Assembly (NCBI GenBank): GCA_016778465.1
Contig: JADHPM010000004.1
Coordinates: 1-64,000, forward strand
Source: Methylophilaceae bacterium
GTDB taxonomy: Bacteria > Pseudomonadota > Gammaproteobacteria > Burkholderiales > Methylophilaceae
Length of the DNA: 64,000 nt
Direction: 5' to 3'
Shown: positions 1 through 64,000 of the stretch, one piece after another
Numbering within the stretch: the stretch's first letter is position 1
Layout: each line of letters starts with the position of its first letter
Notes under the pieces: generated by a model
The model's database searches: none
Seen by the model: only the letters and a program-made list of their open reading frames with translations
Told to the model about the DNA's origin: nothing
Translations under genes and position numbers: made by a program

Positions 1-310
1 TAGTTTGCCTTCTCTCTAAAGATTGATTTTCGGGCATTATCAGAATTAAATGATAGCCCTTCATGGCAGCTACCATCGCCAATGCAATGCCAGTATTTCC
101 TGAGGTAGCCTCAATTAGGGTGTCGCCTGGCTTTATTTCTCCTCTTAACTCAGCATGTTTAATCATGGAATATGCGGGTCGATCTTTTACTGAACCAGCT
201 GGGTTATTACCTTCTAATTTTAAAAAAACTTGCCCCATCTTATCGTCGGCAAGCCTTTGCAGGAGAGCCAGTGGAGTATTACCTATGGTTGCCTCAAGTG
301 TATTTTTCAT
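1..310 (-). CDS. cysM: Cysteine synthase B, N-terminal part (cut by window edge)
   Basis: This is a PLP-dependent O-acetylserine (or O-phosphoserine) sulfhydrylase, which makes cysteine from an activated serine and sulfide or thiosulfate in the cytoplasm. Only the first 103 residues are in the window. They include the PLP-lysine motif NPAGSVKDR (Lys42) and the phosphate-binding loop TSGNTG near residues 69-74. NPAGSVKDR and the N-terminal IGNTPL element fit CysM better than CysK, but the missing C-terminal half would be needed to be certain. Its ATG overlaps the dsbB stop codon by one base (TAATG), so the two genes are probably translationally coupled. Confidence 0.88.
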   Translation of the reverse strand, partial: MKNTLEATIGNTPLALLQRLADDKMGQVFLKLEGNNPAGSVKDRPAYSMIKHAELRGEIKPGDTLIEATSGNTGIALAMVAAMKGYHLILIMPENQSLERRQT

Positions 311-792
311 TATCGTAATTTCTTAAAAGTCAAAAAAGTGTAAATCATAAAAAATAAATAGCCCAAAAAAGCGAGTTGTGGCAATGTTACCCCATAAAAT
401 GTCCAATCAATTTTCGAACAATCACCAGTTCCTAAAAAGAGTAAATTAAACGCCTCCATTAAAGGAAAGTTATCGAACATATAGTCTAAATCTATGCCAC
501 ATTCAGCTGGAATTGCGATAACATCAGCCTGTATCAAAATGTGTCTACCTGAGAAAATCATGCCGACGAGCGTTGTTATAAAAACTAACAGAAGATGCGT
601 TAGCCTAATTATTTTTAGATTAGGAAGCCAAATAGAAATAAAAAAAATAAAACCTAAAACAATGTAAATAATTCTTTGTGTGATACATAAAGGGCATGGT
701 TCTAGATCATACTTTAACTGAATAAATAATGCGGTAGCTATCATTAAAAAAGTGAGTGCTGCGCCAATTATATTTACTTGTCTAAATGTCAT
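310..792 (-). CDS. dsbB: Disulfide bond formation protein B (quinone reductase for DsbA)
   Basis: DsbB is an inner-membrane protein that reoxidises DsbA and passes electrons to ubiquinone. The 160-residue product has four hydrophobic segments. The first periplasmic loop carries the redox motif CPLC (Cys33, Cys36) and the second carries Cys98 and Cys125, which is the full four-cysteine set. Length is normal for the family. It lies directly upstream of cysM with a one-base overlap and is divergent from xseA across a 64-base gap that contains a perfect TATAAT at 821-826, though no convincing -35 accompanies it. A DsbC-like isomerase is encoded at 56646-57353, so both oxidative and isomerising branches are represented here. 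Confidence 0.93.
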   Translation of the reverse strand: MTFRQVNIIGAALTFLMIATALFIQLKYDLEPCPLCITQRIIYIVLGFIFFISIWLPNLKIIRLTHLLLVFITTLVGMIFSGRHILIQADVIAIPAECGIDLDYMFDNFPLMEAFNLLFLGTGDCSKIDWTFYGVTLPQLAFLGYLFFMIYTFLTFKKLR

Positions 793-856
793 TGAGTGAA
801 CTTTTTGCCTCCATAAAGCTTATAATTAAATTTAAGTCTAAAAGAATACATAACTT

Positions 857-2221
857 TTGAATACTACCTTTGATAATAACTCATTAGATCCAGAGCCCAA
901 AATTTTTTCCGTAAGCGAAATTAATCGGTTAGTCCGGGATGTACTTATGAATAATTTCACTACCATTTGGATTAAAGGTGAGATCTCAGGATTTAGACAA
1001 TTTTCCTCGGGCCACTGGTATTTTGATCTTAAGGATGAAAGATCTCAAGTTAGCTGCACAATGTGGAGTAGTAAAAATAATCAAATAAACTGGCAGCCAA
1101 AAAACGGTGACCTTGTTGAGGCACAGTGCCAAGTTTCGCTTTGGGAAGCACAAGGTAAATACCAGCTTAATGTTGAATTCTTTCAAAAGGCTGGCTTAGG
1201 GGATTTATTTGAAAAATTTAATCAATTAAAAAATAAACTAGATAGTGAAGGTCTTTTTAGTTCATCGCATAAAAAAGTGTTGCCTACCTTTCCCCTAAAA
1301 ATAGGGGTCGTAACTTCAGCTGATGCTGCTGCGTTAAGAGACGTTTTGGTTACCATTAAACGAAGGGCGATTTACACCTCAATAATCATCTATCCGTCAT
1401 TGGTGCAAGGTGAAAATGCAGCTAAACAAATAATAAAATCGATACAGCATGCAAACCATAGAAAAGAGGTTGAGGTCTTAATTTTATGTCGAGGTGGTGG
1501 CTCAATGGATGATTTATGGGCATTCAATGATGAAGGCCTTGCTAGAGAGATTCATCAATCCTATTTGCCTATTATCTCAGCAGTTGGTCACGAAACAGAC
1601 TTTACCATAGCAGATTTTGTATCTGATCTGCGTGCTGCGACACCAACAGCTGCGGCAGAAATTCTTACAGAGAATATACTCAATCTACCCAATAATTTGA
1701 AGTACTACCAATCTAAACTTTCTGACTTGATTACTCAAAGAATACAAAATACAAGACAGAAATGTGATTATTTAGAAAAACGCTTATTTTCGCCGAATCA
1801 ATTACTTAAAATGCAATTTGAAAAATTGAAATCTATTAAAAATCAACTTAGACAACTAATAGAGAATTGCTTAAATCAAACTTCAAATAAATTAAAAAAT
1901 CTAAAAAGCCATCTTACGATCAAAAAATATCTTGTGGATTTGGACAAAAAAAAACGTTTTCTTATTTTGTCTAATAAGCAATTAAATAGAATCATCTTGG
2001 ATAAGCTTAAACAACACCATAAAATCCTTACCAACTATCATCACCGACTTAACCTTTTAAACCCTGACTTAATTCTTGAAAGAGGTTATTCTATTGTTTA
2101 TGGTAAAGATAAAAAAATTCTTACTGATACAGCGAACATAAGCCCGAATGATAAGATTGATTTAAAATTTCACCGCGGATATGCTGAAGCTAAAATCACG
2201 AAAAAATCTAATAAGAACTAA
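857..2221 (+). CDS. xseA: Exodeoxyribonuclease VII large subunit
   Basis: XseA is the catalytic subunit of exonuclease VII, which degrades single-stranded DNA in both directions and works in mismatch repair and damage processing. The 454-residue protein has an N-terminal OB fold (about 15-115), a catalytic domain with GGGS at 213-216 followed by DLW, and GHETD at 244-248, then a long Lys/Gln-rich coiled-coil region (about 270-410) that binds the small subunit. The start is taken as TTG at 857 because the conserved FSVSEIN segment begins at residue 17, well before the first in-frame ATG. The small subunit xseB is far away at 48401. Confidence 0.93.
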   Translation: MNTTFDNNSLDPEPKIFSVSEINRLVRDVLMNNFTTIWIKGEISGFRQFSSGHWYFDLKDERSQVSCTMWSSKNNQINWQPKNGDLVEAQCQVSLWEAQGKYQLNVEFFQKAGLGDLFEKFNQLKNKLDSEGLFSSSHKKVLPTFPLKIGVVTSADAAALRDVLVTIKRRAIYTSIIIYPSLVQGENAAKQIIKSIQHANHRKEVEVLILCRGGGSMDDLWAFNDEGLAREIHQSYLPIISAVGHETDFTIADFVSDLRAATPTAAAEILTENILNLPNNLKYYQSKLSDLITQRIQNTRQKCDYLEKRLFSPNQLLKMQFEKLKSIKNQLRQLIENCLNQTSNKLKNLKSHLTIKKYLVDLDKKKRFLILSNKQLNRIILDKLKQHHKILTNYHHRLNLLNPDLILERGYSIVYGKDKKILTDTANISPNDKIDLKFHRGYAEAKITKKSNKN

Positions 2222-2226
2222 GGTCA

Positions 2227-4107
2227 ATGAAAAGATCAGATAAACACAACGCTGGAATGTTTGCTTTATCCGTAGCTGCCTTGGGGGTAGTTTTCGGTGA
2301 TATTGGTACGAGCCCTCTATACGCAATAAAAGAAATTTTTTCCATTGGCAATAACATTTTAGAGCTTAATGAGGCTAACTTATTAGGTATCTTATCGTTG
2401 ATATTCTGGTCGCTGATTTCAGTTGTAAGTTTTAAGTACATTACCTTCATTATGAACGCAAACAATCATGGCGAGGGTGGCATCATGGCATTACTGGCCT
2501 TGGCAATTCGAAAAAATAGAAGTAAAAGAAATCGATTTTTAATTCTTACAATCGGAATGATGGGTGCTTGCATGTTTTATGCAGATGGCATGATAACTCC
2601 CGCAATTTCAGTTATGTCTGCGGTTGAAGGAATTGAGTTTATAACGCCCACTTTTCATAATTTTATTATACCTATCACTCTTGTTATTATTTTTGGGCTC
2701 TTTTGGGCACAAAGCAAAGGAACAAGTGCGGTAGGTTTCATGTTTGGCCCTATCATGCTCTTTTGGTTTTTGACCCTTGCAGGACTTGGTATCTATAATA
2801 TTTTACAAGCACCCTTTGTGCTTTATGCCTTGAACCCTTTTTACGCCTTCCAATTTTTAACTAATGAGTTTTCTGTAGCGTTTATCACGCTTGGCGCTGT
2901 TGTCCTTGTTGTCACTGGTGCAGAGTCGCTTTACGCAGATATGGGTCATTTTGGTAGAGAGCCAGTTAAAATTACTTGGTTTAGTTTTGTTTTTCCTTCG
3001 TTGACATTAAATTATTTTGGGCAAGGTGCTCTGATAATCAATAATCCAAGCTTTGTAAAAAACCCTTTTTATCTAATGGCCCCCGAGTGGATGCTTATCC
3101 CGCTCGTCATTCTCGCGACTTTAGCAACCATAATTGCCTCCCAAGCTTGCATTACTGGAGCCTTTTCTGTTTCTCGTCAAGCTTTACAATTGGGGTTTAT
3201 TCCTCGCATGAGGGTTGACCATACCTCTGAAAATCAAGAGGGGCAAATATATCTTCCCCGAGTAAATTGGATTTTAATGGCCGGTGTGATGGCCGTTGTT
3301 CTTATTTTTCAAAATTCCAGTGCATTGGCAGGTGCCTATGGGGTTGCGATAACAATTGATTTTGTAATTACAACCATCCTCGCAAGCTTTGTATTTACGC
3401 AAATATGGCGTTGGCATTGGATAAAAACCATGGCCGTCATAATCTTATTTTTAATTGTTGATTTAATCTTCTTTGGTGCAAATATTATCAAGGTTCTTGA
3501 TGGAGGTTGGTTCCCTCTTCTTATTGGCGCAATTCTCATCTTTCTCATGTCAACATGGAAAAGAGGACGGTCATTACTCTTCTACAAACTTAAAGATGAA
3601 TCGATGTCTATTGACACATTCTTAAAGTCCATGAGGGGTCAACTTAAAAATCGCGTCAAAGGCACTGCCGTTTTCTTAACACCAAATCCTGATGGCGTCC
3701 CACATGCATTGCTACATAACCTAAAACATAACAAAATCGTGCACAGAAATGTCATTTTATTGTCTATTCGTTTTAAAAATTACCCACACGCGACGAGTAA
3801 AAATTTTATTGAATTTGAGAGATTACCAAATAATTTTTTCAAAATAATACTTAATTATGGCTTCAAGGATGAAACGCGCGTGCCGAGAGATTTAAAGCGA
3901 TGTGAAAAATTTGGTCTTAAACTGGACCCAATGGATACTTCTTACTTTATCGGAAAAGAGTCTTTGATTCCCCATTCATCAGGTCAAATGTTTTTCTTTA
4001 GAAAAAAGGTATTTATTACTTTATTCCGTAGTGCGGAGAATATTACAAATCAATTTTACTTACCTGCTAACAGAGTTGTGGAACTTGGTAGCCAAGTATT
4101 GTTCTAA
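2227..4107 (+). CDS. kup: Low-affinity potassium:proton symporter Kup
   Basis: Kup proteins take up K+ with protons across the inner membrane. The 626-residue product has about twelve hydrophobic segments in its first 430 residues and a soluble C-terminal domain of about 180 residues, which matches family length. The family signatures VFGDIGTSPLYA (about residues 19-30) and NNHGEGG (about 79-85) are intact. It starts only five bases after the xseA stop, so it is probably co-transcribed with it. No second potassium system is visible in the window. Confidence 0.95.
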   Translation: MKRSDKHNAGMFALSVAALGVVFGDIGTSPLYAIKEIFSIGNNILELNEANLLGILSLIFWSLISVVSFKYITFIMNANNHGEGGIMALLALAIRKNRSKRNRFLILTIGMMGACMFYADGMITPAISVMSAVEGIEFITPTFHNFIIPITLVIIFGLFWAQSKGTSAVGFMFGPIMLFWFLTLAGLGIYNILQAPFVLYALNPFYAFQFLTNEFSVAFITLGAVVLVVTGAESLYADMGHFGREPVKITWFSFVFPSLTLNYFGQGALIINNPSFVKNPFYLMAPEWMLIPLVILATLATIIASQACITGAFSVSRQALQLGFIPRMRVDHTSENQEGQIYLPRVNWILMAGVMAVVLIFQNSSALAGAYGVAITIDFVITTILASFVFTQIWRWHWIKTMAVIILFLIVDLIFFGANIIKVLDGGWFPLLIGAILIFLMSTWKRGRSLLFYKLKDESMSIDTFLKSMRGQLKNRVKGTAVFLTPNPDGVPHALLHNLKHNKIVHRNVILLSIRFKNYPHATSKNFIEFERLPNNFFKIILNYGFKDETRVPRDLKRCEKFGLKLDPMDTSYFIGKESLIPHSSGQMFFFRKKVFITLFRSAENITNQFYLPANRVVELGSQVLF

Positions 4108-4132
4108 CAAGTAAAATTATAGACTAAAAATT

Positions 4133-4948
4133 ATGATGAGATTTGTTGTAATCTTAGTTTTGCTTCTAACCGGGTGCGCTTCGACTACCCTAAACACAGA
4201 ATCTGAGGTTGATAGAAACCAATTTTTACTGTTGCCTGAATATATGGCATTAAGTATGGGGTCAGATGCATATCGGCAAGAGATAAAAAAGGCAGAAGAA
4301 AATAATGACCTTAATGTTGATGAGGATCAAGTGTTAAGGGTACGAAAAATTGCCTACCGAATAATTGATCAGGTTCATGTCTTTCGAGATGATGCCTCTG
4401 ATTGGAATTGGGAGGTAAATGTCCAGCAAAGTGAGCAAGTTAATGCTTATTGTATGCCTGGTGGAAAAATCATGGTTTACAGTGGCTTTATTGAAAAAAC
4501 CGATGCCACCGATGACGAACTTGCCGCAATGATTGGCCATGAGGTTGCTCATGCGTTAAGAGAACACGGTCGAGAGCGGATGTCGACAGCTTTTGTTCAA
4601 CAAGTTGGGTTAATAGGCTTTGCAGCCTACCTTTCAAATAGAGACGATTCTGGATTAAGTAAACAAGCTGCTCTTCAAGGTGCGGCATTGGGCGCGACAT
4701 TATTCTTTGCCTTACCTAATAGTCGTGAGCAAGAAAGGGAAGCTGATAAAATTGGTCTAGAATTGGCTGCGAGAGCTGGGTATAATCCCATGGCAGCTGT
4801 AAGTCTATGGCGAAAAATGGATGCTCTATCAGATGCTAAAATACCTGAATTCTTAAGCACACATCCGTCAAATGAAAATCGAATCGAAGATATTTCTGAG
4901 GACGCAAAGAAAATTAATCACCTCTATCTTGAAAACAAAATAAACTGA
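4133..4948 (+). CDS. M48-family zinc metalloprotease lipoprotein (LoiP/YcaL-like)
   Basis: The N-terminus is a lipoprotein signal with lipobox LLTGC, making Cys15 the likely lipidated residue, so the protein should be membrane-anchored and facing the periplasm. The peptidase M48 signature HEVAH is at 136-140, and the third zinc ligand is expected in EREAD (Glu203). Family members such as LoiP, YcaL and BepA degrade or refold misassembled outer-membrane proteins. The 271-residue length suits the LoiP/YcaL type, without the TPR domain of BepA. The exact orthology and substrate cannot be read from sequence alone. It lies 25 bases after kup. Confidence 0.88.
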   Translation: MMRFVVILVLLLTGCASTTLNTESEVDRNQFLLLPEYMALSMGSDAYRQEIKKAEENNDLNVDEDQVLRVRKIAYRIIDQVHVFRDDASDWNWEVNVQQSEQVNAYCMPGGKIMVYSGFIEKTDATDDELAAMIGHEVAHALREHGRERMSTAFVQQVGLIGFAAYLSNRDDSGLSKQAALQGAALGATLFFALPNSREQEREADKIGLELAARAGYNPMAAVSLWRKMDALSDAKIPEFLSTHPSNENRIEDISEDAKKINHLYLENKIN

Positions 4949-5008
4949 GGCGTCGTTTAACAAAAATCACTTGGTAAAGTAAGGTAAAATATTGCCTTTA
5001 TTAATTTT

Positions 5009-5851
5009 ATGAATGCTAAATATATGTCAAACCTACAATCAATCATCGAAGATGCTTTTGAGAAAAGATCTGAGATTAATCCTGAAAATGTAAGTGCGGA
5101 TATCAAAGATGCTATTAATCAAACAATCGAAGGGCTCAATAAGGGTGAATTAAGGGTGGCCTCTCGGATTGGCGATACGCAAAATTGGGAAACCCACCAG
5201 TGGATTAAAAAAGCCGTCTTGCTGTCATTTCGAATTGACAATAATTACGTCATGGACAGTGGCTATACAAATTACTACGATAAGGTCCCTTCAAAATTCG
5301 CCCATTATAGCGAGGAGGATTTTAAAACTGCGGGGTTTCGAGTGGTGCCCAACGCAATAGCAAGACACGGAAGTTTCATTGGTAAAAATGTTGTACTAAT
5401 GCCGTCTTATGTTAACATTGGAGCCTTAGTGGATGATGGTACGATGGTTGATACATGGGCAACCGTTGGTTCTTGTGCGCAAATTGGCAAAAATGTTCAT
5501 CTTTCAGGTGGCGTAGGAATTGGTGGGGTTTTAGAGCCTATACAAGCAGGCCCCACAATAATTGGCGATAATTGTTTTATCGGAGCCCGCTCAGAGGTGG
5601 TTGAGGGAGTTATTGTTGAGGACAATGTTGTTATCTCAATGGGGGTTTATATTGGTCAATCCACAAAGATTCTTGATCGCGAAACCGGTGAAATTACTTT
5701 TGGTAGAATTCCAAAAGGTTCAGTAGTTGTGTCAGGTAACCTTCCTTCTAAGGATGGGAAGTACTCTCTTTATTGCGCTGTAATTGTTAAAAAGGTTGAT
5801 GAAAAAACACTTAGCAAAGTTGGTATAAACGAATTACTAAGAGGCATCTGA
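5009..5851 (+). CDS. dapD: Tetrahydrodipicolinate N-succinyltransferase
   Basis: DapD succinylates 2,3,4,5-tetrahydrodipicolinate using succinyl-CoA, in the succinylase branch of lysine and meso-diaminopimelate synthesis. The 280-residue product has a left-handed beta-helix core made of hexapeptide repeats (about 110-230), including GARSEVVEG. Translation may begin at the ATG at 5009 or at 5024 (fifteen bases on), since the usual family start resembles the sequence [12 protein letters not shown] that begins at the second ATG. The stop overlaps the next gene by one base, and dapE, which acts two steps later, follows within 400 bases. Confidence 0.95.
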
Positions 5852-6214
5852 TGTTAAACGTTTACGGAATTAAAAATTGTAATACGGTTAAGAAAAGTTT
5901 AGATTGGTTAGCTAATAACAATATTGAATTTCAGTTTCATGATGTAAAAAAAAATACTTTGGATGTGAGCCTAATTTCGTCGTGGGCAAAGAAACTCCCC
6001 GAGCCCTATACTTGGGAAAATATTGTTAATAAAAAGCGGCATCACATGGAGACAGTTAGAAGACAATGATAAAAATATTGCAACTGATTTAACTGGTGCC
6101 ATTGAATTAATCTTAAAAAAACCAAGTGTGATGAAAAGGCCAATCATTACAATGAATGATAAGGTTATCACCATTGGGTTTGATGAAAAATTATTTGAAG
6201 GAATTTACTTATGA
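5851..6214 (+). pseudogene. ArsC/Spx-like reductase family gene (yffB type) with a one-base frameshift
   Basis: This is a thioredoxin-fold ArsC/Spx-family protein. The first frame (5851-6069) begins GIKNCNTVKKSL with the single family cysteine at residue 10 and runs to TWENIVNK. Thereafter the homology moves to another frame, which reads SGITWRQL, then KRPIITM and VITIGFDEKL, and stops at 6214. Removing one A from the run at 6031-6035 restores a continuous 120-residue protein of normal family length. The second frame's stop overlaps the dapE start (ATGA), as expected of an intact operon gene. This is either a real mutation, programmed slippage on A5, or a sequencing/assembly error. Family members often sit beside dapE, but their function is poorly defined. 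Confidence 0.85.
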
Positions 6215-7344
6215 GTAAAACGCTTGAGTTAGCAAAGGCTTTAATTGCAAAAGCATCCATCACCCCCGACGATAATGGTTGCCAAGAACTTCTCGCCGAT
6301 CGTTTAAAACTCCTCGGCTTTGACATAGAGACAATTCATCAAAATGGTGTCACAAATTTTTATGCCCGAAAAGGAAAAGAGAGCCCCTTGGTCGTATTTG
6401 CTGGACATACCGATGTTGTCCCACCGGGACCACTGGACCTTTGGGACAGTGACCCTTTCGTTCCCACAGAAAAAGATGGTAAGTTATTTGGACGCGGTGC
6501 TGCAGATATGAAAAGTTCTCTTGCTGCCTTTATTACGAGTATTGAGGACTTCCTTCTACAATTTCCCACTCATCAGGGTTCCATTGGTTTACTTATCACC
6601 TCCGATGAAGAGGGCGTTGCCACTGATGGAACTGTGCGGATAGTTGAAATGCTCAAAAAAAGAAATGAAATTATTGATTATTGTATTGTGGGTGAACCTA
6701 CCTCAAATAATAAATTTGGTGACACTATTAAGAATGGACGTCGTGGATCTTTGTCTGCTAAGTTGACTGTAAAAGGAATACAAGGTCATATAGCCTATCC
6801 TGAAAAAGTTAAGAACCCAATTCATCAAATTGTCCCCGCTCTAGATACACTTGTAAAAACAACATGGGATAACGGCAATGAATACTTTCCCGAAACCTCC
6901 TGGCAAGTTTCAAACATTAATGGGGGAACGGGAGCCACGAATATGGTTCCCGGGTATGTAGAGGTGTTATTTAATTTTCGATATTCAACATCAAATACTG
7001 CGGAAGACCTTAAATCAAAGGTAGAAAATGTTCTGAAAGACTATAATCTTGATTTTGCGATTGATTGGTCGCATTCTGGCAAGCCCTATTTAACCGAAAA
7101 AGGTTATTTAGTGGATGTCCTTAGCGAATCCATTAACCACGTGACCAATATTATTCCTGAAATATCAACAACCGGTGGGACATCAGATGGCCGATTCATA
7201 GCGGATATTTGTAATCAAGTCGTTGAGTTTGGTCCACTAAATGAGTCTATTCATAAAATCAACGAACATGTTCACTTGGACCACGTTAATAAGTTAAAAC
7301 AAATTTACCAGAAGGCCCTAGAAAAAATTCTACTTAAGAATTAA
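6211..7344 (+). CDS. dapE: Succinyl-diaminopimelate desuccinylase
   Basis: DapE is a dinuclear zinc hydrolase of the M20 family that removes succinate from N-succinyl-LL-diaminopimelate in lysine and peptidoglycan-precursor synthesis. Metal and catalytic residues are visible: GHTDVV (His66, Asp68), GRGAADMK (Asp99 bridging), and SDEEG (Glu133 general base, Glu134 metal). The length of 377 residues is typical. The start overlaps the preceding gene by four bases (ATGA). The 3' end overlaps the convergent rluB by 11 bases, so no terminator fits between the two. Confidence 0.96.
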   Translation: MSKTLELAKALIAKASITPDDNGCQELLADRLKLLGFDIETIHQNGVTNFYARKGKESPLVVFAGHTDVVPPGPLDLWDSDPFVPTEKDGKLFGRGAADMKSSLAAFITSIEDFLLQFPTHQGSIGLLITSDEEGVATDGTVRIVEMLKKRNEIIDYCIVGEPTSNNKFGDTIKNGRRGSLSAKLTVKGIQGHIAYPEKVKNPIHQIVPALDTLVKTTWDNGNEYFPETSWQVSNINGGTGATNMVPGYVEVLFNFRYSTSNTAEDLKSKVENVLKDYNLDFAIDWSHSGKPYLTEKGYLVDVLSESINHVTNIIPEISTTGGTSDGRFIADICNQVVEFGPLNESIHKINEHVHLDHVNKLKQIYQKALEKILLKN

Positions 7345-8182
7345 TTTTTTTTCTTGAATTACTTATCTGAGGAATTTTAAAGTTAGCGGTTTCTATTTGA
7401 TGTTCTTTTAAAATCTCGATTACATGCTTTTGAGCAAGCTCCTCATACATGCCCCTTTTTAGATAGCTTGGAAGCATAATATCCCCGAAACGAATTCTAA
7501 TTAGTCGGCTCACTGTTAAATTAAAATACTCAAATATACGCCTAACCTCACGATTTCTTCCTTCTTTAATTGTCACCCGATACCACTTATTTGCTCCCTC
7601 TCCACCCTCATATTGGACAGAATCTAATTTTGCCTGGCCATCATCAAGTTCAATTCCTTGTTTCAATAAATCCATCTGCACATCTGTCAATGTTCCAAGA
7701 ATTCTTACAGAGTACTCGCGAATCACTTCAAAGCGAGGGTGCATCAATTTATTTGCTAATTCACCAGATGATGTAAATATTAACAATCCGGACGTATTAA
7801 AATCTAATCGTCCAATTGAAATCCATTTTGCTTGACGAATTTTAGGCAAATTTTTATAAACGGTAGGCCGCCCATCAGGATCATGTTGTGTAACAAGTTC
7901 ACCTTCCGGTTTATGGTAGATAAGTATTCTGGGTAAAACAGTTTCTTTATTTAAAAAAACTGGTTTGCCGTTAAAAATAATTTTGTCTTTCAAGTTCACG
8001 AGTTGACCCAACTCTGCGAGCTGATTATTTACATATATTTTTTTTTCAACGATCGCTTTTTCAATTTTTCGCCTTGACCCAAAACCACCATGAGCAAGAA
8101 GTTTATGTATTCTAGTGCCCTCACCCCCAACTGAAAATTCTTTAACGTGAGTGGCTTTAGATTTATTTTTTCGCTCATTCAT
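7334..8182 (-). CDS. rluB: 23S rRNA pseudouridine synthase RluB-type
   Basis: RsuA-family pseudouridine synthases isomerise specific uridines in rRNA. The 282-residue protein has an N-terminal S4 RNA-binding domain (about 20-70) and a catalytic domain with GRLDFNTSGLL (about residues 133-143), whose Asp is the nucleophile. The motif GRNREVRRIF lies near 210. Position next to scpAB and the long C-terminal tail fit RluB (23S U2605 in E. coli) rather than RluE or RsuA. A second, shorter family member is at 54461-55009. It overlaps scpB by eight bases, so it is last in the trpS-scpA-scpB-rluB operon. Confidence 0.88.
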   Translation of the reverse strand: MNERKNKSKATHVKEFSVGGEGTRIHKLLAHGGFGSRRKIEKAIVEKKIYVNNQLAELGQLVNLKDKIIFNGKPVFLNKETVLPRILIYHKPEGELVTQHDPDGRPTVYKNLPKIRQAKWISIGRLDFNTSGLLIFTSSGELANKLMHPRFEVIREYSVRILGTLTDVQMDLLKQGIELDDGQAKLDSVQYEGGEGANKWYRVTIKEGRNREVRRIFEYFNLTVSRLIRIRFGDIMLPSYLKRGMYEELAQKHVIEILKEHQIETANFKIPQISNSRKKINS

Positions 8183-8762
8183 TTATATTATTTGTGGAGG
8201 AAGAATCTTGAGGCTCACTGTGTAAAGTTGGGCTAGATTCTTTGCTAATGGCATTCACATCAGGAAGTTGCGCCAGGGAAGTCAGGCTGAAGTCATCGAG
8301 AAAATATTTTGTTGTGCCATAGAGCGCTGGTCGTCCAGGAACTTCTTTGTAGCCAATAATTTCTATCCACTCCCTTTCAACCAGCTGGCGTATAGCGTTT
8401 GGGTTAAGGGAAACGCCTCGGATTTTTTCAATATCACCACGAGTAACCGGTTGTCGGTATGCAATAATGGCTAATACTTCCAAAACAACTCTTGAATATT
8501 TTACTAAACGGTCAGGGTTGAGGCGAGTTAAATTTTCTGAGTACCTTGGCTTTGCCTCGAATCGAAAACCTGATGAAACTTGGACCAAATCCATTGTTTT
8601 ATCTTGCCACTCAATTTTTATCTCATCCAAAAACATTCTGATAGTTGAGCGCTCAATTTTATCTGTAAATAATTTTTGCAAATCATCAATACCCAGCGGT
8701 TTACCGCTTGTTAAAAGCGCAACCTCTATAACTTCTTTAAGTTTTTTTGATTGATTTTCCAT
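8175..8762 (-). CDS. scpB: Segregation and condensation protein B
   Basis: ScpB is a winged-helix protein that dimerises and joins ScpA and SMC in the condensin complex that organises and segregates the chromosome. The 195-residue product contains the typical LAIIAYRQPVTRGDIE segment and GRPALYGTT near residue 145. The last 30 residues are Ser-rich and probably disordered. It starts one base after the scpA stop, supporting co-translation. No smc gene is in the window. Confidence 0.93.
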   Translation of the reverse strand: MENQSKKLKEVIEVALLTSGKPLGIDDLQKLFTDKIERSTIRMFLDEIKIEWQDKTMDLVQVSSGFRFEAKPRYSENLTRLNPDRLVKYSRVVLEVLAIIAYRQPVTRGDIEKIRGVSLNPNAIRQLVEREWIEIIGYKEVPGRPALYGTTKYFLDDFSLTSLAQLPDVNAISKESSPTLHSEPQDSSSTNNINE

Positions 8763-8763
8763 C

Positions 8764-9561
8764 CTAAATCTCCGCGCTTTTCAAATATATTGGAGAACAA
8801 GGCGCTTGTTGATTGATTTTAATCATACTCTCTTTACATAACTCAAGTATTGCCAAAAAGCACACAACCATTTTTGCGATCGGGTCATTTTTTGTATCAA
8901 ACAATGATGAAAATTCAACAAAATCTGATTCTGAAATTTTTTTTAGTATCATTGACATATGCTCTCTGACAGATAATTCCGAGCGTTCTATTTTGTGAGA
9001 TTCAAACTGCTGTGCGCGTTTCAAAACATTCTTCCATGCTTCAAAAATTTCATCGATACTCACCTGGGGAGGGTCTGTCATAACAATTTTTTCAAAATAT
9101 GACTGCGCAACCATTCGCTCTCTTCCAACTTGTGGAATTTCATTTAACTCGATTGCAGCCGTTTTCATTAATTCATATTCAATTAATTTTTGTACGAGCT
9201 CAGCACGAGGATCAATACCCTCATCCTCTTCGCTCACCGGTGATGGCAATAACATTCTTGATTTTATTTCTATTAACATTGCAGACATTAAGAGATAATC
9301 CCCAGCTAACTCTAGCTTAATTTGTTTCATTCTTTCAACATACTCAATGTACTGAGCTGTTAACGTCGCCATAGGAATATCTAAAATATCTATATTATTT
9401 TTTTTGATTAAATAGAGTAAGAGATCGAGAGGGCCCTGAAAAGAATCCAAATATATTTCCAATGCATCGGGAGGGATATAAAGGTCTGGTGGCAATTCTG
9501 CAATTAACTCTCCATACACTAACGCATTTGGCTTTTTATCGATGTCGATCCAATTGCTCAT
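8764..9561 (-). CDS. scpA: Segregation and condensation protein A (kleisin)
   Basis: ScpA is the kleisin subunit that bridges the SMC head domains. The 265-residue protein shows the family's N-terminal signature FQGPLDLLLYLIKKNNIDI (about 40-58), then YLLMSAMLIEIKSRMLLP (about 86-103) and a C-terminal winged helix with VVCFLAILELCK near 235-246. It begins inside the trpS stop region (four-base overlap) and is followed after one base by scpB, so the three genes are almost certainly on one transcript. Confidence 0.94.
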   Translation of the reverse strand: MSNWIDIDKKPNALVYGELIAELPPDLYIPPDALEIYLDSFQGPLDLLLYLIKKNNIDILDIPMATLTAQYIEYVERMKQIKLELAGDYLLMSAMLIEIKSRMLLPSPVSEEDEGIDPRAELVQKLIEYELMKTAAIELNEIPQVGRERMVAQSYFEKIVMTDPPQVSIDEIFEAWKNVLKRAQQFESHKIERSELSVREHMSMILKKISESDFVEFSSLFDTKNDPIAKMVVCFLAILELCKESMIKINQQAPCSPIYLKSAEI

Positions 9562-10760
9562 GAAAAATTAATACCCATCGACTCTCGAACCTCTCGCATT
9601 GTATCTCTGGCTAATTTTCTCGCTTTTTCACAGCCCTCCGCAACGACACTTTTAACAAGATCCGGGCTCTCAAGATAAAAGTTGGCCTTTTCTTGCATCG
9701 GCTTTAATTCTTTTTGGATTGAATCAATCACAGGTTGCTTACATTCTATACACCCAATTTCTGCACCCTTACAACCGTTCTGAACCCATTCTTGTGTCTT
9801 CTCGTCTGAATAAACTTGATGAATCTGCCAGACTGGACAGTTCTTTGGATCCCCCGGATCATTTCTTCGAATTCTTGCAGGATCAGTAGGCATAGTTCTT
9901 ATCTTCTTATCTATCGCCTCTGGTGCCTCTCTCAAAGAAATCGTATTGTTATAAGACTTAGACATTTTTTGACCATCCAACCCTACCATTTTTGATGCGG
10001 GTGTTAATTTATATTCAGGCTCCAATAAAATCATCTTTCCACCCCCCTCAAGAAAACCTAATAGCCGCTCTTTATCTCCCAAACTCAAATTCTGCTGCTC
10101 CTCAATTAATGATTGCGCAGCCTCTAGAGCTTGCTCATCCCCTTCTTCCTGATAAGCATTTCTTAACTCACGGTAAAGTTGACCCCGCTTTGACCCTAAT
10201 TTTTTTATTGCTTCCTCTGCTCTCTCCTCAAAACCAGGCTCTTTACCGTACAAGTGATTAAAGCGTCTGGCTACCTCCCTTGTGAACTCAATATGAGGAA
10301 CTTGATCTTCACCCACGGGAACTTGTGTAGCTTTATAAATGAGAATATCGGCACTTTGTAATAACGGGTATCCCAAAAAACCATAAGTGGAGAGGTCTTT
10401 TGAAGATAATTTCTCTTGCTGATCTTTGTATGTCGGAACTCTCTCTAGCCATCCCAATGGCGTTATCATAGACAGTAAAGTATGAAGCTCAGCATGCTCT
10501 GGAACTTTGGACTGCACAAAAATTGTAGCGAGTGCTGGATCTATTCCCGCTGCTAACCAGTCTATAACCATATCCCAGACATTTTGTTCAATAATCTGTG
10601 GATCGTCATAATGTGTAGTTAGTGCATGCCAATCAGCTACAAAAAAAAGGCACTCTGATTCATGTTGCAGGCTGACCCAATTCTTCAGAACACCATTATA
10701 GTGTCCCAGATGCAGCCCTCCTGTGGGACGCATACCTGAAACGACTCTCTCAATTGCCAT
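9558..10760 (-). CDS. trpS: Tryptophanyl-tRNA synthetase (long form)
   Basis: This class I aminoacyl-tRNA synthetase charges tRNA-Trp. The HIGH-like motif appears as GGLHLGHYNG (about 14-23) and the KMSKS motif as GQKMSKSYNN (about 268-277). At 400 residues it is about 65 longer than E. coli TrpRS. The extra sequence is a charged helical insertion at about 180-245 before KMSKS, with runs of Glu and Gln, and this long form is common in betaproteobacteria and pseudomonads. The M50 protease gene lies 18 bases upstream in the same direction. Confidence 0.95.
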   Translation of the reverse strand: MAIERVVSGMRPTGGLHLGHYNGVLKNWVSLQHESECLFFVADWHALTTHYDDPQIIEQNVWDMVIDWLAAGIDPALATIFVQSKVPEHAELHTLLSMITPLGWLERVPTYKDQQEKLSSKDLSTYGFLGYPLLQSADILIYKATQVPVGEDQVPHIEFTREVARRFNHLYGKEPGFEERAEEAIKKLGSKRGQLYRELRNAYQEEGDEQALEAAQSLIEEQQNLSLGDKERLLGFLEGGGKMILLEPEYKLTPASKMVGLDGQKMSKSYNNTISLREAPEAIDKKIRTMPTDPARIRRNDPGDPKNCPVWQIHQVYSDEKTQEWVQNGCKGAEIGCIECKQPVIDSIQKELKPMQEKANFYLESPDLVKSVVAEGCEKARKLARDTMREVRESMGINFS

Positions 10761-10778
10761 AACTATCCTATAAAAGTT

Positions 10779-11417
10779 TTATCCAAAAATAGTAAAAATT
10801 ATACTTTGGCTAAACCTCACGAGAGGCATTAATATTTGCCCAAGCACACCTGAAATAAGTAAAAAAATTAAAATAAAAAATCCATAACGCTCAAGTCCAG
10901 CAACGTAACTTGACCAGGGATATGGTAAAACACTTACCGCTATCCTACCACCATCAAGTGGGGGGATAGGAAGAAGATTTAATACCATGAGAATAATATT
11001 AATTTGAATCCCTGCCAAACACATCACCCTTATAAAAAGTTCTGCATCATCTGGAAATATATTTATTCTTGTTAATAAAATGGTCCAAAAAATTGCCATA
11101 AAAAAGTTCGCAGCGGGTCCCGCTAAAGCAACCCAAAACATATCTTTTTTTGGATTATTCAAATTTGAAAAATTCACTGGGACGGGTTTTGCCCAACCAA
11201 AAAGAATTCCACCAAGCATCAAAGTCAATGCTGGAAAAATAATGGTTCCCACTGGGTCGATATGCCGAATTGGATTAAGTGAAATACGATTCATGTAGTG
11301 CGCTGTCATATCACCAAAATATCGCGCAACATAACCATGTGCTGCTTCATGAACAGTTATTGCAAACAGGATTGGAAGAGCATAGGCAGAAATTTTTTGA
11401 ACAATTGTTAGTTCCAT
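10779..11417 (-). CDS. Site-2-type M50 zinc metalloprotease
   Basis: This small integral-membrane protein has the M50 zinc motif HEAAHGY (about residues 23-29) in the first transmembrane segment and the third ligand in PPLDGGR (about 152-158), which places the active site within the membrane. Five or six hydrophobic segments fill the 212 residues, and there is no PDZ domain, so it is not RseP. It belongs to the short YwhC/site-2 group whose substrates are largely unknown. Its place between a PHP-domain gene and trpS-scpAB is a recurrent betaproteobacterial arrangement. Confidence 0.88.
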   Translation of the reverse strand: MELTIVQKISAYALPILFAITVHEAAHGYVARYFGDMTAHYMNRISLNPIRHIDPVGTIIFPALTLMLGGILFGWAKPVPVNFSNLNNPKKDMFWVALAGPAANFFMAIFWTILLTRINIFPDDAELFIRVMCLAGIQINIILMVLNLLPIPPLDGGRIAVSVLPYPWSSYVAGLERYGFFILIFLLISGVLGQILMPLVRFSQSIIFTIFG

Positions 11418-11458
11418 TAGTTACATTCTAAGCCAAATGTTATTTTTACAAAAGAGAA

Positions 11459-12316
11459 TTACTGAAAGCTTGCATGCACTTCATGCCAATCACGCCAAAC
11501 CGGCGTGACTGCAGGAGGCATAGGTTGGGGCTTACCCATTTCTCTGAATGAAATGCCAGGACCATGAAAGTCTGAGCCACAAGAAGCAAGCAAGTCATAT
11601 TTGCTTGCACACTCAGAAAAATATTTAGTTTGAGATGGATCTTGGCTGCCTGAAATGACTTCAATAGCCGCCCCTCCTAGCTCCTTGAATTCATCAAATA
11701 AGACTGGATATAATTTTGAACCCATATCATACCTGCCAGGATGAGCAATAACCGCTGACCCACCAGCATCATTAATCCATTGCACCGCATCACCTAGTGA
11801 GGCCCACTCATGCTCAACAAATCCAGGTTTTCCTTGAATTAAATATTTTTTAAATACCGATTTAATGTCTTTTGCGTAGCCTTGTTCGACGATAAAACGA
11901 GCAAAATGAATACGGCCAAGCGTGCCAGATCTTGCATATTTCTTTGCGCCCTCATAAGCATTACCGATGCCAGCCAGGCCCAAACTGTGGGCCATTTTTT
12001 GGGCCCTAGTATTTCTACCTTTTCGAATCAGGGATAAATTTTTTTTAAGATTCTCGTTGCTGCTATCAAAACGAAGACCAACAATATGTAGCGTTCTCTT
12101 TCTCCATGTGACAGAAATTTCAACGCCATTAATGAATGTCATTTTAACTCGCTCTGCTTCTTTTTTTGCTTCTGCCAAACCGGCAATATCATCATGATCA
12201 GTCAATGCTAGAACATTTACGTTTTTATTATGTGCATGATTAATCAATTCACGAGGACTTAAAAGTCCGTCAGATATAGTAGAATGGCTGTGAAGATCGA
12301 TTACGATATTATTCAT
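11459..12316 (-). CDS. PHP-domain phosphoesterase (RNase AM / TrpH type)
   Basis: The PHP fold of this 285-residue protein is marked by DLHSHSTISDG (about residues 7-17), ALTDHDD (about 37-43), GVEIS (about 64-68), IAHPGR (about 195-200) and SDFHGPG near 255, which together supply the metal-binding His and Asp residues. E. coli YciV (RNase AM) of this family removes nucleotides from RNA 5' ends and 3',5'-bisphosphates. That activity is inferred from homology. It is the first gene of the minus-strand group ending in rluB and is divergent from ispZ across 52 bases. Confidence 0.85.
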   Translation of the reverse strand: MNNIVIDLHSHSTISDGLLSPRELINHAHNKNVNVLALTDHDDIAGLAEAKKEAERVKMTFINGVEISVTWRKRTLHIVGLRFDSSNENLKKNLSLIRKGRNTRAQKMAHSLGLAGIGNAYEGAKKYARSGTLGRIHFARFIVEQGYAKDIKSVFKKYLIQGKPGFVEHEWASLGDAVQWINDAGGSAVIAHPGRYDMGSKLYPVLFDEFKELGGAAIEVISGSQDPSQTKYFSECASKYDLLASCGSDFHGPGISFREMGKPQPMPPAVTPVWRDWHEVHASFQ

Positions 12317-12368
12317 AGAAGTAACTGAATTATATGTTTTTTTTATTTTTATTCATAGGCTGACCACT

Positions 12369-12899
12369 TTGAAATTTTTTTACGATTTATTGCCCGTCAT
12401 TCTTTTTTTTGTATCTTACAAAATATACGATATTTTTATTGCAACGGCTGTCGCTATTGCTGCAACTCTTGTACAAATCTTGTACATGTACTTTAAAAAG
12501 GGAAGCGTCGATCGGATGCTACTCTTTAACGGCGCAATGATAACCGTTCTTGGCGGCTTAACCATTATGCTTCAAGACAAGGCTTTTATCATGTGGAAAC
12601 CTTCCCTAATTTATTGGGCTTTTGCGATAATTCTTTTGTGTTCCAACCGATTTTTTGGAAAAAATCTCATTAAGTTAGCTATGGGATCGCAAATACAATT
12701 AAAGGATTGGTTGTGGTCGAAGCTAAATTTTTTTAGTAGTCTTTTCTTTGTTTTTCTTGGCTTTATAAATCTGTATGTAGCCTATAATTTCTCAGAAAAT
12801 ACATGGGTAAACTTTAAACTTTTTGGCCTAACAGCGCTTTTATTTTTATTTTTCATCTGCCTAGCTATTTATGTTTCTAGAGTAAATAAGGAAAGTTAA
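12369..12899 (+). CDS. ispZ: Inner-membrane septation protein A (YciB/IspZ)
   Basis: YciB/IspZ is a small inner-membrane protein linked to envelope integrity and septation, and its molecular role is still unclear. The product has 176 residues and about five transmembrane segments, and starts MKFFYDLLPVILFF, which is characteristic of the family. Translation begins at TTG (12369); no ATG in the frame gives the conserved N-terminus. It heads the ispZ-yciI-bolA-ppiC cluster, a conserved set in betaproteobacteria, with the next gene three bases downstream. Confidence 0.9.
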   Translation: MKFFYDLLPVILFFVSYKIYDIFIATAVAIAATLVQILYMYFKKGSVDRMLLFNGAMITVLGGLTIMLQDKAFIMWKPSLIYWAFAIILLCSNRFFGKNLIKLAMGSQIQLKDWLWSKLNFFSSLFFVFLGFINLYVAYNFSENTWVNFKLFGLTALLFLFFICLAIYVSRVNKES

Positions 12900-12902
12900 T
12901 CT

Positions 12903-13202
12903 ATGTGGTACGTTTTTAACGCAAAAGATAAAAAAGGAAGTTTAGATAAGAGATTACAATACAGGCCTTTGCATTTGGCTCGTTTGGAACTTTTAATTAG
13001 TGAAGGGCGTTTATTAATTGCCGGAGCGTATCCAGCAATCGATAACATTGAACCCGGAGCGGCAGGGTTTCAAGGAAGTCTCATTATTGCAGACTTTGAT
13101 GATATGGAGGCTGCGCAAAAATGGGCAGATGATGAACCCTTTTTGACGCATGGCGTTTATGAATCGATTGATATTAAACCTTTTAGAAAAAGTATACCTT
13201 GA
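12903..13202 (+). CDS. yciI: YciI-family protein
   Basis: YciI proteins are about 100-residue ferredoxin-like-fold dimers with a conserved His-Asp pair thought to act in catalysis, though no physiological reaction is established. The product is 99 residues, begins MWYVFNAKDKKGSLDKR and contains FDDMEAAQKWADDEPF (about 64-79) with the following THGVYESI. It lies between ispZ and the bolA-like gene, and its TGA overlaps the next ATG by one base. Confidence 0.88.
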   Translation: MWYVFNAKDKKGSLDKRLQYRPLHLARLELLISEGRLLIAGAYPAIDNIEPGAAGFQGSLIIADFDDMEAAQKWADDEPFLTHGVYESIDIKPFRKSIP

Positions 13203-13456
13203 TGCTAGAAAACATAATTAAAGAACGATTAGCGACCCTCAATCCTATCGAATTAAAAATTATTGACCAAAGCCATCTCCATAAAGGTCACTCGGGCAAT
13301 AATGGGGGAGGCCACTTTGTTATTCATATTTCCAGCCTCTCTTTTGAAGGCAAATCACGTATGGACAGGCATCGAATAATCTACCAACTAATGCAGGATT
13401 TAATTCCTCAATCAATCCATGCTTTAAGCATAAAGGCAATCTCGCCAAATGACTAA
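13202..13456 (+). CDS. BolA/IbaG-family protein
   Basis: BolA-family proteins pair with monothiol glutaredoxins to bind or deliver [2Fe-2S] clusters and can act as regulators of envelope and stress genes. The 84-residue product has the family's core: the His-containing stretch HKGHSGNNGGGHF (about residues 26-38) and the FEGKSRMDRHRIIYQLM helix (about 47-63). The start is ATG at 13202 overlapping the yciI TGA; an in-frame TTG lies one codon upstream. It overlaps ppiC by eight bases. Confidence 0.9.
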   Translation: MLENIIKERLATLNPIELKIIDQSHLHKGHSGNNGGGHFVIHISSLSFEGKSRMDRHRIIYQLMQDLIPQSIHALSIKAISPND

Positions 13457-14225
13457 ATGTAAATACCTTTTCATTTTCTGTTTATTTTTTTCTTTTCCAA
13501 CTTTTTCCGAAGTTGCTGTAGTTAATAATGAAAAAATCGAGCAGCGTTTTGTGGATTTCATTAAAAATGAAGTTGAAAAACAAGGCAGAAAAGTTTCCAA
13601 CGATATGGAAGAGAATATCATCGACCGGTTAATTGATCTCAAGGTAATCAACCAGGCAGCAAAAAGAAGTGGGTTATTGGATGACCCTAAAATTCTCACC
13701 CAGGCTGAACTGTCAACACAAGAGTTAATTTACACGCTTTATCTGCAAAGATATATTGTTAATAATCCTGTCAAAAATGATGAAGTCAAAAGTGAATATG
13801 AAATATTTATAAATAATTTTGATGATAGAGAGTTTAAAGCAAGCCATATTTTGTTAAAAACCAAAACGCAAGCTCAAAAAATTATCGCCAAACTTGAGGA
13901 GAATGATAATTTCTCCACGCTGGCGAAAGAATCCTCTATAGATGAATCAAGTAAAGATAATGGTGGTGACCTTGGCTGGTTTGAGAAAAGAGATATGCTT
14001 GAAATTATCTATGATGAAGTCAGCAAATTAAAAAAAGGTGAATTCACAAAATCACCAATTCAAACGCAATTTGGTTGGCATGTTATCAAATTAAATGACA
14101 CCCGAGAGGCACCGTTACCCAGCTTCGAGGATAAGAAGACTGAATTAAAAACCACATTACAAAAAAGAAAGCTCAAGCAACATCTTGATGAATTAAGAAA
14201 TCAAGCCAAAATTAAATTCAAATAA
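13449..14225 (+). CDS. Periplasmic parvulin-type peptidyl-prolyl isomerase
   Basis: A Sec signal peptide (about residues 1-20, ending at FPTFSE) sends this 258-residue protein to the periplasm. A SurA-N-like helical region (about 25-120) is followed by a rotamase/PpiC domain (about 125-220) with FKASHILLKT, DLGWFEKRDM and IQTQFGWHVIKL. It probably assists folding of outer-membrane or exported proteins. It ends the ispZ cluster, and a new promoter for feoA begins immediately downstream. Confidence 0.9.
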   Translation: MTKCKYLFIFCLFFSFPTFSEVAVVNNEKIEQRFVDFIKNEVEKQGRKVSNDMEENIIDRLIDLKVINQAAKRSGLLDDPKILTQAELSTQELIYTLYLQRYIVNNPVKNDEVKSEYEIFINNFDDREFKASHILLKTKTQAQKIIAKLEENDNFSTLAKESSIDESSKDNGGDLGWFEKRDMLEIIYDEVSKLKKGEFTKSPIQTQFGWHVIKLNDTREAPLPSFEDKKTELKTTLQKRKLKQHLDELRNQAKIKFK

Positions 14226-14231
14226 AAAAAA

Positions 14232-14275
14232 TTGTAGAATCTTGAAGATTAACTTATAATTGAGAATGATTCTCA
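14232..14275 (+). promoter_or_regulatory. feoAB promoter with Fur box
   Basis: A -35 TTGTAG (14232-14237), a 17-base spacer and a perfect -10 TATAAT (14255-14260) precede feoA. Directly downstream is TGAGAATGATTCTCA (14261-14275), a perfect 7-1-7 palindrome that matches the Fur consensus TGATAATnATTATCA at all but two symmetric positions. Fur-Fe2+ bound here would cover the start of transcription, so feoAB should be repressed when iron is sufficient. The binding is inferred from sequence only. Confidence 0.85.
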
Positions 14276-14290
14276 TTTAAAAAAAGTATC

Positions 14291-14530
14291 ATGACATTAC
14301 AACAATTACTGGTAGGGCAAACGGGATCGATCAAGGCATTGACAGATAATGCACATTTTAATGATCGCCTGAAAGCATTGGGTGTTAAAAAAAATAACTT
14401 AGTTGAAATCATTCGGCAAGCAAAATTTAATGGTCCATTCCACCTTAAGATTGGAACTACTGAATTTATGCTTCGCTCTGACATAGCCGCACAAATTCAC
14501 ATAGAAATCGTTGATCAAAAGATAGCATGA
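14291..14530 (+). CDS. feoA: Ferrous iron transport accessory protein FeoA
   Basis: FeoA is a small cytoplasmic SH3-like protein that associates with FeoB and supports Fe2+ uptake. The 79-residue product contains the typical opening LLVGQTGSI, a central HFNDRLKALGV and FHLKIGTTEFMLRSDIAAQI. It follows the Fur-box promoter by 15 bases and overlaps feoB by four bases (ATGA). No FeoC is present. Confidence 0.92.
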   Translation: MTLQQLLVGQTGSIKALTDNAHFNDRLKALGVKKNNLVEIIRQAKFNGPFHLKIGTTEFMLRSDIAAQIHIEIVDQKIA

Positions 14531-16260
14531 AAAGGGTAGCATTAATTGGCATGCCGAATACAGGCAAGTCAACTCTTTTCAACAAAATCAGTGGTGCATC
14601 AGTTAAAGTTGGCAATTGGCCTGGAGTCACAGTTGAACTTAACTCAGTTAAAACAATCCTGAATGGCGAACTGGTTGAGCTTATTGATTTGCCAGGTATT
14701 TATGATCTCAAAGGTTATAGTGAAGATGAAATAGTTGTTAGGGATTTCCTAAAAAATAATCAGATTGACCAAATTTTTTATATTCTCAATAGTACTCAAA
14801 TTGATCGACAAATTGAACTGGCTCTAGAACTCAAAAAAATAAACCCATCAATAAAAATTATTGCGAATATGATTGATGAGGCAAAAGCCTATGGCATATC
14901 CTTTGATTTTGATAAACTCCAAAATCTGCTTGGCTGTCCGGTCATCGCAATTAGTGCAAAACGCAACCAGGGCCTCGAACAGCTCAACAAAGAAATATCA
15001 TTTCAAAACGCAGCTAACCCAAAAAAAAGTGAGCTTAAAAAAATCATTGAAAAAACAGTTTTCTTCCCAAAAAAACTTAATAACCAAAATACCAAAAAAT
15101 TAGATGCAATCTTCTTAAACCCTGTTTTTGGTCTGCCAATTTTTTTATTTGTTATTTTTGCGGTATTTCAATTCGTATTTACTGTTGGTCAGCCCCTACA
15201 AGATATCATGGCTAATTTATTTAGCTATATTGACCAGGTATTTTTAAGCAATCTCTTATCTAACGCCCCACCAATGCTAAAAAGTTTTTTAATGGATGGG
15301 CTTTATGCTGGACTCACTACGGTTGCAGCATTTGTCCCAATAATTATTTTATTTTTCTTTGTAATGACAATAATTGAAGATAGTGGCTATTTTTCTCGTG
15401 CAGCCTTTTTAATGGATAAGGTAATGGAAAAAATGGGGCTTGATGGTAGGGCATTTGTGATGATGCTTATGGGTTTTGGTTGCAATGTCCCCGCGCTTAT
15501 GGGAACAAAAATTATGCGGACCAAAGAAGTAAGATTTTTAACTATGTTAGTAATTCCCTTTTCCCTATGTTCCGCCAGACTCCAGGTTTTCCTTTTTATG
15601 ATTTCAGCTTTTTTTGCACCCACCCAGGGGGCAATTGTTCTCTTTTGCTTATATCTATTGAGTTTTTTTTCAATATTCATTACGGCAATTATTTTTAAAA
15701 ATAAATACCAAAGTCATGAGCCGTTGGTCTTGGAATTGCCGCCATATCGTTTTCCAACATACAAACAAATTATGATCCGAGGTTGGCAAGAGGTGAAGCA
15801 CTTCATCGATCGTGCCAGCAAATTTATTATTATTGGGGTGGTGGCAATATGGGCGCTTACTCATTTTCCTGAGGGGGTAACAGTAGCCTCAGAACAGAGC
15901 TATGCAGGACAAATTGGAAGCCTCTTTGAACCTATTTTCAGTCCTCTTGGTATTGAGCAAATGCTTATCATTGCATTATTTTTTGGGTTTATTGCGAAAG
16001 AAATTCTTATTGGTGCCTTTGCCGTTATTTTTGGCCTGGAAGGCCTTGCTCTTTCGAGTCATGTTGGTGAACTATTTAATGCGGGGCAAGGTATAAGTTT
16101 TATGATTTTTACACTTATTTATACACCTTGCGTATCGACTATTGCGACACTAAAAAACGAGTCAAAAGATCGCGTTTTAACTTTTATTTCAATTTTTTGG
16201 TCACTGTTTTTAGCCTGGATTCTTAGTTTTATTTTTTATCAAATTTATTTATTGTTATAA
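14527..16260 (+). CDS. feoB: Ferrous iron transporter FeoB, compact form
   Basis: FeoB is the GTPase-coupled inner-membrane Fe2+ transporter. The N-terminal G domain shows G1 GMPNTGKST (8-16), G3 DLPG, G4 NMID and G5 ISA. The membrane part, beginning near residue 197 (PVFGLPIF), has the two Gate-type cores GFGCNVPALMG and PFSLCSARLQVF. At 577 residues it is about 200 shorter than E. coli FeoB. Much of the missing length is the helical linker between the G domain and the membrane, here only about 40 residues, and the C-terminal cytoplasmic tail is also short. It shares a Fur-controlled promoter with feoA. Confidence 0.93.
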   Translation: MKRVALIGMPNTGKSTLFNKISGASVKVGNWPGVTVELNSVKTILNGELVELIDLPGIYDLKGYSEDEIVVRDFLKNNQIDQIFYILNSTQIDRQIELALELKKINPSIKIIANMIDEAKAYGISFDFDKLQNLLGCPVIAISAKRNQGLEQLNKEISFQNAANPKKSELKKIIEKTVFFPKKLNNQNTKKLDAIFLNPVFGLPIFLFVIFAVFQFVFTVGQPLQDIMANLFSYIDQVFLSNLLSNAPPMLKSFLMDGLYAGLTTVAAFVPIIILFFFVMTIIEDSGYFSRAAFLMDKVMEKMGLDGRAFVMMLMGFGCNVPALMGTKIMRTKEVRFLTMLVIPFSLCSARLQVFLFMISAFFAPTQGAIVLFCLYLLSFFSIFITAIIFKNKYQSHEPLVLELPPYRFPTYKQIMIRGWQEVKHFIDRASKFIIIGVVAIWALTHFPEGVTVASEQSYAGQIGSLFEPIFSPLGIEQMLIIALFFGFIAKEILIGAFAVIFGLEGLALSSHVGELFNAGQGISFMIFTLIYTPCVSTIATLKNESKDRVLTFISIFWSLFLAWILSFIFYQIYLLL

Positions 16261-16342
16261 GATTAATTTTTGATTTAAAAAGTATCAAAAAGGACTGATA
16301 AAATCTCTTAATCTCAATCATTACATATCCAACTATACATAA

Positions 16343-19300
16343 ATGCAAAATACAATCATTACAAACTTTTACGGGAACCAAGTCTTTTCTGAGTTTAGGA
16401 AAAACGAATTTCTAAAAAAAGCAAAAATAATTAGATGCGAGATTAGAAATTTAACATCCACATACCTTCACCTGATTGAAAGTCAAAAACCCTTATCAGG
16501 AGTTGATGAATTAAGACTTAGTAAACTCTTAGACTATGGCCTTAAAAATCAATTAAAGCCTTTCAAAGAAAAATTTTTTATTAGCCCAAGAATTGGAACT
16601 ATCTCTCCGTGGAGCTCAAGAGCAACAAACATCGCGCAGCAATGCAATGTAGATATCTTAAGGATCGAGCGATGCATTGCCATTTCGATTGATGTTGCGG
16701 AGGAACTATCCACTGTAAAGAAAAATGCATTAATGCATATCTTTTTTGACCGCATGACTGAATCTATTTTTTTTGAAGCGGAGGATTTAAATAAATTATT
16801 TGTTCACAAGACGCCAAAGGAGCTTAGCAAAATTAATCTACTGGATGAAGGGAAAGAGTCTATTGCGAGATTTAATAATGAAAATGGGCTAGCTCTTTCA
16901 GATGAAGAAATTGACTACCTGTATAAATATTATTTTACGGTAAAAAGAAACGCAACCGATGCAGAACTAATGATGTTTGCTCAAGCAAATTCTGAACATT
17001 GTCGCCATAAAATTTTTAATGCTTCCTGGACTATTAATGGCAAAAAACAAGATAAATCCTTATTTGAAATGATAAAAAACACCCATCAATTAGCCCCTCA
17101 AAAAACGATTGTTGCCTATTCCGATAACTCATCAATTATCGAAGGAAAAAAAATAGGGCGCTTTTACCCAGATCAAATAGGACATTACTCTGAACACCAT
17201 GAGCTTACTCACTATCTAATGAAAGTTGAGACACATAACCACCCAACTGCAATTTCCCCATTTTCCGGTGCAGCTACAGGTTCTGGTGGTGAAATCAGAG
17301 ATGAAGGAGCAACTGGTCGAGGCTCAAAGCCAAAAGCTGGGCTTTGCGGTTTTTCTGTATCAAACCTAAAAATACCAAATTTCACGCACGCTTGGGAAAG
17401 TAATAGCGTTGGTAAGCCAGATCGAATTGCCTCTGCATTACAAATTATGATAGATGGCCCTATTGGTGCTGCGTCATATAACAATGAATTTGGTCGGCCA
17501 AATATATTTGGTTACTTTAGAACCCTTGAGATCAATTATGATAATAAGAATTTTGGTTATCATAAACCCATCATGCTAGCTGGCGGTGTTGGAAATATAT
17601 CGTACCAGCATACAAGCAAAAAATCTTTAGAAGAAAATGATTTACTCATTCAGCTTGGTGGCCCCGCAATGTTAATTGGTTTAGGAGGCGGGGCAGCATC
17701 GAGCATGCAAACTGGAACAAATCAAGAAAACCTTGATTTTGATTCAGTGCAACGAGGAAACCCTGAACTTCAACGTCGCGCTCAAGAGGTTATCGATCGA
17801 TGTTGGCAAATGGGGGATAAAAACCCAATTCTCAGTATCCATGATGTTGGTGCCGGCGGACTATCAAATGCATTTCCCGAATTAATTCATGATGGTGGAG
17901 TAGGCGCTATTTTTGAATTGAGGAATATAAACAATGAAGAGATAGGAATGTCGCCAAAAGAAATTTGGTGTAACGAGGCACAAGAGCGTTATGTTTTAGC
18001 GATTAAAAAAATAGACTTAGATCTGTTTGAAAGAATCTGTAAAAGAGAACGTTGTCCGTTTGCAGTTGTAGGACATGCCACTAAAGACCAAAAGCTTATA
18101 GTTACCGACACACTCACTGATACGGAAGTTATAAACATGAGTCTTGATGCGCTCTTGGGCAAGCCTCCAAGGACTAAAAAAAGTATTTCCAAACCTGATA
18201 TCAAAAAAATAGCTGTCTCATTTAGAAATTTTTCTCTTGCGGAGCATATCGAAAGAGTCCTTAAATACCCAGCAGTTGCCAGCAAGAGTTTTTTAATAAC
18301 CATTGGTGATAGATCTGTGACAGGACTCATCTCTAGAGATCAAATGGTCGGACCCTGGCAAATTCCTGTGAGCAACGTTGCGGTGACCAAGTCAGATTTC
18401 AAATCCAACACAGGCGAAACTTTTGCCGTAGGGGAAAAAACTCCTTTAGCAATCATTAATGCATCCGCGTCAGCAAAAATGGCAGTAGGCGAGGCATTAA
18501 CCAATATTGTTGCGAGTCCGATCGACGATATTTCTCATATTAAATTATCTGCTAATTGGATGGCTGCTTCTGGAGATAATGAAAATGATTACGCACTTTA
18601 TGAGGCCGTAAAGAGTATCGGCATGGAACTATGTCCTGATCTTCAAATAAGTATACCCGTTGGAAAAGATTCACTATCCATGCAAACTAGATGGGAGGAT
18701 GCTAATAATAATTATACTGTTGCCTCACCATTGTCGTTAGTGATTTCGGCTTTTGCCGAGTGCTCAAATATTCGTAAAGTTCTTACCCCACAACTTCAAC
18801 AAAATAAAAATACTACGCTACTGCTAATTGATTTAAGTGACTCAAAAAAACGAATGGGCGGATCTTCGTTTCTCTTAACTCTGAATGAAGTTGGCCAAGA
18901 CTGTCCTAATTTAGATGACCCTAAAAAACTAAAACAATTTTTTCAAGCAATTCAAAAACTAAACAGTGCTAACAAGATTTTATCCTATCATGATCGTTCT
19001 GATGGCGGATTAATTACTACACTTTTAGAGATGGCGTTTGCTGGGCATTGTGGCTTTAGATTGCGCCTTGATCTTGATACGAGTTCCGATATAAATGCAT
19101 TTCTTTTTAACGAGGAGCTGGGAGCCATTATTCAAATTAAAAATGAAGATTTACATGAAATAAAAGATGAGTTATTAAATACTTACGGTTTGAATGTGTC
19201 TATCTTAGGAGAACCTGATTTAAATCAAAATATAAACATTCAAAATAAAGAGGAGCTTTTGTTCTCATCAACAAGGTCGAAACTTCAAAGAATATGGTCA

Positions 19301-20218
19301 GAAACAAGTTTTCATATTCAGGCCATGAGGGATAATCCAAAAACAGCTAATGAAGAATTTGATAATATCCTAAATGACAACGATAAAGGTATAACCCCTC
19401 GAATTAACTTTGATATTCCACAAGCCCCTCTAATAAAAAAAGTAAAGCCAAAAATTGCTATTTTAAGAGAGCAGGGTGTAAATGGACAAAACGAGATGGC
19501 AGCTGCTTTTTATTATGCAGGCTTTGAATGTCAAGATGTGCATATGACAGACCTTACTGACAAAAAAATTAATTTAGAAAATTTTCAGGCAATGGTTGTT
19601 TGTGGTGGTTTTTCATACGGGGATGTTTTAGGCGCTGGTCAAGGTTGGGCAAAGTCAATATTGTTTAATGAATTCTTAAAAGATCAGTTCTCTAAATTTT
19701 TTAACCGTACTGACACACTAAGTCTTGGGGTATGTAATGGATGCCAAATGTTAAGCAGTATTAAAGAGATTATTCCTGGTGCTGAGCATTGGCCAAAATT
19801 TGTCAGAAATGAATCTGAGCAGTTTGAAGCAAGGTTTGTACAAGTAAAAGTTGGTAAATCAAATTCGCCATTTTTTCACCAAATGGAGGACGCTATAATT
19901 CCAATTGCCGTTGCACACGGGGAGGGTCGTGTGGCCTTCGATTTGAAAGAAGATTTAAGAAACTTAACCCAAAACAATCAAATAATACTCACTTATGTCG
20001 ATAATGATCATATGGGAACTTTACGTTATCCATACAATCCAAATGGTTCTGAAAATGGCATCACAGGTGTTGCGTCAGTCGATGGAAGAGTATTAATTAT
20101 GATGCCACATCCAGAAAGGGTGTTTTTAACGGATCAAAACTCTTGGTACACAAAAGAATGGCAGGAATATGGTCCATGGTATAGAATGTTCGCCAACGCA
20201 AATAAATATTTTAAGTAA
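16343..20218 (+). CDS. purL: Phosphoribosylformylglycinamidine synthase
   Basis: PurL converts FGAR to FGAM with glutamine and ATP in purine synthesis. This is the large single-chain form of 1291 residues: an N-terminal domain, linker, two AIR-synthase-like halves (about 200-1000) with the ATP-site sequences MKVETHNHPTAISPF and AGGGLSNAF-like segments, and a C-terminal glutaminase domain. The nucleophile is Cys1131 in GVCNGCQML, with the catalytic His in MMPHPERVF near the C-terminus. An 82-base gap upstream contains an extended -10-like TGATAAAAT (16296-16304) but no clear -35. Confidence 0.96.
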   Translation: MQNTIITNFYGNQVFSEFRKNEFLKKAKIIRCEIRNLTSTYLHLIESQKPLSGVDELRLSKLLDYGLKNQLKPFKEKFFISPRIGTISPWSSRATNIAQQCNVDILRIERCIAISIDVAEELSTVKKNALMHIFFDRMTESIFFEAEDLNKLFVHKTPKELSKINLLDEGKESIARFNNENGLALSDEEIDYLYKYYFTVKRNATDAELMMFAQANSEHCRHKIFNASWTINGKKQDKSLFEMIKNTHQLAPQKTIVAYSDNSSIIEGKKIGRFYPDQIGHYSEHHELTHYLMKVETHNHPTAISPFSGAATGSGGEIRDEGATGRGSKPKAGLCGFSVSNLKIPNFTHAWESNSVGKPDRIASALQIMIDGPIGAASYNNEFGRPNIFGYFRTLEINYDNKNFGYHKPIMLAGGVGNISYQHTSKKSLEENDLLIQLGGPAMLIGLGGGAASSMQTGTNQENLDFDSVQRGNPELQRRAQEVIDRCWQMGDKNPILSIHDVGAGGLSNAFPELIHDGGVGAIFELRNINNEEIGMSPKEIWCNEAQERYVLAIKKIDLDLFERICKRERCPFAVVGHATKDQKLIVTDTLTDTEVINMSLDALLGKPPRTKKSISKPDIKKIAVSFRNFSLAEHIERVLKYPAVASKSFLITIGDRSVTGLISRDQMVGPWQIPVSNVAVTKSDFKSNTGETFAVGEKTPLAIINASASAKMAVGEALTNIVASPIDDISHIKLSANWMAASGDNENDYALYEAVKSIGMELCPDLQISIPVGKDSLSMQTRWEDANNNYTVASPLSLVISAFAECSNIRKVLTPQLQQNKNTTLLLIDLSDSKKRMGGSSFLLTLNEVGQDCPNLDDPKKLKQFFQAIQKLNSANKILSYHDRSDGGLITTLLEMAFAGHCGFRLRLDLDTSSDINAFLFNEELGAIIQIKNEDLHEIKDELLNTYGLNVSILGEPDLNQNINIQNKEELLFSSTRSKLQRIWSETSFHIQAMRDNPKTANEEFDNILNDNDKGITPRINFDIPQAPLIKKVKPKIAILREQGVNGQNEMAAAFYYAGFECQDVHMTDLTDKKINLENFQAMVVCGGFSYGDVLGAGQGWAKSILFNEFLKDQFSKFFNRTDTLSLGVCNGCQMLSSIKEIIPGAEHWPKFVRNESEQFEARFVQVKVGKSNSPFFHQMEDAIIPIAVAHGEGRVAFDLKEDLRNLTQNNQIILTYVDNDHMGTLRYPYNPNGSENGITGVASVDGRVLIMMPHPERVFLTDQNSWYTKEWQEYGPWYRMFANANKYFK

Positions 20219-20234
20219 CCAATAAGGATTATGT

Positions 20235-20720
20235 ATGAAAATCATTTTTAAAGCTTTTTTGTTAGTTCTTTTGTTAATATCATTAAATGCAAAAGCATTA
20301 ACGGATTCTGAAGCCCTCGAATTCACCGGCGCAGTTAACGACGGTGATCTTAAAACAGTTAAACGTTACGTCGAAACAATGAATGTTGATTTAGAAGAAG
20401 GCTACTTTGCATGGACACCCCTTTTGATGGCAGCAGCTAAAGACCAAATGGAAGTTCTTGTTTATCTTGTTAACAAAGGAGCTAATATCAACTATACACA
20501 TCCTGTTACTCGGTTTAATGCCCTGCATCACGCAGCATTCAATGGTGACAAGAAAATGGTGAAATATCTTATTGATAATGGTATCAATGCCCAACAAAAC
20601 CTCAAGGGTGATGTGTCAATCATCCGAGCTTTAAATGAAGACAATAAAAAAGATATGGCAGACTATCTCCTTACTATAGGTATTAAGGATGAAGGTTGCC
20701 AAGAAGTTAAATGTTTTTAA
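20235..20720 (+). CDS. Exported ankyrin-repeat protein
   Basis: A Sec signal peptide (about residues 1-21, ending NAKA) precedes three or four ankyrin repeats, seen as DGDLKTVKRYVE, WTPLLMAAAKDQMEVLVYLVNKGA and NALHHAAFNGDKKMVKYLIDNG. The product is 161 residues and probably periplasmic. Two cysteines near the C-terminus (CQEVKC) could form a disulfide. The binding partner is unknown. It lies 16 bases after purL and overlaps the following sugar-dehydrogenase-like gene by ten bases, which suggests joint expression with it. A larger exported ankyrin gene lies at 24899. Confidence 0.85.
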   Translation: MKIIFKAFLLVLLLISLNAKALTDSEALEFTGAVNDGDLKTVKRYVETMNVDLEEGYFAWTPLLMAAAKDQMEVLVYLVNKGANINYTHPVTRFNALHHAAFNGDKKMVKYLIDNGINAQQNLKGDVSIIRALNEDNKKDMADYLLTIGIKDEGCQEVKCF

Positions 20721-21934
20721 AAGGTTTTGACACACCCAAACAAAAACTTTTTACCTATTGTTGTACCCTACTTCTAACTTTTTTACCCATTTTGGGCTGT
20801 GCTTTCAATGCAGCAAGTTACAGCCCTCCTCCACCTGAATTAAATCTTACGATCCCCGAGGGCTTTGCCATCGATGTCTTCGCAAAATTAGATCCATGCG
20901 ACAGTTGCTACATGACTGGACCGCGTATGATGACTCTCGACGATAAAAATAATCTTTACGTTACAACAGGTAAGCTAGGTAAGATATACAAAATTTTAGA
21001 CAGTAATAACGACGGTAAAGCGGATGAAATTCTAACTTGGCTTGATGAACTTCCAACTCCAAATGGTATTGATTTCTTTAATGGCCATATTTTTATTGCA
21101 AACGAGGATTCGGTTCTAAAAATTGCCGTAAATGACCTTTCTCAAAAAAAAATAATAGTAAAAGGTCTGGCTACTGGTGGTCATTCACAAAAATCTATTA
21201 AAGTAGGCCCTGATGAGCACTTGTACGTAAATATAGGATCAAGCTGTAATGTATGTATTGAAAGTGACCCAACTCGGGCGACAATTCAACGATATACTTT
21301 GGATGGCTATCCTGCTGGAGCGATAAAGACACTTGGAAGGCACAAACCTGACCCAACATGGGCTAGAGGATTAAGAAATTCTCAAGGCTATGCATGGCAT
21401 CCAATTACAAAAAAAATGTACGCAACTAATAATGGCTCCGATATGCGGTCAGATAAAAAAAACGGACCCATCAACGATTCGCTACCTCCAGAGCATTTTA
21501 ATCAAATAATTCCTAATAATCATTATGGATGGCCCTATTGCTGGGGAAATCAAACTCCTGACCCAAATTTTGAAGGTCCTACAAATTTTTGTTCATCAAC
21601 AACCTCTCCCTTAATCATGTTTACTTCACATTCCACACCAATTGGAATTAGCTTTTTAGATCAAACCGATTTTCCTAATGATTTTAAAAATGATGCTATA
21701 GTGGCTTTACATGGATCATGGAATCGGTCAGATTTTTCTGGTTATAAGTTAATACGTGTCAGATTTGATGAAAACAATAACCCTATTTCCTCCGAAGATT
21801 TTGTTTCAGGTTGGTTAGCCAATGGAAAAGCTTGGGGCAGACCAGTTGATGTAATTCAAAGCTATGATGGAGGACTTTTCGTATCGGATGATCGCTCAGG
21901 TTTTATTTATAAAATCACCTATACAGGAAAATAA
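20711..21934 (+). CDS. PQQ-dependent sugar (sorbosone/aldose) dehydrogenase-like lipoprotein
   Basis: The 407-residue protein is a six-bladed propeller of the GSDH/SndH superfamily. Its N-terminus is hydrophobic and ends at LPILGC, which could be a lipobox (Cys about 30). Family landmarks are GGHSQKSIKVGPDEHLYVNIG (His as candidate catalytic base), GLRNSQGYAWHP, NNHYGWPYCWG and ALHGSWNRS. Several cysteines (CDSC, CNVC, YCW, NFC) are unusual and may pair in the periplasm. Family members oxidise aldose sugars or sorbosone with PQQ, but the substrate here is unknown. PQQ binding is inferred. Confidence 0.75.
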   Translation: MFLKGFDTPKQKLFTYCCTLLLTFLPILGCAFNAASYSPPPPELNLTIPEGFAIDVFAKLDPCDSCYMTGPRMMTLDDKNNLYVTTGKLGKIYKILDSNNDGKADEILTWLDELPTPNGIDFFNGHIFIANEDSVLKIAVNDLSQKKIIVKGLATGGHSQKSIKVGPDEHLYVNIGSSCNVCIESDPTRATIQRYTLDGYPAGAIKTLGRHKPDPTWARGLRNSQGYAWHPITKKMYATNNGSDMRSDKKNGPINDSLPPEHFNQIIPNNHYGWPYCWGNQTPDPNFEGPTNFCSSTTSPLIMFTSHSTPIGISFLDQTDFPNDFKNDAIVALHGSWNRSDFSGYKLIRVRFDENNNPISSEDFVSGWLANGKAWGRPVDVIQSYDGGLFVSDDRSGFIYKITYTGK

Positions 21935-21935
21935 A

Positions 21936-22772
21936 ATGTCAATTCATAAATATCTCCTTCTTATAATAATACTAGCCTACATATCGCTGGTTAACGCCAA
22001 TCAAGTCTATCCTGGCTTTGTTAATCCAGAATCTGCAGTGCAATCCAAAAACGGTGATATTTATGTCACAGAATTTGGAGTGCGAGGAAAAGATGGTGAT
22101 GGAAAAATAAAAAAAATTAATGCAAATGGAGAAATATCTGACTTTGCAACTGGATTAAACGATCCAAGAGGATTGATTATCTATAAGGGAGAAATTTATG
22201 CAACAGATAAGGATGTCATTGTAAAAGTAGATATGAACGACGGTTCTTGGGAAGTCTTTTCAGGAACTATGGCTTTTCCAAAAACTCCTGTGTTATTAAA
22301 TGATATTGCAGTCACCCCCTCAGGTACATTCTACATAACCGATAGTGGAAACTTAAAAGACGGGGGAATGGTATTTATTATGGATATGACTGGAAATTTA
22401 GAGCTCCTTATGGATGAAAATAGTCACCCCTCTATTAAGTCGCCTAATGGAGTATTGCCTCTAGATGAAAATCGTTTCCTTCTAGTAGATTTTGCTACTG
22501 GTGTTTTATTTGAGGGAAATAAAAAAAATGTTTCACTAAAAAAATTAACCGACGGGCTTGGTGCGGGTGATGGGATTGTGTTCCTAAATGACTCGGTACT
22601 AATTAGTGACTGGAAAAATGGAGTTATACATGAATATCGAAATGGTAGTCTTGTAACTTTAAAATATCGCTTTGAGTCTGCAGCGGATATCGCACCAACC
22701 TTTGATCGAAAATCAATTATCGTTCCCGATATGAAAGCAGGGACTGTTTCTGTGATCGATATTGAAAACTAA
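21936..22772 (+). CDS. Exported NHL/SMP-30-like beta-propeller protein
   Basis: The start is ATG at 21936, two bases after the previous stop. This gives a clean signal peptide (MSIHKYLLLIIIL to VNA, about 19 residues) and a 278-residue protein. Repeats resembling NHL or gluconolactonase propeller blades are visible: GFVNPESAVQSKNGDIYVTE, GLNDPRGLIIYKGEIYATD, LNDIAVTPSGTFYITDSG and LGAGDGIVFLNDSVLISDW. No catalytic metal site could be assigned with confidence. Its position after the PQQ-type enzyme suggests a joint periplasmic role, perhaps in sugar or lactone handling, but this is inference. Confidence 0.75.
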   Translation: MSIHKYLLLIIILAYISLVNANQVYPGFVNPESAVQSKNGDIYVTEFGVRGKDGDGKIKKINANGEISDFATGLNDPRGLIIYKGEIYATDKDVIVKVDMNDGSWEVFSGTMAFPKTPVLLNDIAVTPSGTFYITDSGNLKDGGMVFIMDMTGNLELLMDENSHPSIKSPNGVLPLDENRFLLVDFATGVLFEGNKKNVSLKKLTDGLGAGDGIVFLNDSVLISDWKNGVIHEYRNGSLVTLKYRFESAADIAPTFDRKSIIVPDMKAGTVSVIDIEN

Positions 22773-22860
22773 TTTACTTAATTTGCTAAAGTTTCGGTTA
22801 TAAAAGACAAACACATTCTGATATTATTATATGTTAGATAATTTCTTACATTAATATCAA

Positions 22861-24027
22861 ATGAATCTTCACGAATACCAGTCAAAGAACATATTAAGAT
22901 CATTTAATATATCGGTTCCAAACTCCAAAACTGTTTCAACTTTAAGTGAAGTTGATTTCGCATTTGATCAATTCAAAACTCATCCAATTGCCATTAAAGC
23001 CCAAGTTCACGCTGGCGGTCGTGGAAAATCTGGGGGTGTAAAAATAATCAAAACGAAAAAAGAAGCGCATGATTTTGCAGAATTATGGCTAGGAAGTAAC
23101 TTAATCACCTATCAAAACTCCCCTCAAGGCCAACCTGTTCATCGATTACTTATGGAAGAGACTGTTGATATAGCCTCTGAAGTTTATTTTTCAATAGTTG
23201 TTGACAGGCAAAATGAGGGTGTAACGATTATTTGTTCAAACCAAGGCGGCATGGACATAGAGGTGATGACTAAAAAAAATCCACAGCTCATAAAAAAATT
23301 AAATTTTAAACTTCATCAACAACCTTCCAATGTGGAAATTGAGAATTTTTATGACGCACTTTGTTTTAGATATCCTATCAAAGATAAATTTGTTGAAGTC
23401 ATTCAAAATTCTATCAATGTTTTTTTGCAAAATGATTTATCCCTCCTTGAAATAAACCCTTTAGTGATAACTAAAAAAAATGAATTAATTGCTCTCGATT
23501 GCAAAATGAGTATTGATGACAATTCTCTTTTTAAGCATCCAGAATTTCAAGATCTACATGATTGGTCTCAGATCGATTCAAAAGAGGCAGAAGCGCATCA
23601 TGCCGGGCTTAATTATATCAAGCTAGAGGGTAATATAGGATGCATGGTCAATGGTGCAGGACTGGCTATGGCTACCATGGACCTCATTAAACTATGTGGT
23701 GGAGAGCCTGCAAACTTTTTAGATGTGGGTGGCGGAGCCTCCTCTGAAACGGTAAGCAAGGCCTTTAAAATATTATTGTCTGATGCAAATGTTACTGTTG
23801 TTTTAGTAAATATTTTTGGTGGAATTATGCGTTGCGACATTATCGCAAGTGGAATTGTTGATGCTGTTAAAGAGGTTGGTATCGAGATCCCTATTGTTGT
23901 TCGTTTAGAAGGTACAAATGTGGAGCTTGGAAAACAAATTCTCAACGAGAGTAAGCTAAATATTACAACCGCAAAAAATTTGCATGATGCAGCTGTTCAA
24001 TCAGTTAAATTATCTAAGGAAATCTAA
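22861..24027 (+). CDS. sucC: Succinyl-CoA synthetase, beta subunit
   Basis: SucC is the ATP-grasp beta subunit of succinyl-CoA synthetase, which links succinyl-CoA/succinate to nucleotide phosphorylation. The 388-residue product begins MNLHEYQSKN, contains VHAGGRGKSGGV (about 44-55), LLEINPLVIT (about 196-205) and the C-terminal FLDVGGGAS and VNIFGGIMRCD segments. Malate-CoA ligase (MtkA) is related, but the close N- to C-terminal resemblance to SucC makes sucC the better call. An 88-base upstream gap is AT-rich with no promoter I can place firmly. sucD starts immediately after its stop. Confidence 0.92.
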   Translation: MNLHEYQSKNILRSFNISVPNSKTVSTLSEVDFAFDQFKTHPIAIKAQVHAGGRGKSGGVKIIKTKKEAHDFAELWLGSNLITYQNSPQGQPVHRLLMEETVDIASEVYFSIVVDRQNEGVTIICSNQGGMDIEVMTKKNPQLIKKLNFKLHQQPSNVEIENFYDALCFRYPIKDKFVEVIQNSINVFLQNDLSLLEINPLVITKKNELIALDCKMSIDDNSLFKHPEFQDLHDWSQIDSKEAEAHHAGLNYIKLEGNIGCMVNGAGLAMATMDLIKLCGGEPANFLDVGGGASSETVSKAFKILLSDANVTVVLVNIFGGIMRCDIIASGIVDAVKEVGIEIPIVVRLEGTNVELGKQILNESKLNITTAKNLHDAAVQSVKLSKEI

Positions 24028-24906
24028 TTGTCAGTTTTAATAAATCGAAATACTAAAGTGATATGTCAGGGTTTTACAGGTAAACAAGGTACCTTCCACT
24101 CTGAACAAGCAATTACTTATGGTACAAATATTGTTGGTGGCGTAACGCCTGGAAAAGGCGGGCAAACACATCTTAATAGACCTGTTTTTAATTCTGTAAA
24201 AGAGGCCCTAAGTGCGACAGATGCTACTGCTACTGTTATATACGTGCCTCCCCCTTTTGCTGCCAAATCTATTTTAGAGGCAAGTGAAGCGGGTATAAAG
24301 CTTATTGTTTGTATCACTGAGGGTATACCAGTCTTAGAGATGCTCAACGTTAAAAAGAATATTAAAGAAAATGGTTCCTTATTAATAGGGCCAAATTGCC
24401 CTGGAATTATTACCCCAGAGGAATGTAAAATTGGGATTATGCCCGGAGACATTCATAAAAAAGGAGTGATTGGAATTGTTTCGCGCTCAGGCACTCTAAC
24501 TTATGAAGCAGTTGACCAAACAACAAAAAATGGATTGGGTCAATCGACATGTATTGGTATTGGTGGCGATCCAATTAAGGGGCTAAACTTTATTGAATGC
24601 CTAAAGATGTTCGAAGAAGATGAGGAGACAAAAGGCATAATCATGGTTGGAGAAATTGGTGGCACAGACGAGGAACAGGCCGCTGAATATATCCAAAGTA
24701 ATATTTCAAAACCTGTTGTTGCATATATTGCGGGTAAAACTGCTCCCAAAGGAAAACGAATGGGTCATGCTGGAGCAATAATATCGGGAAACTCTGGCCT
24801 TGCTGAAGATAAAATAAAGGCACTTAAAAAAGCAGGAGTATTGATTGCTGATGCTCCAAATGAGATGGGAAAAATTATTTTTGATGCATTATCTAATTAT
24901 GTTTAA
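24028..24906 (+). CDS. sucD: Succinyl-CoA synthetase, alpha subunit
   Basis: SucD binds CoA and carries the phosphohistidine intermediate. The 292-residue product starts with TTG directly after the sucC stop and begins [20 protein letters not shown]. The phospho-His is His247 in [10 protein letters not shown], and GPNCPGII lies near residue 124. SucC and SucD form the working enzyme. Whether it runs in a complete TCA cycle cannot be told from the window: no odhAB/sucAB or sdh genes are here, although icd is at 55024. Confidence 0.93.
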
Positions 24907-25849
24907 AAAATTATATAAGTTACTGTTTTATTTTGTAATCTTAAGTAATTTTCAATTGGCTTTCGCTGAAGAGGTGCCATTTCTTTTGACTGCTGCAGCA
25001 AAGGGTGATCTTGATACAGTTAAAGCGATTATTGAAAGTGGTGGTGATGTAAACACAGAGGATAAAGATAGAATTACAGCGTTAATGTATGCGGCTCGAA
25101 AAGATAACTCTGAAGTGGTCAAGTATCTCATTCAAAGCGGGGCTAAAGTCAATGCTATCGAGTCGGATGGGTGGTCGGCATTGATGTATTCCGCGAAAAA
25201 AGGTTATGTAACTACAGCAGAAGTTTTACTTGCAAACGGGGCTGACCCTAAAATCATTGACCCAGATGGGTGGTCTGCATATGGGCTGGCAGCGACTTCT
25301 GGTTACACCAAGATGATTGATTTACTTATAAAAAAAGGTGGGATAGACCCAAATTCTAGAAATAACTCTGGCGCAACTGTTCTAATGCTTGCAAGTAAAC
25401 ATGGCAATATTGATACAATCAAAACACTATTAAGCAATAAAGCAAATATATCTCTAAAAGACAAGTACGGCAAAACCGCCTTAATGTATGCTGCGATTAA
25501 TGGGCATGAAGATGCGTCATCATTTTTAATAAAACAAGGGGCAAAAGTTGATGACCTTGATAAAAGTAAATGGACATCTCTTTTATGGGCTGTAAAAAAA
25601 GATAATCTTAAAATTGCTGAATTGCTTATCAAAAATGGAGCAAATATTGACCATAAGGACGACGAAGATACGCCTATTATTCATTACGCAGTTTTTAATA
25701 CAAATGTTGAGATGGTAGATTTACTTATTCGTTCAGGGGTAAATTTGAAAGCAAAAGATCAGTATGGCCTCACTCCTCTTGTCTACGCTCTAAAAGAAAA
25801 ATCCCCCCCGATTGTTAAGGCAATAAAAGAGGCAGGTGGAAAATACTAG
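24899..25849 (+). CDS. Exported ankyrin-repeat protein (large)
   Basis: The ATG at 24899 overlaps the sucD end by eight bases and yields a signal peptide (about residues 1-22, ending QLAFAEE), so it is a better start than earlier in-frame codons. The remaining 290 or so residues are eight to nine ankyrin repeats of 32-33 residues with typical ALMYAAKKGY and [14 protein letters not shown] elements. The protein is predicted to be periplasmic. It lies between sucD and nadE with overlaps at both ends, so it is probably in the same transcript. Its partner is unknown. Confidence 0.88.
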
Positions 25850-27423
25850 TGAAAGTATGTATTTCTCAACTAAATAGTATTGTTGGAAATATTGACTTCA
25901 ACCATAGACTCATCATTAAGGCAGCAAAAAAAGCGGTAAAAGATAAAGCGGAGGTAATTATTACTCCAGAATTAAGCTTGACCGGTTACCCTCCTGAAGA
26001 TTTATTATTAAATAAAGACTTTTTAAAACAGTCTGATTTTTTCCTAGAAAAAATTGCCAAAAAAAACCTAAATATTAAGATAATTGTTGGTCACCCAGTT
26101 TTTGTTAAGGGTATCTTATATAATTCGGCTTCAGTTATTTTTAAAGGGCTTATCTCTCGAACCTATCACAAACAAACACTACCTAACTATGGTGTCTTTG
26201 ATGAAAAAAGATATTTTGCCGAAGGTAACAAATCATTAATATTTAATCATAATAGAAAGAAAATTGGATTACTTATATGCGAGGATATCTGGGCTGATGA
26301 ACCGTTAAAAGACCTTGAGAAAAATGGCGTTGAAATTGTAATTTGTATTAATGCTTCCCCTTATGAGCTTAATAAGAGAAACTACAGACTAGAGACATTA
26401 AAGAAGAAATTTCTAAAGAACAACATTACTCTTATTTATGTTAACAGTGTCGGGGGACAAGATGAGTTGCTCTTTGATGGGGCATCGTTTGCTTTTAATA
26501 ATAAAAAATTAATGGTTGAGCTTCCCCAGTTTGTTGAAAAAACTTTGACCATTGACCTTGATGAGCAGCTCACTTCTTCAAATACATTGCAATCTGAGGA
26601 GGCCTTATTTAGAGGTTTAAGTTTATCCTTAAGGGATTACCTAAACAAAAATAATATTAAAAAAGTATTTCTTGGGTTATCAGGCGGAATAGATTCCGCT
26701 GTTGTCGCAGTGATTGCATCAAAGGTATGTAAAAACGTTGAAGCCATTATGATGCCAACGCAGTTCACTTCTAATGAAAGTCTCATGAATGCCAGAGAAC
26801 TGGCAAAAAATCTTGGTATTACATATAAAGTTAGAAAAATTGACTCGTTAGTAAGGAGTATAAATAAAACCCTTGAATCAGATTTTAGGGGGCTTGAAAC
26901 AGATATCACGGAAGAAAATATTCAGGCGCGAACTAGGGGTATGTTACTCATGGCCTTTGCTAACAAATTTAATGGGATCGTACTTTCCACAGGAAATAAA
27001 AGTGAATTAGCGGTTGGCTACTCAACAATATATGGTGATATGGTGGGTGGATTTTCTCTTTTAAAAGACGTTCCCAAAACCTTAGTATATCGATTAGCGC
27101 ATTATATAAACAGTCAGGAGGAAATTATCCCAAGAAATATTATTGAGCGCCCGCCGTCTGCTGAGTTAAGACATAATCAAACTGACCAAGATAATTTACC
27201 TGACTACCAAATACTGGATTCAATAATTGATTTATATGTAGAGAAAAATTTAAGTGTTACAGACATAATAAAAAGTGGATTCAAAGCACAAGAAGTAAAA
27301 AAAGTTGTAAAATTAATACTTAACAATGAATTTAAAAGAAGGCAGTCTGCCCCTGGCCCAAAAATTACGTCCAAAGCATTTGGCAGGGAAAGACGTTATC
27401 CAATAACAAATAAGTTTAGCTAA
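25849..27423 (+). CDS. nadE: Glutamine-dependent NAD+ synthetase
   Basis: NadE amidates deamido-NAD to NAD+, the last step of NAD synthesis. The 524-residue protein joins an N-terminal nitrilase-type glutaminase (about 1-250; catalytic Glu in PELSLTGYPPED, Lys in HKQTLPNYGVFDEKRYF, Cys in LLICEDIW) to a C-terminal NAD synthetase domain with the P-loop GLSGGIDSAVVAVIA (about 278-292). Translation starts at GTG, overlapping the ankyrin-gene TAG (TAGTG). nadC at 40904 supplies an earlier step of the pathway. Confidence 0.95.
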   Translation: MKVCISQLNSIVGNIDFNHRLIIKAAKKAVKDKAEVIITPELSLTGYPPEDLLLNKDFLKQSDFFLEKIAKKNLNIKIIVGHPVFVKGILYNSASVIFKGLISRTYHKQTLPNYGVFDEKRYFAEGNKSLIFNHNRKKIGLLICEDIWADEPLKDLEKNGVEIVICINASPYELNKRNYRLETLKKKFLKNNITLIYVNSVGGQDELLFDGASFAFNNKKLMVELPQFVEKTLTIDLDEQLTSSNTLQSEEALFRGLSLSLRDYLNKNNIKKVFLGLSGGIDSAVVAVIASKVCKNVEAIMMPTQFTSNESLMNARELAKNLGITYKVRKIDSLVRSINKTLESDFRGLETDITEENIQARTRGMLLMAFANKFNGIVLSTGNKSELAVGYSTIYGDMVGGFSLLKDVPKTLVYRLAHYINSQEEIIPRNIIERPPSAELRHNQTDQDNLPDYQILDSIIDLYVEKNLSVTDIIKSGFKAQEVKKVVKLILNNEFKRRQSAPGPKITSKAFGRERRYPITNKFS

Positions 27424-27430
27424 CTAATGA

Positions 27431-28518
<1,088 letters not shown>

Positions 28519-28519
28519 A

Positions 28520-28687
28520 TTATTTTTTGATTACCCTAGCTTCATGTTCCAAAAGAACAGGGACGTCATTTCTGATCGGGTAAGCAAGCCCAGCAGACTT
28601 AGAAATGAGTTCTTTATTTTTTTTGTCATATACTAGCGGACCTTTTGTCACTGGGCACACTAGTATCTTGAGAAGATTTTGATCCAT
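28520..28687 (-). CDS. ycaR: YcaR/Trm112-like small protein
   Basis: This 55-residue gene lies between lpxK and kdsB, its usual place in proteobacteria. The product begins [18 protein letters not shown] and continues [19 protein letters not shown], a clear match to the YcaR/UPF0434 (Trm112-like) pattern. Trm112-type zinc proteins normally have several cysteines; this one keeps only Cys11, so it is unlikely to bind zinc in the standard way. Its function in bacteria is not established. Confidence 0.9.
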
Positions 28688-28690
28688 ATT

Positions 28691-29671
28691 CTATTTTATT
28701 TTCATCAACATATTATTAAAGATTCGTGAACCAATTTTAACACTAATTGGTAAATACCAAATATTGTCATGCTTAATTGTTTGGCACTTAACCGCATCCT
28801 TTTCCGTCATCAAAATTAACTTATCATGATAGAAATTAAAATCATTTTGACAAAAAGAATGGTGATCATTGAATACAATAGAATCAAATTTTAAATTCAA
28901 AGATTTCAAATAATCAAAGAATCTATCAGGATTTCCAATCGCAGTAACTACAACAATTTCAATATTTTTGATACTTCTAAGTGTTTTGGTTTTGGATGTA
29001 TGGATATTTTTAATTAAGCTTGAATAATGAGTTTGTATTAATTCATATTCTTTGTTTTTTACTTTAATACTATTCAATAAAATTGAATCAGCAGTTTTAA
29101 GTCTCCTTAGAGGCTCTCTTAAGGGTCCCGCCGGCAATAAAAATTTATTACCAAATTTTCTTACGCCATCAACTACTATAAATTCATAATCACGATGCAA
29201 AGCATAATATTGCAAACCATCATCGGACAGAATTATATCTACTTTATTTTTTTGCATAAGAAGCTCCCCTGTTTTTACCCGATTTATTCCGACAAAAACA
29301 GGGATATTTAATCGTCTTTTGATTAGGAGAGGCTCATCACCTACCTCCCTAAAATCCGAATCCACCCTCACTTCTCTAGGAAATTTCTTTGAAGACTTAT
29401 ATCCTCTAGATATGACACCAACTCTCAGTTTCTTTTTTATTAACTCTTCTGCCAAATGAAGAATCAAAGGGGTTTTCCCTGTGCCACCTAGAGTAATATT
29501 TCCAACAACCACGACAGGCACTTTTAATTTATAAGTTTTGAAAAATTTCCATTGATAGCAGAGCTTCCTAACAGAAAGAAGCATTCCAAAAATTATTGAA
29601 AAGGGAACAAGCAGATATACCCATGAGGGCTTTTCATAAAATTGATGGTTAATTTTCTCATGAAAAGACAT
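28691..29671 (-). CDS. lpxK: Tetraacyldisaccharide 4'-kinase
   Basis: LpxK phosphorylates the 4' position of the lipid A disaccharide at the inner membrane. The 326-residue protein has an N-terminal membrane-associated helix and the Walker A loop GNITLGGTGKTPL (about 57-69). DDGLQYYALHRDYEFIVVD (about 146-164) includes the conserved Asp-Asp-Gly-Leu. It follows msbA by six bases and precedes ycaR by three, in a lipid A-centred operon. Confidence 0.94.
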   Translation of the reverse strand: MSFHEKINHQFYEKPSWVYLLVPFSIIFGMLLSVRKLCYQWKFFKTYKLKVPVVVVGNITLGGTGKTPLILHLAEELIKKKLRVGVISRGYKSSKKFPREVRVDSDFREVGDEPLLIKRRLNIPVFVGINRVKTGELLMQKNKVDIILSDDGLQYYALHRDYEFIVVDGVRKFGNKFLLPAGPLREPLRRLKTADSILLNSIKVKNKEYELIQTHYSSLIKNIHTSKTKTLRSIKNIEIVVVTAIGNPDRFFDYLKSLNLKFDSIVFNDHHSFCQNDFNFYHDKLILMTEKDAVKCQTIKHDNIWYLPISVKIGSRIFNNMLMKIK

Positions 29672-29677
29672 GAATTA

Positions 29678-31417
29678 TTAATCGAACCCCTTTTTATAAA
29701 GTTTTTCATAATAGCCTTTTCTTTTTACTAAGCTCTCGTGAGTGCCCTCCTCTACAATCTTTCCGGAATCAACAACGATAATCTTATCAGCATTTCTTAC
29801 TGTACTAAGTCTGTGGGCTATAACAATGGATGTTCTATTTTTCATTAGAAAATCCAATGCTTTTTGCACATATTTTTCAGACTCTGAATCTAATGCTGAT
29901 GTAGCCTCATCCAACAAAAGTATAGGTGCATTTTTAATAATTGCCCTAGCAATAGCAATTCTTTGTTTTTGGCCACCTGATAGTTTTACACCTCTGTCAC
30001 CGATCATATGATCATATTTTTTTTCTAATTGATCAATAAATTCTGAGGCATTTGCAGCAATTGCAGCTTGCCTAATCCTATCTAATCCAACTCTTTTTCC
30101 GTAGGCAATATTACTTTTAACAGTATCATTGAATAGAGTAATTTCTTGCGTCACTAATGCCATTTGCTCTCTCAAATCTCCGATTCTATATTCCCTAATA
30201 TCTTTGTTATCAATTAAAATTTTTCCAGATTGGTATTGATAAAAGAGGGGCAGCAAATTAACAAGAGTCGATTTCCCACCGCCAGATTTTCCTACCAACG
30301 CTATTTTTTGGCCTGCACTTATTTGAAAACTTACATTATCCAAGACCTTTTTCTTTGAACCTGGATATAAGAAGGAGACATTTTGAAATTCAATATCACC
30401 TTTAATTTTCTTTATTTTTAAATGGCCAGAATTTTTCTCTTTTTCTTCATCCATAACTTTAAAGACGCTTGTTGCGGCTGCGTGACCAACCTGTATTTGC
30501 TCAGTAATGTTCGTTAATTTTTTTATTGGTCCAATGAGCATTAACAACGCCGCTATAAAAGCAGTAAATTCTCCTGCAGTAAAATTTTGAAAAGCATAAA
30601 AAACAATTAATGCAAAGACCAGACCGGAGATAACCTCTACGAAGCTGGAGTTCCCACTTGAGAGTTTTGCTAGTCTTGTATGCATTTTCCTATTTCTTTC
30701 AGAAAAAAAAGAAAATCTTTTTAACTCATATAGACCTGCATTAAAAATACGCACAATTTTTTGTGATGTAATTACTTCTTCTGAGACTTGCGTCATATTA
30801 CCCATAGTCTCTTGAATTTCTTTTCCGGTGGATCGTAATTTTGGAGAAATCTTTTTAAGATAAAAAGCAATAATTGGAATCATTGAGATAGTCATTAAGG
30901 TTAAAATCCAATCAAGGTAAAACATATATCCAATCACACCAAGCAAAGTAAGAAAGTCTTTCAAAGAGTCAAGTGCGACTTTAACAACAACATATGCCAA
31001 TTGTTCTGTCTCATAAGTTAACTTAGATACTATATTTCCTGCTGGATGTGAGTCAAAAAAACTTATGGGCAGGGTAAGAATATTTTTAAAGACGTCGAAA
31101 CGTAAATCCTCAACAACTTTTCTTGAGACCCATTTCAATGAATAACTTGATGAAAAACCAGATAAAGCTCTAACTAAACTAAGTAAAATCAATGCAATTG
31201 GTAAAAAAACTATTGCCTCTTGATTTTTCTCTACCAGGCCCTCATCAGTTATTTTTTTAAGTAATGCAAGAAAACCTGTGTTGCTTGCGGCAAATACAAG
31301 CAATGAGCAAATACTTAAAAAAATAATACTTTTATATTTAAGGGAATAAGTGATTAACCGTTTGTATGTTTTTATTAATCCAGGATCATTTAATTTTGTC
31401 GCCTTTTGTTCCGACAT
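29678..31417 (-). CDS. msbA: Lipid A export ABC transporter MsbA
   Basis: MsbA flips lipid A-core across the inner membrane. The 579-residue half-transporter has six transmembrane segments (about 25-300) fused to an ATPase domain with Walker A GKSGGGKSTL (about 376-385), signature LSGGQKQR (about 480), Walker B ILLLDEATSALD and the H-loop IAHRLSTV. Position directly upstream of lpxK supports the MsbA assignment over other exporters of this type. Confidence 0.93.
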   Translation of the reverse strand: MSEQKATKLNDPGLIKTYKRLITYSLKYKSIIFLSICSLLVFAASNTGFLALLKKITDEGLVEKNQEAIVFLPIALILLSLVRALSGFSSSYSLKWVSRKVVEDLRFDVFKNILTLPISFFDSHPAGNIVSKLTYETEQLAYVVVKVALDSLKDFLTLLGVIGYMFYLDWILTLMTISMIPIIAFYLKKISPKLRSTGKEIQETMGNMTQVSEEVITSQKIVRIFNAGLYELKRFSFFSERNRKMHTRLAKLSSGNSSFVEVISGLVFALIVFYAFQNFTAGEFTAFIAALLMLIGPIKKLTNITEQIQVGHAAATSVFKVMDEEKEKNSGHLKIKKIKGDIEFQNVSFLYPGSKKKVLDNVSFQISAGQKIALVGKSGGGKSTLVNLLPLFYQYQSGKILIDNKDIREYRIGDLREQMALVTQEITLFNDTVKSNIAYGKRVGLDRIRQAAIAANASEFIDQLEKKYDHMIGDRGVKLSGGQKQRIAIARAIIKNAPILLLDEATSALDSESEKYVQKALDFLMKNRTSIVIAHRLSTVRNADKIIVVDSGKIVEEGTHESLVKRKGYYEKLYKKGFD

Positions 31418-31423
31418 AAATAA

Positions 31424-31837
31424 TTAATTAACTTTTGTTGAAAAAGTAATTTTAACTAACCCAAGCTGTCTTGATGCCTCCATAACATTAATGACAGATT
31501 GATGAGGCGTTAATGCATCCGCGCTAATAATTACCGGTAAATCTTTAGATTCACCTGCCACCTGTGAAAGCCGATCTCTAATAGAATCAACCGTATCCGA
31601 CCCAAGGGTCTCCTCATTGATAGCATAGACACCATCTTTTGAGATTGAAACATTGATGGGGAGAAGCTTATCTTTAACTGGATTTGCCTCAGCAACGGGC
31701 AAGTTAATTTTAAGCTCACTAAACTTTGAAAACGTCGTACTTACCACTAAAAAGATAATGATTACAAGTAAAACATCAATTAGCGGAATAAAGTTTATCT
31801 CAGGATCTTCTAAGCGTGATCTTCTTTTGAACGCCAT
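31424..31837 (-). CDS. exbD: ExbD/TolR-family energy transducer
   Basis: This 137-residue protein has one N-terminal transmembrane segment (about 17-37) preceded by INFIPLIDVLLVIIIFL, where the Asp (about residue 22) is the proton-pathway residue of ExbD/TolR. The periplasmic domain follows. It works with the adjacent ExbB-like protein to couple the proton motive force to a periplasmic partner. No tonB, tolA or tolB is nearby, so ExbD versus TolR is assigned on context; linkage to lpxK is a known betaproteobacterial pattern. Confidence 0.85.
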   Translation of the reverse strand: MAFKRRSRLEDPEINFIPLIDVLLVIIIFLVVSTTFSKFSELKINLPVAEANPVKDKLLPINVSISKDGVYAINEETLGSDTVDSIRDRLSQVAGESKDLPVIISADALTPHQSVINVMEASRQLGLVKITFSTKVN

Positions 31838-31839
31838 AG

Positions 31840-32460
31840 CTAACTCCTCTCACCACGAGCAGTCTCAATAATAGCAATTGTTTGAATTTGCATTTCGTTT
31901 AGAAAATTTTCCACCTTGGAGCGGTAATATCTAAAGGCAATCATTGCTGGAACAGCAACCACAATTCCTCCAGCGGTGTTATATAAAGCAACAGAAATAC
32001 CCCTAGCAAATATTGCAACATCATGACCACTTGATGTGAAGGAGCTAAATAGCTCCACCATTCCAACAATAGTACCAAAAAGTCCTAACAAGGGTGCTAC
32101 AGTTGAAATTGTTCCTAACGCATTAATATTCGTTTCAAGTTTATGTGCAACCAACCCAGAGCTTTCTTCAATTGAGTCCTTTAACACTTCTAGAGAAGCG
32201 TTTTTATTCTTTAATGCCGAGTAAATAATTTCACCAAATGGTGATGAACCCTTTAATGTATCTAAATTTTCTACTTTAAATGATCGCTGTTTTATCATTT
32301 GATTAACAGAATCAACCAAATTACTAGGCATCACTTTTTCTGATCTCAATGACCAAGCCCTCTCTAAGATTATTGCAAACCCATATATTGACGTTGCAAT
32401 TAAGGGCCAGATTGGCCATCCCGCTGCTTCAATAATTTCCCACACTTGAACAATCTCCAA
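31840..32460 (-). CDS. exbB: ExbB/TolQ-family proton channel
   Basis: The 206-residue product has three hydrophobic segments (about 15-35, 105-135, 150-175) and the family core LGLFGTIVGMVELF and YNTAGGIVVAVPA, which line the proton channel with ExbD. It is two bases upstream of exbD on the same strand. The motor could energise TonB-dependent uptake or envelope constriction; the nearby genes do not settle which. Confidence 0.88.
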   Translation of the reverse strand: MEIVQVWEIIEAAGWPIWPLIATSIYGFAIILERAWSLRSEKVMPSNLVDSVNQMIKQRSFKVENLDTLKGSSPFGEIIYSALKNKNASLEVLKDSIEESSGLVAHKLETNINALGTISTVAPLLGLFGTIVGMVELFSSFTSSGHDVAIFARGISVALYNTAGGIVVAVPAMIAFRYYRSKVENFLNEMQIQTIAIIETARGERS

Positions 32461-32482
32461 AAAATTTTCTTAAAGTATACTA

Positions 32483-33154
32483 TTAGGAATTAATTTTTCC
32501 TTCACTTAATCTATATATTTTTTTCATTTTCTTTGCATGATCTATGTCATGAGTAACTAAAACTATGGCAGTGTCTAAGTTATTAGCGAATTCCAAAAAC
32601 ATATCAAAAACTATATTTGCATTCATATAATCCAAGTTTCCTGTTGGTTCATCTGCCAAAATAATTGATGGATTGTTTATCATTGCTCTCGCAATCGCAA
32701 CTCTTTGCCTCTCTCCACCAGATAGTTCATGGGGTAAATGATTAACACGATTCTCAAGTCCCAGGTCTGATAAAAGCTTCAATCCGTTATCATATAAATC
32801 TTTTTCCCTCACAGCGCGAATGATCATCGGCATGATGACATTCTCAATTACAGAAAAATCAGGGAGTAAATGATGAAATTGATAGATAAATCCATAATAT
32901 TTATTTCTAATATTGGATAAATCAGCTTGATTTAGATAATCTATCTTATCACCATTAACTTCCAAGAAACCTTTGTCTGGTTTTTCAAGGCCGGCCATGA
33001 TATGCAAAAGAGTACTTTTACCTGTTCCAGAGACACCTGTTATTGCGATATTGTCTCCATTTGCTATATCTAGATTAATATTATTCAATATTGGCGCATC
33101 AAGACCTTTGAATGATTTTGTAATATTATTCAGTCTTAATAAAAAATTATTCAT
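32483..33154 (-). CDS. lolD: Lipoprotein-releasing system ATPase LolD
   Basis: LolD powers LolCDE, which extracts outer-membrane lipoproteins from the inner membrane and hands them to LolA. The 223-residue ATPase has Walker A GVSGTGKSTL (about 39-48), signature LSGGERQR (about 143) and Walker B IILADEPTGNLD. It overlaps lolC by eight bases. No lolE is present alongside, which suggests a LolC2D2-like complex with one membrane subunit, often called LolF in other bacteria. Confidence 0.93.
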   Translation of the reverse strand: MNNFLLRLNNITKSFKGLDAPILNNINLDIANGDNIAITGVSGTGKSTLLHIMAGLEKPDKGFLEVNGDKIDYLNQADLSNIRNKYYGFIYQFHHLLPDFSVIENVIMPMIIRAVREKDLYDNGLKLLSDLGLENRVNHLPHELSGGERQRVAIARAMINNPSIILADEPTGNLDYMNANIVFDMFLEFANNLDTAIVLVTHDIDHAKKMKKIYRLSEGKINS

Positions 33155-34418
33155 ACTTTAAAGCGCTTGCAGGATCAATTTTTGATGCCTTGTAACTTGG
33201 ATAAAGAGTTGCAAGTAAAGATAAGAAAAGCCCCATTAAACCGATACTAATAACATCTGAAGTTAATAATTGAGATGGGATTTGAGAAATATAGTAAATA
33301 TCTTTAGACAAAAATTGAACGCCAAACAGGCTCTCTATAAAGGGCACAATTACATCAATATTTATTGAAATAACTATACCTAAAATAATCCCCATGAATG
33401 TTCCAATTAAACCAATCATAAATCCTTGAAAAATAAATATCAAAAGAATGCTTCTTGGTAATGCTCCTATAGTCCTCAGAATTGCAATGTCAGATCTTTT
33501 TTGAGCGACGCCCATGACTAATGTAGCAACGATATTAAATGCAGCGACGGCAATAATCAACGTTAGAATGATAAACATTACCCTCTTCTCCATTTGAATT
33601 GCTGCAAAAAGGTTCGTATGTTTTCGCGTCCAATCAAAAACAAAAAATTGATTTTTAATATTAATTATTTTTTCAATATCACTCACAACCTGTTGAGTTT
33701 TCGATAAGTCATTTAGCTTGACTCTTAAACCAGAAATATTTTCACCAAACTGAAAGAAATTTTGCGCATCTTTAATATGAACAATGACAAGCCCTGAATC
33801 ATACTCATGCATGCCAGCATTAAAAATGCCTTTTATTTTAAATTGCTTTATTCTTGGTAGTGCGCCAAGTGCAGAAAAATTAGCTTGCGACGAAATCATG
33901 GCAAGTTTATCACCTACTTTCAAACTAAAATATCTGGCTAAATCAATCCCAATTAGGATCTCATACTCATCTGAGATTAAATTATAAGAGCCTCTATACA
34001 TTTTGTTTTGAATAGAGCTTACATTTGGCTCTAATGTTGGGTCGACGCCTCTCACCATGACGCCCCGATTAAATTTCCCCAAAGCTATCATGGATTGATT
34101 TTGAGTAAAAGGTGCAGATGCTTTTATGTTTTCTATTTTACTAAGTTGCTTTTGAACAGTTTGCCAATCCCTCAAAACATAAGCCATTCCTGTAACTTCA
34201 ACATCAGAGGCAACACTCAAGATTTTTGACTTTAGTTCATTTTGAAAACCATTCATCACAGAGAGAACAACAATGAGAGCCATAACCCCCAAAGTTATTC
34301 CAATAATGCTTGTAAATGAAATAAATGATATAAAACTATCTCTATTTTTGTGACGAATGTACCTAGAAGCAATCCAAAGCTCGTAAAGGCCAAAAAAAAT
34401 ATTTAATTTATTTTTCAT
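33147..34418 (-). CDS. lolC: Lipoprotein-releasing system permease LolC/LolE
   Basis: The 423-residue product has an N-terminal transmembrane helix (about 28-58) with the signature ISFTSIIGITLGVMALIVVLSVMNGFQ, a periplasmic domain (about 70-270) and three C-terminal transmembrane segments. It is the sole LolC/E-type permease here and precedes lolD. It is the first gene of the eight-gene minus-strand envelope operon and divergent from ribE across 43 bases, so both promoters must lie in that short gap or inside the genes. Confidence 0.92.
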   Translation of the reverse strand: MKNKLNIFFGLYELWIASRYIRHKNRDSFISFISFTSIIGITLGVMALIVVLSVMNGFQNELKSKILSVASDVEVTGMAYVLRDWQTVQKQLSKIENIKASAPFTQNQSMIALGKFNRGVMVRGVDPTLEPNVSSIQNKMYRGSYNLISDEYEILIGIDLARYFSLKVGDKLAMISSQANFSALGALPRIKQFKIKGIFNAGMHEYDSGLVIVHIKDAQNFFQFGENISGLRVKLNDLSKTQQVVSDIEKIINIKNQFFVFDWTRKHTNLFAAIQMEKRVMFIILTLIIAVAAFNIVATLVMGVAQKRSDIAILRTIGALPRSILLIFIFQGFMIGLIGTFMGIILGIVISINIDVIVPFIESLFGVQFLSKDIYYISQIPSQLLTSDVISIGLMGLFLSLLATLYPSYKASKIDPASALKYE

Positions 34419-34461
34419 GTGTTGTTAATCTTGGAAGAGTTCATTCTGCTAGAATTATGGC

Positions 34462-35055
34462 ATGTTTAATGGAATTATAGAATCAATCGGAACAATTCAA
34501 AAAATTGATATTGTGGGGCAAAGCAATCGGCTCTATATTGAGTTTGATGAAAAAAAATTTAACGACATTAAATTAGGAGATAGTATCTCAGTAAATGGTA
34601 TATGCCTTACAATTGAGGACATACGAGACAAACACCTTATCTTTTACACCTCACAAGAAACTAACTCAAAAACGAATAAATTTTTCTGTTCACAAAAAGT
34701 AAATCTGGAAAGATCACTTCTTCTTGGTAGTCGTATCTCAGGGAATTTTGTTTTTGGGCATATTGATGGCATAGCAACGCTAATAGGCATCCAGCATCTG
34801 GATGAAAGTCAAATATGGCAATTCGAAATACCACATGAACTCCTAATATACTTTACTCCAAAAGGGTCTGTAGCAATAAACGGAGTGAGCCTAACAGTTA
34901 ACAAAGTTTTAAAAAATTCGATTGAGATTAATTTGATTCCATTTACTCTTGAGCACACAGCTTTAAGATTCAATAACATTGGCGATCTTTTAAATATTGA
35001 AGTTGACATGCTTGCTCGTTATGTTCACACAACATTAAATAAAGAAAATGAATAG
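34462..35055 (+). CDS. ribE: Riboflavin synthase, alpha chain
   Basis: Riboflavin synthase dismutates two 6,7-dimethyl-8-ribityllumazine molecules. The 197-residue protein begins MFNGIIESIGTI and shows the duplicated lumazine-binding domains, with ISVNGICLTIE (about 47-57) in the first and VAINGVSLTVN (about 137-147) in the second. A TAGAAT hexamer (34450-34455) lies just before the ATG, so transcription could start at or near the initiation codon; I see no matching -35. It overlaps ribBA by eight bases. Confidence 0.93.
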   Translation: MFNGIIESIGTIQKIDIVGQSNRLYIEFDEKKFNDIKLGDSISVNGICLTIEDIRDKHLIFYTSQETNSKTNKFFCSQKVNLERSLLLGSRISGNFVFGHIDGIATLIGIQHLDESQIWQFEIPHELLIYFTPKGSVAINGVSLTVNKVLKNSIEINLIPFTLEHTALRFNNIGDLLNIEVDMLARYVHTTLNKENE

Positions 35056-36121
35056 TACAAAAGAGTTAATTGCTGATATTAAAAAAGGCAAGATGGTTAT
35101 TCTTGTCGATGATGAAGATCGTGAAAATGAGGGTGACCTTGTGGTGGCTTCAAGCCATGTAACTCCCGAACATATAAACTTTATGGCAAAATTTGGAAGA
35201 GGCTTGATATGTCTTACCCTAACCGAAGAAAAATGCAAAAAATTAAAATTACCTCTTATGGTCGAAAAAAACGAAGCAAAATTGGGGACCAACTTTACCG
35301 TATCTATTGATGCAGCAAAAAATATTTCTACAGGCATTTCAGCAAGTGATCGAGCTAAGACAATCAAAGCTGCAATAAAAAAAAATGCAAATGATAAGGA
35401 TATTGTTAGACCCGGTCATATCTTTCCTTTAATTTCTCACTCAGGAGGTGTCTTATACAGAGCTGGCCATACTGAGGCGGGATGCGACCTCGCCAGCCTA
35501 GCAGGTTTAGAGTCGAGCTCTGTGATATGTGAAATTTTAAATGAAGATGGAAACATGGCTCGCTTGCCCGACTTAGAAAAATTCGCTGAGCGACATAATC
35601 TCAAAATAGGAACAATTGCAGACATCATTGAATTTAGAAGCAAGAGAGAGAGGTTGATTAAAAAAATTGATGAAAAAGTAATTGAGACAGATTTTGGCAG
35701 ACTTAATTTGCGTCTTTACTCAGATCTTTTATCCAACAACATTCATTTGGTATTAGTGAAGGGAAAAATTTTAAAAAATGATAATGTATTAGTTCGTGTT
35801 CATGAACCGTTATCAATTCTTGATTTTATTAAAAATACCCATCATTCTTGGCCACCGCTAAAAGCACTCGAGTTATTGAAAAATGAAAAAAAGGGAGTTA
35901 TCGTTTTTTTAAATTACTCAGAATCACAAAAAAAATTAGAAAATATTTTTTCTAACGATGAAACCTATGACAGCAAACAAGAGTTGAGAAACTATGGTAT
36001 TGGCTCTCAAATATTAGTTGATATTGGGGTAAGTAAAATGAAATTGATGGCCTCGCCAAGAAAGATGCCAAGTATGGCTGGTTTTGGACTACAAGTTACT
36101 GAATTTATTGAAAATAATTAA
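35048..36121 (+). CDS. ribBA: 3,4-dihydroxy-2-butanone 4-phosphate synthase with degenerate GTP cyclohydrolase II-like domain
   Basis: The N-terminal half (about 1-205) is an intact RibB domain: VDDEDRENEGDLV (about 20-32), RPGHIFPL and HTEAGCDLASLAGL supply the substrate and Mg2+ residues that convert ribulose 5-phosphate to the lumazine precursor. The C-terminal half (about 210-357) resembles RibA by position, but the zinc-binding cysteines and catalytic SECLTGD-type motif of GTP cyclohydrolase II are absent. It keeps GIGSQILVDIGV. So the second activity is probably lost or changed, and a separate RibA would be needed. ribH and nusB, usual next genes, do not follow. Confidence 0.88.
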   Translation: MNSTKELIADIKKGKMVILVDDEDRENEGDLVVASSHVTPEHINFMAKFGRGLICLTLTEEKCKKLKLPLMVEKNEAKLGTNFTVSIDAAKNISTGISASDRAKTIKAAIKKNANDKDIVRPGHIFPLISHSGGVLYRAGHTEAGCDLASLAGLESSSVICEILNEDGNMARLPDLEKFAERHNLKIGTIADIIEFRSKRERLIKKIDEKVIETDFGRLNLRLYSDLLSNNIHLVLVKGKILKNDNVLVRVHEPLSILDFIKNTHHSWPPLKALELLKNEKKGVIVFLNYSESQKKLENIFSNDETYDSKQELRNYGIGSQILVDIGVSKMKLMASPRKMPSMAGFGLQVTEFIENN

Positions 36122-36147
36122 AAAAATGATTTATCCATGGTAGGATA

Positions 36148-36255
36148 ATGTCATTGGATATTAACTCTAAAAAAATTTCTTTCTGCAAAGTTAATCAACT
36201 TAAGTCTTTATTTCACTTTACTCCTTTTCTTACGCAACAAAATGCAGCCAAGTAA
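36148..36255 (+). CDS. Possible 35-residue ORF upstream of ruvX
   Basis: In the 120-base gap between ribBA and ruvX an ATG at 36148 opens a 35-residue frame, ending FTPFLTQQNAAK and overlapping the first 14 bases of ruvX. The upstream AGGATA is only two or three bases from the ATG, too close for a good ribosome-binding site. I recognise no family. It could be a leader peptide that couples translation to ruvX or just chance. Confidence 0.25.
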   Translation: MSLDINSKKISFCKVNQLKSLFHFTPFLTQQNAAK

Positions 36256-36667
36256 AAATGTCTTAGGTTTTGATTTTGGTGAAAAAAGGATTGGTGTTGC
36301 CCTTGGCGACTCTTTGACTAAAATTGTGCACCCACTTCAAACCATTGAAACTGAAATCAATTCCGAGCGATTTCATATTATCAATGGTCTTCTTGAAAAA
36401 TGGAAACCCGATTATGTTGTAATTGGAATTCCATTTAACGATGATGGCACAGAGCACCGCCTAACAATGCTTGCAAAGAAATTTTCAGGTAAAATTCAAA
36501 ATAAATATAACTTACCTGTTTTTAATATTGATGAACGATATACTTCTGCTGAGGCAGAATCGATCTTGCGTGAACGAGGTGTGAAGATAAAGGAAAATAA
36601 AGGCCTAATTGACCAATTTGCGGCAAAAATAATTTTAGAATCCTTTTTTAGAGAATATATTGATTAA
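36242..36667 (+). CDS. ruvX: Holliday-junction resolvase-like RuvX (YqgF)
   Basis: YqgF/RuvX is an RNase H-fold nuclease, essential in E. coli and linked to 16S rRNA 5' maturation. The 141-residue product has the N-terminal LGFDFGEKRIGVALGD (about 8-23), with the first catalytic Asp, GIPFNDDGTEH in the middle and IDERYTSAEAE (about 97-107). The usual upstream neighbour yqgE is missing. It overlaps pyrR by eight bases. Confidence 0.92.
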   Translation: MQPSKNVLGFDFGEKRIGVALGDSLTKIVHPLQTIETEINSERFHIINGLLEKWKPDYVVIGIPFNDDGTEHRLTMLAKKFSGKIQNKYNLPVFNIDERYTSAEAESILRERGVKIKENKGLIDQFAAKIILESFFREYID

Positions 36668-37160
36668 ATTACCATCAGCTCAAGATTTAATACTCAAGCT
36701 AGAAAATCAGATTAAATTGATCCTTGACGATTCAACATGTCTTATTGGTATCCCAACAGGAGGACATCTAATCATTAAACAATTATGTAAAAACTTGGGT
36801 GATCATTTAAATTATGGGCTTATTGATGGCTCTTTTTATCGTGACGATTTAGATATTAGTGGCGTTAAAATAAAAGAAAAAACATCAAACATTAATTTTG
36901 ATATTGAGAATAAAAAAGTCATCTTGATTGATGATGTCTTTTACACAGGCAGGACTATTAGAGCTGCCATCAACGAATTATTTGACTACGGAAGACCAAA
37001 AGAAATACTCCTCTTTGTTTTGGTTGATAGAATGAAAAATGAATTACCAATCAAGCCAACATATTCAGCATACGAATTAAACAATGACAAGGGTGACTAC
37101 ATCAATCTAGTTGAAGAAAGAAATATCTTATCTTTTGAGGTAAAAAATATTGGCCGATAA
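36660..37160 (+). CDS. pyrR: PyrR-family bifunctional regulator/uracil phosphoribosyltransferase
   Basis: PyrR in Gram-positives binds pyr mRNA and controls attenuation; proteobacterial copies beside pyrB are often thought to be mainly phosphoribosyltransferases. The 166-residue product has the PRPP motif [17 protein letters not shown] (about 96-112). It starts at TTG inside ruvX and overlaps pyrB by 11 bases. I could not identify a PyrR-binding anti-antiterminator upstream, since ruvX coding sequence occupies that space. Confidence 0.9.
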
Positions 37161-38106
37161 TTTTCAGGTAACAAAGGATGGAAAACTAAAACATCTATTA
37201 TCTATTGACGGCTTGAGTAAAGAAATTATTATTGATATTTTTAATATGGCCGAATCTTTTTTAAAAATTGGTTCTCGAGATGTTAAAAAGGTCCCTCTCT
37301 TAAGGGGAAAAACAGTCTGTAATCTCTTCTTTGAAAACAGCACAAGAACAAGAACTACTTTTGAAATCGCTGCCAAAAGACTTTCGGCAGATGTAATAAA
37401 TCTTGACATACCCACCTCATCGCAATCAAAAGGTGAATCTATTTTAGATACAGTTAACAACTTAATTGCAATGGGTGCAGATATTTTTGTAGTAAGGCAT
37501 GGAATACCAAAAACCCCTGAAATAATTGCCAAAGCTGTCAATAATGATGTCCATATAATTAATGGTGGTGATGGTAATCATGCCCATCCCACACAGGGAT
37601 TACTTGATTCATTCACCATACGGCGCTTTAAAAAAGAATTTTCCAATTTAAAAGTTGCAGTCGTAGGTGATATTAAACATTCGCGGGTAGCAAGATCAGA
37701 GGTTTGTGCCCTATCAACTTTGGGCGTTCCTGAAATCAGAGTTGTTGGGCCCGATAATCTTATGCCTGATGATCTAGATAATCTCAATTTAATTCACTTT
37801 AATGACTTAAAAAAAGGATTAAAAGATGTCGATGTCATTATGATGTTGAGGCTACAGAAAGAGAGGATGGAGGATGGTGATATTCCCTCGGAGGAAGATT
37901 ACTTTAAACAATTTGGATTGAAACGAGATCACCTTAGAATAGCACATCCTGATGCAATTATTATGCACCCTGGACCAATTAATAGAGGCATTGAGATTGA
38001 ATCAGAGGTGGCAGATTGCAAGCAGTCAGTAATTTTATCTCAGGTAACATTTGGAATTGCAATAAGAATGGCTGTGATGACCATGTTGATAAGTAAAAAA
38101 TTATGA
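37150..38106 (+). CDS. pyrB: Aspartate carbamoyltransferase catalytic subunit
   Basis: PyrB condenses carbamoyl phosphate with aspartate in the first committed step of UMP synthesis. The 318-residue product carries [12 protein letters not shown] (about 56-67), with the carbamoyl-phosphate loop, HPTQGLLD near 146, and MHPGPINRG near 278. Translation begins at TTG (37150) within pyrR. The dihydroorotase-like pyrC that normally follows in betaproteobacteria is absent, and the next gene is a tiny independent unit. Confidence 0.95.
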
Positions 38107-38130
38107 GAAAAAAAATAGTTTCGCTATAAT
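38101..38130 (+). promoter_or_regulatory. Predicted promoter for the Lys/Ala-rich mini-gene
   Basis: A perfect -10 TATAAT (38125-38130) lies 41 bases before the mini-gene ATG. A poor -35 candidate, TTATGA (38101-38106), sits 18 bases upstream and overlaps the pyrB stop. Transcription from about 38137 to the terminator at 38334 would make an RNA of about 200 bases. The -10 is convincing; the -35 is not. Confidence 0.5.
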
Positions 38131-38170
38131 CACCATTTATTTCTAGTAACTATCTCAAAGGGAACAAAAC

Positions 38171-38287
38171 ATGTTAGAAAAATTAATTAATGCTTTATTA
38201 GGAAGGTCTCCAGAAAGTAAACCAGCTGCAAAGAAACTAGCTGCAAAGAAACCAGCTGCAAAGAAACCAGCTGCAAAGAAAAATTAA
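38171..38287 (+). CDS. Small Lys/Ala-rich repeat protein (histone H1-tail-like), 38 residues
   Basis: The frame begins MLEKLINALLGRSPESK and is followed by four repeats of PAAKK or LAAKK ending in Asn. The first ten residues can form an amphipathic helix, and the tail is strongly basic, like the AAKKP tails of histone H1-like and other nucleic-acid-binding proteins in betaproteobacteria. The coding interpretation is supported by an ATG preceded by AAAGGGAACA, an exact TATAAT upstream and a strong terminator 20 bases after the stop. I do not recognise a named family. DNA or RNA binding is an inference from composition. Confidence 0.65.
   Translation: MLEKLINALLGRSPESKPAAKKLAAKKPAAKKPAAKKN
38222..38281 (+). 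repeat. Four tandem copies of a 15-base repeat
   Basis: CCAGCTGCAAAGAAA occurs four times in direct tandem (38222-38236, 38237-38251, 38252-38266, 38267-38281). The second copy differs by one base, CTAGCTGCAAAGAAA. Each unit encodes one five-residue (P/L)AAKK repeat in the mini-gene, so copy-number slippage would change the tail length without breaking the frame. Confidence 0.95.
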
Positions 38288-38307
38288 TGATTCTGCAAGC
38301 TTATTAC

Positions 38308-38334
38308 AACCAAGCTTATGCTTGGTTTTTTTTT
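38308..38334 (+). terminator. Rho-independent terminator between the mini-gene and yggS
   Basis: AACCAAGC (38308-38315), loop TTAT, GCTTGGTT (38320-38327) form a perfect 8-base-pair stem, and the last two T's begin a run of nine T's (38326-38334). This is a textbook intrinsic terminator for transcripts reading rightward. It ends only eight bases before the yggS start codon, so it must end the mini-gene RNA yet lie in the yggS leader. Confidence 0.92.
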
Positions 38335-38342
38335 AGGTAAAA

Positions 38343-39008
38343 ATGACTAATATTAAGGAAAATATAGAAATCCTGACAAAACAGGTTAAGGAATTAAGCT
38401 TTGATATTAAGCCAACAATTGTGGCTGTAAGTAAGCAACAGAGTTACTTGAAAATCATAGAGGCTTTTAATGCTGGACAAAGAGTTTTTGGTGAAAATTA
38501 TTTGCAAGAGGCTATGGATAAACAAAAAGATCTTAAAGATTATCCTATTGAGTGGCATTTTATTGGCCCTATACAAAGTAATAAATGTAAATTAATTGCT
38601 GAAAATTTTGATTGGGTACAAACGGTTGATAGAATGAAAATTGCAAGACGCCTTGATGAAAGTTGTTCGGGCAAAATAATTAATATTTGTATTCAAATAA
38701 ATATTAGTGAAGAGCCCACGAAAAGCGGAATTATGCCAAACCAAGTTGACACATTTGCCAAAGAACTGAGCCAATTTAAATATTTAAATCTAAGGGGAAT
38801 AATGGCCATCCCCTCGCAAAATAAAAAAGATGGTAATTTAAAACATGAATTAGTGTCATTAAAAAAAATTTTTGTTAACTTAAAAAATCAAAATAATAAT
38901 ATTGATACTTTATCAGTTGGCATGTCTAATGATTATAAATTAGCCTTAAATTATGGTTCAACCATGATAAGAGTTGGAAGTCATATTTTTGGAGCAAGAG
39001 CAAAATGA
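38343..39008 (+). CDS. yggS: PLP homeostasis protein (YggS/PROSC family)
   Basis: YggS binds pyridoxal phosphate and balances its cellular supply; it has no known catalytic turnover. The 221-residue barrel protein has the PLP-lysine segment PTIVAVSKQ (about residues 24-32, Lys about 31), FGENYLQEA (about 50-58), WHFIGPIQSNK and the phosphate-binding SVGMSNDYKLAL. It starts eight bases after a terminator T run. AGG in that spacer (38336-38338, approximate) may serve as ribosome site. proC follows with four-base overlap, a very common pairing. Confidence 0.93.
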   Translation: MTNIKENIEILTKQVKELSFDIKPTIVAVSKQQSYLKIIEAFNAGQRVFGENYLQEAMDKQKDLKDYPIEWHFIGPIQSNKCKLIAENFDWVQTVDRMKIARRLDESCSGKIINICIQINISEEPTKSGIMPNQVDTFAKELSQFKYLNLRGIMAIPSQNKKDGNLKHELVSLKKIFVNLKNQNNNIDTLSVGMSNDYKLALNYGSTMIRVGSHIFGARAK

Positions 39009-39814
39009 ATAACCAAAATCAAGTTATATTTTTTGGTGGCGGTAATATGGCCCAAGCTATTATTGCCGGATTAATAAAATGTAACATAGATAAAAATAAA
39101 TTAATCGTTATTGACCCTGATAAAAATAAAAGGCAAGAGATAGAAAAGAAATTTACTGTCCTCGCCCAAGAGGAAATCAAAAACCATGAAGATAATGCCA
39201 CCTTTATTCTTGCAACAAAACCAGATCAAATTCCTTTGGTATGTGAAGGAATTAAGGGCAGAATTAATAATCAACTCATTATTTCAATTGCAGCAGGAGT
39301 GAAGATAAGTTTTATTCAGGGTCGCTTAAATAATTATGATCAAATTGTAAGGACTATGCCTAATTTAGTGGCACAAATTCAAAAAAGTGTCACCGCTGCC
39401 TATGCTCACCCAAACCTAAAGAAAACAAATAAAGCTCTTGCCAACTTTGTGCTAGAAAGTTTTGGTGATTGCATTTGGGTGAATGATGAAAAAAAATTAA
39501 ATGCAGCAACGGCTATATCAGGAAGCGGGCCAGCCTATGTTTTTTTATTCTTACAAGCAATTATTAGTGCTGGAGAGAATATTGGTTTAACGTTAGAGGA
39601 GTCTCAAGCATTAGCATTAAAAATGCTGCAAGGTTCGGCCATGTTTGCGGAAAATAATATCTCCAAACTTGAGACGCTTATCAAAAATGTTACTTCCAAA
39701 GGAGGTACAACTGACAAGGCGCTTAGCCATTTTAAAGAAAAAAACTTTCAAAAAATTATTGGTAATGCTATCAATGCTGCCTATAAACGTGCAGAAGAAA
39801 TTGGCGATAATTAA
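39005..39814 (+). CDS. proC: Pyrroline-5-carboxylate reductase
   Basis: ProC reduces pyrroline-5-carboxylate to proline with NAD(P)H. The 269-residue protein opens with the Rossmann motif [15 protein letters not shown] (about 9-23). VRTMPNL is near 115, and the C-terminal catalytic signature [11 protein letters not shown] (about 173-183) with [11 protein letters not shown] (about 231-241) is intact. It overlaps yggS by four bases. Confidence 0.95.
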
Positions 39815-39816
39815 TT

Positions 39817-40911
39817 ATGACTAAAGAGGTAATTGTAGGATTGTCGGGTGGAGTGGATTCTGCAGTTACTGCTTGGCTTCTAAAGCACCAAGGTTATCGT
39901 GTTAGTGCAATTTTTATGAAAAATTGGGAAGATGACGACGACGATGAGTTCTGTTCAAGCAAACAAGATCTTATTGACGCAGTATCGGTTGCTGAGAGAA
40001 TCGGTATTGACATTGAGGTCGTAAACTTTGCTAAAGATTACAAGGAAAAAGTTTTTAACTTATTCATTGAGGGACTCAATCGCGGAATAACTCCAAATCC
40101 TGATATTTTATGTAATTCTGAAATTAAGTTTGACGCCTTTCTAAATCACTCCATCTCATTGGGTGCTGACAAAATAGCGACAGGGCACTACGCAAAAGTC
40201 AGAGAAAATGACGGTATTTTTCAGCTTCTTAAAGGTGAAGATGGAACAAAAGACCAAAGCTATTTTTTATGCCGCCTCAACCAGAAGCAACTGTCAAAAT
40301 CAATATTTCCTCTAGGGGGTATGCTAAAAAGTGATGTCAGAAACATAGCCAGAGAAAATAATTTGCATAACCATGATCGAAAAGATTCAACAGGAATATG
40401 CTTTATCGGAGAGCGACCATTTGCAGAATTTATCAGCCAGTACATCCCGAAAAATCCTGGCTATATAATCAATGAAAAGGGCTCCCTGCTTGGCGAGCAT
40501 GATGGGTTGAATTTTTATACTATAGGTCAACGGCAGGGGTTAAAAATTGGAGGAATTAATAGCGGAGATGGGAGGCCATGGTTTGTCATTGATAAAGATT
40601 TCACAAATAATAATTTAATTGTTGGTCAAGGTCACGATCATCCAAAATTACTTAAGGATGGCTTGATCGCAACTAATATGCATTGGATAAATAACAATGA
40701 CCCAAAAAGAAACTGGGTTTACTCTGCAAAGACTCGATATCGGCAACCTGATGCACCATGTGAAATTGATGAACTTGATAATGGCAACGCAAAAATTATA
40801 TTTGGTCAAAAACAATGGGCCATAACCCCAGGTCAATCTGTAGCCGTATATGAAAGTAATGTCTGTCTTGGCAGTGGTTTCATAGAGCAGGCAATAAATA
40901 TCAATGATTAA
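39817..40911 (+). CDS. mnmA: tRNA-specific 2-thiouridylase MnmA
   Basis: MnmA adds sulfur to the wobble uridine U34 of tRNA-Lys, -Glu and -Gln. The 364-residue product has the ATP PP-loop [15 protein letters not shown] (about 8-22), the catalytic cysteines in [12 protein letters not shown] (about Cys108) and [12 protein letters not shown] (about Cys199), and the C-terminal barrel domain. It begins two bases after proC and overlaps nadC by eight. Confidence 0.96.
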
Positions 40912-41755
40912 GCTTACCCAAAAAAAAATTCAAGACGCAATAAAAAAAAATGTCGACCATGCCCTTTCTGAAGACTTAGGTAACGGGGACTTGACTGCCA
41001 ACATGATAAGTCAAGAAAAAAAAGCGAGTGGTTTATTATTTGCAAATCAAACTGGGATTTTGTGTGGCCTTGATTGGTTTAATAACACCTATAAAACTCT
41101 CAATAAAAAAATCAAAATAAAATGGCTCATTAGTGATGGAGATTTTTTTAAAAAAGGAGATAAGTTGTGCGAGCTAACAGGACCCCACCACACAATTCTT
41201 CAAGGTGAAAGGGTTGCTATCAACTTTCTCCAAACCCTCTCCGCAGTCTCAACTTATACCAACAAATTGACCAAACTTATTTCAGGCTATCCTGTTGAAA
41301 TTTATGATACAAGGAAGACCATCCCTGGACTTAGAATTGCACAAAAATATGCCGTTCTGGTCGGAGGTGGAAAGAACCAGCGTCTTGGTCTTTTTGATCA
41401 AATTTTAATTAAGGAAAATCATATTAGTGCCTTTGGAACTCTAGAGAAAATATTGAAATTTATTAAAAATGAGAATTTGAAAGATAAAATTCAAATTGAG
41501 GTTGAGAGCCTTGACGAGCTCAAATTGGCGCTTGCTTACGATATAGAAAATATTCTTTTGGACAATTTTTCAATCAACCAAATTAAAGAGGCTATCAAAA
41601 TTAATCAAAAAAAAGCTGTGCTTGAAGCCTCCGGTAATATTTCTGAAAAAAATATCATTCAATATGCCAAAACAGGGGTAGATAGAATTTCACTTGGTAG
41701 CCTAACAAAAAATATAGAAGCAATTGATTTTTCAGTAATTATTCGCTCCGTTTAA
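40904..41755 (+). CDS. nadC: Nicotinate-nucleotide pyrophosphorylase (quinolinate phosphoribosyltransferase)
   Basis: NadC makes nicotinate mononucleotide from quinolinate and PRPP in de novo NAD synthesis. The 283-residue product shows [11 protein letters not shown] (about 23-33), [15 protein letters not shown], the [10 protein letters not shown] substrate motif (about 137-146) and ASGNIS with SLGSLT near the C-terminus. It ends the yggS-proC-mnmA-nadC run; a new promoter for ilvB follows. Confidence 0.95.
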
Positions 41756-41766
41756 AGCCTTAAAAC

Positions 41767-41796
41767 TTGACCAAACCCCTGTAAATAGGGTATTTT
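41767..41796 (+). promoter_or_regulatory. Predicted ilvBHC promoter
   Basis: TTGACC (41767-41772), an 18-base spacer and TATTTT (41791-41796) lie just before ilvB. Transcription would start near 41803, leaving a leader of only about 19 bases. So there is no room for a leucine/valine/isoleucine leader peptide or attenuator of the enterobacterial kind. A short inverted CCCT/AGGG pair (41777-41790) sits within the spacer. Confidence 0.5.
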
Positions 41797-41821
41797 AATT
41801 GTTTATAAGAATTCACGTTTC

Positions 41822-43543
41822 ATGAAATCAGAAATAATCACCGGCGCCGAAATCGTCATACGATCTTTGCAAGAAGAAGGCACCGAATTTGTATTCGGCT
41901 ATCCTGGCGGGGCAGTCCTCAACATTTATGATGCAATTTTTAGTCAGACAAAGTTTAAGCATGTTCTTGTAAGACACGAGCAGGCCGCTGTTCATGCTGC
42001 TGATGCTTTTGCTCGTGCAACTGGTAAGGTTGGCGTTGCTCTCGTAACCTCTGGCCCGGGCGCTACTAATGCCGTAACTGGTATTGCAACTGCTCACATG
42101 GACTCAGTTCCTATGGTCATCATCAGCGGACAAGTGCCGACTCATGCTATAGGTCAAGATGCATTTCAAGAGTGTGATACCGTTGGCATAACAAGGCCAT
42201 GTGTTAAACATAATTTTCTTGTTAAAGACATTAATAAAATTGCCTCCACCATCAAAAAAGCTTTTTATATTGCATCCACAGGAAGACCAGGGCCTGTCCT
42301 AGTTGATATTCCTAAGGATATTACCGCTGAAACTGCTGAGTTTAATTACCCAAAAGAAGTAAGTTTGCGTTCATATAATCCAGTTACGAAGGGCCATATG
42401 GGACAGATCAAGAAGGCTCTAGATATTTTAATTAATGCAAAAAAACCGGTCATTTACTCTGGAGGTGGCGTTGTTCTTGGAAATGCGTCCGCCCCTCTAA
42501 CTAATCTTGTAAACCTACTTAATTTTCCAATCACGAGCACGTTAATGGGCCTTGGAGGGTTTCCTGCCTCCGATGAGAAATTTCTTGGCATGCTTGGCAT
42601 GCATGGTACCTACCAAGCTAACATGGCAATGCAAGAGTGTGATGTTCTTCTGGCAGTGGGAGCTCGTTTCGATGACAGGGTGATCGGTAACCCAGATCAT
42701 TTCTTATCAAAACCAAGAAAAATTATTCACATTGATATCGACCCAGCATCTATTTCCAAGAGGGTACAAATAGATGTACCAATTGTCGGTGATGTTGTTA
42801 ATACTCTAAATTACCTCATTAATGCTTATCAGGATTTTAAGGGAAATCATGATAAAAAAATCATAAGGCCCTGGTTAAATGAAATTAAGGCATGGAAATC
42901 AAAAGATTGTCTTGCTTTTAAGGATGATGAAAAAGTAATTAAGCCACAAAAGGTAATACAAACCTTGCATGATGTAACCAAAGGGGATGCCTTTATAACC
43001 TCTGATGTTGGCCAACATCAGATGTGGGCCGCCCAGTACTACCCTTTTGACAAACCCCGAAGATGGATAAATTCTGGAGGATTAGGCACTATGGGGGTTG
43101 GTCTGCCTTATGCTATGGGTTGCCAACTAGCTTTTCCTGATGCTCAGGTTGCCTGTATTACAGGTGAAGCCTCTATTCAAATGTGCATCCAAGAACTTTC
43201 AACATGCAAGCAATTTCACCTTCCAGTAAAAATTGTGAATTTAAATAACCGATACATGGGTATGGTAAGACAGTGGCAAGAATTTTTTTATGGTAACCGC
43301 TATGCAGAATCATACATGGACGCGCTACCGGATTTTGTAAAGCTTGCAGAATCTTATGGTCATGTTGGATTTAAGATTGAAAAACCTAAAGATATTCGAC
43401 CTGTTCTTGAGGAGGCTTTTGGGCCCAAATTAAAGGAGAGAACTGTTTTCTTAGACTTTATAACAGATCAAACAGAAAACGTTTTCCCTATGGTGCCTAA
43501 TGGTAAGGGCCTTTCAGAAATGATATTGGCTGAGGATTTATAA
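41822..43543 (+). CDS. ilvB: Acetolactate synthase large subunit
   Basis: This ThDP enzyme makes 2-acetolactate or 2-aceto-2-hydroxybutyrate, the first step in valine/leucine/isoleucine synthesis. The 573-residue product has VFGYPGGAVLNIYDA with RHEQAAVHAADAFARATG (Glu about 51 is the ThDP-activating residue), SGPGATNAVTGI, and the C-terminal ThDP-binding GEASIQMCIQE with NLNNRYMGM. Note that the usual GDGS/GDAS is GEAS here. Order ilvB-ilvH-ilvC is canonical. Confidence 0.96.
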   Translation: MKSEIITGAEIVIRSLQEEGTEFVFGYPGGAVLNIYDAIFSQTKFKHVLVRHEQAAVHAADAFARATGKVGVALVTSGPGATNAVTGIATAHMDSVPMVIISGQVPTHAIGQDAFQECDTVGITRPCVKHNFLVKDINKIASTIKKAFYIASTGRPGPVLVDIPKDITAETAEFNYPKEVSLRSYNPVTKGHMGQIKKALDILINAKKPVIYSGGGVVLGNASAPLTNLVNLLNFPITSTLMGLGGFPASDEKFLGMLGMHGTYQANMAMQECDVLLAVGARFDDRVIGNPDHFLSKPRKIIHIDIDPASISKRVQIDVPIVGDVVNTLNYLINAYQDFKGNHDKKIIRPWLNEIKAWKSKDCLAFKDDEKVIKPQKVIQTLHDVTKGDAFITSDVGQHQMWAAQYYPFDKPRRWINSGGLGTMGVGLPYAMGCQLAFPDAQVACITGEASIQMCIQELSTCKQFHLPVKIVNLNNRYMGMVRQWQEFFYGNRYAESYMDALPDFVKLAESYGHVGFKIEKPKDIRPVLEEAFGPKLKERTVFLDFITDQTENVFPMVPNGKGLSEMILAEDL

Positions 43544-43544
43544 T

Positions 43545-44036
43545 ATGCGCCATATTATTTCATTGTTAATGGAAAATGAATCGGGAGCTTTATCAAGGGT
43601 TTCAGGGCTATTTTCTGCCCGTGGATATAATATTGAATCATTAACAGTCGCCCCGACTGAGGATCCATCACTGTCAAGAATGACGATAGTCACTAGTGGC
43701 TCTGATGAGGTCATTGAACAAATCATCAAACAACTTAATAAGCTTATCGATGTCGTTCGTGTGCTTGATTTAAATGATGGGAAGTACATAGAGAGAGAGC
43801 TGATGCTTGTTAAAGTCAAGGCAAATGATAAGCACCGTGATGAAATGAAAAGACTTTCCGATATTTTCAGAGGTCGTATCATTGACGTATCTGATAACAC
43901 ATTTACCATCGAGCTCACAGGTTCATCAAGTAAACTTGATGCTTACCTAGAAAGCCTAGATGAAGATGCAATTATAGAAACCGTCCGAACAGGTGCCTCT
44001 GGAATTGGTCGAGGTGACCGAATCTTAAAAGTATAA
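43545..44036 (+). CDS. ilvH: Acetolactate synthase small (regulatory) subunit
   Basis: IlvH stimulates IlvB and confers valine feedback inhibition through its ACT domain. The 163-residue product opens HIISLLMENESGALSRVSGLFSARGYNIESL, which is diagnostic, and has the C-terminal domain with FRGRIIDVSD. It starts one base after the ilvB stop. Confidence 0.95.
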   Translation: MRHIISLLMENESGALSRVSGLFSARGYNIESLTVAPTEDPSLSRMTIVTSGSDEVIEQIIKQLNKLIDVVRVLDLNDGKYIERELMLVKVKANDKHRDEMKRLSDIFRGRIIDVSDNTFTIELTGSSSKLDAYLESLDEDAIIETVRTGASGIGRGDRILKV

Positions 44037-45053
<1,017 letters not shown>

Positions 45054-45695
45054 TTGAATAAGCAACATAAATATCCGTCGATTGCCAAGGAGGGGCTACC
45101 TTTCCTTGGCCTATCCCTTTTTTTTAGCATCCTCATATCTATCTTTTATTTTGAATTAAGTTGGCTTGCTTGGCTTATCACCATCTTTATTCTTCAATTT
45201 TTTCGTGACCCTCCAAGAGTGATCCCGCAGGAAAATGATGCCATTGTCTCAGGGGCGGATGGCAAAGTCATTGCCATAGAAAAGGTTGATGATCCTTATT
45301 ACGCTCGGAAAGCAATTAAGATTAGTGTTTTTATGAATGTATTTAATGTGCACTCTAATAAAGCTCCTTGTGAGGGAAGAATTATTGAAAAAAATTACTT
45401 TCCTGGTAAATTTTTAAATGCAGCATTATCAAAAGCATCTCTTGAAAATGAACGCTGCGCAATTGTGATCGAGAGAGATGATAAGAAAGTTGTCACATGT
45501 GTACAAATTGCAGGTTTGGTTGCCCGAAGAATTTTATGTTACAAAAATACTAATGACAAAATCACCAAGGGAGAGCGATACGGTTTTATTCGTTTTGGGT
45601 CACGTGTCGATCACTATCTTCCGCTAGAGGCAAAAGTAAATATTGAGCTTGGCCAAAAGGTAAAGAATACCGAAACAATCATTGCTTTTTTGTAG
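45054..45695 (+). CDS. psd: Phosphatidylserine decarboxylase proenzyme (short type)
   Basis: Psd makes phosphatidylethanolamine at the membrane. This is the short form of 213 residues, which self-cleaves at a Gly-Ser to create its pyruvoyl group; the site is FGSR near residues 182-185 (GYGFIRFGSRVDHYLP). Two hydrophobic stretches occupy residues 15-50. Translation begins with TTG immediately after the ilvC stop. In related genomes pssA and leuA come next; here they are absent and rppH is convergent. Confidence 0.92.
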   Translation: MNKQHKYPSIAKEGLPFLGLSLFFSILISIFYFELSWLAWLITIFILQFFRDPPRVIPQENDAIVSGADGKVIAIEKVDDPYYARKAIKISVFMNVFNVHSNKAPCEGRIIEKNYFPGKFLNAALSKASLENERCAIVIERDDKKVVTCVQIAGLVARRILCYKNTNDKITKGERYGFIRFGSRVDHYLPLEAKVNIELGQKVKNTETIIAFL

Positions 45696-45704
45696 AATTC
45701 CTAA

Positions 45705-46181
45705 TTAGGCTTCAGACAAGTAATGCCACAGCTCGTTCAGAGCTTGTTCATAAACGTCTCTTTTAAAGTCAATGATTTGATCCAGTGGCGACCAAAAATC
45801 ATCCCAGCGCCAGTCATCAAATTCTGGTTTAACTGTATTTTTTAAAAAAACGTCAGAGTCCTCACCAATTAGCTTTAACAGAAACCAAATTTGTTTTTGC
45901 CCTTTATAGCGATCACGCCAATCTCTTCTGATCCAATTTTTTGGAACATCGTAATAAAGCCAGTCTTTTGTTCTCGCAACAATCTCAACATGCTTTTTAG
46001 CAAGCCCCACTTCCTCCATCAGTTCACGATACACTGCCTCTTCGGGAGTTTCATTTTTTTGAATACCTCCTTGAGGAAATTGCCAAGAATCCTCATGGGA
46101 TCTTTTAGCCCAAAGAACCTTTTTATCCTTATTGAAAATAATGATACCTACATTCGGTCGGTAGCCTTCATTGTCTATCAT
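45705..46181 (-). CDS. rppH: RNA 5'-pyrophosphohydrolase
   Basis: RppH is a Nudix hydrolase that removes pyrophosphate from mRNA 5' ends and triggers RNase E decay. The 158-residue product has the opening [12 protein letters not shown] and the full Nudix box [23 protein letters not shown] (about 38-60; only the key GG, E, REL-EEVG residues are needed for the call). WLYYDVP and [16 protein letters not shown] fit RppH closely. Only nine bases separate it from psd. Confidence 0.95.
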
Positions 46182-46243
46182 CGTGTATCCTTATGTTTAG
46201 TTATCATTTTTTCACAAAACTATTTTGATTGACAGTCTCATTA

Positions 46244-47182
46244 ATGTATAAATTTTTTTTTATTGCTCTCATTATTACATCTGGATTTTTTTTCTTTGAA
46301 ATTTCAGCAGCAAATAAGGCTTATATAACAAACCAAGGAGACGATACGGTTAGCTTAATTAATCTAGATAAGCTCGAAATTGAAAAAAAAATTAAGGTTG
46401 GGCAAAAACCTTTAGGAATTACAATTTTAAAAAAGAAATCCATAGCCGTTGTTGGCAATATTGAGAGTCAAAATTTATCAATCATTGATATGAAAACAAA
46501 TACCGTTATTCGCTCTATTACATTAGATGCAACACCACTGGGATTGACTCACAACCTCGATGAGAGTGAAATTTATGTTACCGACTGGTTTAATAATGAG
46601 GTCATTATTATTTCGAGCTCAACTTTACAAATAATTGAAAAAATTAAGGTTGGTCAAACCCCCTCTGGAATAGTATTCAATAAAAAGCACTCGCAAATTA
46701 TTATTAGTAACAGAGATGCTGATACCATAGAAATCTACTCAGAAAAAACACGTGAATTAATAAAGGTTTTGCCAGTTGGGAAGCACCCCTACGGAATAAG
46801 TACGTATGGTGATTATATATATACAGCAAATGTGTATGACGACAGTATTTCAATCGTTGATATTAACTCATGGAAAAAAATAGACATTTTTGTGGGGCAT
46901 CACCCTTATAATATTATTCAGGAGGATCATTACCTTTTTGTAACGAATTCTTTAGATGACAATATTTCAGTAATAGATCTCAATACATTAAAAGAGGAGC
47001 AAAAAATTGCTACCGGAGAGACACCTGAAAATCTTTGGGTAGATCAAATAAATAATAAACTAATTGTCACCAATTGGGGTTCTGACTCTATTACTATTAT
47101 TGATCTTAAAAACTTCAAAGATACGCGAGAAATAAAATCCGGCTTGCAAAATCGAGCATTTGGGGATTTTATTGTTAATTAG
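46244..47182 (+). CDS. Exported YVTN-type beta-propeller protein
   Basis: From ATG 46244 the product has a signal peptide (MYKFFFIALIITSG to ISA, about 23 residues) and then roughly seven propeller blades of the YVTN family, with repeated AYITNQGDDTVSLINL, KIKVGQKPLGI, VGKHPYGISTYGDYIYTANVYDDSISIVDI elements. An in-frame TTG at 46229 would add five residues and is less likely. Such propellers are found beside PQQ-dependent alcohol oxidation genes. With the MxaD-like gene 70 bases downstream this suggests a methanol-oxidation accessory role, but it is inference. Confidence 0.85.
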   Translation: MYKFFFIALIITSGFFFFEISAANKAYITNQGDDTVSLINLDKLEIEKKIKVGQKPLGITILKKKSIAVVGNIESQNLSIIDMKTNTVIRSITLDATPLGLTHNLDESEIYVTDWFNNEVIIISSSTLQIIEKIKVGQTPSGIVFNKKHSQIIISNRDADTIEIYSEKTRELIKVLPVGKHPYGISTYGDYIYTANVYDDSISIVDINSWKKIDIFVGHHPYNIIQEDHYLFVTNSLDDNISVIDLNTLKEEQKIATGETPENLWVDQINNKLIVTNWGSDSITIIDLKNFKDTREIKSGLQNRAFGDFIVN

Positions 47183-47251
47183 TCAGGGCATGTCCGCAGG
47201 CTTAGAAATTTATAGTATGATGAATTTGTTTAAAATTATATAAGGATAAGC

Positions 47252-47773
47252 ATGAAGAAGTTTTTATTTTTACTGGTCACACTACTTGCATCTTTTCAAA
47301 TATATGCTCATGGACCAACCCCGCAAAAAGTTCAAGAGACAATCACTATTAACGCTTCTGTTGAAAAAGTTTGGGCTGTTGTAAAAGATTTTTGTAACAT
47401 TCAAAAATGGCATCCCGCAGTTGAAAAAACAACTTGTGAAAAAAAAGGTGGCGATACTTTTAGGACACTTGTCATATCGTCTGGTGAGACTGTCTATGAG
47501 AAATTACGAAGCGTTGACGAAGATTTACTTAAATTGAAATTTGAAATCATGGAATCACCAAACCCATTTACTGACTTTAACTCTTACTTAATCGTAACGA
47601 AAGGTGCAAACGATAATGAAGCTTCAGTTCAATGGACCGCAAGATTCTATCGCCTATACAAACTAAACCCTCCAATTCCTGAGGGGCAAGATGACGCGAC
47701 GGCAAAGGCTGCTGCACAAGCTATTGTAGATAGCGGCCTAGCTGGTCTCAAAAAAATGCTAGAGGCGAAATAA
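47252..47773 (+). CDS. MxaD-like SRPBCC protein (periplasmic, methanol-oxidation accessory)
   Basis: The 173-residue product has a signal peptide (about residues 1-20) and then HGPTPQKVQETITINASVEKVW, a motif matching my memory of the MxaD family. The SRPBCC/START-like fold is indicated by VWAVVKDFCNIQKWHPAVEKT (about 44-64). In methylotrophs MxaD is reported to help interaction of methanol dehydrogenase with its cytochrome c. AAGGATAAGC precedes the ATG as ribosome site. No mxaF, xoxF or pqq gene is in the window. A disulfide between Cys51 and Cys66 is possible. Confidence 0.72.
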   Translation: MKKFLFLLVTLLASFQIYAHGPTPQKVQETITINASVEKVWAVVKDFCNIQKWHPAVEKTTCEKKGGDTFRTLVISSGETVYEKLRSVDEDLLKLKFEIMESPNPFTDFNSYLIVTKGANDNEASVQWTARFYRLYKLNPPIPEGQDDATAKAAAQAIVDSGLAGLKKMLEAK

Positions 47774-47783
47774 ATAGTTAACC

Positions 47784-48404
47784 TTGTTAGTAATTAATGA
47801 GTCCGAACAGCCAGAGGCAGTTGTCTTCTGGCTGCATGGTTTAGGGGCAGACTGTAACGACTTTGCCCCCGTAATCCAAACATTAAATCTCAAAAATTAT
47901 GAGTTTGTTCTTCCCAATGCTCCTGTGAGACCAATTACATTAAACGGTGGCATGTTGATGAGAGGTTGGTATGACATTGAATCCCTAAGTTTTGAAAATC
48001 ATGATTTTGTTGGCTTGGATTATTCAAAGCGCATTATTGAGGAAATCATACAAAAAAAGTTGGCATCAAAACATGTCACACCAAAAGTTTTTCTTATTGG
48101 ATTTTCTCAAGGCGCGGCACTCTCGCTTTACCTATCCGAGTTCTCTGGGATAAATTTTGATGCTGTCATCTCTTTATCAGGCTACCTTCCAATGTATAAT
48201 GATCAGAAAAGCTCTAGGTCACCTATTTTCGCGATGCATGGCCTCCATGATGAGATCATTAAAAGTGATTTAGCAAAGAAAAGTTATGCAAAACTGATTA
48301 ATAAGGGCTTACTTAACTTTTATGAAATTTCGATGGCCCATGAGGTGGTTGAAGAGGAGATTACTCTAATAAGAGATATTTTAACGGGCAATGATGCTAT
48401 ATGA
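47784..48404 (+). CDS. Carboxylesterase/phospholipase (alpha/beta hydrolase, EstB type)
   Basis: The 206-residue product is an alpha/beta hydrolase of the carboxylesterase II type. It has FWLHGLGADCNDF (oxyanion region, about 15-27), the nucleophile elbow GFSQGAAL (about 107-114), the Asp in HGLHDEI and the His in MAHEVVEEE. It probably hydrolyses short-chain esters or lysophospholipids; substrate unknown. It begins with TTG at 47784, ten bases after the mxaD-like stop, and overlaps xseB by four bases. Confidence 0.9.
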   Translation: MLVINESEQPEAVVFWLHGLGADCNDFAPVIQTLNLKNYEFVLPNAPVRPITLNGGMLMRGWYDIESLSFENHDFVGLDYSKRIIEEIIQKKLASKHVTPKVFLIGFSQGAALSLYLSEFSGINFDAVISLSGYLPMYNDQKSSRSPIFAMHGLHDEIIKSDLAKKSYAKLINKGLLNFYEISMAHEVVEEEITLIRDILTGNDAI

Positions 48405-48622
48405 CTAAAGAAAAAATAAATATTGAAGGATTGCTTGAGGAGCTTGAAGCCATCATTGAAATAATGGAGGATGATAACCTAAATATTGAAAAATCTCTTA
48501 GTTCCTATGAGCGAGGTATTGGTCTTGTTAAGGAGGCTCAAAAGAAATTAACTGAAATTGAAAAAAAGGTACAAATTCTCTCTAAAGATGACCAATTAGA
48601 AAACTTTGACCCCGATGACTAG
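48401..48622 (+). CDS. xseB: Exodeoxyribonuclease VII small subunit
   Basis: XseB is the helical small subunit that packs on the XseA coiled coil. The 73-residue product has the family pattern LEELEAIIEIMEDDNLNIEKSLSSYERG (about 11-38; Leu/Glu rich), then a Lys-rich helix ending FDPDD. It overlaps both neighbours and is linked to ispA-dxs as in many proteobacteria. Confidence 0.93.
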   Translation: MTKEKINIEGLLEELEAIIEIMEDDNLNIEKSLSSYERGIGLVKEAQKKLTEIEKKVQILSKDDQLENFDPDD

Positions 48623-49502
48623 CCAATCTAACGATTGGATTCGTTCTGCACAAGATGAGATAAACCAATCAATAAAAGTACTCTTTGATCCATACCCCAA
48701 TTCCCTATTAAAAGATGTTATGCGCTACGGAGTGCTTAATGGAGGCAAAAGGATTCGAGGCCTAATTGTCAAAGCAATTGGATCAGCTTTCAAAGAGAAA
48801 GATGAGATCTTAAATCAATTAGCAACATCAATTGAATTAATACATGCATACTCACTAATACACGACGACCTTCCCGCAATGGATGATGACGATCTTCGTC
48901 GAGGCCTTCCAACATGTCATGTAAAATTTGATGAGGCACAAGCAATTTTAGCTGGGGATGGATTACAAAGTCTTGCCTTAGAAATTCTTTCGTCCTCAAA
49001 TTTTAACATTGATCCAAAAAAGAAACTTAATATCATTCATTTCTTAACAAAGGCGATTGGGTTCGAAGGCATGGTTTTAGGTCAATCACAAGATATGGTC
49101 TATACGAACCAGCAAATTGGTCCGCAAAAATTAGCAGAAATGCATTCCCTTAAGACCGGGAGGCTTTTTGAGGCAGCTTGCGTATGCCCTGCCCTAATAT
49201 CAAACGACATAAATGATAAAAAAATTCATGATATAAAAAAAATTGGAAGATTGATAGGTATCATGTATCAAATAACTGATGATATATTAGACGTCACAAA
49301 GACCTCCAGTCAGCTTGGAAAGACCTCCGGGAAAGATGCAGAAACAAACAAGCAAACCTATGTAACTCTCTATGGGCTAGCAGAGTCAAAAAAAATAAAT
49401 AATAAAAATTATCAAGAGTTAAAAGAAATAACATTACAAAATAGTGAAAATTTCCAAAATTTATTTTTTTTAATCGACTATATTTTTGAAAGAAAATATT
49501 AA
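48615..49502 (+). CDS. ispA: Farnesyl diphosphate synthase
   Basis: IspA condenses IPP with DMAPP and GPP to make FPP for quinones and undecaprenyl carriers. The ATG at 48615 (overlapping the xseB stop by eight bases) is preferred to a TTG three codons earlier. The two Asp-rich motifs are DDLPAMDDDDLRRG (about 81-94) and DDILDVTK (about 220). GGKRIRG is near 43. The product has about 295 residues, normal for the family. The stop overlaps the dxs ATG (TAATG). Confidence 0.95.
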   Translation: MTSQSNDWIRSAQDEINQSIKVLFDPYPNSLLKDVMRYGVLNGGKRIRGLIVKAIGSAFKEKDEILNQLATSIELIHAYSLIHDDLPAMDDDDLRRGLPTCHVKFDEAQAILAGDGLQSLALEILSSSNFNIDPKKKLNIIHFLTKAIGFEGMVLGQSQDMVYTNQQIGPQKLAEMHSLKTGRLFEAACVCPALISNDINDKKIHDIKKIGRLIGIMYQITDDILDVTKTSSQLGKTSGKDAETNKQTYVTLYGLAESKKINNKNYQELKEITLQNSENFQNLFFLIDYIFERKY

Positions 49503-51340
49503 TGACAATACTGGACAATATAAATTATCCTAAAGACCTTAAATCATTAACTCGACAAGATCTTAAGATACTATGCAATGAGCTTAGAAGCTTTATCATT
49601 GATAGCGTTTCACAAACAGGGGGTCATCTCTCATCTAACCTTGGTGTCGTTGAATTAACTGTTGCTCTGCATTATGTTTATGATGCCCCGCAAGACAAAA
49701 TCGTTTGGGATGTTGGTCACCAAACTTATGCACATAAAATCCTTACTGGTCGAAAGTCGTTAATGAAAACGTTGCGTCAAAAAAATGGATTGTCTGGCTT
49801 TCCCAGTCGAGCCGAGAGTAAATATGACGAATTTGGTGCTGGCCACTCAAGCACCTCAATTTCTTCTGCACTCGGCATGGCAGAATCACTAAAAAAAAAT
49901 AAGTCAAAAAAGAAGGCGATAGCAATTATAGGGGATGGTGCAATGACGGCTGGTATGGCATTTGAAGGATTAAATCATGCTGGAAGTACTGAGAACAATA
50001 TTCTTGTGATTTTAAATGATAATGACATGTCAATCTCCAACAATGTCGGGGCACTAAACAATTACCTTGCGAAGTTGTTATCAGGAAAAATTTATGGTGG
50101 AATTAAGAAATCTGGCAAAGCTGTTTTCTCAAAATTACCTCCCGTTTTGGAGTTAGCAAGGAAGACGGAAGAGCATGTTAAGGGTATGGTAATACCTGGT
50201 ACTTTATTTGAAGAGTTTGGATTTAATTATTTGGGGCCCGTTGATGGGCATGATCTCGATATTTTAATAGACACGCTTGAAAATATTAAATCATTAGAGG
50301 GACCACAATTTTTGCATGTCGCTACGAAAAAGGGTTATGGTTTCGAGCCTGCTCAAAATGATCCAAATCGCTTTCATGGAGTCAATAAATTTGACCCTTC
50401 TAGTGGCAACACCTCCAAATCCGTAAAAACTAAAACTTATACCGAAGTATTTTCTGATTGGCTAATGAGTGCAGCCAAAAAATATCCAAAATTATGTGCT
50501 ATTACACCTGCTATGGCTGATGGCTCAGGATTAACAAAATTCGCAAAAAAATACCCCAAAAGGTTTTATGACGTAGGGATTGCTGAGCAACATGCACTTA
50601 CTTTTGCAGCAGGACTCTCTTTGTCTGGCTATAAACCTGTTGTGGCTATTTACAGCACTTTTCTGCAACGCGCTTACGATCAATTAATACATGATATTGC
50701 CTTGCAAAATATTCCTGTTTTATTTGCAATAGATCGTGCTGGAATAGTTGGCGCAGATGGTGCAACGCATGCTGGTAGCTATGATATTTCTTTTTTAAGG
50801 TGTGTGCCAAATACGATTCTTATGGCTCCCTCTAATGAAAAAGAATGCAGTTTAATGCTTAGTTTTGGTTATAAATATCCTGGAATTTGTGCTGTAAGAT
50901 ATCCTAGAGGTCATAGCCATGTGGTTGAAACAAAGAGCTCCATATCAAAAATTACTCTTGGTAAGGCAAATGTGCTGCGAGAAGGTAAAAAAATCGCAAT
51001 ACTAGTCTTTGGGACCCTTGTTAATATTTGCCATGAGATTGCTGAAAAATTAAATGCAACATTAGTTGATATGCGCTTCATAAAACCTTTAGATTCAGGA
51101 CTAATCAAGGAATTATCAGTATCTCATAAACTGATTGTCACAATTGAGGAAAACGTAGTTTCAGGCGGAGCTGGATCTGGGGTTTTAGAGGTCGTAAGCC
51201 AGCATAACCTTAAATGCAATACTCTATGTCTTGGCCTTCCGGATCGCTTTACAGGTCATGGTAGTCAAGAGGAGATCTTAGCTGATTGTGGCCTTGATAA
51301 TCAGACTATTTTGGCAAAAATTGAGAAAGCAATGAACTAA
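49502..51340 (+). CDS. dxs: 1-deoxy-D-xylulose-5-phosphate synthase
   Basis: Dxs is the ThDP enzyme that starts the non-mevalonate isoprenoid pathway from pyruvate and glyceraldehyde 3-phosphate. The 612-residue product has GGHLSSNLGVVELTVALH, the ThDP motif GDGAMTAGMAFEGLNHAG (about 145-162), DVGIAEQHALTFAAG (about 358-372; Glu for ThDP activation) and DRAGIVGADGATHAG. It is one base into ispA and followed by folE2 with its own promoter. Confidence 0.96.
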   Translation: MTILDNINYPKDLKSLTRQDLKILCNELRSFIIDSVSQTGGHLSSNLGVVELTVALHYVYDAPQDKIVWDVGHQTYAHKILTGRKSLMKTLRQKNGLSGFPSRAESKYDEFGAGHSSTSISSALGMAESLKKNKSKKKAIAIIGDGAMTAGMAFEGLNHAGSTENNILVILNDNDMSISNNVGALNNYLAKLLSGKIYGGIKKSGKAVFSKLPPVLELARKTEEHVKGMVIPGTLFEEFGFNYLGPVDGHDLDILIDTLENIKSLEGPQFLHVATKKGYGFEPAQNDPNRFHGVNKFDPSSGNTSKSVKTKTYTEVFSDWLMSAAKKYPKLCAITPAMADGSGLTKFAKKYPKRFYDVGIAEQHALTFAAGLSLSGYKPVVAIYSTFLQRAYDQLIHDIALQNIPVLFAIDRAGIVGADGATHAGSYDISFLRCVPNTILMAPSNEKECSLMLSFGYKYPGICAVRYPRGHSHVVETKSSISKITLGKANVLREGKKIAILVFGTLVNICHEIAEKLNATLVDMRFIKPLDSGLIKELSVSHKLIVTIEENVVSGGAGSGVLEVVSQHNLKCNTLCLGLPDRFTGHGSQEEILADCGLDNQTILAKIEKAMN

Positions 51341-51349
51341 TGATAAAAT
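51321..51349 (+). promoter_or_regulatory. Predicted folE2 promoter
   Basis: TTGAGA (51321-51326), a 17-base spacer and TAAAAT (51344-51349) preceded by TGA (extended -10) straddle the dxs stop. Transcription would start at about 51357, 30 bases before the folE2 ATG. Confidence 0.5.
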
Positions 51350-51386
51350 CGACTGCCCTATTTTAAATTTAAGAAAATGATAAATA

Positions 51387-52187
51387 ATGAACAGACCTAC
51401 CACGCCTGAATTAATAGAAGACGTACAAAATACAGTCGATAAGAGACATCTTGATATCAATCAAGTTGGCATCAAAGATATCAAGCACCCTATTATTGTG
51501 AAGGATAAATCTGGGGGGGAACAACACACTGTTGCCTCTTTTAATATGTACGTACACTTGCCCCATAACTTTAAAGGTACGCACATGTCTCGCTTTGTAG
51601 AAATACTCAACGAAAATGAAAAAGCTATTTCAGTCGAATCTTTTGAAAAAATTCTTCGAGAAATGCTTGTAAGACTTGAGTCTGAAGCGTGTGATCTAGA
51701 AATGACATTCCCATACTTTATTAATAAAGCAGCACCTATCTCAGGTGTAAAGAGCCTTCTGGATTATGAGGTCAGTTTCATTGGACAGATTGTTAACGGT
51801 AGATTCTTGAATAGCATCAAGGTCGTTGTTCCTGTAACAAGTTTGTGTCCTTGCTCCAAAAAAATCTCGGAATATGGTGCGCACAATCAGAGATCTCATG
51901 TGACTGTTACAACTGTGACAAATGACTTTGTATGGATTGAAGACATTATAAACATAGTTGAAAAGCAAGCGTCTTGCGAGCTCTATGGGTTACTTAAGCG
52001 TCCTGATGAAAAATTCGTCACAGAACGAGCGTACGATAATCCAAAATTTGTCGAGGATATGGTTAGGGATATTGCACAGGAACTAAAAGCTGTTGAGAAG
52101 ATTGATCATTTTGTTGTTGAGTCAGAAAATTTTGAATCAATTCATAATCATTCGGCATATGCGTTAATTAAGGGTAGCAATATTTAA
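51387..52187 (+). CDS. folE2: GTP cyclohydrolase FolE2 (type IB)
   Basis: FolE2 converts GTP to dihydroneopterin triphosphate for folate synthesis and, unlike FolE, is not strictly zinc dependent. In methylotrophs the pterin is also needed for tetrahydromethanopterin or folate C1 carriers. The 266-residue product has [10 protein letters not shown], the metal-site signature [21 protein letters not shown] (about 150-170) and [17 protein letters not shown]. It overlaps the convergent MFS gene by four bases. Confidence 0.94.
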
Positions 52188-53341
52188 ACTTTCTTGGGAA
52201 AGTTTTTTAACCCAAAATAAAAAACTATTATGCCCAACAAGGGCAGTAAAGCGGATAGCCTAAAAGTCTCACTCATACCTATGAGTTCAATCAAGGCTCC
52301 GCCTACAACGCCGCCTACAACACCGCCAACCCCATAGGTTATGCTGTTGTATAGGGACTGGCCGCGGGCATGGTGTTCTGTATGAAAAAAACATTCAATA
52401 ATTTGCACTGAGGCAACATGAAAGCTACCAAAAGTAGCAGCATGAAGAGTCTGGGCGAAAATAAGTACCCACAAATTGTCCGCAAACGTACCAATTAAAA
52501 AAAACCTCGCTACCGCCAAGATAAGACTGATTAATAAAACTTGTTTTAAATCAACCAGTTTTAGGATCTTTGGCATACATAAAAAAATCAAGATTTCGCA
52601 TATCACGCCAACAGCCCAAAGTGCACCGATCACCATAGATGAATAATCTAAAGTGTTCAGGTAAATTGAGTAAAAATTATAAAGCAACCCATGCGATGAC
52701 ACCATTAAAGTGCATCCCAAAATAACTGCAATAACCTGGGGGTCTTTAATCACATTAAGGATTGGGCGTCTGGCTTCATTTTTAATATCGCTGACATGCT
52801 CAGGCACCCGTAGTGATTGAAAATAAATTAAAATTTGTACCGAAAGTAGCACAAATAACAAAGCCTTAATGCCAAAAAAATCAATCCCAAAACCCATAAA
52901 TAAAGCTGCACAAATAAATCCAACAGATCCCCAAACTCGAATCTTACTATAATCAAAATTTCCCTTACCTGAGGAGAGATGGGCAAGAGTTAAGGATTCA
53001 ATCAGGGGAATAGTTGAGCTTGTGAAAATGCTCATTGACATCATGATGAACAAAATTTCATAAAAACTATTGGCAAAAAAACTGTACACAAAAAAAATTG
53101 ACCCCATCATTGCGATCAATCTAACCCATTGCGATCTTTTGTTCGTCCTATCTGCAAGCCAACCCCAAATATTAGGGGATACAACTCTACCGAATTGGAA
53201 CAAAGCAAGGAGCAAACCGATCTGAATGGGACTGAACTTAAGAGATGTAAGGTAAAGTCCCCAATACGGAGTAAATAACCCAACAAAGGCATAGTAGAGA
53301 TAGTAGAACTTGGAGAGTTTCCAGTAGAGACTTTTTGTCAC
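52184..53341 (-). CDS. Major facilitator superfamily transporter (HcaT/LacY-like)
   Basis: The 385-residue product has twelve hydrophobic segments and belongs to the MFS_1_like/HcaT group (small-molecule:H+ symporters). It opens [23 protein letters not shown] and has [16 protein letters not shown] between helices 2 and 3, typical of the superfamily. It follows aroC by two bases, and the pair is common in betaproteobacteria. Its substrate is unknown. Confidence 0.88.
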
Positions 53342-53343
53342 CT

Positions 53344-54426
53344 TTAGATGACTTTACTTCGATCAACTCCGGAGTTTTGTGCTCGGTCCCGTAAAATATG
53401 GTCAATAAGAACCAATGACAGCATAGCTTCAACAATTGGGACTGCCCTAATAGCAACACATGGGTCATGACGCCCCGTTGTTTTCATTTTCACTTCATTA
53501 CCATGTGCGTCTATTGAGTCACGATCTTGTGGGATACTTGATGTGGGCTTAAAGGCAATATTAACCTCAATATTCTGGCCCGTTGATATCCCTCCTAAAA
53601 TACCACCAGAGTTATTTGTGCGGAATCCATTTTTGGTCATCTCATCACCATGCTCTGTCCCCAGTTGGTTAATGCTGCTAAAACCTGCCCCAATCTCAAC
53701 TCCTTTAGTAGCATTAATACTCATCATGGCTGCAGCAATATCAGCATCTAAACGAGAGAAGATTGGCTCACCAAGTCCTACAGGCACATTTATAGCTTTG
53801 ACATGAATTTTTGCCCCCACTGAATTTCTTTCAGCCCGAACTTGATCCAAATACTCCTCCAATGTAGGGACTATATTTTGATTTGCGGCAAAGAATGGAT
53901 TTTTATTTACACAATCCCAATCTAAAATTGGCACTGAGTGTTTGCCCAGCTGAATCAAGCAACCATGTATTTCAATGGCATGATTGTCTTTAAGCCATTT
54001 TTTTGCAATCGCTCCAGCGGCAACGCGAACAGCCGTCTCCCTAGCACTTGATCTGCCACCACCACGATAGTCTCTAATGCCATATTTTTTTTGGTAAGTA
54101 TAGTCTGCATGGCCTGGTCTAAAGGTATCCTTAATCTTGCTATAATCTTGACTCCTTTGATCCTTATTTCTTATTAAAAAGCCGATTGGAGCACCTGTCG
54201 TTTCTCCCTCAAAGACACCCGATAAAATTTCAACTGCATCATCTTCTTTTCTTTGAGTTACAAACTTTGAAGTACCAGGCTTCCTTCTGTCCAGATCATA
54301 CTGCATATCTTGCTCAGAGATTTGCAATCCTGGGGGGCAGCCGTCAATAATCCCGCCTATTGCAGGGCCATGTGATTCCCCAAATGAGGTTAATGTAAAT
54401 AATTGACCGAATGTATTGCCAGACAT
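53344..54426 (-). CDS. aroC: Chorismate synthase
   Basis: AroC makes chorismate from EPSP using reduced FMN. The 360-residue product shows [18 protein letters not shown] (about 16-33), [14 protein letters not shown], the [11 protein letters not shown] signature (about 123-133) and [17 protein letters not shown] near the C-terminus. It precedes the MFS gene by two bases and follows the RluE-like gene by 34. Confidence 0.96.
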
Positions 54427-54460
54427 ATCTAATCCCTAATGTGATATCTAATTATATCAT

Positions 54461-55009
54461 TCAAGTTATCAAATCATGCTCAGCAAAATTCATATACTCT
54501 CCGGGGTTAATGCCCTCAATTGAATAATTACCAATAGCAACTCGAATTAATCTTAATGTTGGGCAATTTATTGCTGCTGTCATTTTTCTAATTTGTCGAT
54601 TTTTTCCTTCACAGATTTGTATCTCAAGCCAAGAGGTAGGAATTTTTTTTCTTTCTCTGATAGGTTTTTCTCTATGCCAAATTTTAGGATCCTCTATGAA
54701 ACGTAATTTTGCAGGCTTTGTTAGGTAATCTTTTATTTTAATTCCTGTTTCCAGTTCTTTTAAGTCGCTCTCTTTTGGTATATTCTCAACTTGCACCCAG
54801 TATTTTTTAAAAACTTTTTTTGTCGGGTTAGCCAGCTCATTTTGTAATTTACCATTGTCGGTTAAAATGAGAAGACCTTCACTGTCTGCATCAAGTCGGC
54901 CTACAGGATAAATGTTTGGAAGGGGGATAAATTCCTTCAACGTTTTAAGTTTAGGGTGAGGGGAAAATTGACTAATAACGCCATAAGGCTTGTTAAATAA
55001 AATAATCAT
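54461..55009 (-). CDS. rRNA pseudouridine synthase, RluE-like
   Basis: This short RsuA/RluE-family protein of 182 residues lacks an N-terminal S4 domain. It opens [12 protein letters not shown] and has the catalytic [17 protein letters not shown] (about 37-53) and [10 protein letters not shown] near 146-155. It probably modifies 23S rRNA (RluE acts on U2457 in E. coli), inferred from size and the missing S4 domain. The second member, RluB, is at 7334. It is divergent from icd across 14 bases. Confidence 0.85.
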
Positions 55010-55023
55010 TAGAAATTATAACC

Positions 55024-56256
55024 ATGAAAATAAAGAAACCATTAGCGGCTAATCCTATTACAATAAATTCAAGTGGCAAGATTGAAATTCCAAACAATCC
55101 AATCATTCCATTTATTGAGGGAGATGGGATTGGGTCCGACATTACTCCAGCTATGCAAACTGTTATTGATTCAGCCGTTACAAAAGCATATCAGAACAAT
55201 AAAAAAATTGCTTGGATGGAAATTTATGCGGGGGAAAAATCAACAAAAGTCTACGGAAAAGACCAGTATCTTCCTGAAGAAACCCTATGCGCTCTCAAAA
55301 AGTATATTTTTTCTATTAAAGGTCCCTTAGCTACCCCAGTTGGTGGTGGAATTCGATCCTTAAACGTTGCCTTAAGGCAAACACTAGATTTATATGTTTG
55401 TCTTCGCCCCATTCTTTATTACGAGGGAGTCCCAAGCCCACTCAAACATCCCGAAAAAACTAATATGGTTATTTTTCGAGAAAATACCGAAGATATCTAT
55501 GCTGGTATTGAATGGGAAGCAGGCTCTTCAGGAAGCAAAGCTATAATGGAAGTCCTAAATCATGAAGGCGTTTTGAATAAAGTTAGGTTTCCTGAGTCAT
55601 CTGCCATTGGCATTAAGCCTGTTTCTCTTGAGGGAAGTCAGAGGCTAATTAAAAAAGCTATAGAGTATGCTATTGATAATAAACGCGAGAGTGTAACCCT
55701 TGTGCACAAGGGGAACATCATGAAATTTACGGAGGGTGGATTCAAAGAATGGGGATACCAATTAGCAAAAGACACCTTTAACTGCAAAATTAATAATGCA
55801 GGTTTTATGGAAAGCAAAGAGGGCATTATTATTAAAGACTGTATAGCTGACGCATTTCTTCAAGAAATACTTTTGCGCCCAGAGGAGCATGATGTTGTTG
55901 CAACACTCAATCTTAATGGCGATTATATTTCTGATGCCTTAGCGGCACAGGTTGGCGGGATTGGAATATCGCCAGGAGCAAATTTATCGGATACTGCAAT
56001 CATATTTGAGGCCACCCATGGAACTGCACCAAATATCGCTGGAAAGAATATTGCTAATCCAAGCTCACTTATATTATCTGGACTGATGATGCTTGAGCAT
56101 ATGGGATGGCATGAAGCAGCTGAGATACTTCACAACGCATTTAAGAAAACTATAAGAAATCATGAGGTTACGAATGATTTCGCATCACAAATTAACAACT
56201 GCACCGCACTTAACACCCTTGATTTCACAAAGGCACTAGTTCGAAATATGAGATAA
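55024..56256 (+). CDS. icd: Isocitrate dehydrogenase (NADP+)
   Basis: Icd oxidatively decarboxylates isocitrate to 2-oxoglutarate. The 410-residue product has GDGIGSDIT (about 33-41), the substrate-binding [20 protein letters not shown] (about 105-124), [14 protein letters not shown] (about 152-165) and a conserved [17 protein letters not shown]. The Ser in [10 protein letters not shown] is the equivalent of the residue phosphorylated by AceK in E. coli. In an obligate methylotroph its role may be only to feed glutamate synthesis. Confidence 0.96.
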
Positions 56257-56259
56257 AAA

Positions 56260-56281
56260 AAAGGCTCAAATTTGAGCCTTT
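56260..56281 (-). terminator. Palindromic terminator between icd and cspA
   Basis: AAAGGCTCAAATTTGAGCCTTT (22 bases; key arms AAAGGCTCAAA and its exact complement) is a perfect palindrome. Read leftward (the cspA direction) it is followed by a further run of T's (the A's at 56254-56259), which makes a strong intrinsic terminator for cspA. Read rightward it is followed by TTTAAAATTT and may serve as a weaker terminator for icd. Confidence 0.88.
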
Positions 56282-56286
56282 AAAAT

Positions 56287-56490
56287 TTATGATTTTTGAA
56301 TATTTGAGGCTTGTTTACCCTTAGGACCGTCAGTTACATCAAATGTAACGCGTTGACCTTCTTTTAAACTTTTGTAACCCTCTTCAGTAATTGCTGAAAA
56401 GTGCGCAAATAGATCATCACCGCCGTCATCTGGAGTGATGAAACCAAAACCTTTTGAGTCATTAAACCATTTTACTGTTCCTGTTGCCAT
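56287..56490 (-). CDS. cspA: Cold-shock domain protein (CspA family)
   Basis: This 67-residue protein binds single-stranded RNA/DNA and melts RNA structure. It has [21 protein letters not shown] with both RNP motifs (KGFGFI and LFAHFS) and is of standard length. The ribosome site AGGAAG is close to the ATG. A 5' leader of about 110 bases (promoter at 56609-56637) recalls cspA thermosensing leaders, although no structure was computed. Confidence 0.96.
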
Positions 56491-56608
56491 TACTATACTT
56501 CCTATACAAATTTGGGAGGCACCCTAAAAAGTTAGATCAAGAGAGAGTTGGAGAACTTAATTTAAATAAGAAGCAACAAATACTACCCAAAATCAAACAC
56601 CTAAGAGC

Positions 56609-56637
56609 TTTTTACGTGGAATCGATAGAAAAGTCAA
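56609..56637 (-). promoter_or_regulatory. Predicted cspA promoter and long leader
   Basis: On the minus strand TTGACT (56637-56632), a 17-base spacer and TAAAAA (56614-56609) make a plausible sigma-70 promoter. The leader from about 56602 to 56491 is roughly 110 bases without an ORF. The interval 56491-56645 has no other gene. dsbC ends at 56646 upstream of this promoter. Confidence 0.5.
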
Positions 56638-56645
56638 GCTAAAGG

Positions 56646-57353
56646 TTAATCATAAAATCCGTTCAGATATTTATCCAGCTCCTCATAGGATATGGCTCCT
56701 GGAATTTTTTTGCCCGATGAGAGGACTATTGTTGGTGTTGCAGAAATACCAAGTGATCTACCTAAAGCAAGGGTCTCCTCAATGGGATTGGAGCAGTCAC
56801 CATTATTATCTACCATCCTATCATTAAGCATAAAATCAAGCCAAGCTTTTTGTCGATTAGTTGCGCACCAAATTTTTGCAGATTTTGGTTTTGCTTCGGG
56901 ATGAATATCCAAAGGATAGAGAAAGATGTAAATCGTAGCATCATTCAAATTTAAAAGAGCCTCACGTTCCAACTTTTTACAAAATGGGCAATCAACATCT
57001 GAGAATACTGCCATTTTATTTGAACCATCCCCTTTTACGATTTTAATTGAGTTTTCAAAGGGGAGATCTTTAAAGTCTATTTTGGTTAATTCATCGATAC
57101 GTGTTTGTGTCATATCTTTTCGAGATTTTGGATCAATAACCTTGCCAATAATCAAAAAAGAAAAATCTTTATCGGTATAAATAATTTGATCCCCAATTAG
57201 AACCTCGTACAAGCTGTTAAAATCTGTTTTAACTATAGATGTGACAGTAATTTCAGGGTACTGTTTTTGTATTTTTTCTTTTAAAACATTCTCATTAGCT
57301 TTCGCGAAAGTGATGAAGTGAAGAAAAATTATTCCGGCTAGTATAAGTTTCAT
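56646..57353 (-). CDS. dsbC: Periplasmic disulfide isomerase DsbC/DsbG-type
   Basis: DsbC reshuffles wrong disulfides in the periplasm. The 235-residue product has a signal peptide (about 1-19), an N-terminal dimerisation domain (about 20-80) and a thioredoxin-like domain with the active-site DVDCPFCKKLE (CPFC about 118-121) and the cis-Pro region SATPTIVL near 206. A second cysteine pair (Cys near 163 and 183) is present as in DsbC. It overlaps the upstream hydroxylase gene by four bases, at the end of the pepP-ubiH run. Confidence 0.9.
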   Translation of the reverse strand: MKLILAGIIFLHFITFAKANENVLKEKIQKQYPEITVTSIVKTDFNSLYEVLIGDQIIYTDKDFSFLIIGKVIDPKSRKDMTQTRIDELTKIDFKDLPFENSIKIVKGDGSNKMAVFSDVDCPFCKKLEREALLNLNDATIYIFLYPLDIHPEAKPKSAKIWCATNRQKAWLDFMLNDRMVDNNGDCSNPIEETLALGRSLGISATPTIVLSSGKKIPGAISYEELDKYLNGFYD

Positions 57354-58471
57354 AATGTCGCTCGTTTAATAAGAAGTGCTTTGATAAATTTACTTTTGTT
57401 AACTATAGCAAAGCCTTTTGAGATAATTTTTTTTAAATTAATATTACCATTAATAAAAATATTGCTTAGTGAATCAGTTAGGATTGAAAATTCTGCCACA
57501 TCTCTCAAGCGAGTCCTTTGATATTTTCTCAGGAAGCTTTGTAGGCCAATATCATCTGATTTTCTCTCTTCAAGAGCTTTCTCAAAAGAACGTAAATCTC
57601 TAAGCCCCAAGTTTAACCCCTGCCCTGCCATGGGATGAATTTTATGCGCCGCATCACCAATTAATAATAGTCGGTTTTTAAATAACTGCTCTGATAAAGA
57701 CCTTGATAAAGGGAACGAGGACTGATTAATGATCCGTGAACTAGGCTTGTAAATATAATTAATTCTCTCTAAGAAAACCGCTTGAAGCCCCTCCTTAGTT
57801 TTATTTATCAGCTCCTCATATAAAATGCTTTCGCATGACCATACAACCGATATTTCATTCTCTGACTGGGGCAATGTGGCTAAAATACTATCATTGAAGA
57901 AAAATTGATAGGCTGTATCGTTGCTTCCTTCAGAAAATTTACAGTTAAATGTGAGTGCAGTTTGTTCATATGTTTTCTGCTTGGGCTCGAAGTTTTCTCT
58001 GATATGTTTCATATAATTTTGATCTGCCAATAAAGCTAAGCTAAAAGGAGTATTGTCTAGCTTTACTCCATCAACTGAATTTTCGATTACTTTATTTTTG
58101 CTATGAATAATATTTATTTTTGAGTTTAATTTTCTAACACAATCAGACAAATCACTTTCCCGCACCATATATGCTAATACTTTCTGATAATTATCTTTTG
58201 CATCAATATCAATTGCCTCTCCTGAGCATGCTTCAATTAATTTCATTTTTTTAATGGGGTGAGTCTTCCGAAGAAGATCCTGATCCAAGCCAATTGACTT
58301 TAGCCAATTAAAATTTGATGGGGTAATTGCAAATGTACGATTAGATTTTTTCTTGCTAGAGGCCGTTAAATGAGATGGATTGAAGTTATTTTTATCTAAA
58401 ATATATGCTGCTAGGCTTGCAATGATCCCATCGCCCACTACAAGGATATCTTTGTTTTTACTATTTTCCAT
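57350..58471 (-). CDS. UbiH/Coq6-family FAD monooxygenase (probably second ubiquinone hydroxylase)
   Basis: This 373-residue flavoprotein has the family's C-terminal signature LLIGDAAHKIHPMAGQGLNLGLRDLRS (about 268-294; key residues GDAAH, P-AGQG) that binds FAD and substrate. The N-terminal dinucleotide loop reads VVGDGIIAS, a departure from GxGxxG, where the last Gly is Ala. GDAAH suits UbiF/UbiI/UbiL rather than UbiH. Ubiquinone synthesis needs up to three ring hydroxylations; together with the neighbouring gene it covers two. Exact position specificity cannot be assigned. It overlaps the upstream ubiH by 11 bases. Confidence 0.82.
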   Translation of the reverse strand: MENSKNKDILVVGDGIIASLAAYILDKNNFNPSHLTASSKKKSNRTFAITPSNFNWLKSIGLDQDLLRKTHPIKKMKLIEACSGEAIDIDAKDNYQKVLAYMVRESDLSDCVRKLNSKINIIHSKNKVIENSVDGVKLDNTPFSLALLADQNYMKHIRENFEPKQKTYEQTALTFNCKFSEGSNDTAYQFFFNDSILATLPQSENEISVVWSCESILYEELINKTKEGLQAVFLERINYIYKPSSRIINQSSFPLSRSLSEQLFKNRLLLIGDAAHKIHPMAGQGLNLGLRDLRSFEKALEERKSDDIGLQSFLRKYQRTRLRDVAEFSILTDSLSNIFINGNINLKKIISKGFAIVNKSKFIKALLIKRATL

Positions 58472-59594
58472 AACTCATCAATTTAACAAACTTTCTTCTA
58501 GCCAACGAGGATGTTCCTAGCGCTAAAAGGCTTAATCCTCTGAACCTATTTATACCAATTACGTCGTCATTGAAAACTGAGGCAAGATGCATCGTCAGGT
58601 AAATGATCGGTTTTTTATCAGCCAATCTTTGCTTCATGTGCTGAAACAAATTTTTGATGGCATCATCGTATCCATAATCTTCAAGGTGGCAATAAAGCAG
58701 GAAAGCATCCTGAATGCCTGTATTAAGGCCCTGTCCAGCAACTGGATGCATTATTTGAGCTGCATTACCAATAGCAATTATTGATTCAGCATGCAATTCT
58801 TTTAACCTTGACTGTATCAGCGGGAAAAGTGTTCTCTCCCCCGCATCAAAAAATTTACCAGCACGGCTACCGAATTCATTTTGTAAGTTATGAATAAATT
58901 CACCAGTTTTTTGGTCATATAAATGTTGGATTTTTTCCTTGTATCCTGTCCAAACCAAGGAATAACAGCCATCTTTAAAAGGAAGAAGAGCCAGTGGGCC
59001 AGAAGCAGTAAATCTTTCAAATGCCCTGTTATTATGTGGTTTACTCATTTTAACTTGGCAAACTAAAGCAAAATATTCCGAGTGAATCTCAGACTTATCA
59101 TAATCAATTCCCTTAATCTTAGTGCGCCCTCCATCAGCTAAAACAGCTAAATCATAAGGTACGTGTAATTCTTGACTTTTGAAGGTATAAAATATTTTCT
59201 TGTTTTCTACGTCAACATTTTTTACAGTGGCGCCTTCCAAAAAGGATTCTTTTTTAACGTTTTTTTTAAGAATTTTTAGTAGATCAGAATAGCTTACAAT
59301 ATATCCAAGGGCCTCATCTTTTGTATCCTCCAAAGTAAATAGTGCCCGACCAAAAGTACCCTTCTGACTCGTATGAATCTCATTAATAGGAATAGAAAGT
59401 GATCTGATCTCATCCCATATACCGATATGTTCAAAAACAAATTTTGAGCCATTAGACAAGGCAAGGGCTCTTTGATCAATACCGGCATTCTGCCTTCCAG
59501 CGTCCAAAATACTAAGATCATATTTGCCTTGAAGCAAACAGGCAAAGATCAGCCCAACAGGGCCGCCACCTATTATGCATATTTTTTTATTCAT
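58461..59594 (-). CDS. ubiH: Ubiquinone-biosynthesis hydroxylase UbiH
   Basis: The start is ATG at 59594, giving KICIIGGGPVGLIFACLLQG as a standard Rossmann FAD motif; earlier in-frame codons would add eight unlikely residues. The C-terminal signature is IGNAAQIMHPVAGQGLNTGIQDA, with the GNAAQ variant typical of UbiH (2-octaprenyl-6-methoxyphenol hydroxylase). It overlaps the pepP end by eight bases, and linkage to pepP and a second ubi gene is the classical ubiH arrangement. Length is 377 residues. Confidence 0.88.
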   Translation of the reverse strand: MNKKICIIGGGPVGLIFACLLQGKYDLSILDAGRQNAGIDQRALALSNGSKFVFEHIGIWDEIRSLSIPINEIHTSQKGTFGRALFTLEDTKDEALGYIVSYSDLLKILKKNVKKESFLEGATVKNVDVENKKIFYTFKSQELHVPYDLAVLADGGRTKIKGIDYDKSEIHSEYFALVCQVKMSKPHNNRAFERFTASGPLALLPFKDGCYSLVWTGYKEKIQHLYDQKTGEFIHNLQNEFGSRAGKFFDAGERTLFPLIQSRLKELHAESIIAIGNAAQIMHPVAGQGLNTGIQDAFLLYCHLEDYGYDDAIKNLFQHMKQRLADKKPIIYLTMHLASVFNDDVIGINRFRGLSLLALGTSSLARRKFVKLMSYGK

Positions 59595-60903
59595 TGAACG
59601 CGCCAACAAGGTCTTCAATTTCTTTTATTTCTTTTGGTGCCAATCGACTTAAAACTTCACAACCTAATTCAGACACACATACATCATCTTCAATTCTGAT
59701 ACCTATGCCCCAAAACTCTTTGGGAATATTCTCATTTTTTTGTATATAGCATCCGGGTTCTATTGTAAGGACATTATTTTTCTCTAATCTAATTGGTTTT
59801 CCTTCTTCGTCAACGTAATCCCCAACATCATGAACATCCATACCTAACCAATGACTTGTTCGATGCATAAAAAATTGTTTATATGACTCGGTTTCCTTTA
59901 TCTCATCGTGATTTCCTTTACATAAACCGAGCTGAATAAAACCATCAATTAGGACATCCAAGGCCGCCTCATGGGGATCCATAAAACGATTTCCTGCCTT
60001 AACTTTTAAAATTGCAGCTTTTTGTGAAGCTAAAACTAATTCATATAAATCTTTTTGTATTGGGCTAAATTTACCGTTAACTGGAAAGGTTCTTGTTATA
60101 TCCGACGCATAAGAATCAAGTTCACATCCAGCATCAATCAATAATAGGTCGCCATCTTTCATTTTCGTATCATTATTTATGTAATGCAAGGTACATGCAT
60201 TAGATCCAGAGGCAACAATTGACAAATATGCCGGCTCAACCGCTCCATTTTGCATGAATTCATGCAGCAACTCTGCCTCTACTTGATATTCAAACAAATT
60301 TGGTTTTGTAAACTGCATAGCGCGAATGTGTGCTTTTGATGAAATATCTGCTGCATGTTGCATTATTTTGATTTCACTATCAGTTTTTACACAACGCATC
60401 CTATCCATGAATCGAGCCAAATCAATAATCATTTCAGGAGATTTATAGCCAGATCTTTTTAATTTTTTGTTACTGTCAATCCATGAATGAATCATATTTT
60501 GATGGCATAAATTATTGTCAATAATGGAAAAAATTTTGGGGAATTTTGCAATTAACTTAGGAGCAATATCACTAATTTGAGAAATGTCATATGCTTCATC
60601 AAATAAGAACTCTTTTGCTGCTTGATCGGGTCCAAAAATATGGCCATTCCATATTTCTTTATCCTTATCTTTGGCCTGACAAAAGATAATAGATTTTTGC
60701 TCTTTCCCCCCAAGTAATAGAATTACAGTTCCTGGTTCGGGGAAGCCTGCAAGATAATGAAAGTAACTGTCGGAGCGAAATTTATAATGGCTATCTCTAT
60801 TTCTAAATACCTCTATCGAATTAAACAAAATGGCGACAGAATTACCAATTACATCCAATAATTCTTTTCTTCTTTTATAAAAAATACTCATATCAGTTTT
60901 CAT
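59587..60903 (-). CDS. pepP: Xaa-Pro aminopeptidase (aminopeptidase P)
   Basis: PepP removes N-terminal residues before proline. The 438-residue product has an N-terminal creatinase-like domain (about 1-165), then the pita-bread catalytic domain with metal ligands in LLIDAGCELDSYASDITRTFPV (two Asp, about 255 and 266), HRTSHWLGMDVHDVG (His, about 356), EPGCYI (Glu) and GIGIRIEDDV (Glu). The start may be M1 or the ATG four codons later. It begins four bases after murU ends. Confidence 0.93.
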   Translation of the reverse strand: MKTDMSIFYKRRKELLDVIGNSVAILFNSIEVFRNRDSHYKFRSDSYFHYLAGFPEPGTVILLLGGKEQKSIIFCQAKDKDKEIWNGHIFGPDQAAKEFLFDEAYDISQISDIAPKLIAKFPKIFSIIDNNLCHQNMIHSWIDSNKKLKRSGYKSPEMIIDLARFMDRMRCVKTDSEIKIMQHAADISSKAHIRAMQFTKPNLFEYQVEAELLHEFMQNGAVEPAYLSIVASGSNACTLHYINNDTKMKDGDLLLIDAGCELDSYASDITRTFPVNGKFSPIQKDLYELVLASQKAAILKVKAGNRFMDPHEAALDVLIDGFIQLGLCKGNHDEIKETESYKQFFMHRTSHWLGMDVHDVGDYVDEEGKPIRLEKNNVLTIEPGCYIQKNENIPKEFWGIGIRIEDDVCVSELGCEVLSRLAPKEIKEIEDLVGAFNE

Positions 60904-60907
60904 TTTT

Positions 60908-61594
60908 CTATATCACCTTTAAATTTATCGGACTTAATAGACGCTCTGGCGTTCCAATATCGAGCCATAAATCTTTAATCAGACAGCCGCACACGTTTTT
61001 TTTTCTGATTTGAGTCTCCAGCAAACTTGATAATTTATAAAACGAATTGTTCTTCACGTCCTTAAAAAAAGATTTTCGATAAACCCCCATTCCAGAAAAT
61101 GTTTTGGTATCCTCATTGACTTTCATAATCACATTACCCATAAAATCGAGGGTGAAGTCTCCTTTTAAATTGTGCTCTGGATTTTTGACCAAAAATAAAC
61201 ATGCTTCTTTATTCTTAGGCAGATCAAAATCATTAAGTTTTTTATAATTATATTCAGTAAATATATCTGAATTAATAACGACAAATGGGTCTGAGGGAAT
61301 TAAGTCTAAGGCAAACTTGATGCCGCCAGCTGTCTCAAGAACAGGTTTCTCCTCAGAGAAAATTACGTTTAAATTCCATTTGCTTCCATCACCAATGTGT
61401 GCCTTAATTTTTTCAGAGAGATAAGCAATATTAATTACAACATCCTTCATACCTAAATTTTTCAATTTCTCTAAATGCCATTCAATAAGGGGTTTACCAT
61501 GGAAATTTAATAATGGCTTAGGAATATTTTTTGTTAAATCACCCATCCTATTTCCCCGACCTGCAGCAAGCAACATAAATGTTTTATTTTTCAT
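60908..61594 (-). CDS. murU: N-acetylmuramate 1-phosphate uridylyltransferase (MurU type)
   Basis: MurU makes UDP-MurNAc from recycled MurNAc 1-phosphate, bypassing MurA/MurB, and so gives intrinsic fosfomycin resistance in pseudomonads. The 228-residue nucleotidyltransferase begins LAAGRGNRMGDLTKNIPKPLL (G-rich loop and Lys) and has NSDIFTE (about 108-114, metal Asp). The adjacent amgK supports MurU over mannose-1-phosphate guanylyltransferase. It overlaps amgK by 11 bases. Confidence 0.9.
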   Translation of the reverse strand: MKNKTFMLLAAGRGNRMGDLTKNIPKPLLNFHGKPLIEWHLEKLKNLGMKDVVINIAYLSEKIKAHIGDGSKWNLNVIFSEEKPVLETAGGIKFALDLIPSDPFVVINSDIFTEYNYKKLNDFDLPKNKEACLFLVKNPEHNLKGDFTLDFMGNVIMKVNEDTKTFSGMGVYRKSFFKDVKNNSFYKLSSLLETQIRKKNVCGCLIKDLWLDIGTPERLLSPINLKVI

Positions 61595-62555
61595 CCATCG
61601 CCCTTAAAAGAATTTTTTTTAATGGCGATAACAAAGAGTATCTTTCTGATGCTTTTAATAAATATCTTTCAACCAATGGGATATCGCTTAAATAATTATG
61701 CTTGCCGTCTCGCAATGACAATCTTGAAAAAATACCCAAGACTTTTAAATGACGTTGCACACCCATCATTTCGAATTTAAGAAAAAAATCTGAGAAGTCG
61801 TTTTTTTGCAACAATCCTTCTTTACATGCCCTCTCCCAAAATCGTACGGATTTATCAATGATAAATTCTTCTTCAAGCTCTACGTATGCATCTTTTAACA
61901 ATGAGACTAGGTCATAGGTTATAGGGCCTATTAGCGCATCTTGAAAATCAATTACACCAATATTGTTATCTTTTAGTCTCATTATATTTCTAGAATGAAA
62001 ATCTCTATGGACAAAATAAAATGGTTGCTCTTGGTTGCTTGAGAGAATTTTTTTAAACACTAAATTTAAGCTATCTAACTCATCAGCTGAAAGTAAGATT
62101 TTTTTATTTTTTATCAAATACCATGTGTTAAATAAGCTTATCTCTTCACTTAGAATCTTATCTGTATAATTATTTAAATTATTGTTTTTATTGATTTTTT
62201 GTAAATTAATTATAACCTCTATGGCTTTATTATAATAATCATCATAATTGGTCTCTCTAAATATCTGATATAAAGTTTCATTACCAAAATCCTCCAATAA
62301 AAGAAAACCATTATCCTCGTCAGTGATAAAGATTTTTGGAGCACGTATATTATTAACTAAAAGAGTTTTAGTAACAGTAATATATGATTTAATGGGCTCT
62401 CGATCAGGTGGAGCATCCATTAAAATATAACTAGCTTCATCATCTTTTAATCGAAAATATCTTCTAAAACTTGCATCCGAGGAAGCTGGCTCATACTTAA
62501 TATTCTTACCTAAATTTGTTGCAATCCATTTTTTTATAATTTGATCTCTGAGCAA
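61584..62555 (-). CDS. amgK: N-acetylmuramate/N-acetylglucosamine anomeric kinase AmgK
   Basis: AmgK phosphorylates MurNAc at C1 in peptidoglycan recycling, feeding MurU. The 323-residue APH-fold kinase has FVHRDFHSRNIM (catalytic loop, about 184-195; Asp about 187) and GVIDFQDALIGPITYDLVSL (about 203-222; metal Asp). Divergent from lptD across about 130 bases, the usual order in betaproteobacteria and pseudomonads. Confidence 0.9.
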   Translation of the reverse strand: MLRDQIIKKWIATNLGKNIKYEPASSDASFRRYFRLKDDEASYILMDAPPDREPIKSYITVTKTLLVNNIRAPKIFITDEDNGFLLLEDFGNETLYQIFRETNYDDYYNKAIEVIINLQKINKNNNLNNYTDKILSEEISLFNTWYLIKNKKILLSADELDSLNLVFKKILSSNQEQPFYFVHRDFHSRNIMRLKDNNIGVIDFQDALIGPITYDLVSLLKDAYVELEEEFIIDKSVRFWERACKEGLLQKNDFSDFFLKFEMMGVQRHLKVLGIFSRLSLRDGKHNYLSDIPLVERYLLKASERYSLLSPLKKILLRAMDEK

Positions 62556-62643
62556 TTCTTTTCCTAAAATATTAAATTATCATATGCTTTTTTAATACTT
62601 GAGTTATAATTCCTAACTAACTGATTAATATAATAGTTTTTTT

Positions 62644-62688
62644 ATGAAAAAAACAAAAATATATTTAACTAAAATCATAAAATTTTGA
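62644..62688 (+). CDS. Possible 14-residue leader ORF before lptD
   Basis: ATG at 62644 opens a frame reading MKKTKIYLTKIIKF and stopping at 62688. Its TGA overlaps the TTG proposed for lptD (TTGA). Two TATAAT hexamers (62605-62610 and 62629-62634) precede it. It could couple translation to lptD, or a one-base sequence error could hide an in-frame lptD start. There is no ribosome site I can see for either. Confidence 0.3.
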   Translation: MKKTKIYLTKIIKF

Positions 62689-64000
62689 TTACAAGCCTCC
62701 AGAATAAAAATTCTAAATTTTTTATCATTTGCGCCCTTTTTATTGCAAATTTAGCAATCGCTAAAGAAATCAATGATGATGATCTTATTATAGAGGCAGA
62801 AACACTTGAAAATCTCATTGATCGTAAATTAAAAGCAAGTGGCAATGCTGTGCTTAAAAAATCTGGCAACACAATACAGGCTGATCTTATTGAATATGAC
62901 CAAATCTCAGAAGAGCTATATGCAAGAGGAAATGTGAAATTAGATAATGGTGATTTATATGTCGAGGGCACAGAATTAGATTACTCCATCGAAAATATGA
63001 CAGGAACTATCCCTAACGCATCTTTCACAACGAGACTCAACGACGGGTCATCAAAATTCAACAATACTTTGAGAGGAACTGCTGCTGTAATTTTTTTAGA
63101 AGGAGAAAATCGAAAAAGAGGCGAAAATATCTCCATTACAACCTGTGAAGCTGGCCAGGATGATTGGTTTATCAATGCCTCAGAAGCAGAAATTAATGAT
63201 AAATCACAAAGAATAATTGCAAAAGATGCAACTTTGGAATTTCTTGATGTGCCCGTTTTTTATACCCCATATGCTAATTTTTCTTTTAATGATGAGAGAA
63301 AATCGGGATTCCTGGCTCCAAGTTTCGGATCTACCTCGCAAAGTGGATTCGAGGCGGCGACGCCCTATTATTTTAACTTATCGCCAGATACGGATGCCAC
63401 TGTAACGCCGCGTTACTATGAAAAAAGAGGGGCACAGCTATCTACAGAGTACCGTTATTTAAAAAAAGATTATAAGGGTGTAAGCCAAATTGAATACATG
63501 CCAAATGACGATGAAAATCCCGACCGTGATGACCGTTATTCATTTAAAATTCACCATTTTCAAGACTTTGGACATGGATTTTCTGGGCATCTAAAATACG
63601 AAAAAGTATCAGACGACGATTATTTTGCAGACCTCTCCTCACTTGTATCTTTGACCAGTCAAGTGAGTTTGCCGCAGGAGCTTAAACTTAACTACAGAAA
63701 AGACGATTTCAGCGCCACACTGCTGACACAAACATTTGATAATCTATCTACATCCTCACCTTACGAAAGGTTACCGAGCCTGCAGATGTCTCACACCAAA
63801 GATTTTGAGGATATTTATGGGAATAATTATTTAGAAACGAAATTTTCCTTTGAAGCCACTGAATTTCAACGAAACAGTGACTTTACAGGAAGTAGCCCCG
63901 AGGGGACAAGAATAACCTCGAGACCATCCGTAGCAGTTCCCTTTGAAGCTAGTTATGGCTACTTAAAACCCAAAATCACTGCTGATATCAAGCACTACAA
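62685..64000 (+). CDS. lptD: LPS-assembly outer-membrane protein LptD, N-terminal part (cut by window edge)
   Basis: LptD and LptE form the outer-membrane translocon that inserts LPS. About 438 residues are visible. The frame opens at TTG 62685 with a signal peptide (h-region FFIICALFIANLAIA, cleavage before KEIND). An OstA/LptA-like beta-jellyroll domain (about 30-160) follows: GNAVLKKSGNTIQADLIEYD, ARGNVKLDNGD. The barrel follows from about 190 with FYTPYANFSFNDERKSGFLAPSFG. No ATG serves the frame. Gene continues beyond 64000. Divergent from amgK. Confidence 0.88.
   Translation, partial: MITSLQNKNSKFFIICALFIANLAIAKEINDDDLIIEAETLENLIDRKLKASGNAVLKKSGNTIQADLIEYDQISEELYARGNVKLDNGDLYVEGTELDYSIENMTGTIPNASFTTRLNDGSSKFNNTLRGTAAVIFLEGENRKRGENISITTCEAGQDDWFINASEAEINDKSQRIIAKDATLEFLDVPVFYTPYANFSFNDERKSGFLAPSFGSTSQSGFEAATPYYFNLSPDTDATVTPRYYEKRGAQLSTEYRYLKKDYKGVSQIEYMPNDDENPDRDDRYSFKIHHFQDFGHGFSGHLKYEKVSDDDYFADLSSLVSLTSQVSLPQELKLNYRKDDFSATLLTQTFDNLSTSSPYERLPSLQMSHTKDFEDIYGNNYLETKFSFEATEFQRNSDFTGSSPEGTRITSRPSVAVPFEASYGYLKPKITADIKHY

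Follow-up and report, generated by a model that had tools for sequence, protein, structure and literature searches.

A frame of 38 codons between pyrB and yggS in a Methylophilaceae genome is, as judged from sequence conservation, a real and selected protein-coding gene. The gene has the layout of a separate, short transcription unit, is probably transcribed and translated, and is seen only in this genus so far. Its predicted product, here called the mini-protein, is modelled as two parts, a nearly invariant 11-residue amphipathic helix and a repeated Lys/Ala/Pro tail that is predicted to be disordered. By analogy with known proteins, the helix may dock on the cytoplasmic membrane while the polycationic tail holds DNA or RNA; this reading is given a probability of about 0.45.

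The pyrB-yggS locus and its conservation

The gene is found in a window of 64 kb (the whole stretch of DNA that was analysed, 64,000 nucleotides), which comes from a source genome of 1.24 Mb in 21 contigs. The features of the locus are collected in Table 1. The letters of the TATAAT, the ATG, the 38 codons, the 15-base repeat copies and the terminator, as given by an earlier sequence-only reading, check out. The unit which that reading placed at 38101-38334 is also found, but its left boundary is not kept, since the interval overlaps the end of pyrB (38106) by 6 bases.

Table 1. Coordinates of features at the pyrB-yggS locus, numbered from the first letter of the window
Feature	Position	Strand	Description
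pyrB flank (aspartate carbamoyltransferase)	37150..38106	+	NCBIfam NF002032 above cut-off
Putative promoter, sigma-70-type	38103..38130	+	weak -35 ATGAGA 38103-38108, 16-base spacer, exact -10 TATAAT 38125-38130
Ribosome-binding site	38157..38166	+	AAAGGGAACA
Mini-protein frame MLEKLINALLG...	38171..38287	+	38 codons, ATG 38171, stop TAA 38285-38287 included
Codons 1-11, predicted amphipathic helix	38171..38203	+	hydrophobic face L2, L5, I6, L9, L10
Tail, four 15-base tandem copies	38222..38281	+	PAAKK-LAAKK-PAAKK-PAAKK
Intrinsic terminator	38308..38334	+	AACCAAGC-TTAT-GCTTGGTT + T run; stem-loop 38308-38327, nine T 38326-38334
yggS flank (PLP-dependent enzyme family)	38343..39008	+	NCBIfam TIGR00044 above cut-off

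The -35 and -10 elements in the window together display 10 of 12 consensus matches, and purine-rich stretches are also found before the ATG in the relatives listed. A short linker separates MLEKLINALLG from the (P/L)AAKK units, and 8 bases lie between the end of the terminator and the start of yggS. The neighbouring genes exceed the cut-offs of the curated PyrR, PyrB and YggS models. Of the 4 tandem arrays that were reported for the 64 kb, the mini-protein repeat scores highest (120, with the next at 51), and a search of the source genome for paralogues returned one match only, the mini-protein gene itself. A free-standing unit of this size had been called conspicuous. The unit is real, but the 236-base gap between pyrB and yggS is one of seven gaps of at least 230 bases that a crude calling of ATG frames leaves in the window, and its size alone is therefore not exceptional.

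The sequence-only reading had allowed for a frame that is not conserved in relatives, and the opposite was found: the N-terminus is present in 22 of the 31 genomes of the genus. In five further genomes the unit is incomplete or noisy. The repeat and terminator are found at a contig end in G017, G024 and G030, and only the 3' half of the terminator, also at a contig end, in G022; G029 has a noisy copy with a TATAAT and with one stem base of the terminator changed. The remaining four genomes (G002, G013, G021 and G025) gave no yggS match and the locus was not seen there. No assembled junction among those seen is without the mini-protein gene. The contig ends inside the frame in 5 of the 22 genomes with the N-terminus, and for G026, G011 and G012 the apparent missing 3' halves are found at the ends of other contigs. 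Of the 27 genomes in which at least a trace of the unit is seen, 9 have a contig end inside it (8 in the frame, and G022 in the terminator). Because the repeat breaks assemblies, the mini-protein is easily missed in catalogues.

The signals that bracket the frame are conserved with it, as expected of the self-contained unit that had been proposed. All 22 genomes have an exact TATAAT, placed 31-50 bases upstream of the ATG, compared with 2.9 expected from first-order Markov shuffles for a TATAAT 20-60 bases upstream. The sequence TTGCA(A/T) is found 16 bases before the TATAAT in all nine genomes that have pyrC here, and the -35 is weak in genomes without pyrC at the locus; in G014 and G023 the promoter scan gave the exact -10 without a -35 partner. 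All 17 frames that reach a stop have a matching terminator, AACCA(A/G)GC..GCTTGGTT, after them; the frame of G020, counted among the 17, includes a stretch of N. The terminator motif is found in 23 of the 31 genomes, once in each, at the mini-protein locus only.

Codons 2-11 show a pS of 0.66 and a pN of 0.11, or a pN/pS of 0.16 (22 genomes and 231 pairs, which are not independent of one another). L2, K4 and L9 are invariant in the 22 genomes while their codons change. Since synonymous change is high and the amino acids are kept, selection acts on the amino acid sequence, and by this comparison codons 2-11 are under purifying selection. A chance frame is ruled out by the conservation of the N-terminus, the TATAAT and the terminator.

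Two observations were made on the 3' side of the unit. The terminator stem AACCA(A/G)GC/GCTTGGTT is nearly constant across the genus; the loop varies, and the synonymous sites of the frame vary widely. The stem is possibly more than a terminator, with controls that are few and mixed. Hairpins found with a loose finder after gene 44055-45053 in 6 of 9 relatives differ from that of the window. Two further gene families, each examined in 10 genomes, gave hairpins in 5 and 4 genomes, with a related stem in 4/5 and 4/4 of these. Because control families share related stems too, it is disfavoured to call the mini-protein stem special. The other observation is that in 6 of the 17 genomes with a stop-reaching frame (G001, G003, G006, G008, G016 and G020) a TATAAT is located directly after the T run of the terminator, 5-6 bases before the probable yggS ATG. 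Such a position would fit a yggS mRNA without a leader; in the window the arrangement is not seen.

Helix and tail of the mini-protein

Positions 2, 5, 6, 9 and 10 of the N-terminus are hydrophobic in 22/22 genomes and swaps occur only among L, I, V, F and M; an acidic residue at position 3 is conserved as well. The hydrophobic moment of codons 1-11 is 0.64, a value reached by 1.05% of the 17,740 11-mers from the called proteins of the window, and by 0.17% of them when a mean hydrophobicity of at least 0.6 is added. None of the 58 other N-termini called in the window reaches 0.64 (one does so when both values are set at 0.6). The helical N-terminus of the sequence-only reading is borne out by AlphaFold2, which models a helix over residues 2-9 with a mean pLDDT of 88 over residues 1-10 and no element after it; beyond the helix the model is of low confidence (mean pLDDT 65, pTM 0.26). 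Two relatives depart from the pattern. The moment is lower in G009, at 0.50, a value that 13% of permutations reach, and in the error-rich genome G029 the helix reads differently after residue 5.

The tail is variable in length and in sequence. Among stop-reaching frames without unknown bases, the protein ranges from 38 residues, in the window, to 120 in G006, and the net charge of the whole protein is +9 in the window and up to +42 in relatives. K and R make up 31-52% of the residues after residue 12 in 21 of 22 genomes, with the exception of G020, where the sequence is interrupted by a run of N. PAAKK is the unit in many genomes and P(A/V)AKKK in others; G016 mixes the two, G006 alternates K and R, G010 has mostly TVAKKK, G026 has AAAKKPVKK, and the tail of G014 looks frame-shifted near its end. 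It seems that the constraint on the tail is one of composition and charge.

Repeat number, which the sequence-only reading proposed to compare across strains, does vary among relatives: six complete relatives that use mainly PAAKK have 8 to 20 units, compared with four in the window. The count of four could be an assembly undercount, but a simple collapse of the repeat is less likely in the window because the LAAKK variant is present there. In 11 genomes with at least 3 units, PAAKK units differ at 1.0% of bases within a genome and at 5.7% between genomes, as repeat slippage would give.

Related proteins and possible function

The sequence-only reading did not recognise the mini-protein as a described family. 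This holds for the N-terminus, to which no Pfam or NCBIfam model could be matched. Comparable tails, however, are already known from HC2, AlgP and PhaF, and the mini-protein is regarded as a variant of the H1-like tail proteins. The likeness to histone H1 that had been noted in the composition is found in part. With a gathering cut-off of 40 bits for Pfam PF07382 (HC2), two of the four members tested, both long relatives, are above it (L004 with 59.4 bits and L010 with 59.0 bits), but the window protein is below it at 19.8 bits, and L018 has no match. The HC2 match is partly compositional, since Extensin_1 matches L004 and L010 too. The histone H1-like models NF038053 (from Burkholderia) and NF038052 gave at best 49.6 and 47.3 bits among the four members, below their cut-offs of 80 and 135. 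The mini-protein shares with HC2 and NF038053 a low-complexity Lys/Ala composition; it differs in that these matches begin at residue 12 or later, past the helix.

Three known proteins offer parallels. AlgP of Pseudomonas aeruginosa is described, in passages of its report, as an H1-like protein with KPAA repeats that is needed for even granule spacing; its repeat tail binds DNA and it is proposed to tether polyphosphate granules to the chromosome (PMC9239181). The tail composition of the mini-protein fits the KPAA-type tail, and both proteins have a Lys/Pro/Ala repeat tail and a predicted helical N-terminus (the AlgP side from passages of PMC9239181). The comparison is one of descriptions rather than of an alignment with AlgP, and the mini-protein differs in its 38-120 residues, its 11-residue helix and the lack of a ppk1 match in most genomes of the genus. 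PhaF of Pseudomonas putida, according to part of its report, has an amphipathic helix followed by a DNA-binding repeat domain, which is disordered in the ligand-free state, and also a short leucine zipper for oligomerisation (PMC3574117). An amphipathic helix followed by a repeat tail is common to both, a likeness for which homology is not claimed. Unlike PhaF, the mini-protein has no phasin match at E up to 10 in a Pfam scan of four members, it appears by eye too short for the long helix and zipper of PhaF, and the source genome has no PHA synthase match. Noc of Bacillus subtilis has a conserved amphipathic helix at its extreme N-terminus that binds the membrane, a variable spacer, and DNA binding, as described in part of its report (PMC4331003). 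The likeness to Noc is one of logic only, and DNA binding by the mini-protein would be its putative counterpart. The differences are the absence of a ParB-type match at E up to 10 in the Pfam scan of four members, the far smaller size of the mini-protein, and the expectation of no specific DNA site.

Other proteins were also observed to have tails of this type. In another genus of the family Methylophilaceae (g44), two proteins pair Lys/Ala/Pro tails with amphipathic ends, which counts in favour of the membrane-docked reading given below. The one at G089 L118:1405-1695 has 96 residues, with MKKLFSFIFGIFSS followed by a long Lys/Ala/Pro tail; it lies at a different locus and has the architecture of the mini-protein without clear homology to it. 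The other, at G129 L120:1288-1626, is rich in Lys/Ala/Pro and has a C-terminal amphipathic helix GLFASIGAFFKKLLG, and a second Lys-rich frame is located 3' of it. At G033 L113:1288-1758 there is also a protein that by eye looks TatA-like and has a long PAAKK tail.

In the reading preferred here, the amphipathic helix would sit in-plane in the cytoplasmic membrane, and the phosphate backbone of DNA or RNA would be bound by the polycationic tail with no sequence preference. Many copies together could then hold the nucleic acid at the membrane or compact it at that site, and the length of the tail, altered by repeat slippage, would tune reach and avidity. A membrane-docked polycation is favoured because the helix is amphipathic, the tails of AlgP and PhaF bind DNA, and the Noc helix reaches the membrane. 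Against it, a helix of 11 residues with a conserved acidic residue at position 3 would be a weak membrane anchor, and the tail in the window has only four units.

The membrane-docked version is favoured over a nucleoid- or RNA-condensing H1-like protein whose helix would serve for self-association or protein docking, which is held as a tentative second choice. The tail and helix data are also compatible with such a condenser, and the oligomerising leucine zipper that PhaF has besides its amphipathic helix would be a precedent (passages of PMC3574117). A further nucleoid protein is also plausible, since the source genome gave three matches of HU/IHF type and none to H-NS. However, one and a half heptads would be short for a coiled coil, and the phenylalanine found at positions 5, 6 or 10 in some relatives suits a lipid face at least equally.

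Lysine-rich tails generally bind polyanions, and the mini-protein might act as a generic polycation on RNA or ribosomes, either as an RNA chaperone or as a factor associated with the ribosome. The tail of the window protein is matched by a valine-tRNA ligase model, with a score far below the cut-off of that model (10.2 compared with 1783 bits). This role is unlikely, as it leaves the most conserved part of the protein, the amphipathic helix, without a function.

That the unit is a small RNA or, as had been suggested, a dual-function RNA with the peptide secondary is very improbable. The promoter and terminator do enclose about 200 bases and the terminator stem is almost letter-for-letter constant, but the best Rfam score is 21.5 bits with a gathering score of 70, folding is not above that of shuffles (z -0.23), the length from start to terminator varies with the repeat, and the low pN beside the high pS shows that it is the amino acids that are kept.

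Least probable of all is the role proposed for AlgP, a tether between polyphosphate granules and the chromosome. The KPAA repeats and granule-spacing role of AlgP (passages of PMC9239181) and a ppk1 match in the source genome (G000:C15:53832-54356) would fit such a tether. However, ppk1 (PF02503) is matched in only 6 of the 31 genomes (4 of the 14 that are at least 90% complete), and a general polyphosphate role is unlikely because 9 of the 13 genomes that are at least 90% complete and have an intact N-terminus, among them the single-contig G003, G008, G016 and G019, lack it (the polyphosphate kinase covered being ppk1). A role at PHA granules is likewise unlikely because PhaC_N, taken as a PHA synthase proxy for granules, has no match in the source genome (control matches in 1 of 14 genomes).

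History of the locus

Two gene orders are found in the genus. In 9 of the 22 genomes pyrC lies between pyrB and the mini-protein gene, and in 13, the window included, it is absent there; yggS comes next in both wherever the contig continues. The sequence-only reading had the unit replace pyrC. This is ruled out by the nine genomes in which the gene is found downstream of pyrC, and the gene is still present in the 13 without pyrC at this place.

At loci from other genera the gene after pyrB is usually pyrC. In all seven of these loci that have both pyrC and yggS, two of them labelled only 'uncultured proteobacterium', yggS comes next after pyrC, and a reading by eye of the three forward frames showed no frame of this kind between the two genes; most non-genus pyrB loci have no yggS within the stretch examined and are hence uninformative. 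Profile matches in 17 non-genus genomes start at model position 10 or later, i.e., in the tail. A few weak matches outside the family have query starts of 2-6, with E of 0.008-0.7, in frames of 51-973 residues. These orders are most simply explained if the gene originated, or was acquired, between pyrC and yggS, with a later loss of pyrC from this place in some lineages. The source genome has a dimeric-type dihydroorotase elsewhere (TIGR00856, 447.7 bits with a cut-off of 292.95; G000:C1:55596 region, L102), and the pyrC beside pyrB may have been dispensable because this enzyme was kept.

A phage origin was also considered. No match was found in phage records at E up to 10, in a search where the BLAST simple-repeat filter masks much of the tail, and none of 600 pattern matches in viral contigs was confirmed; with so short a query both are weak tests. 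No description of the mini-protein was found in open-access full text (subscription papers lie outside this scope), and the words 'histone' and 'lysine' are absent from the main text, supplements aside, of a transcriptome paper (PMC5120137).

It is possible, though doubtful, that the mini-protein is the smallest DNA/RNA-to-membrane tether known, made of only one in-plane membrane anchor plus a polycationic tail of a length determined by repeat slippage, conserved across a genus of streamlined genomes and apparently invented there between pyrC and yggS. A lineage with small genomes has kept and polished a gene that apparently arose at this place, even where the neighbouring pyrC was lost. If the mini-protein is indeed a minimal tether or condenser, it would show how little protein can organise nucleic acid, and the genus would supply a natural series of tail lengths for testing.
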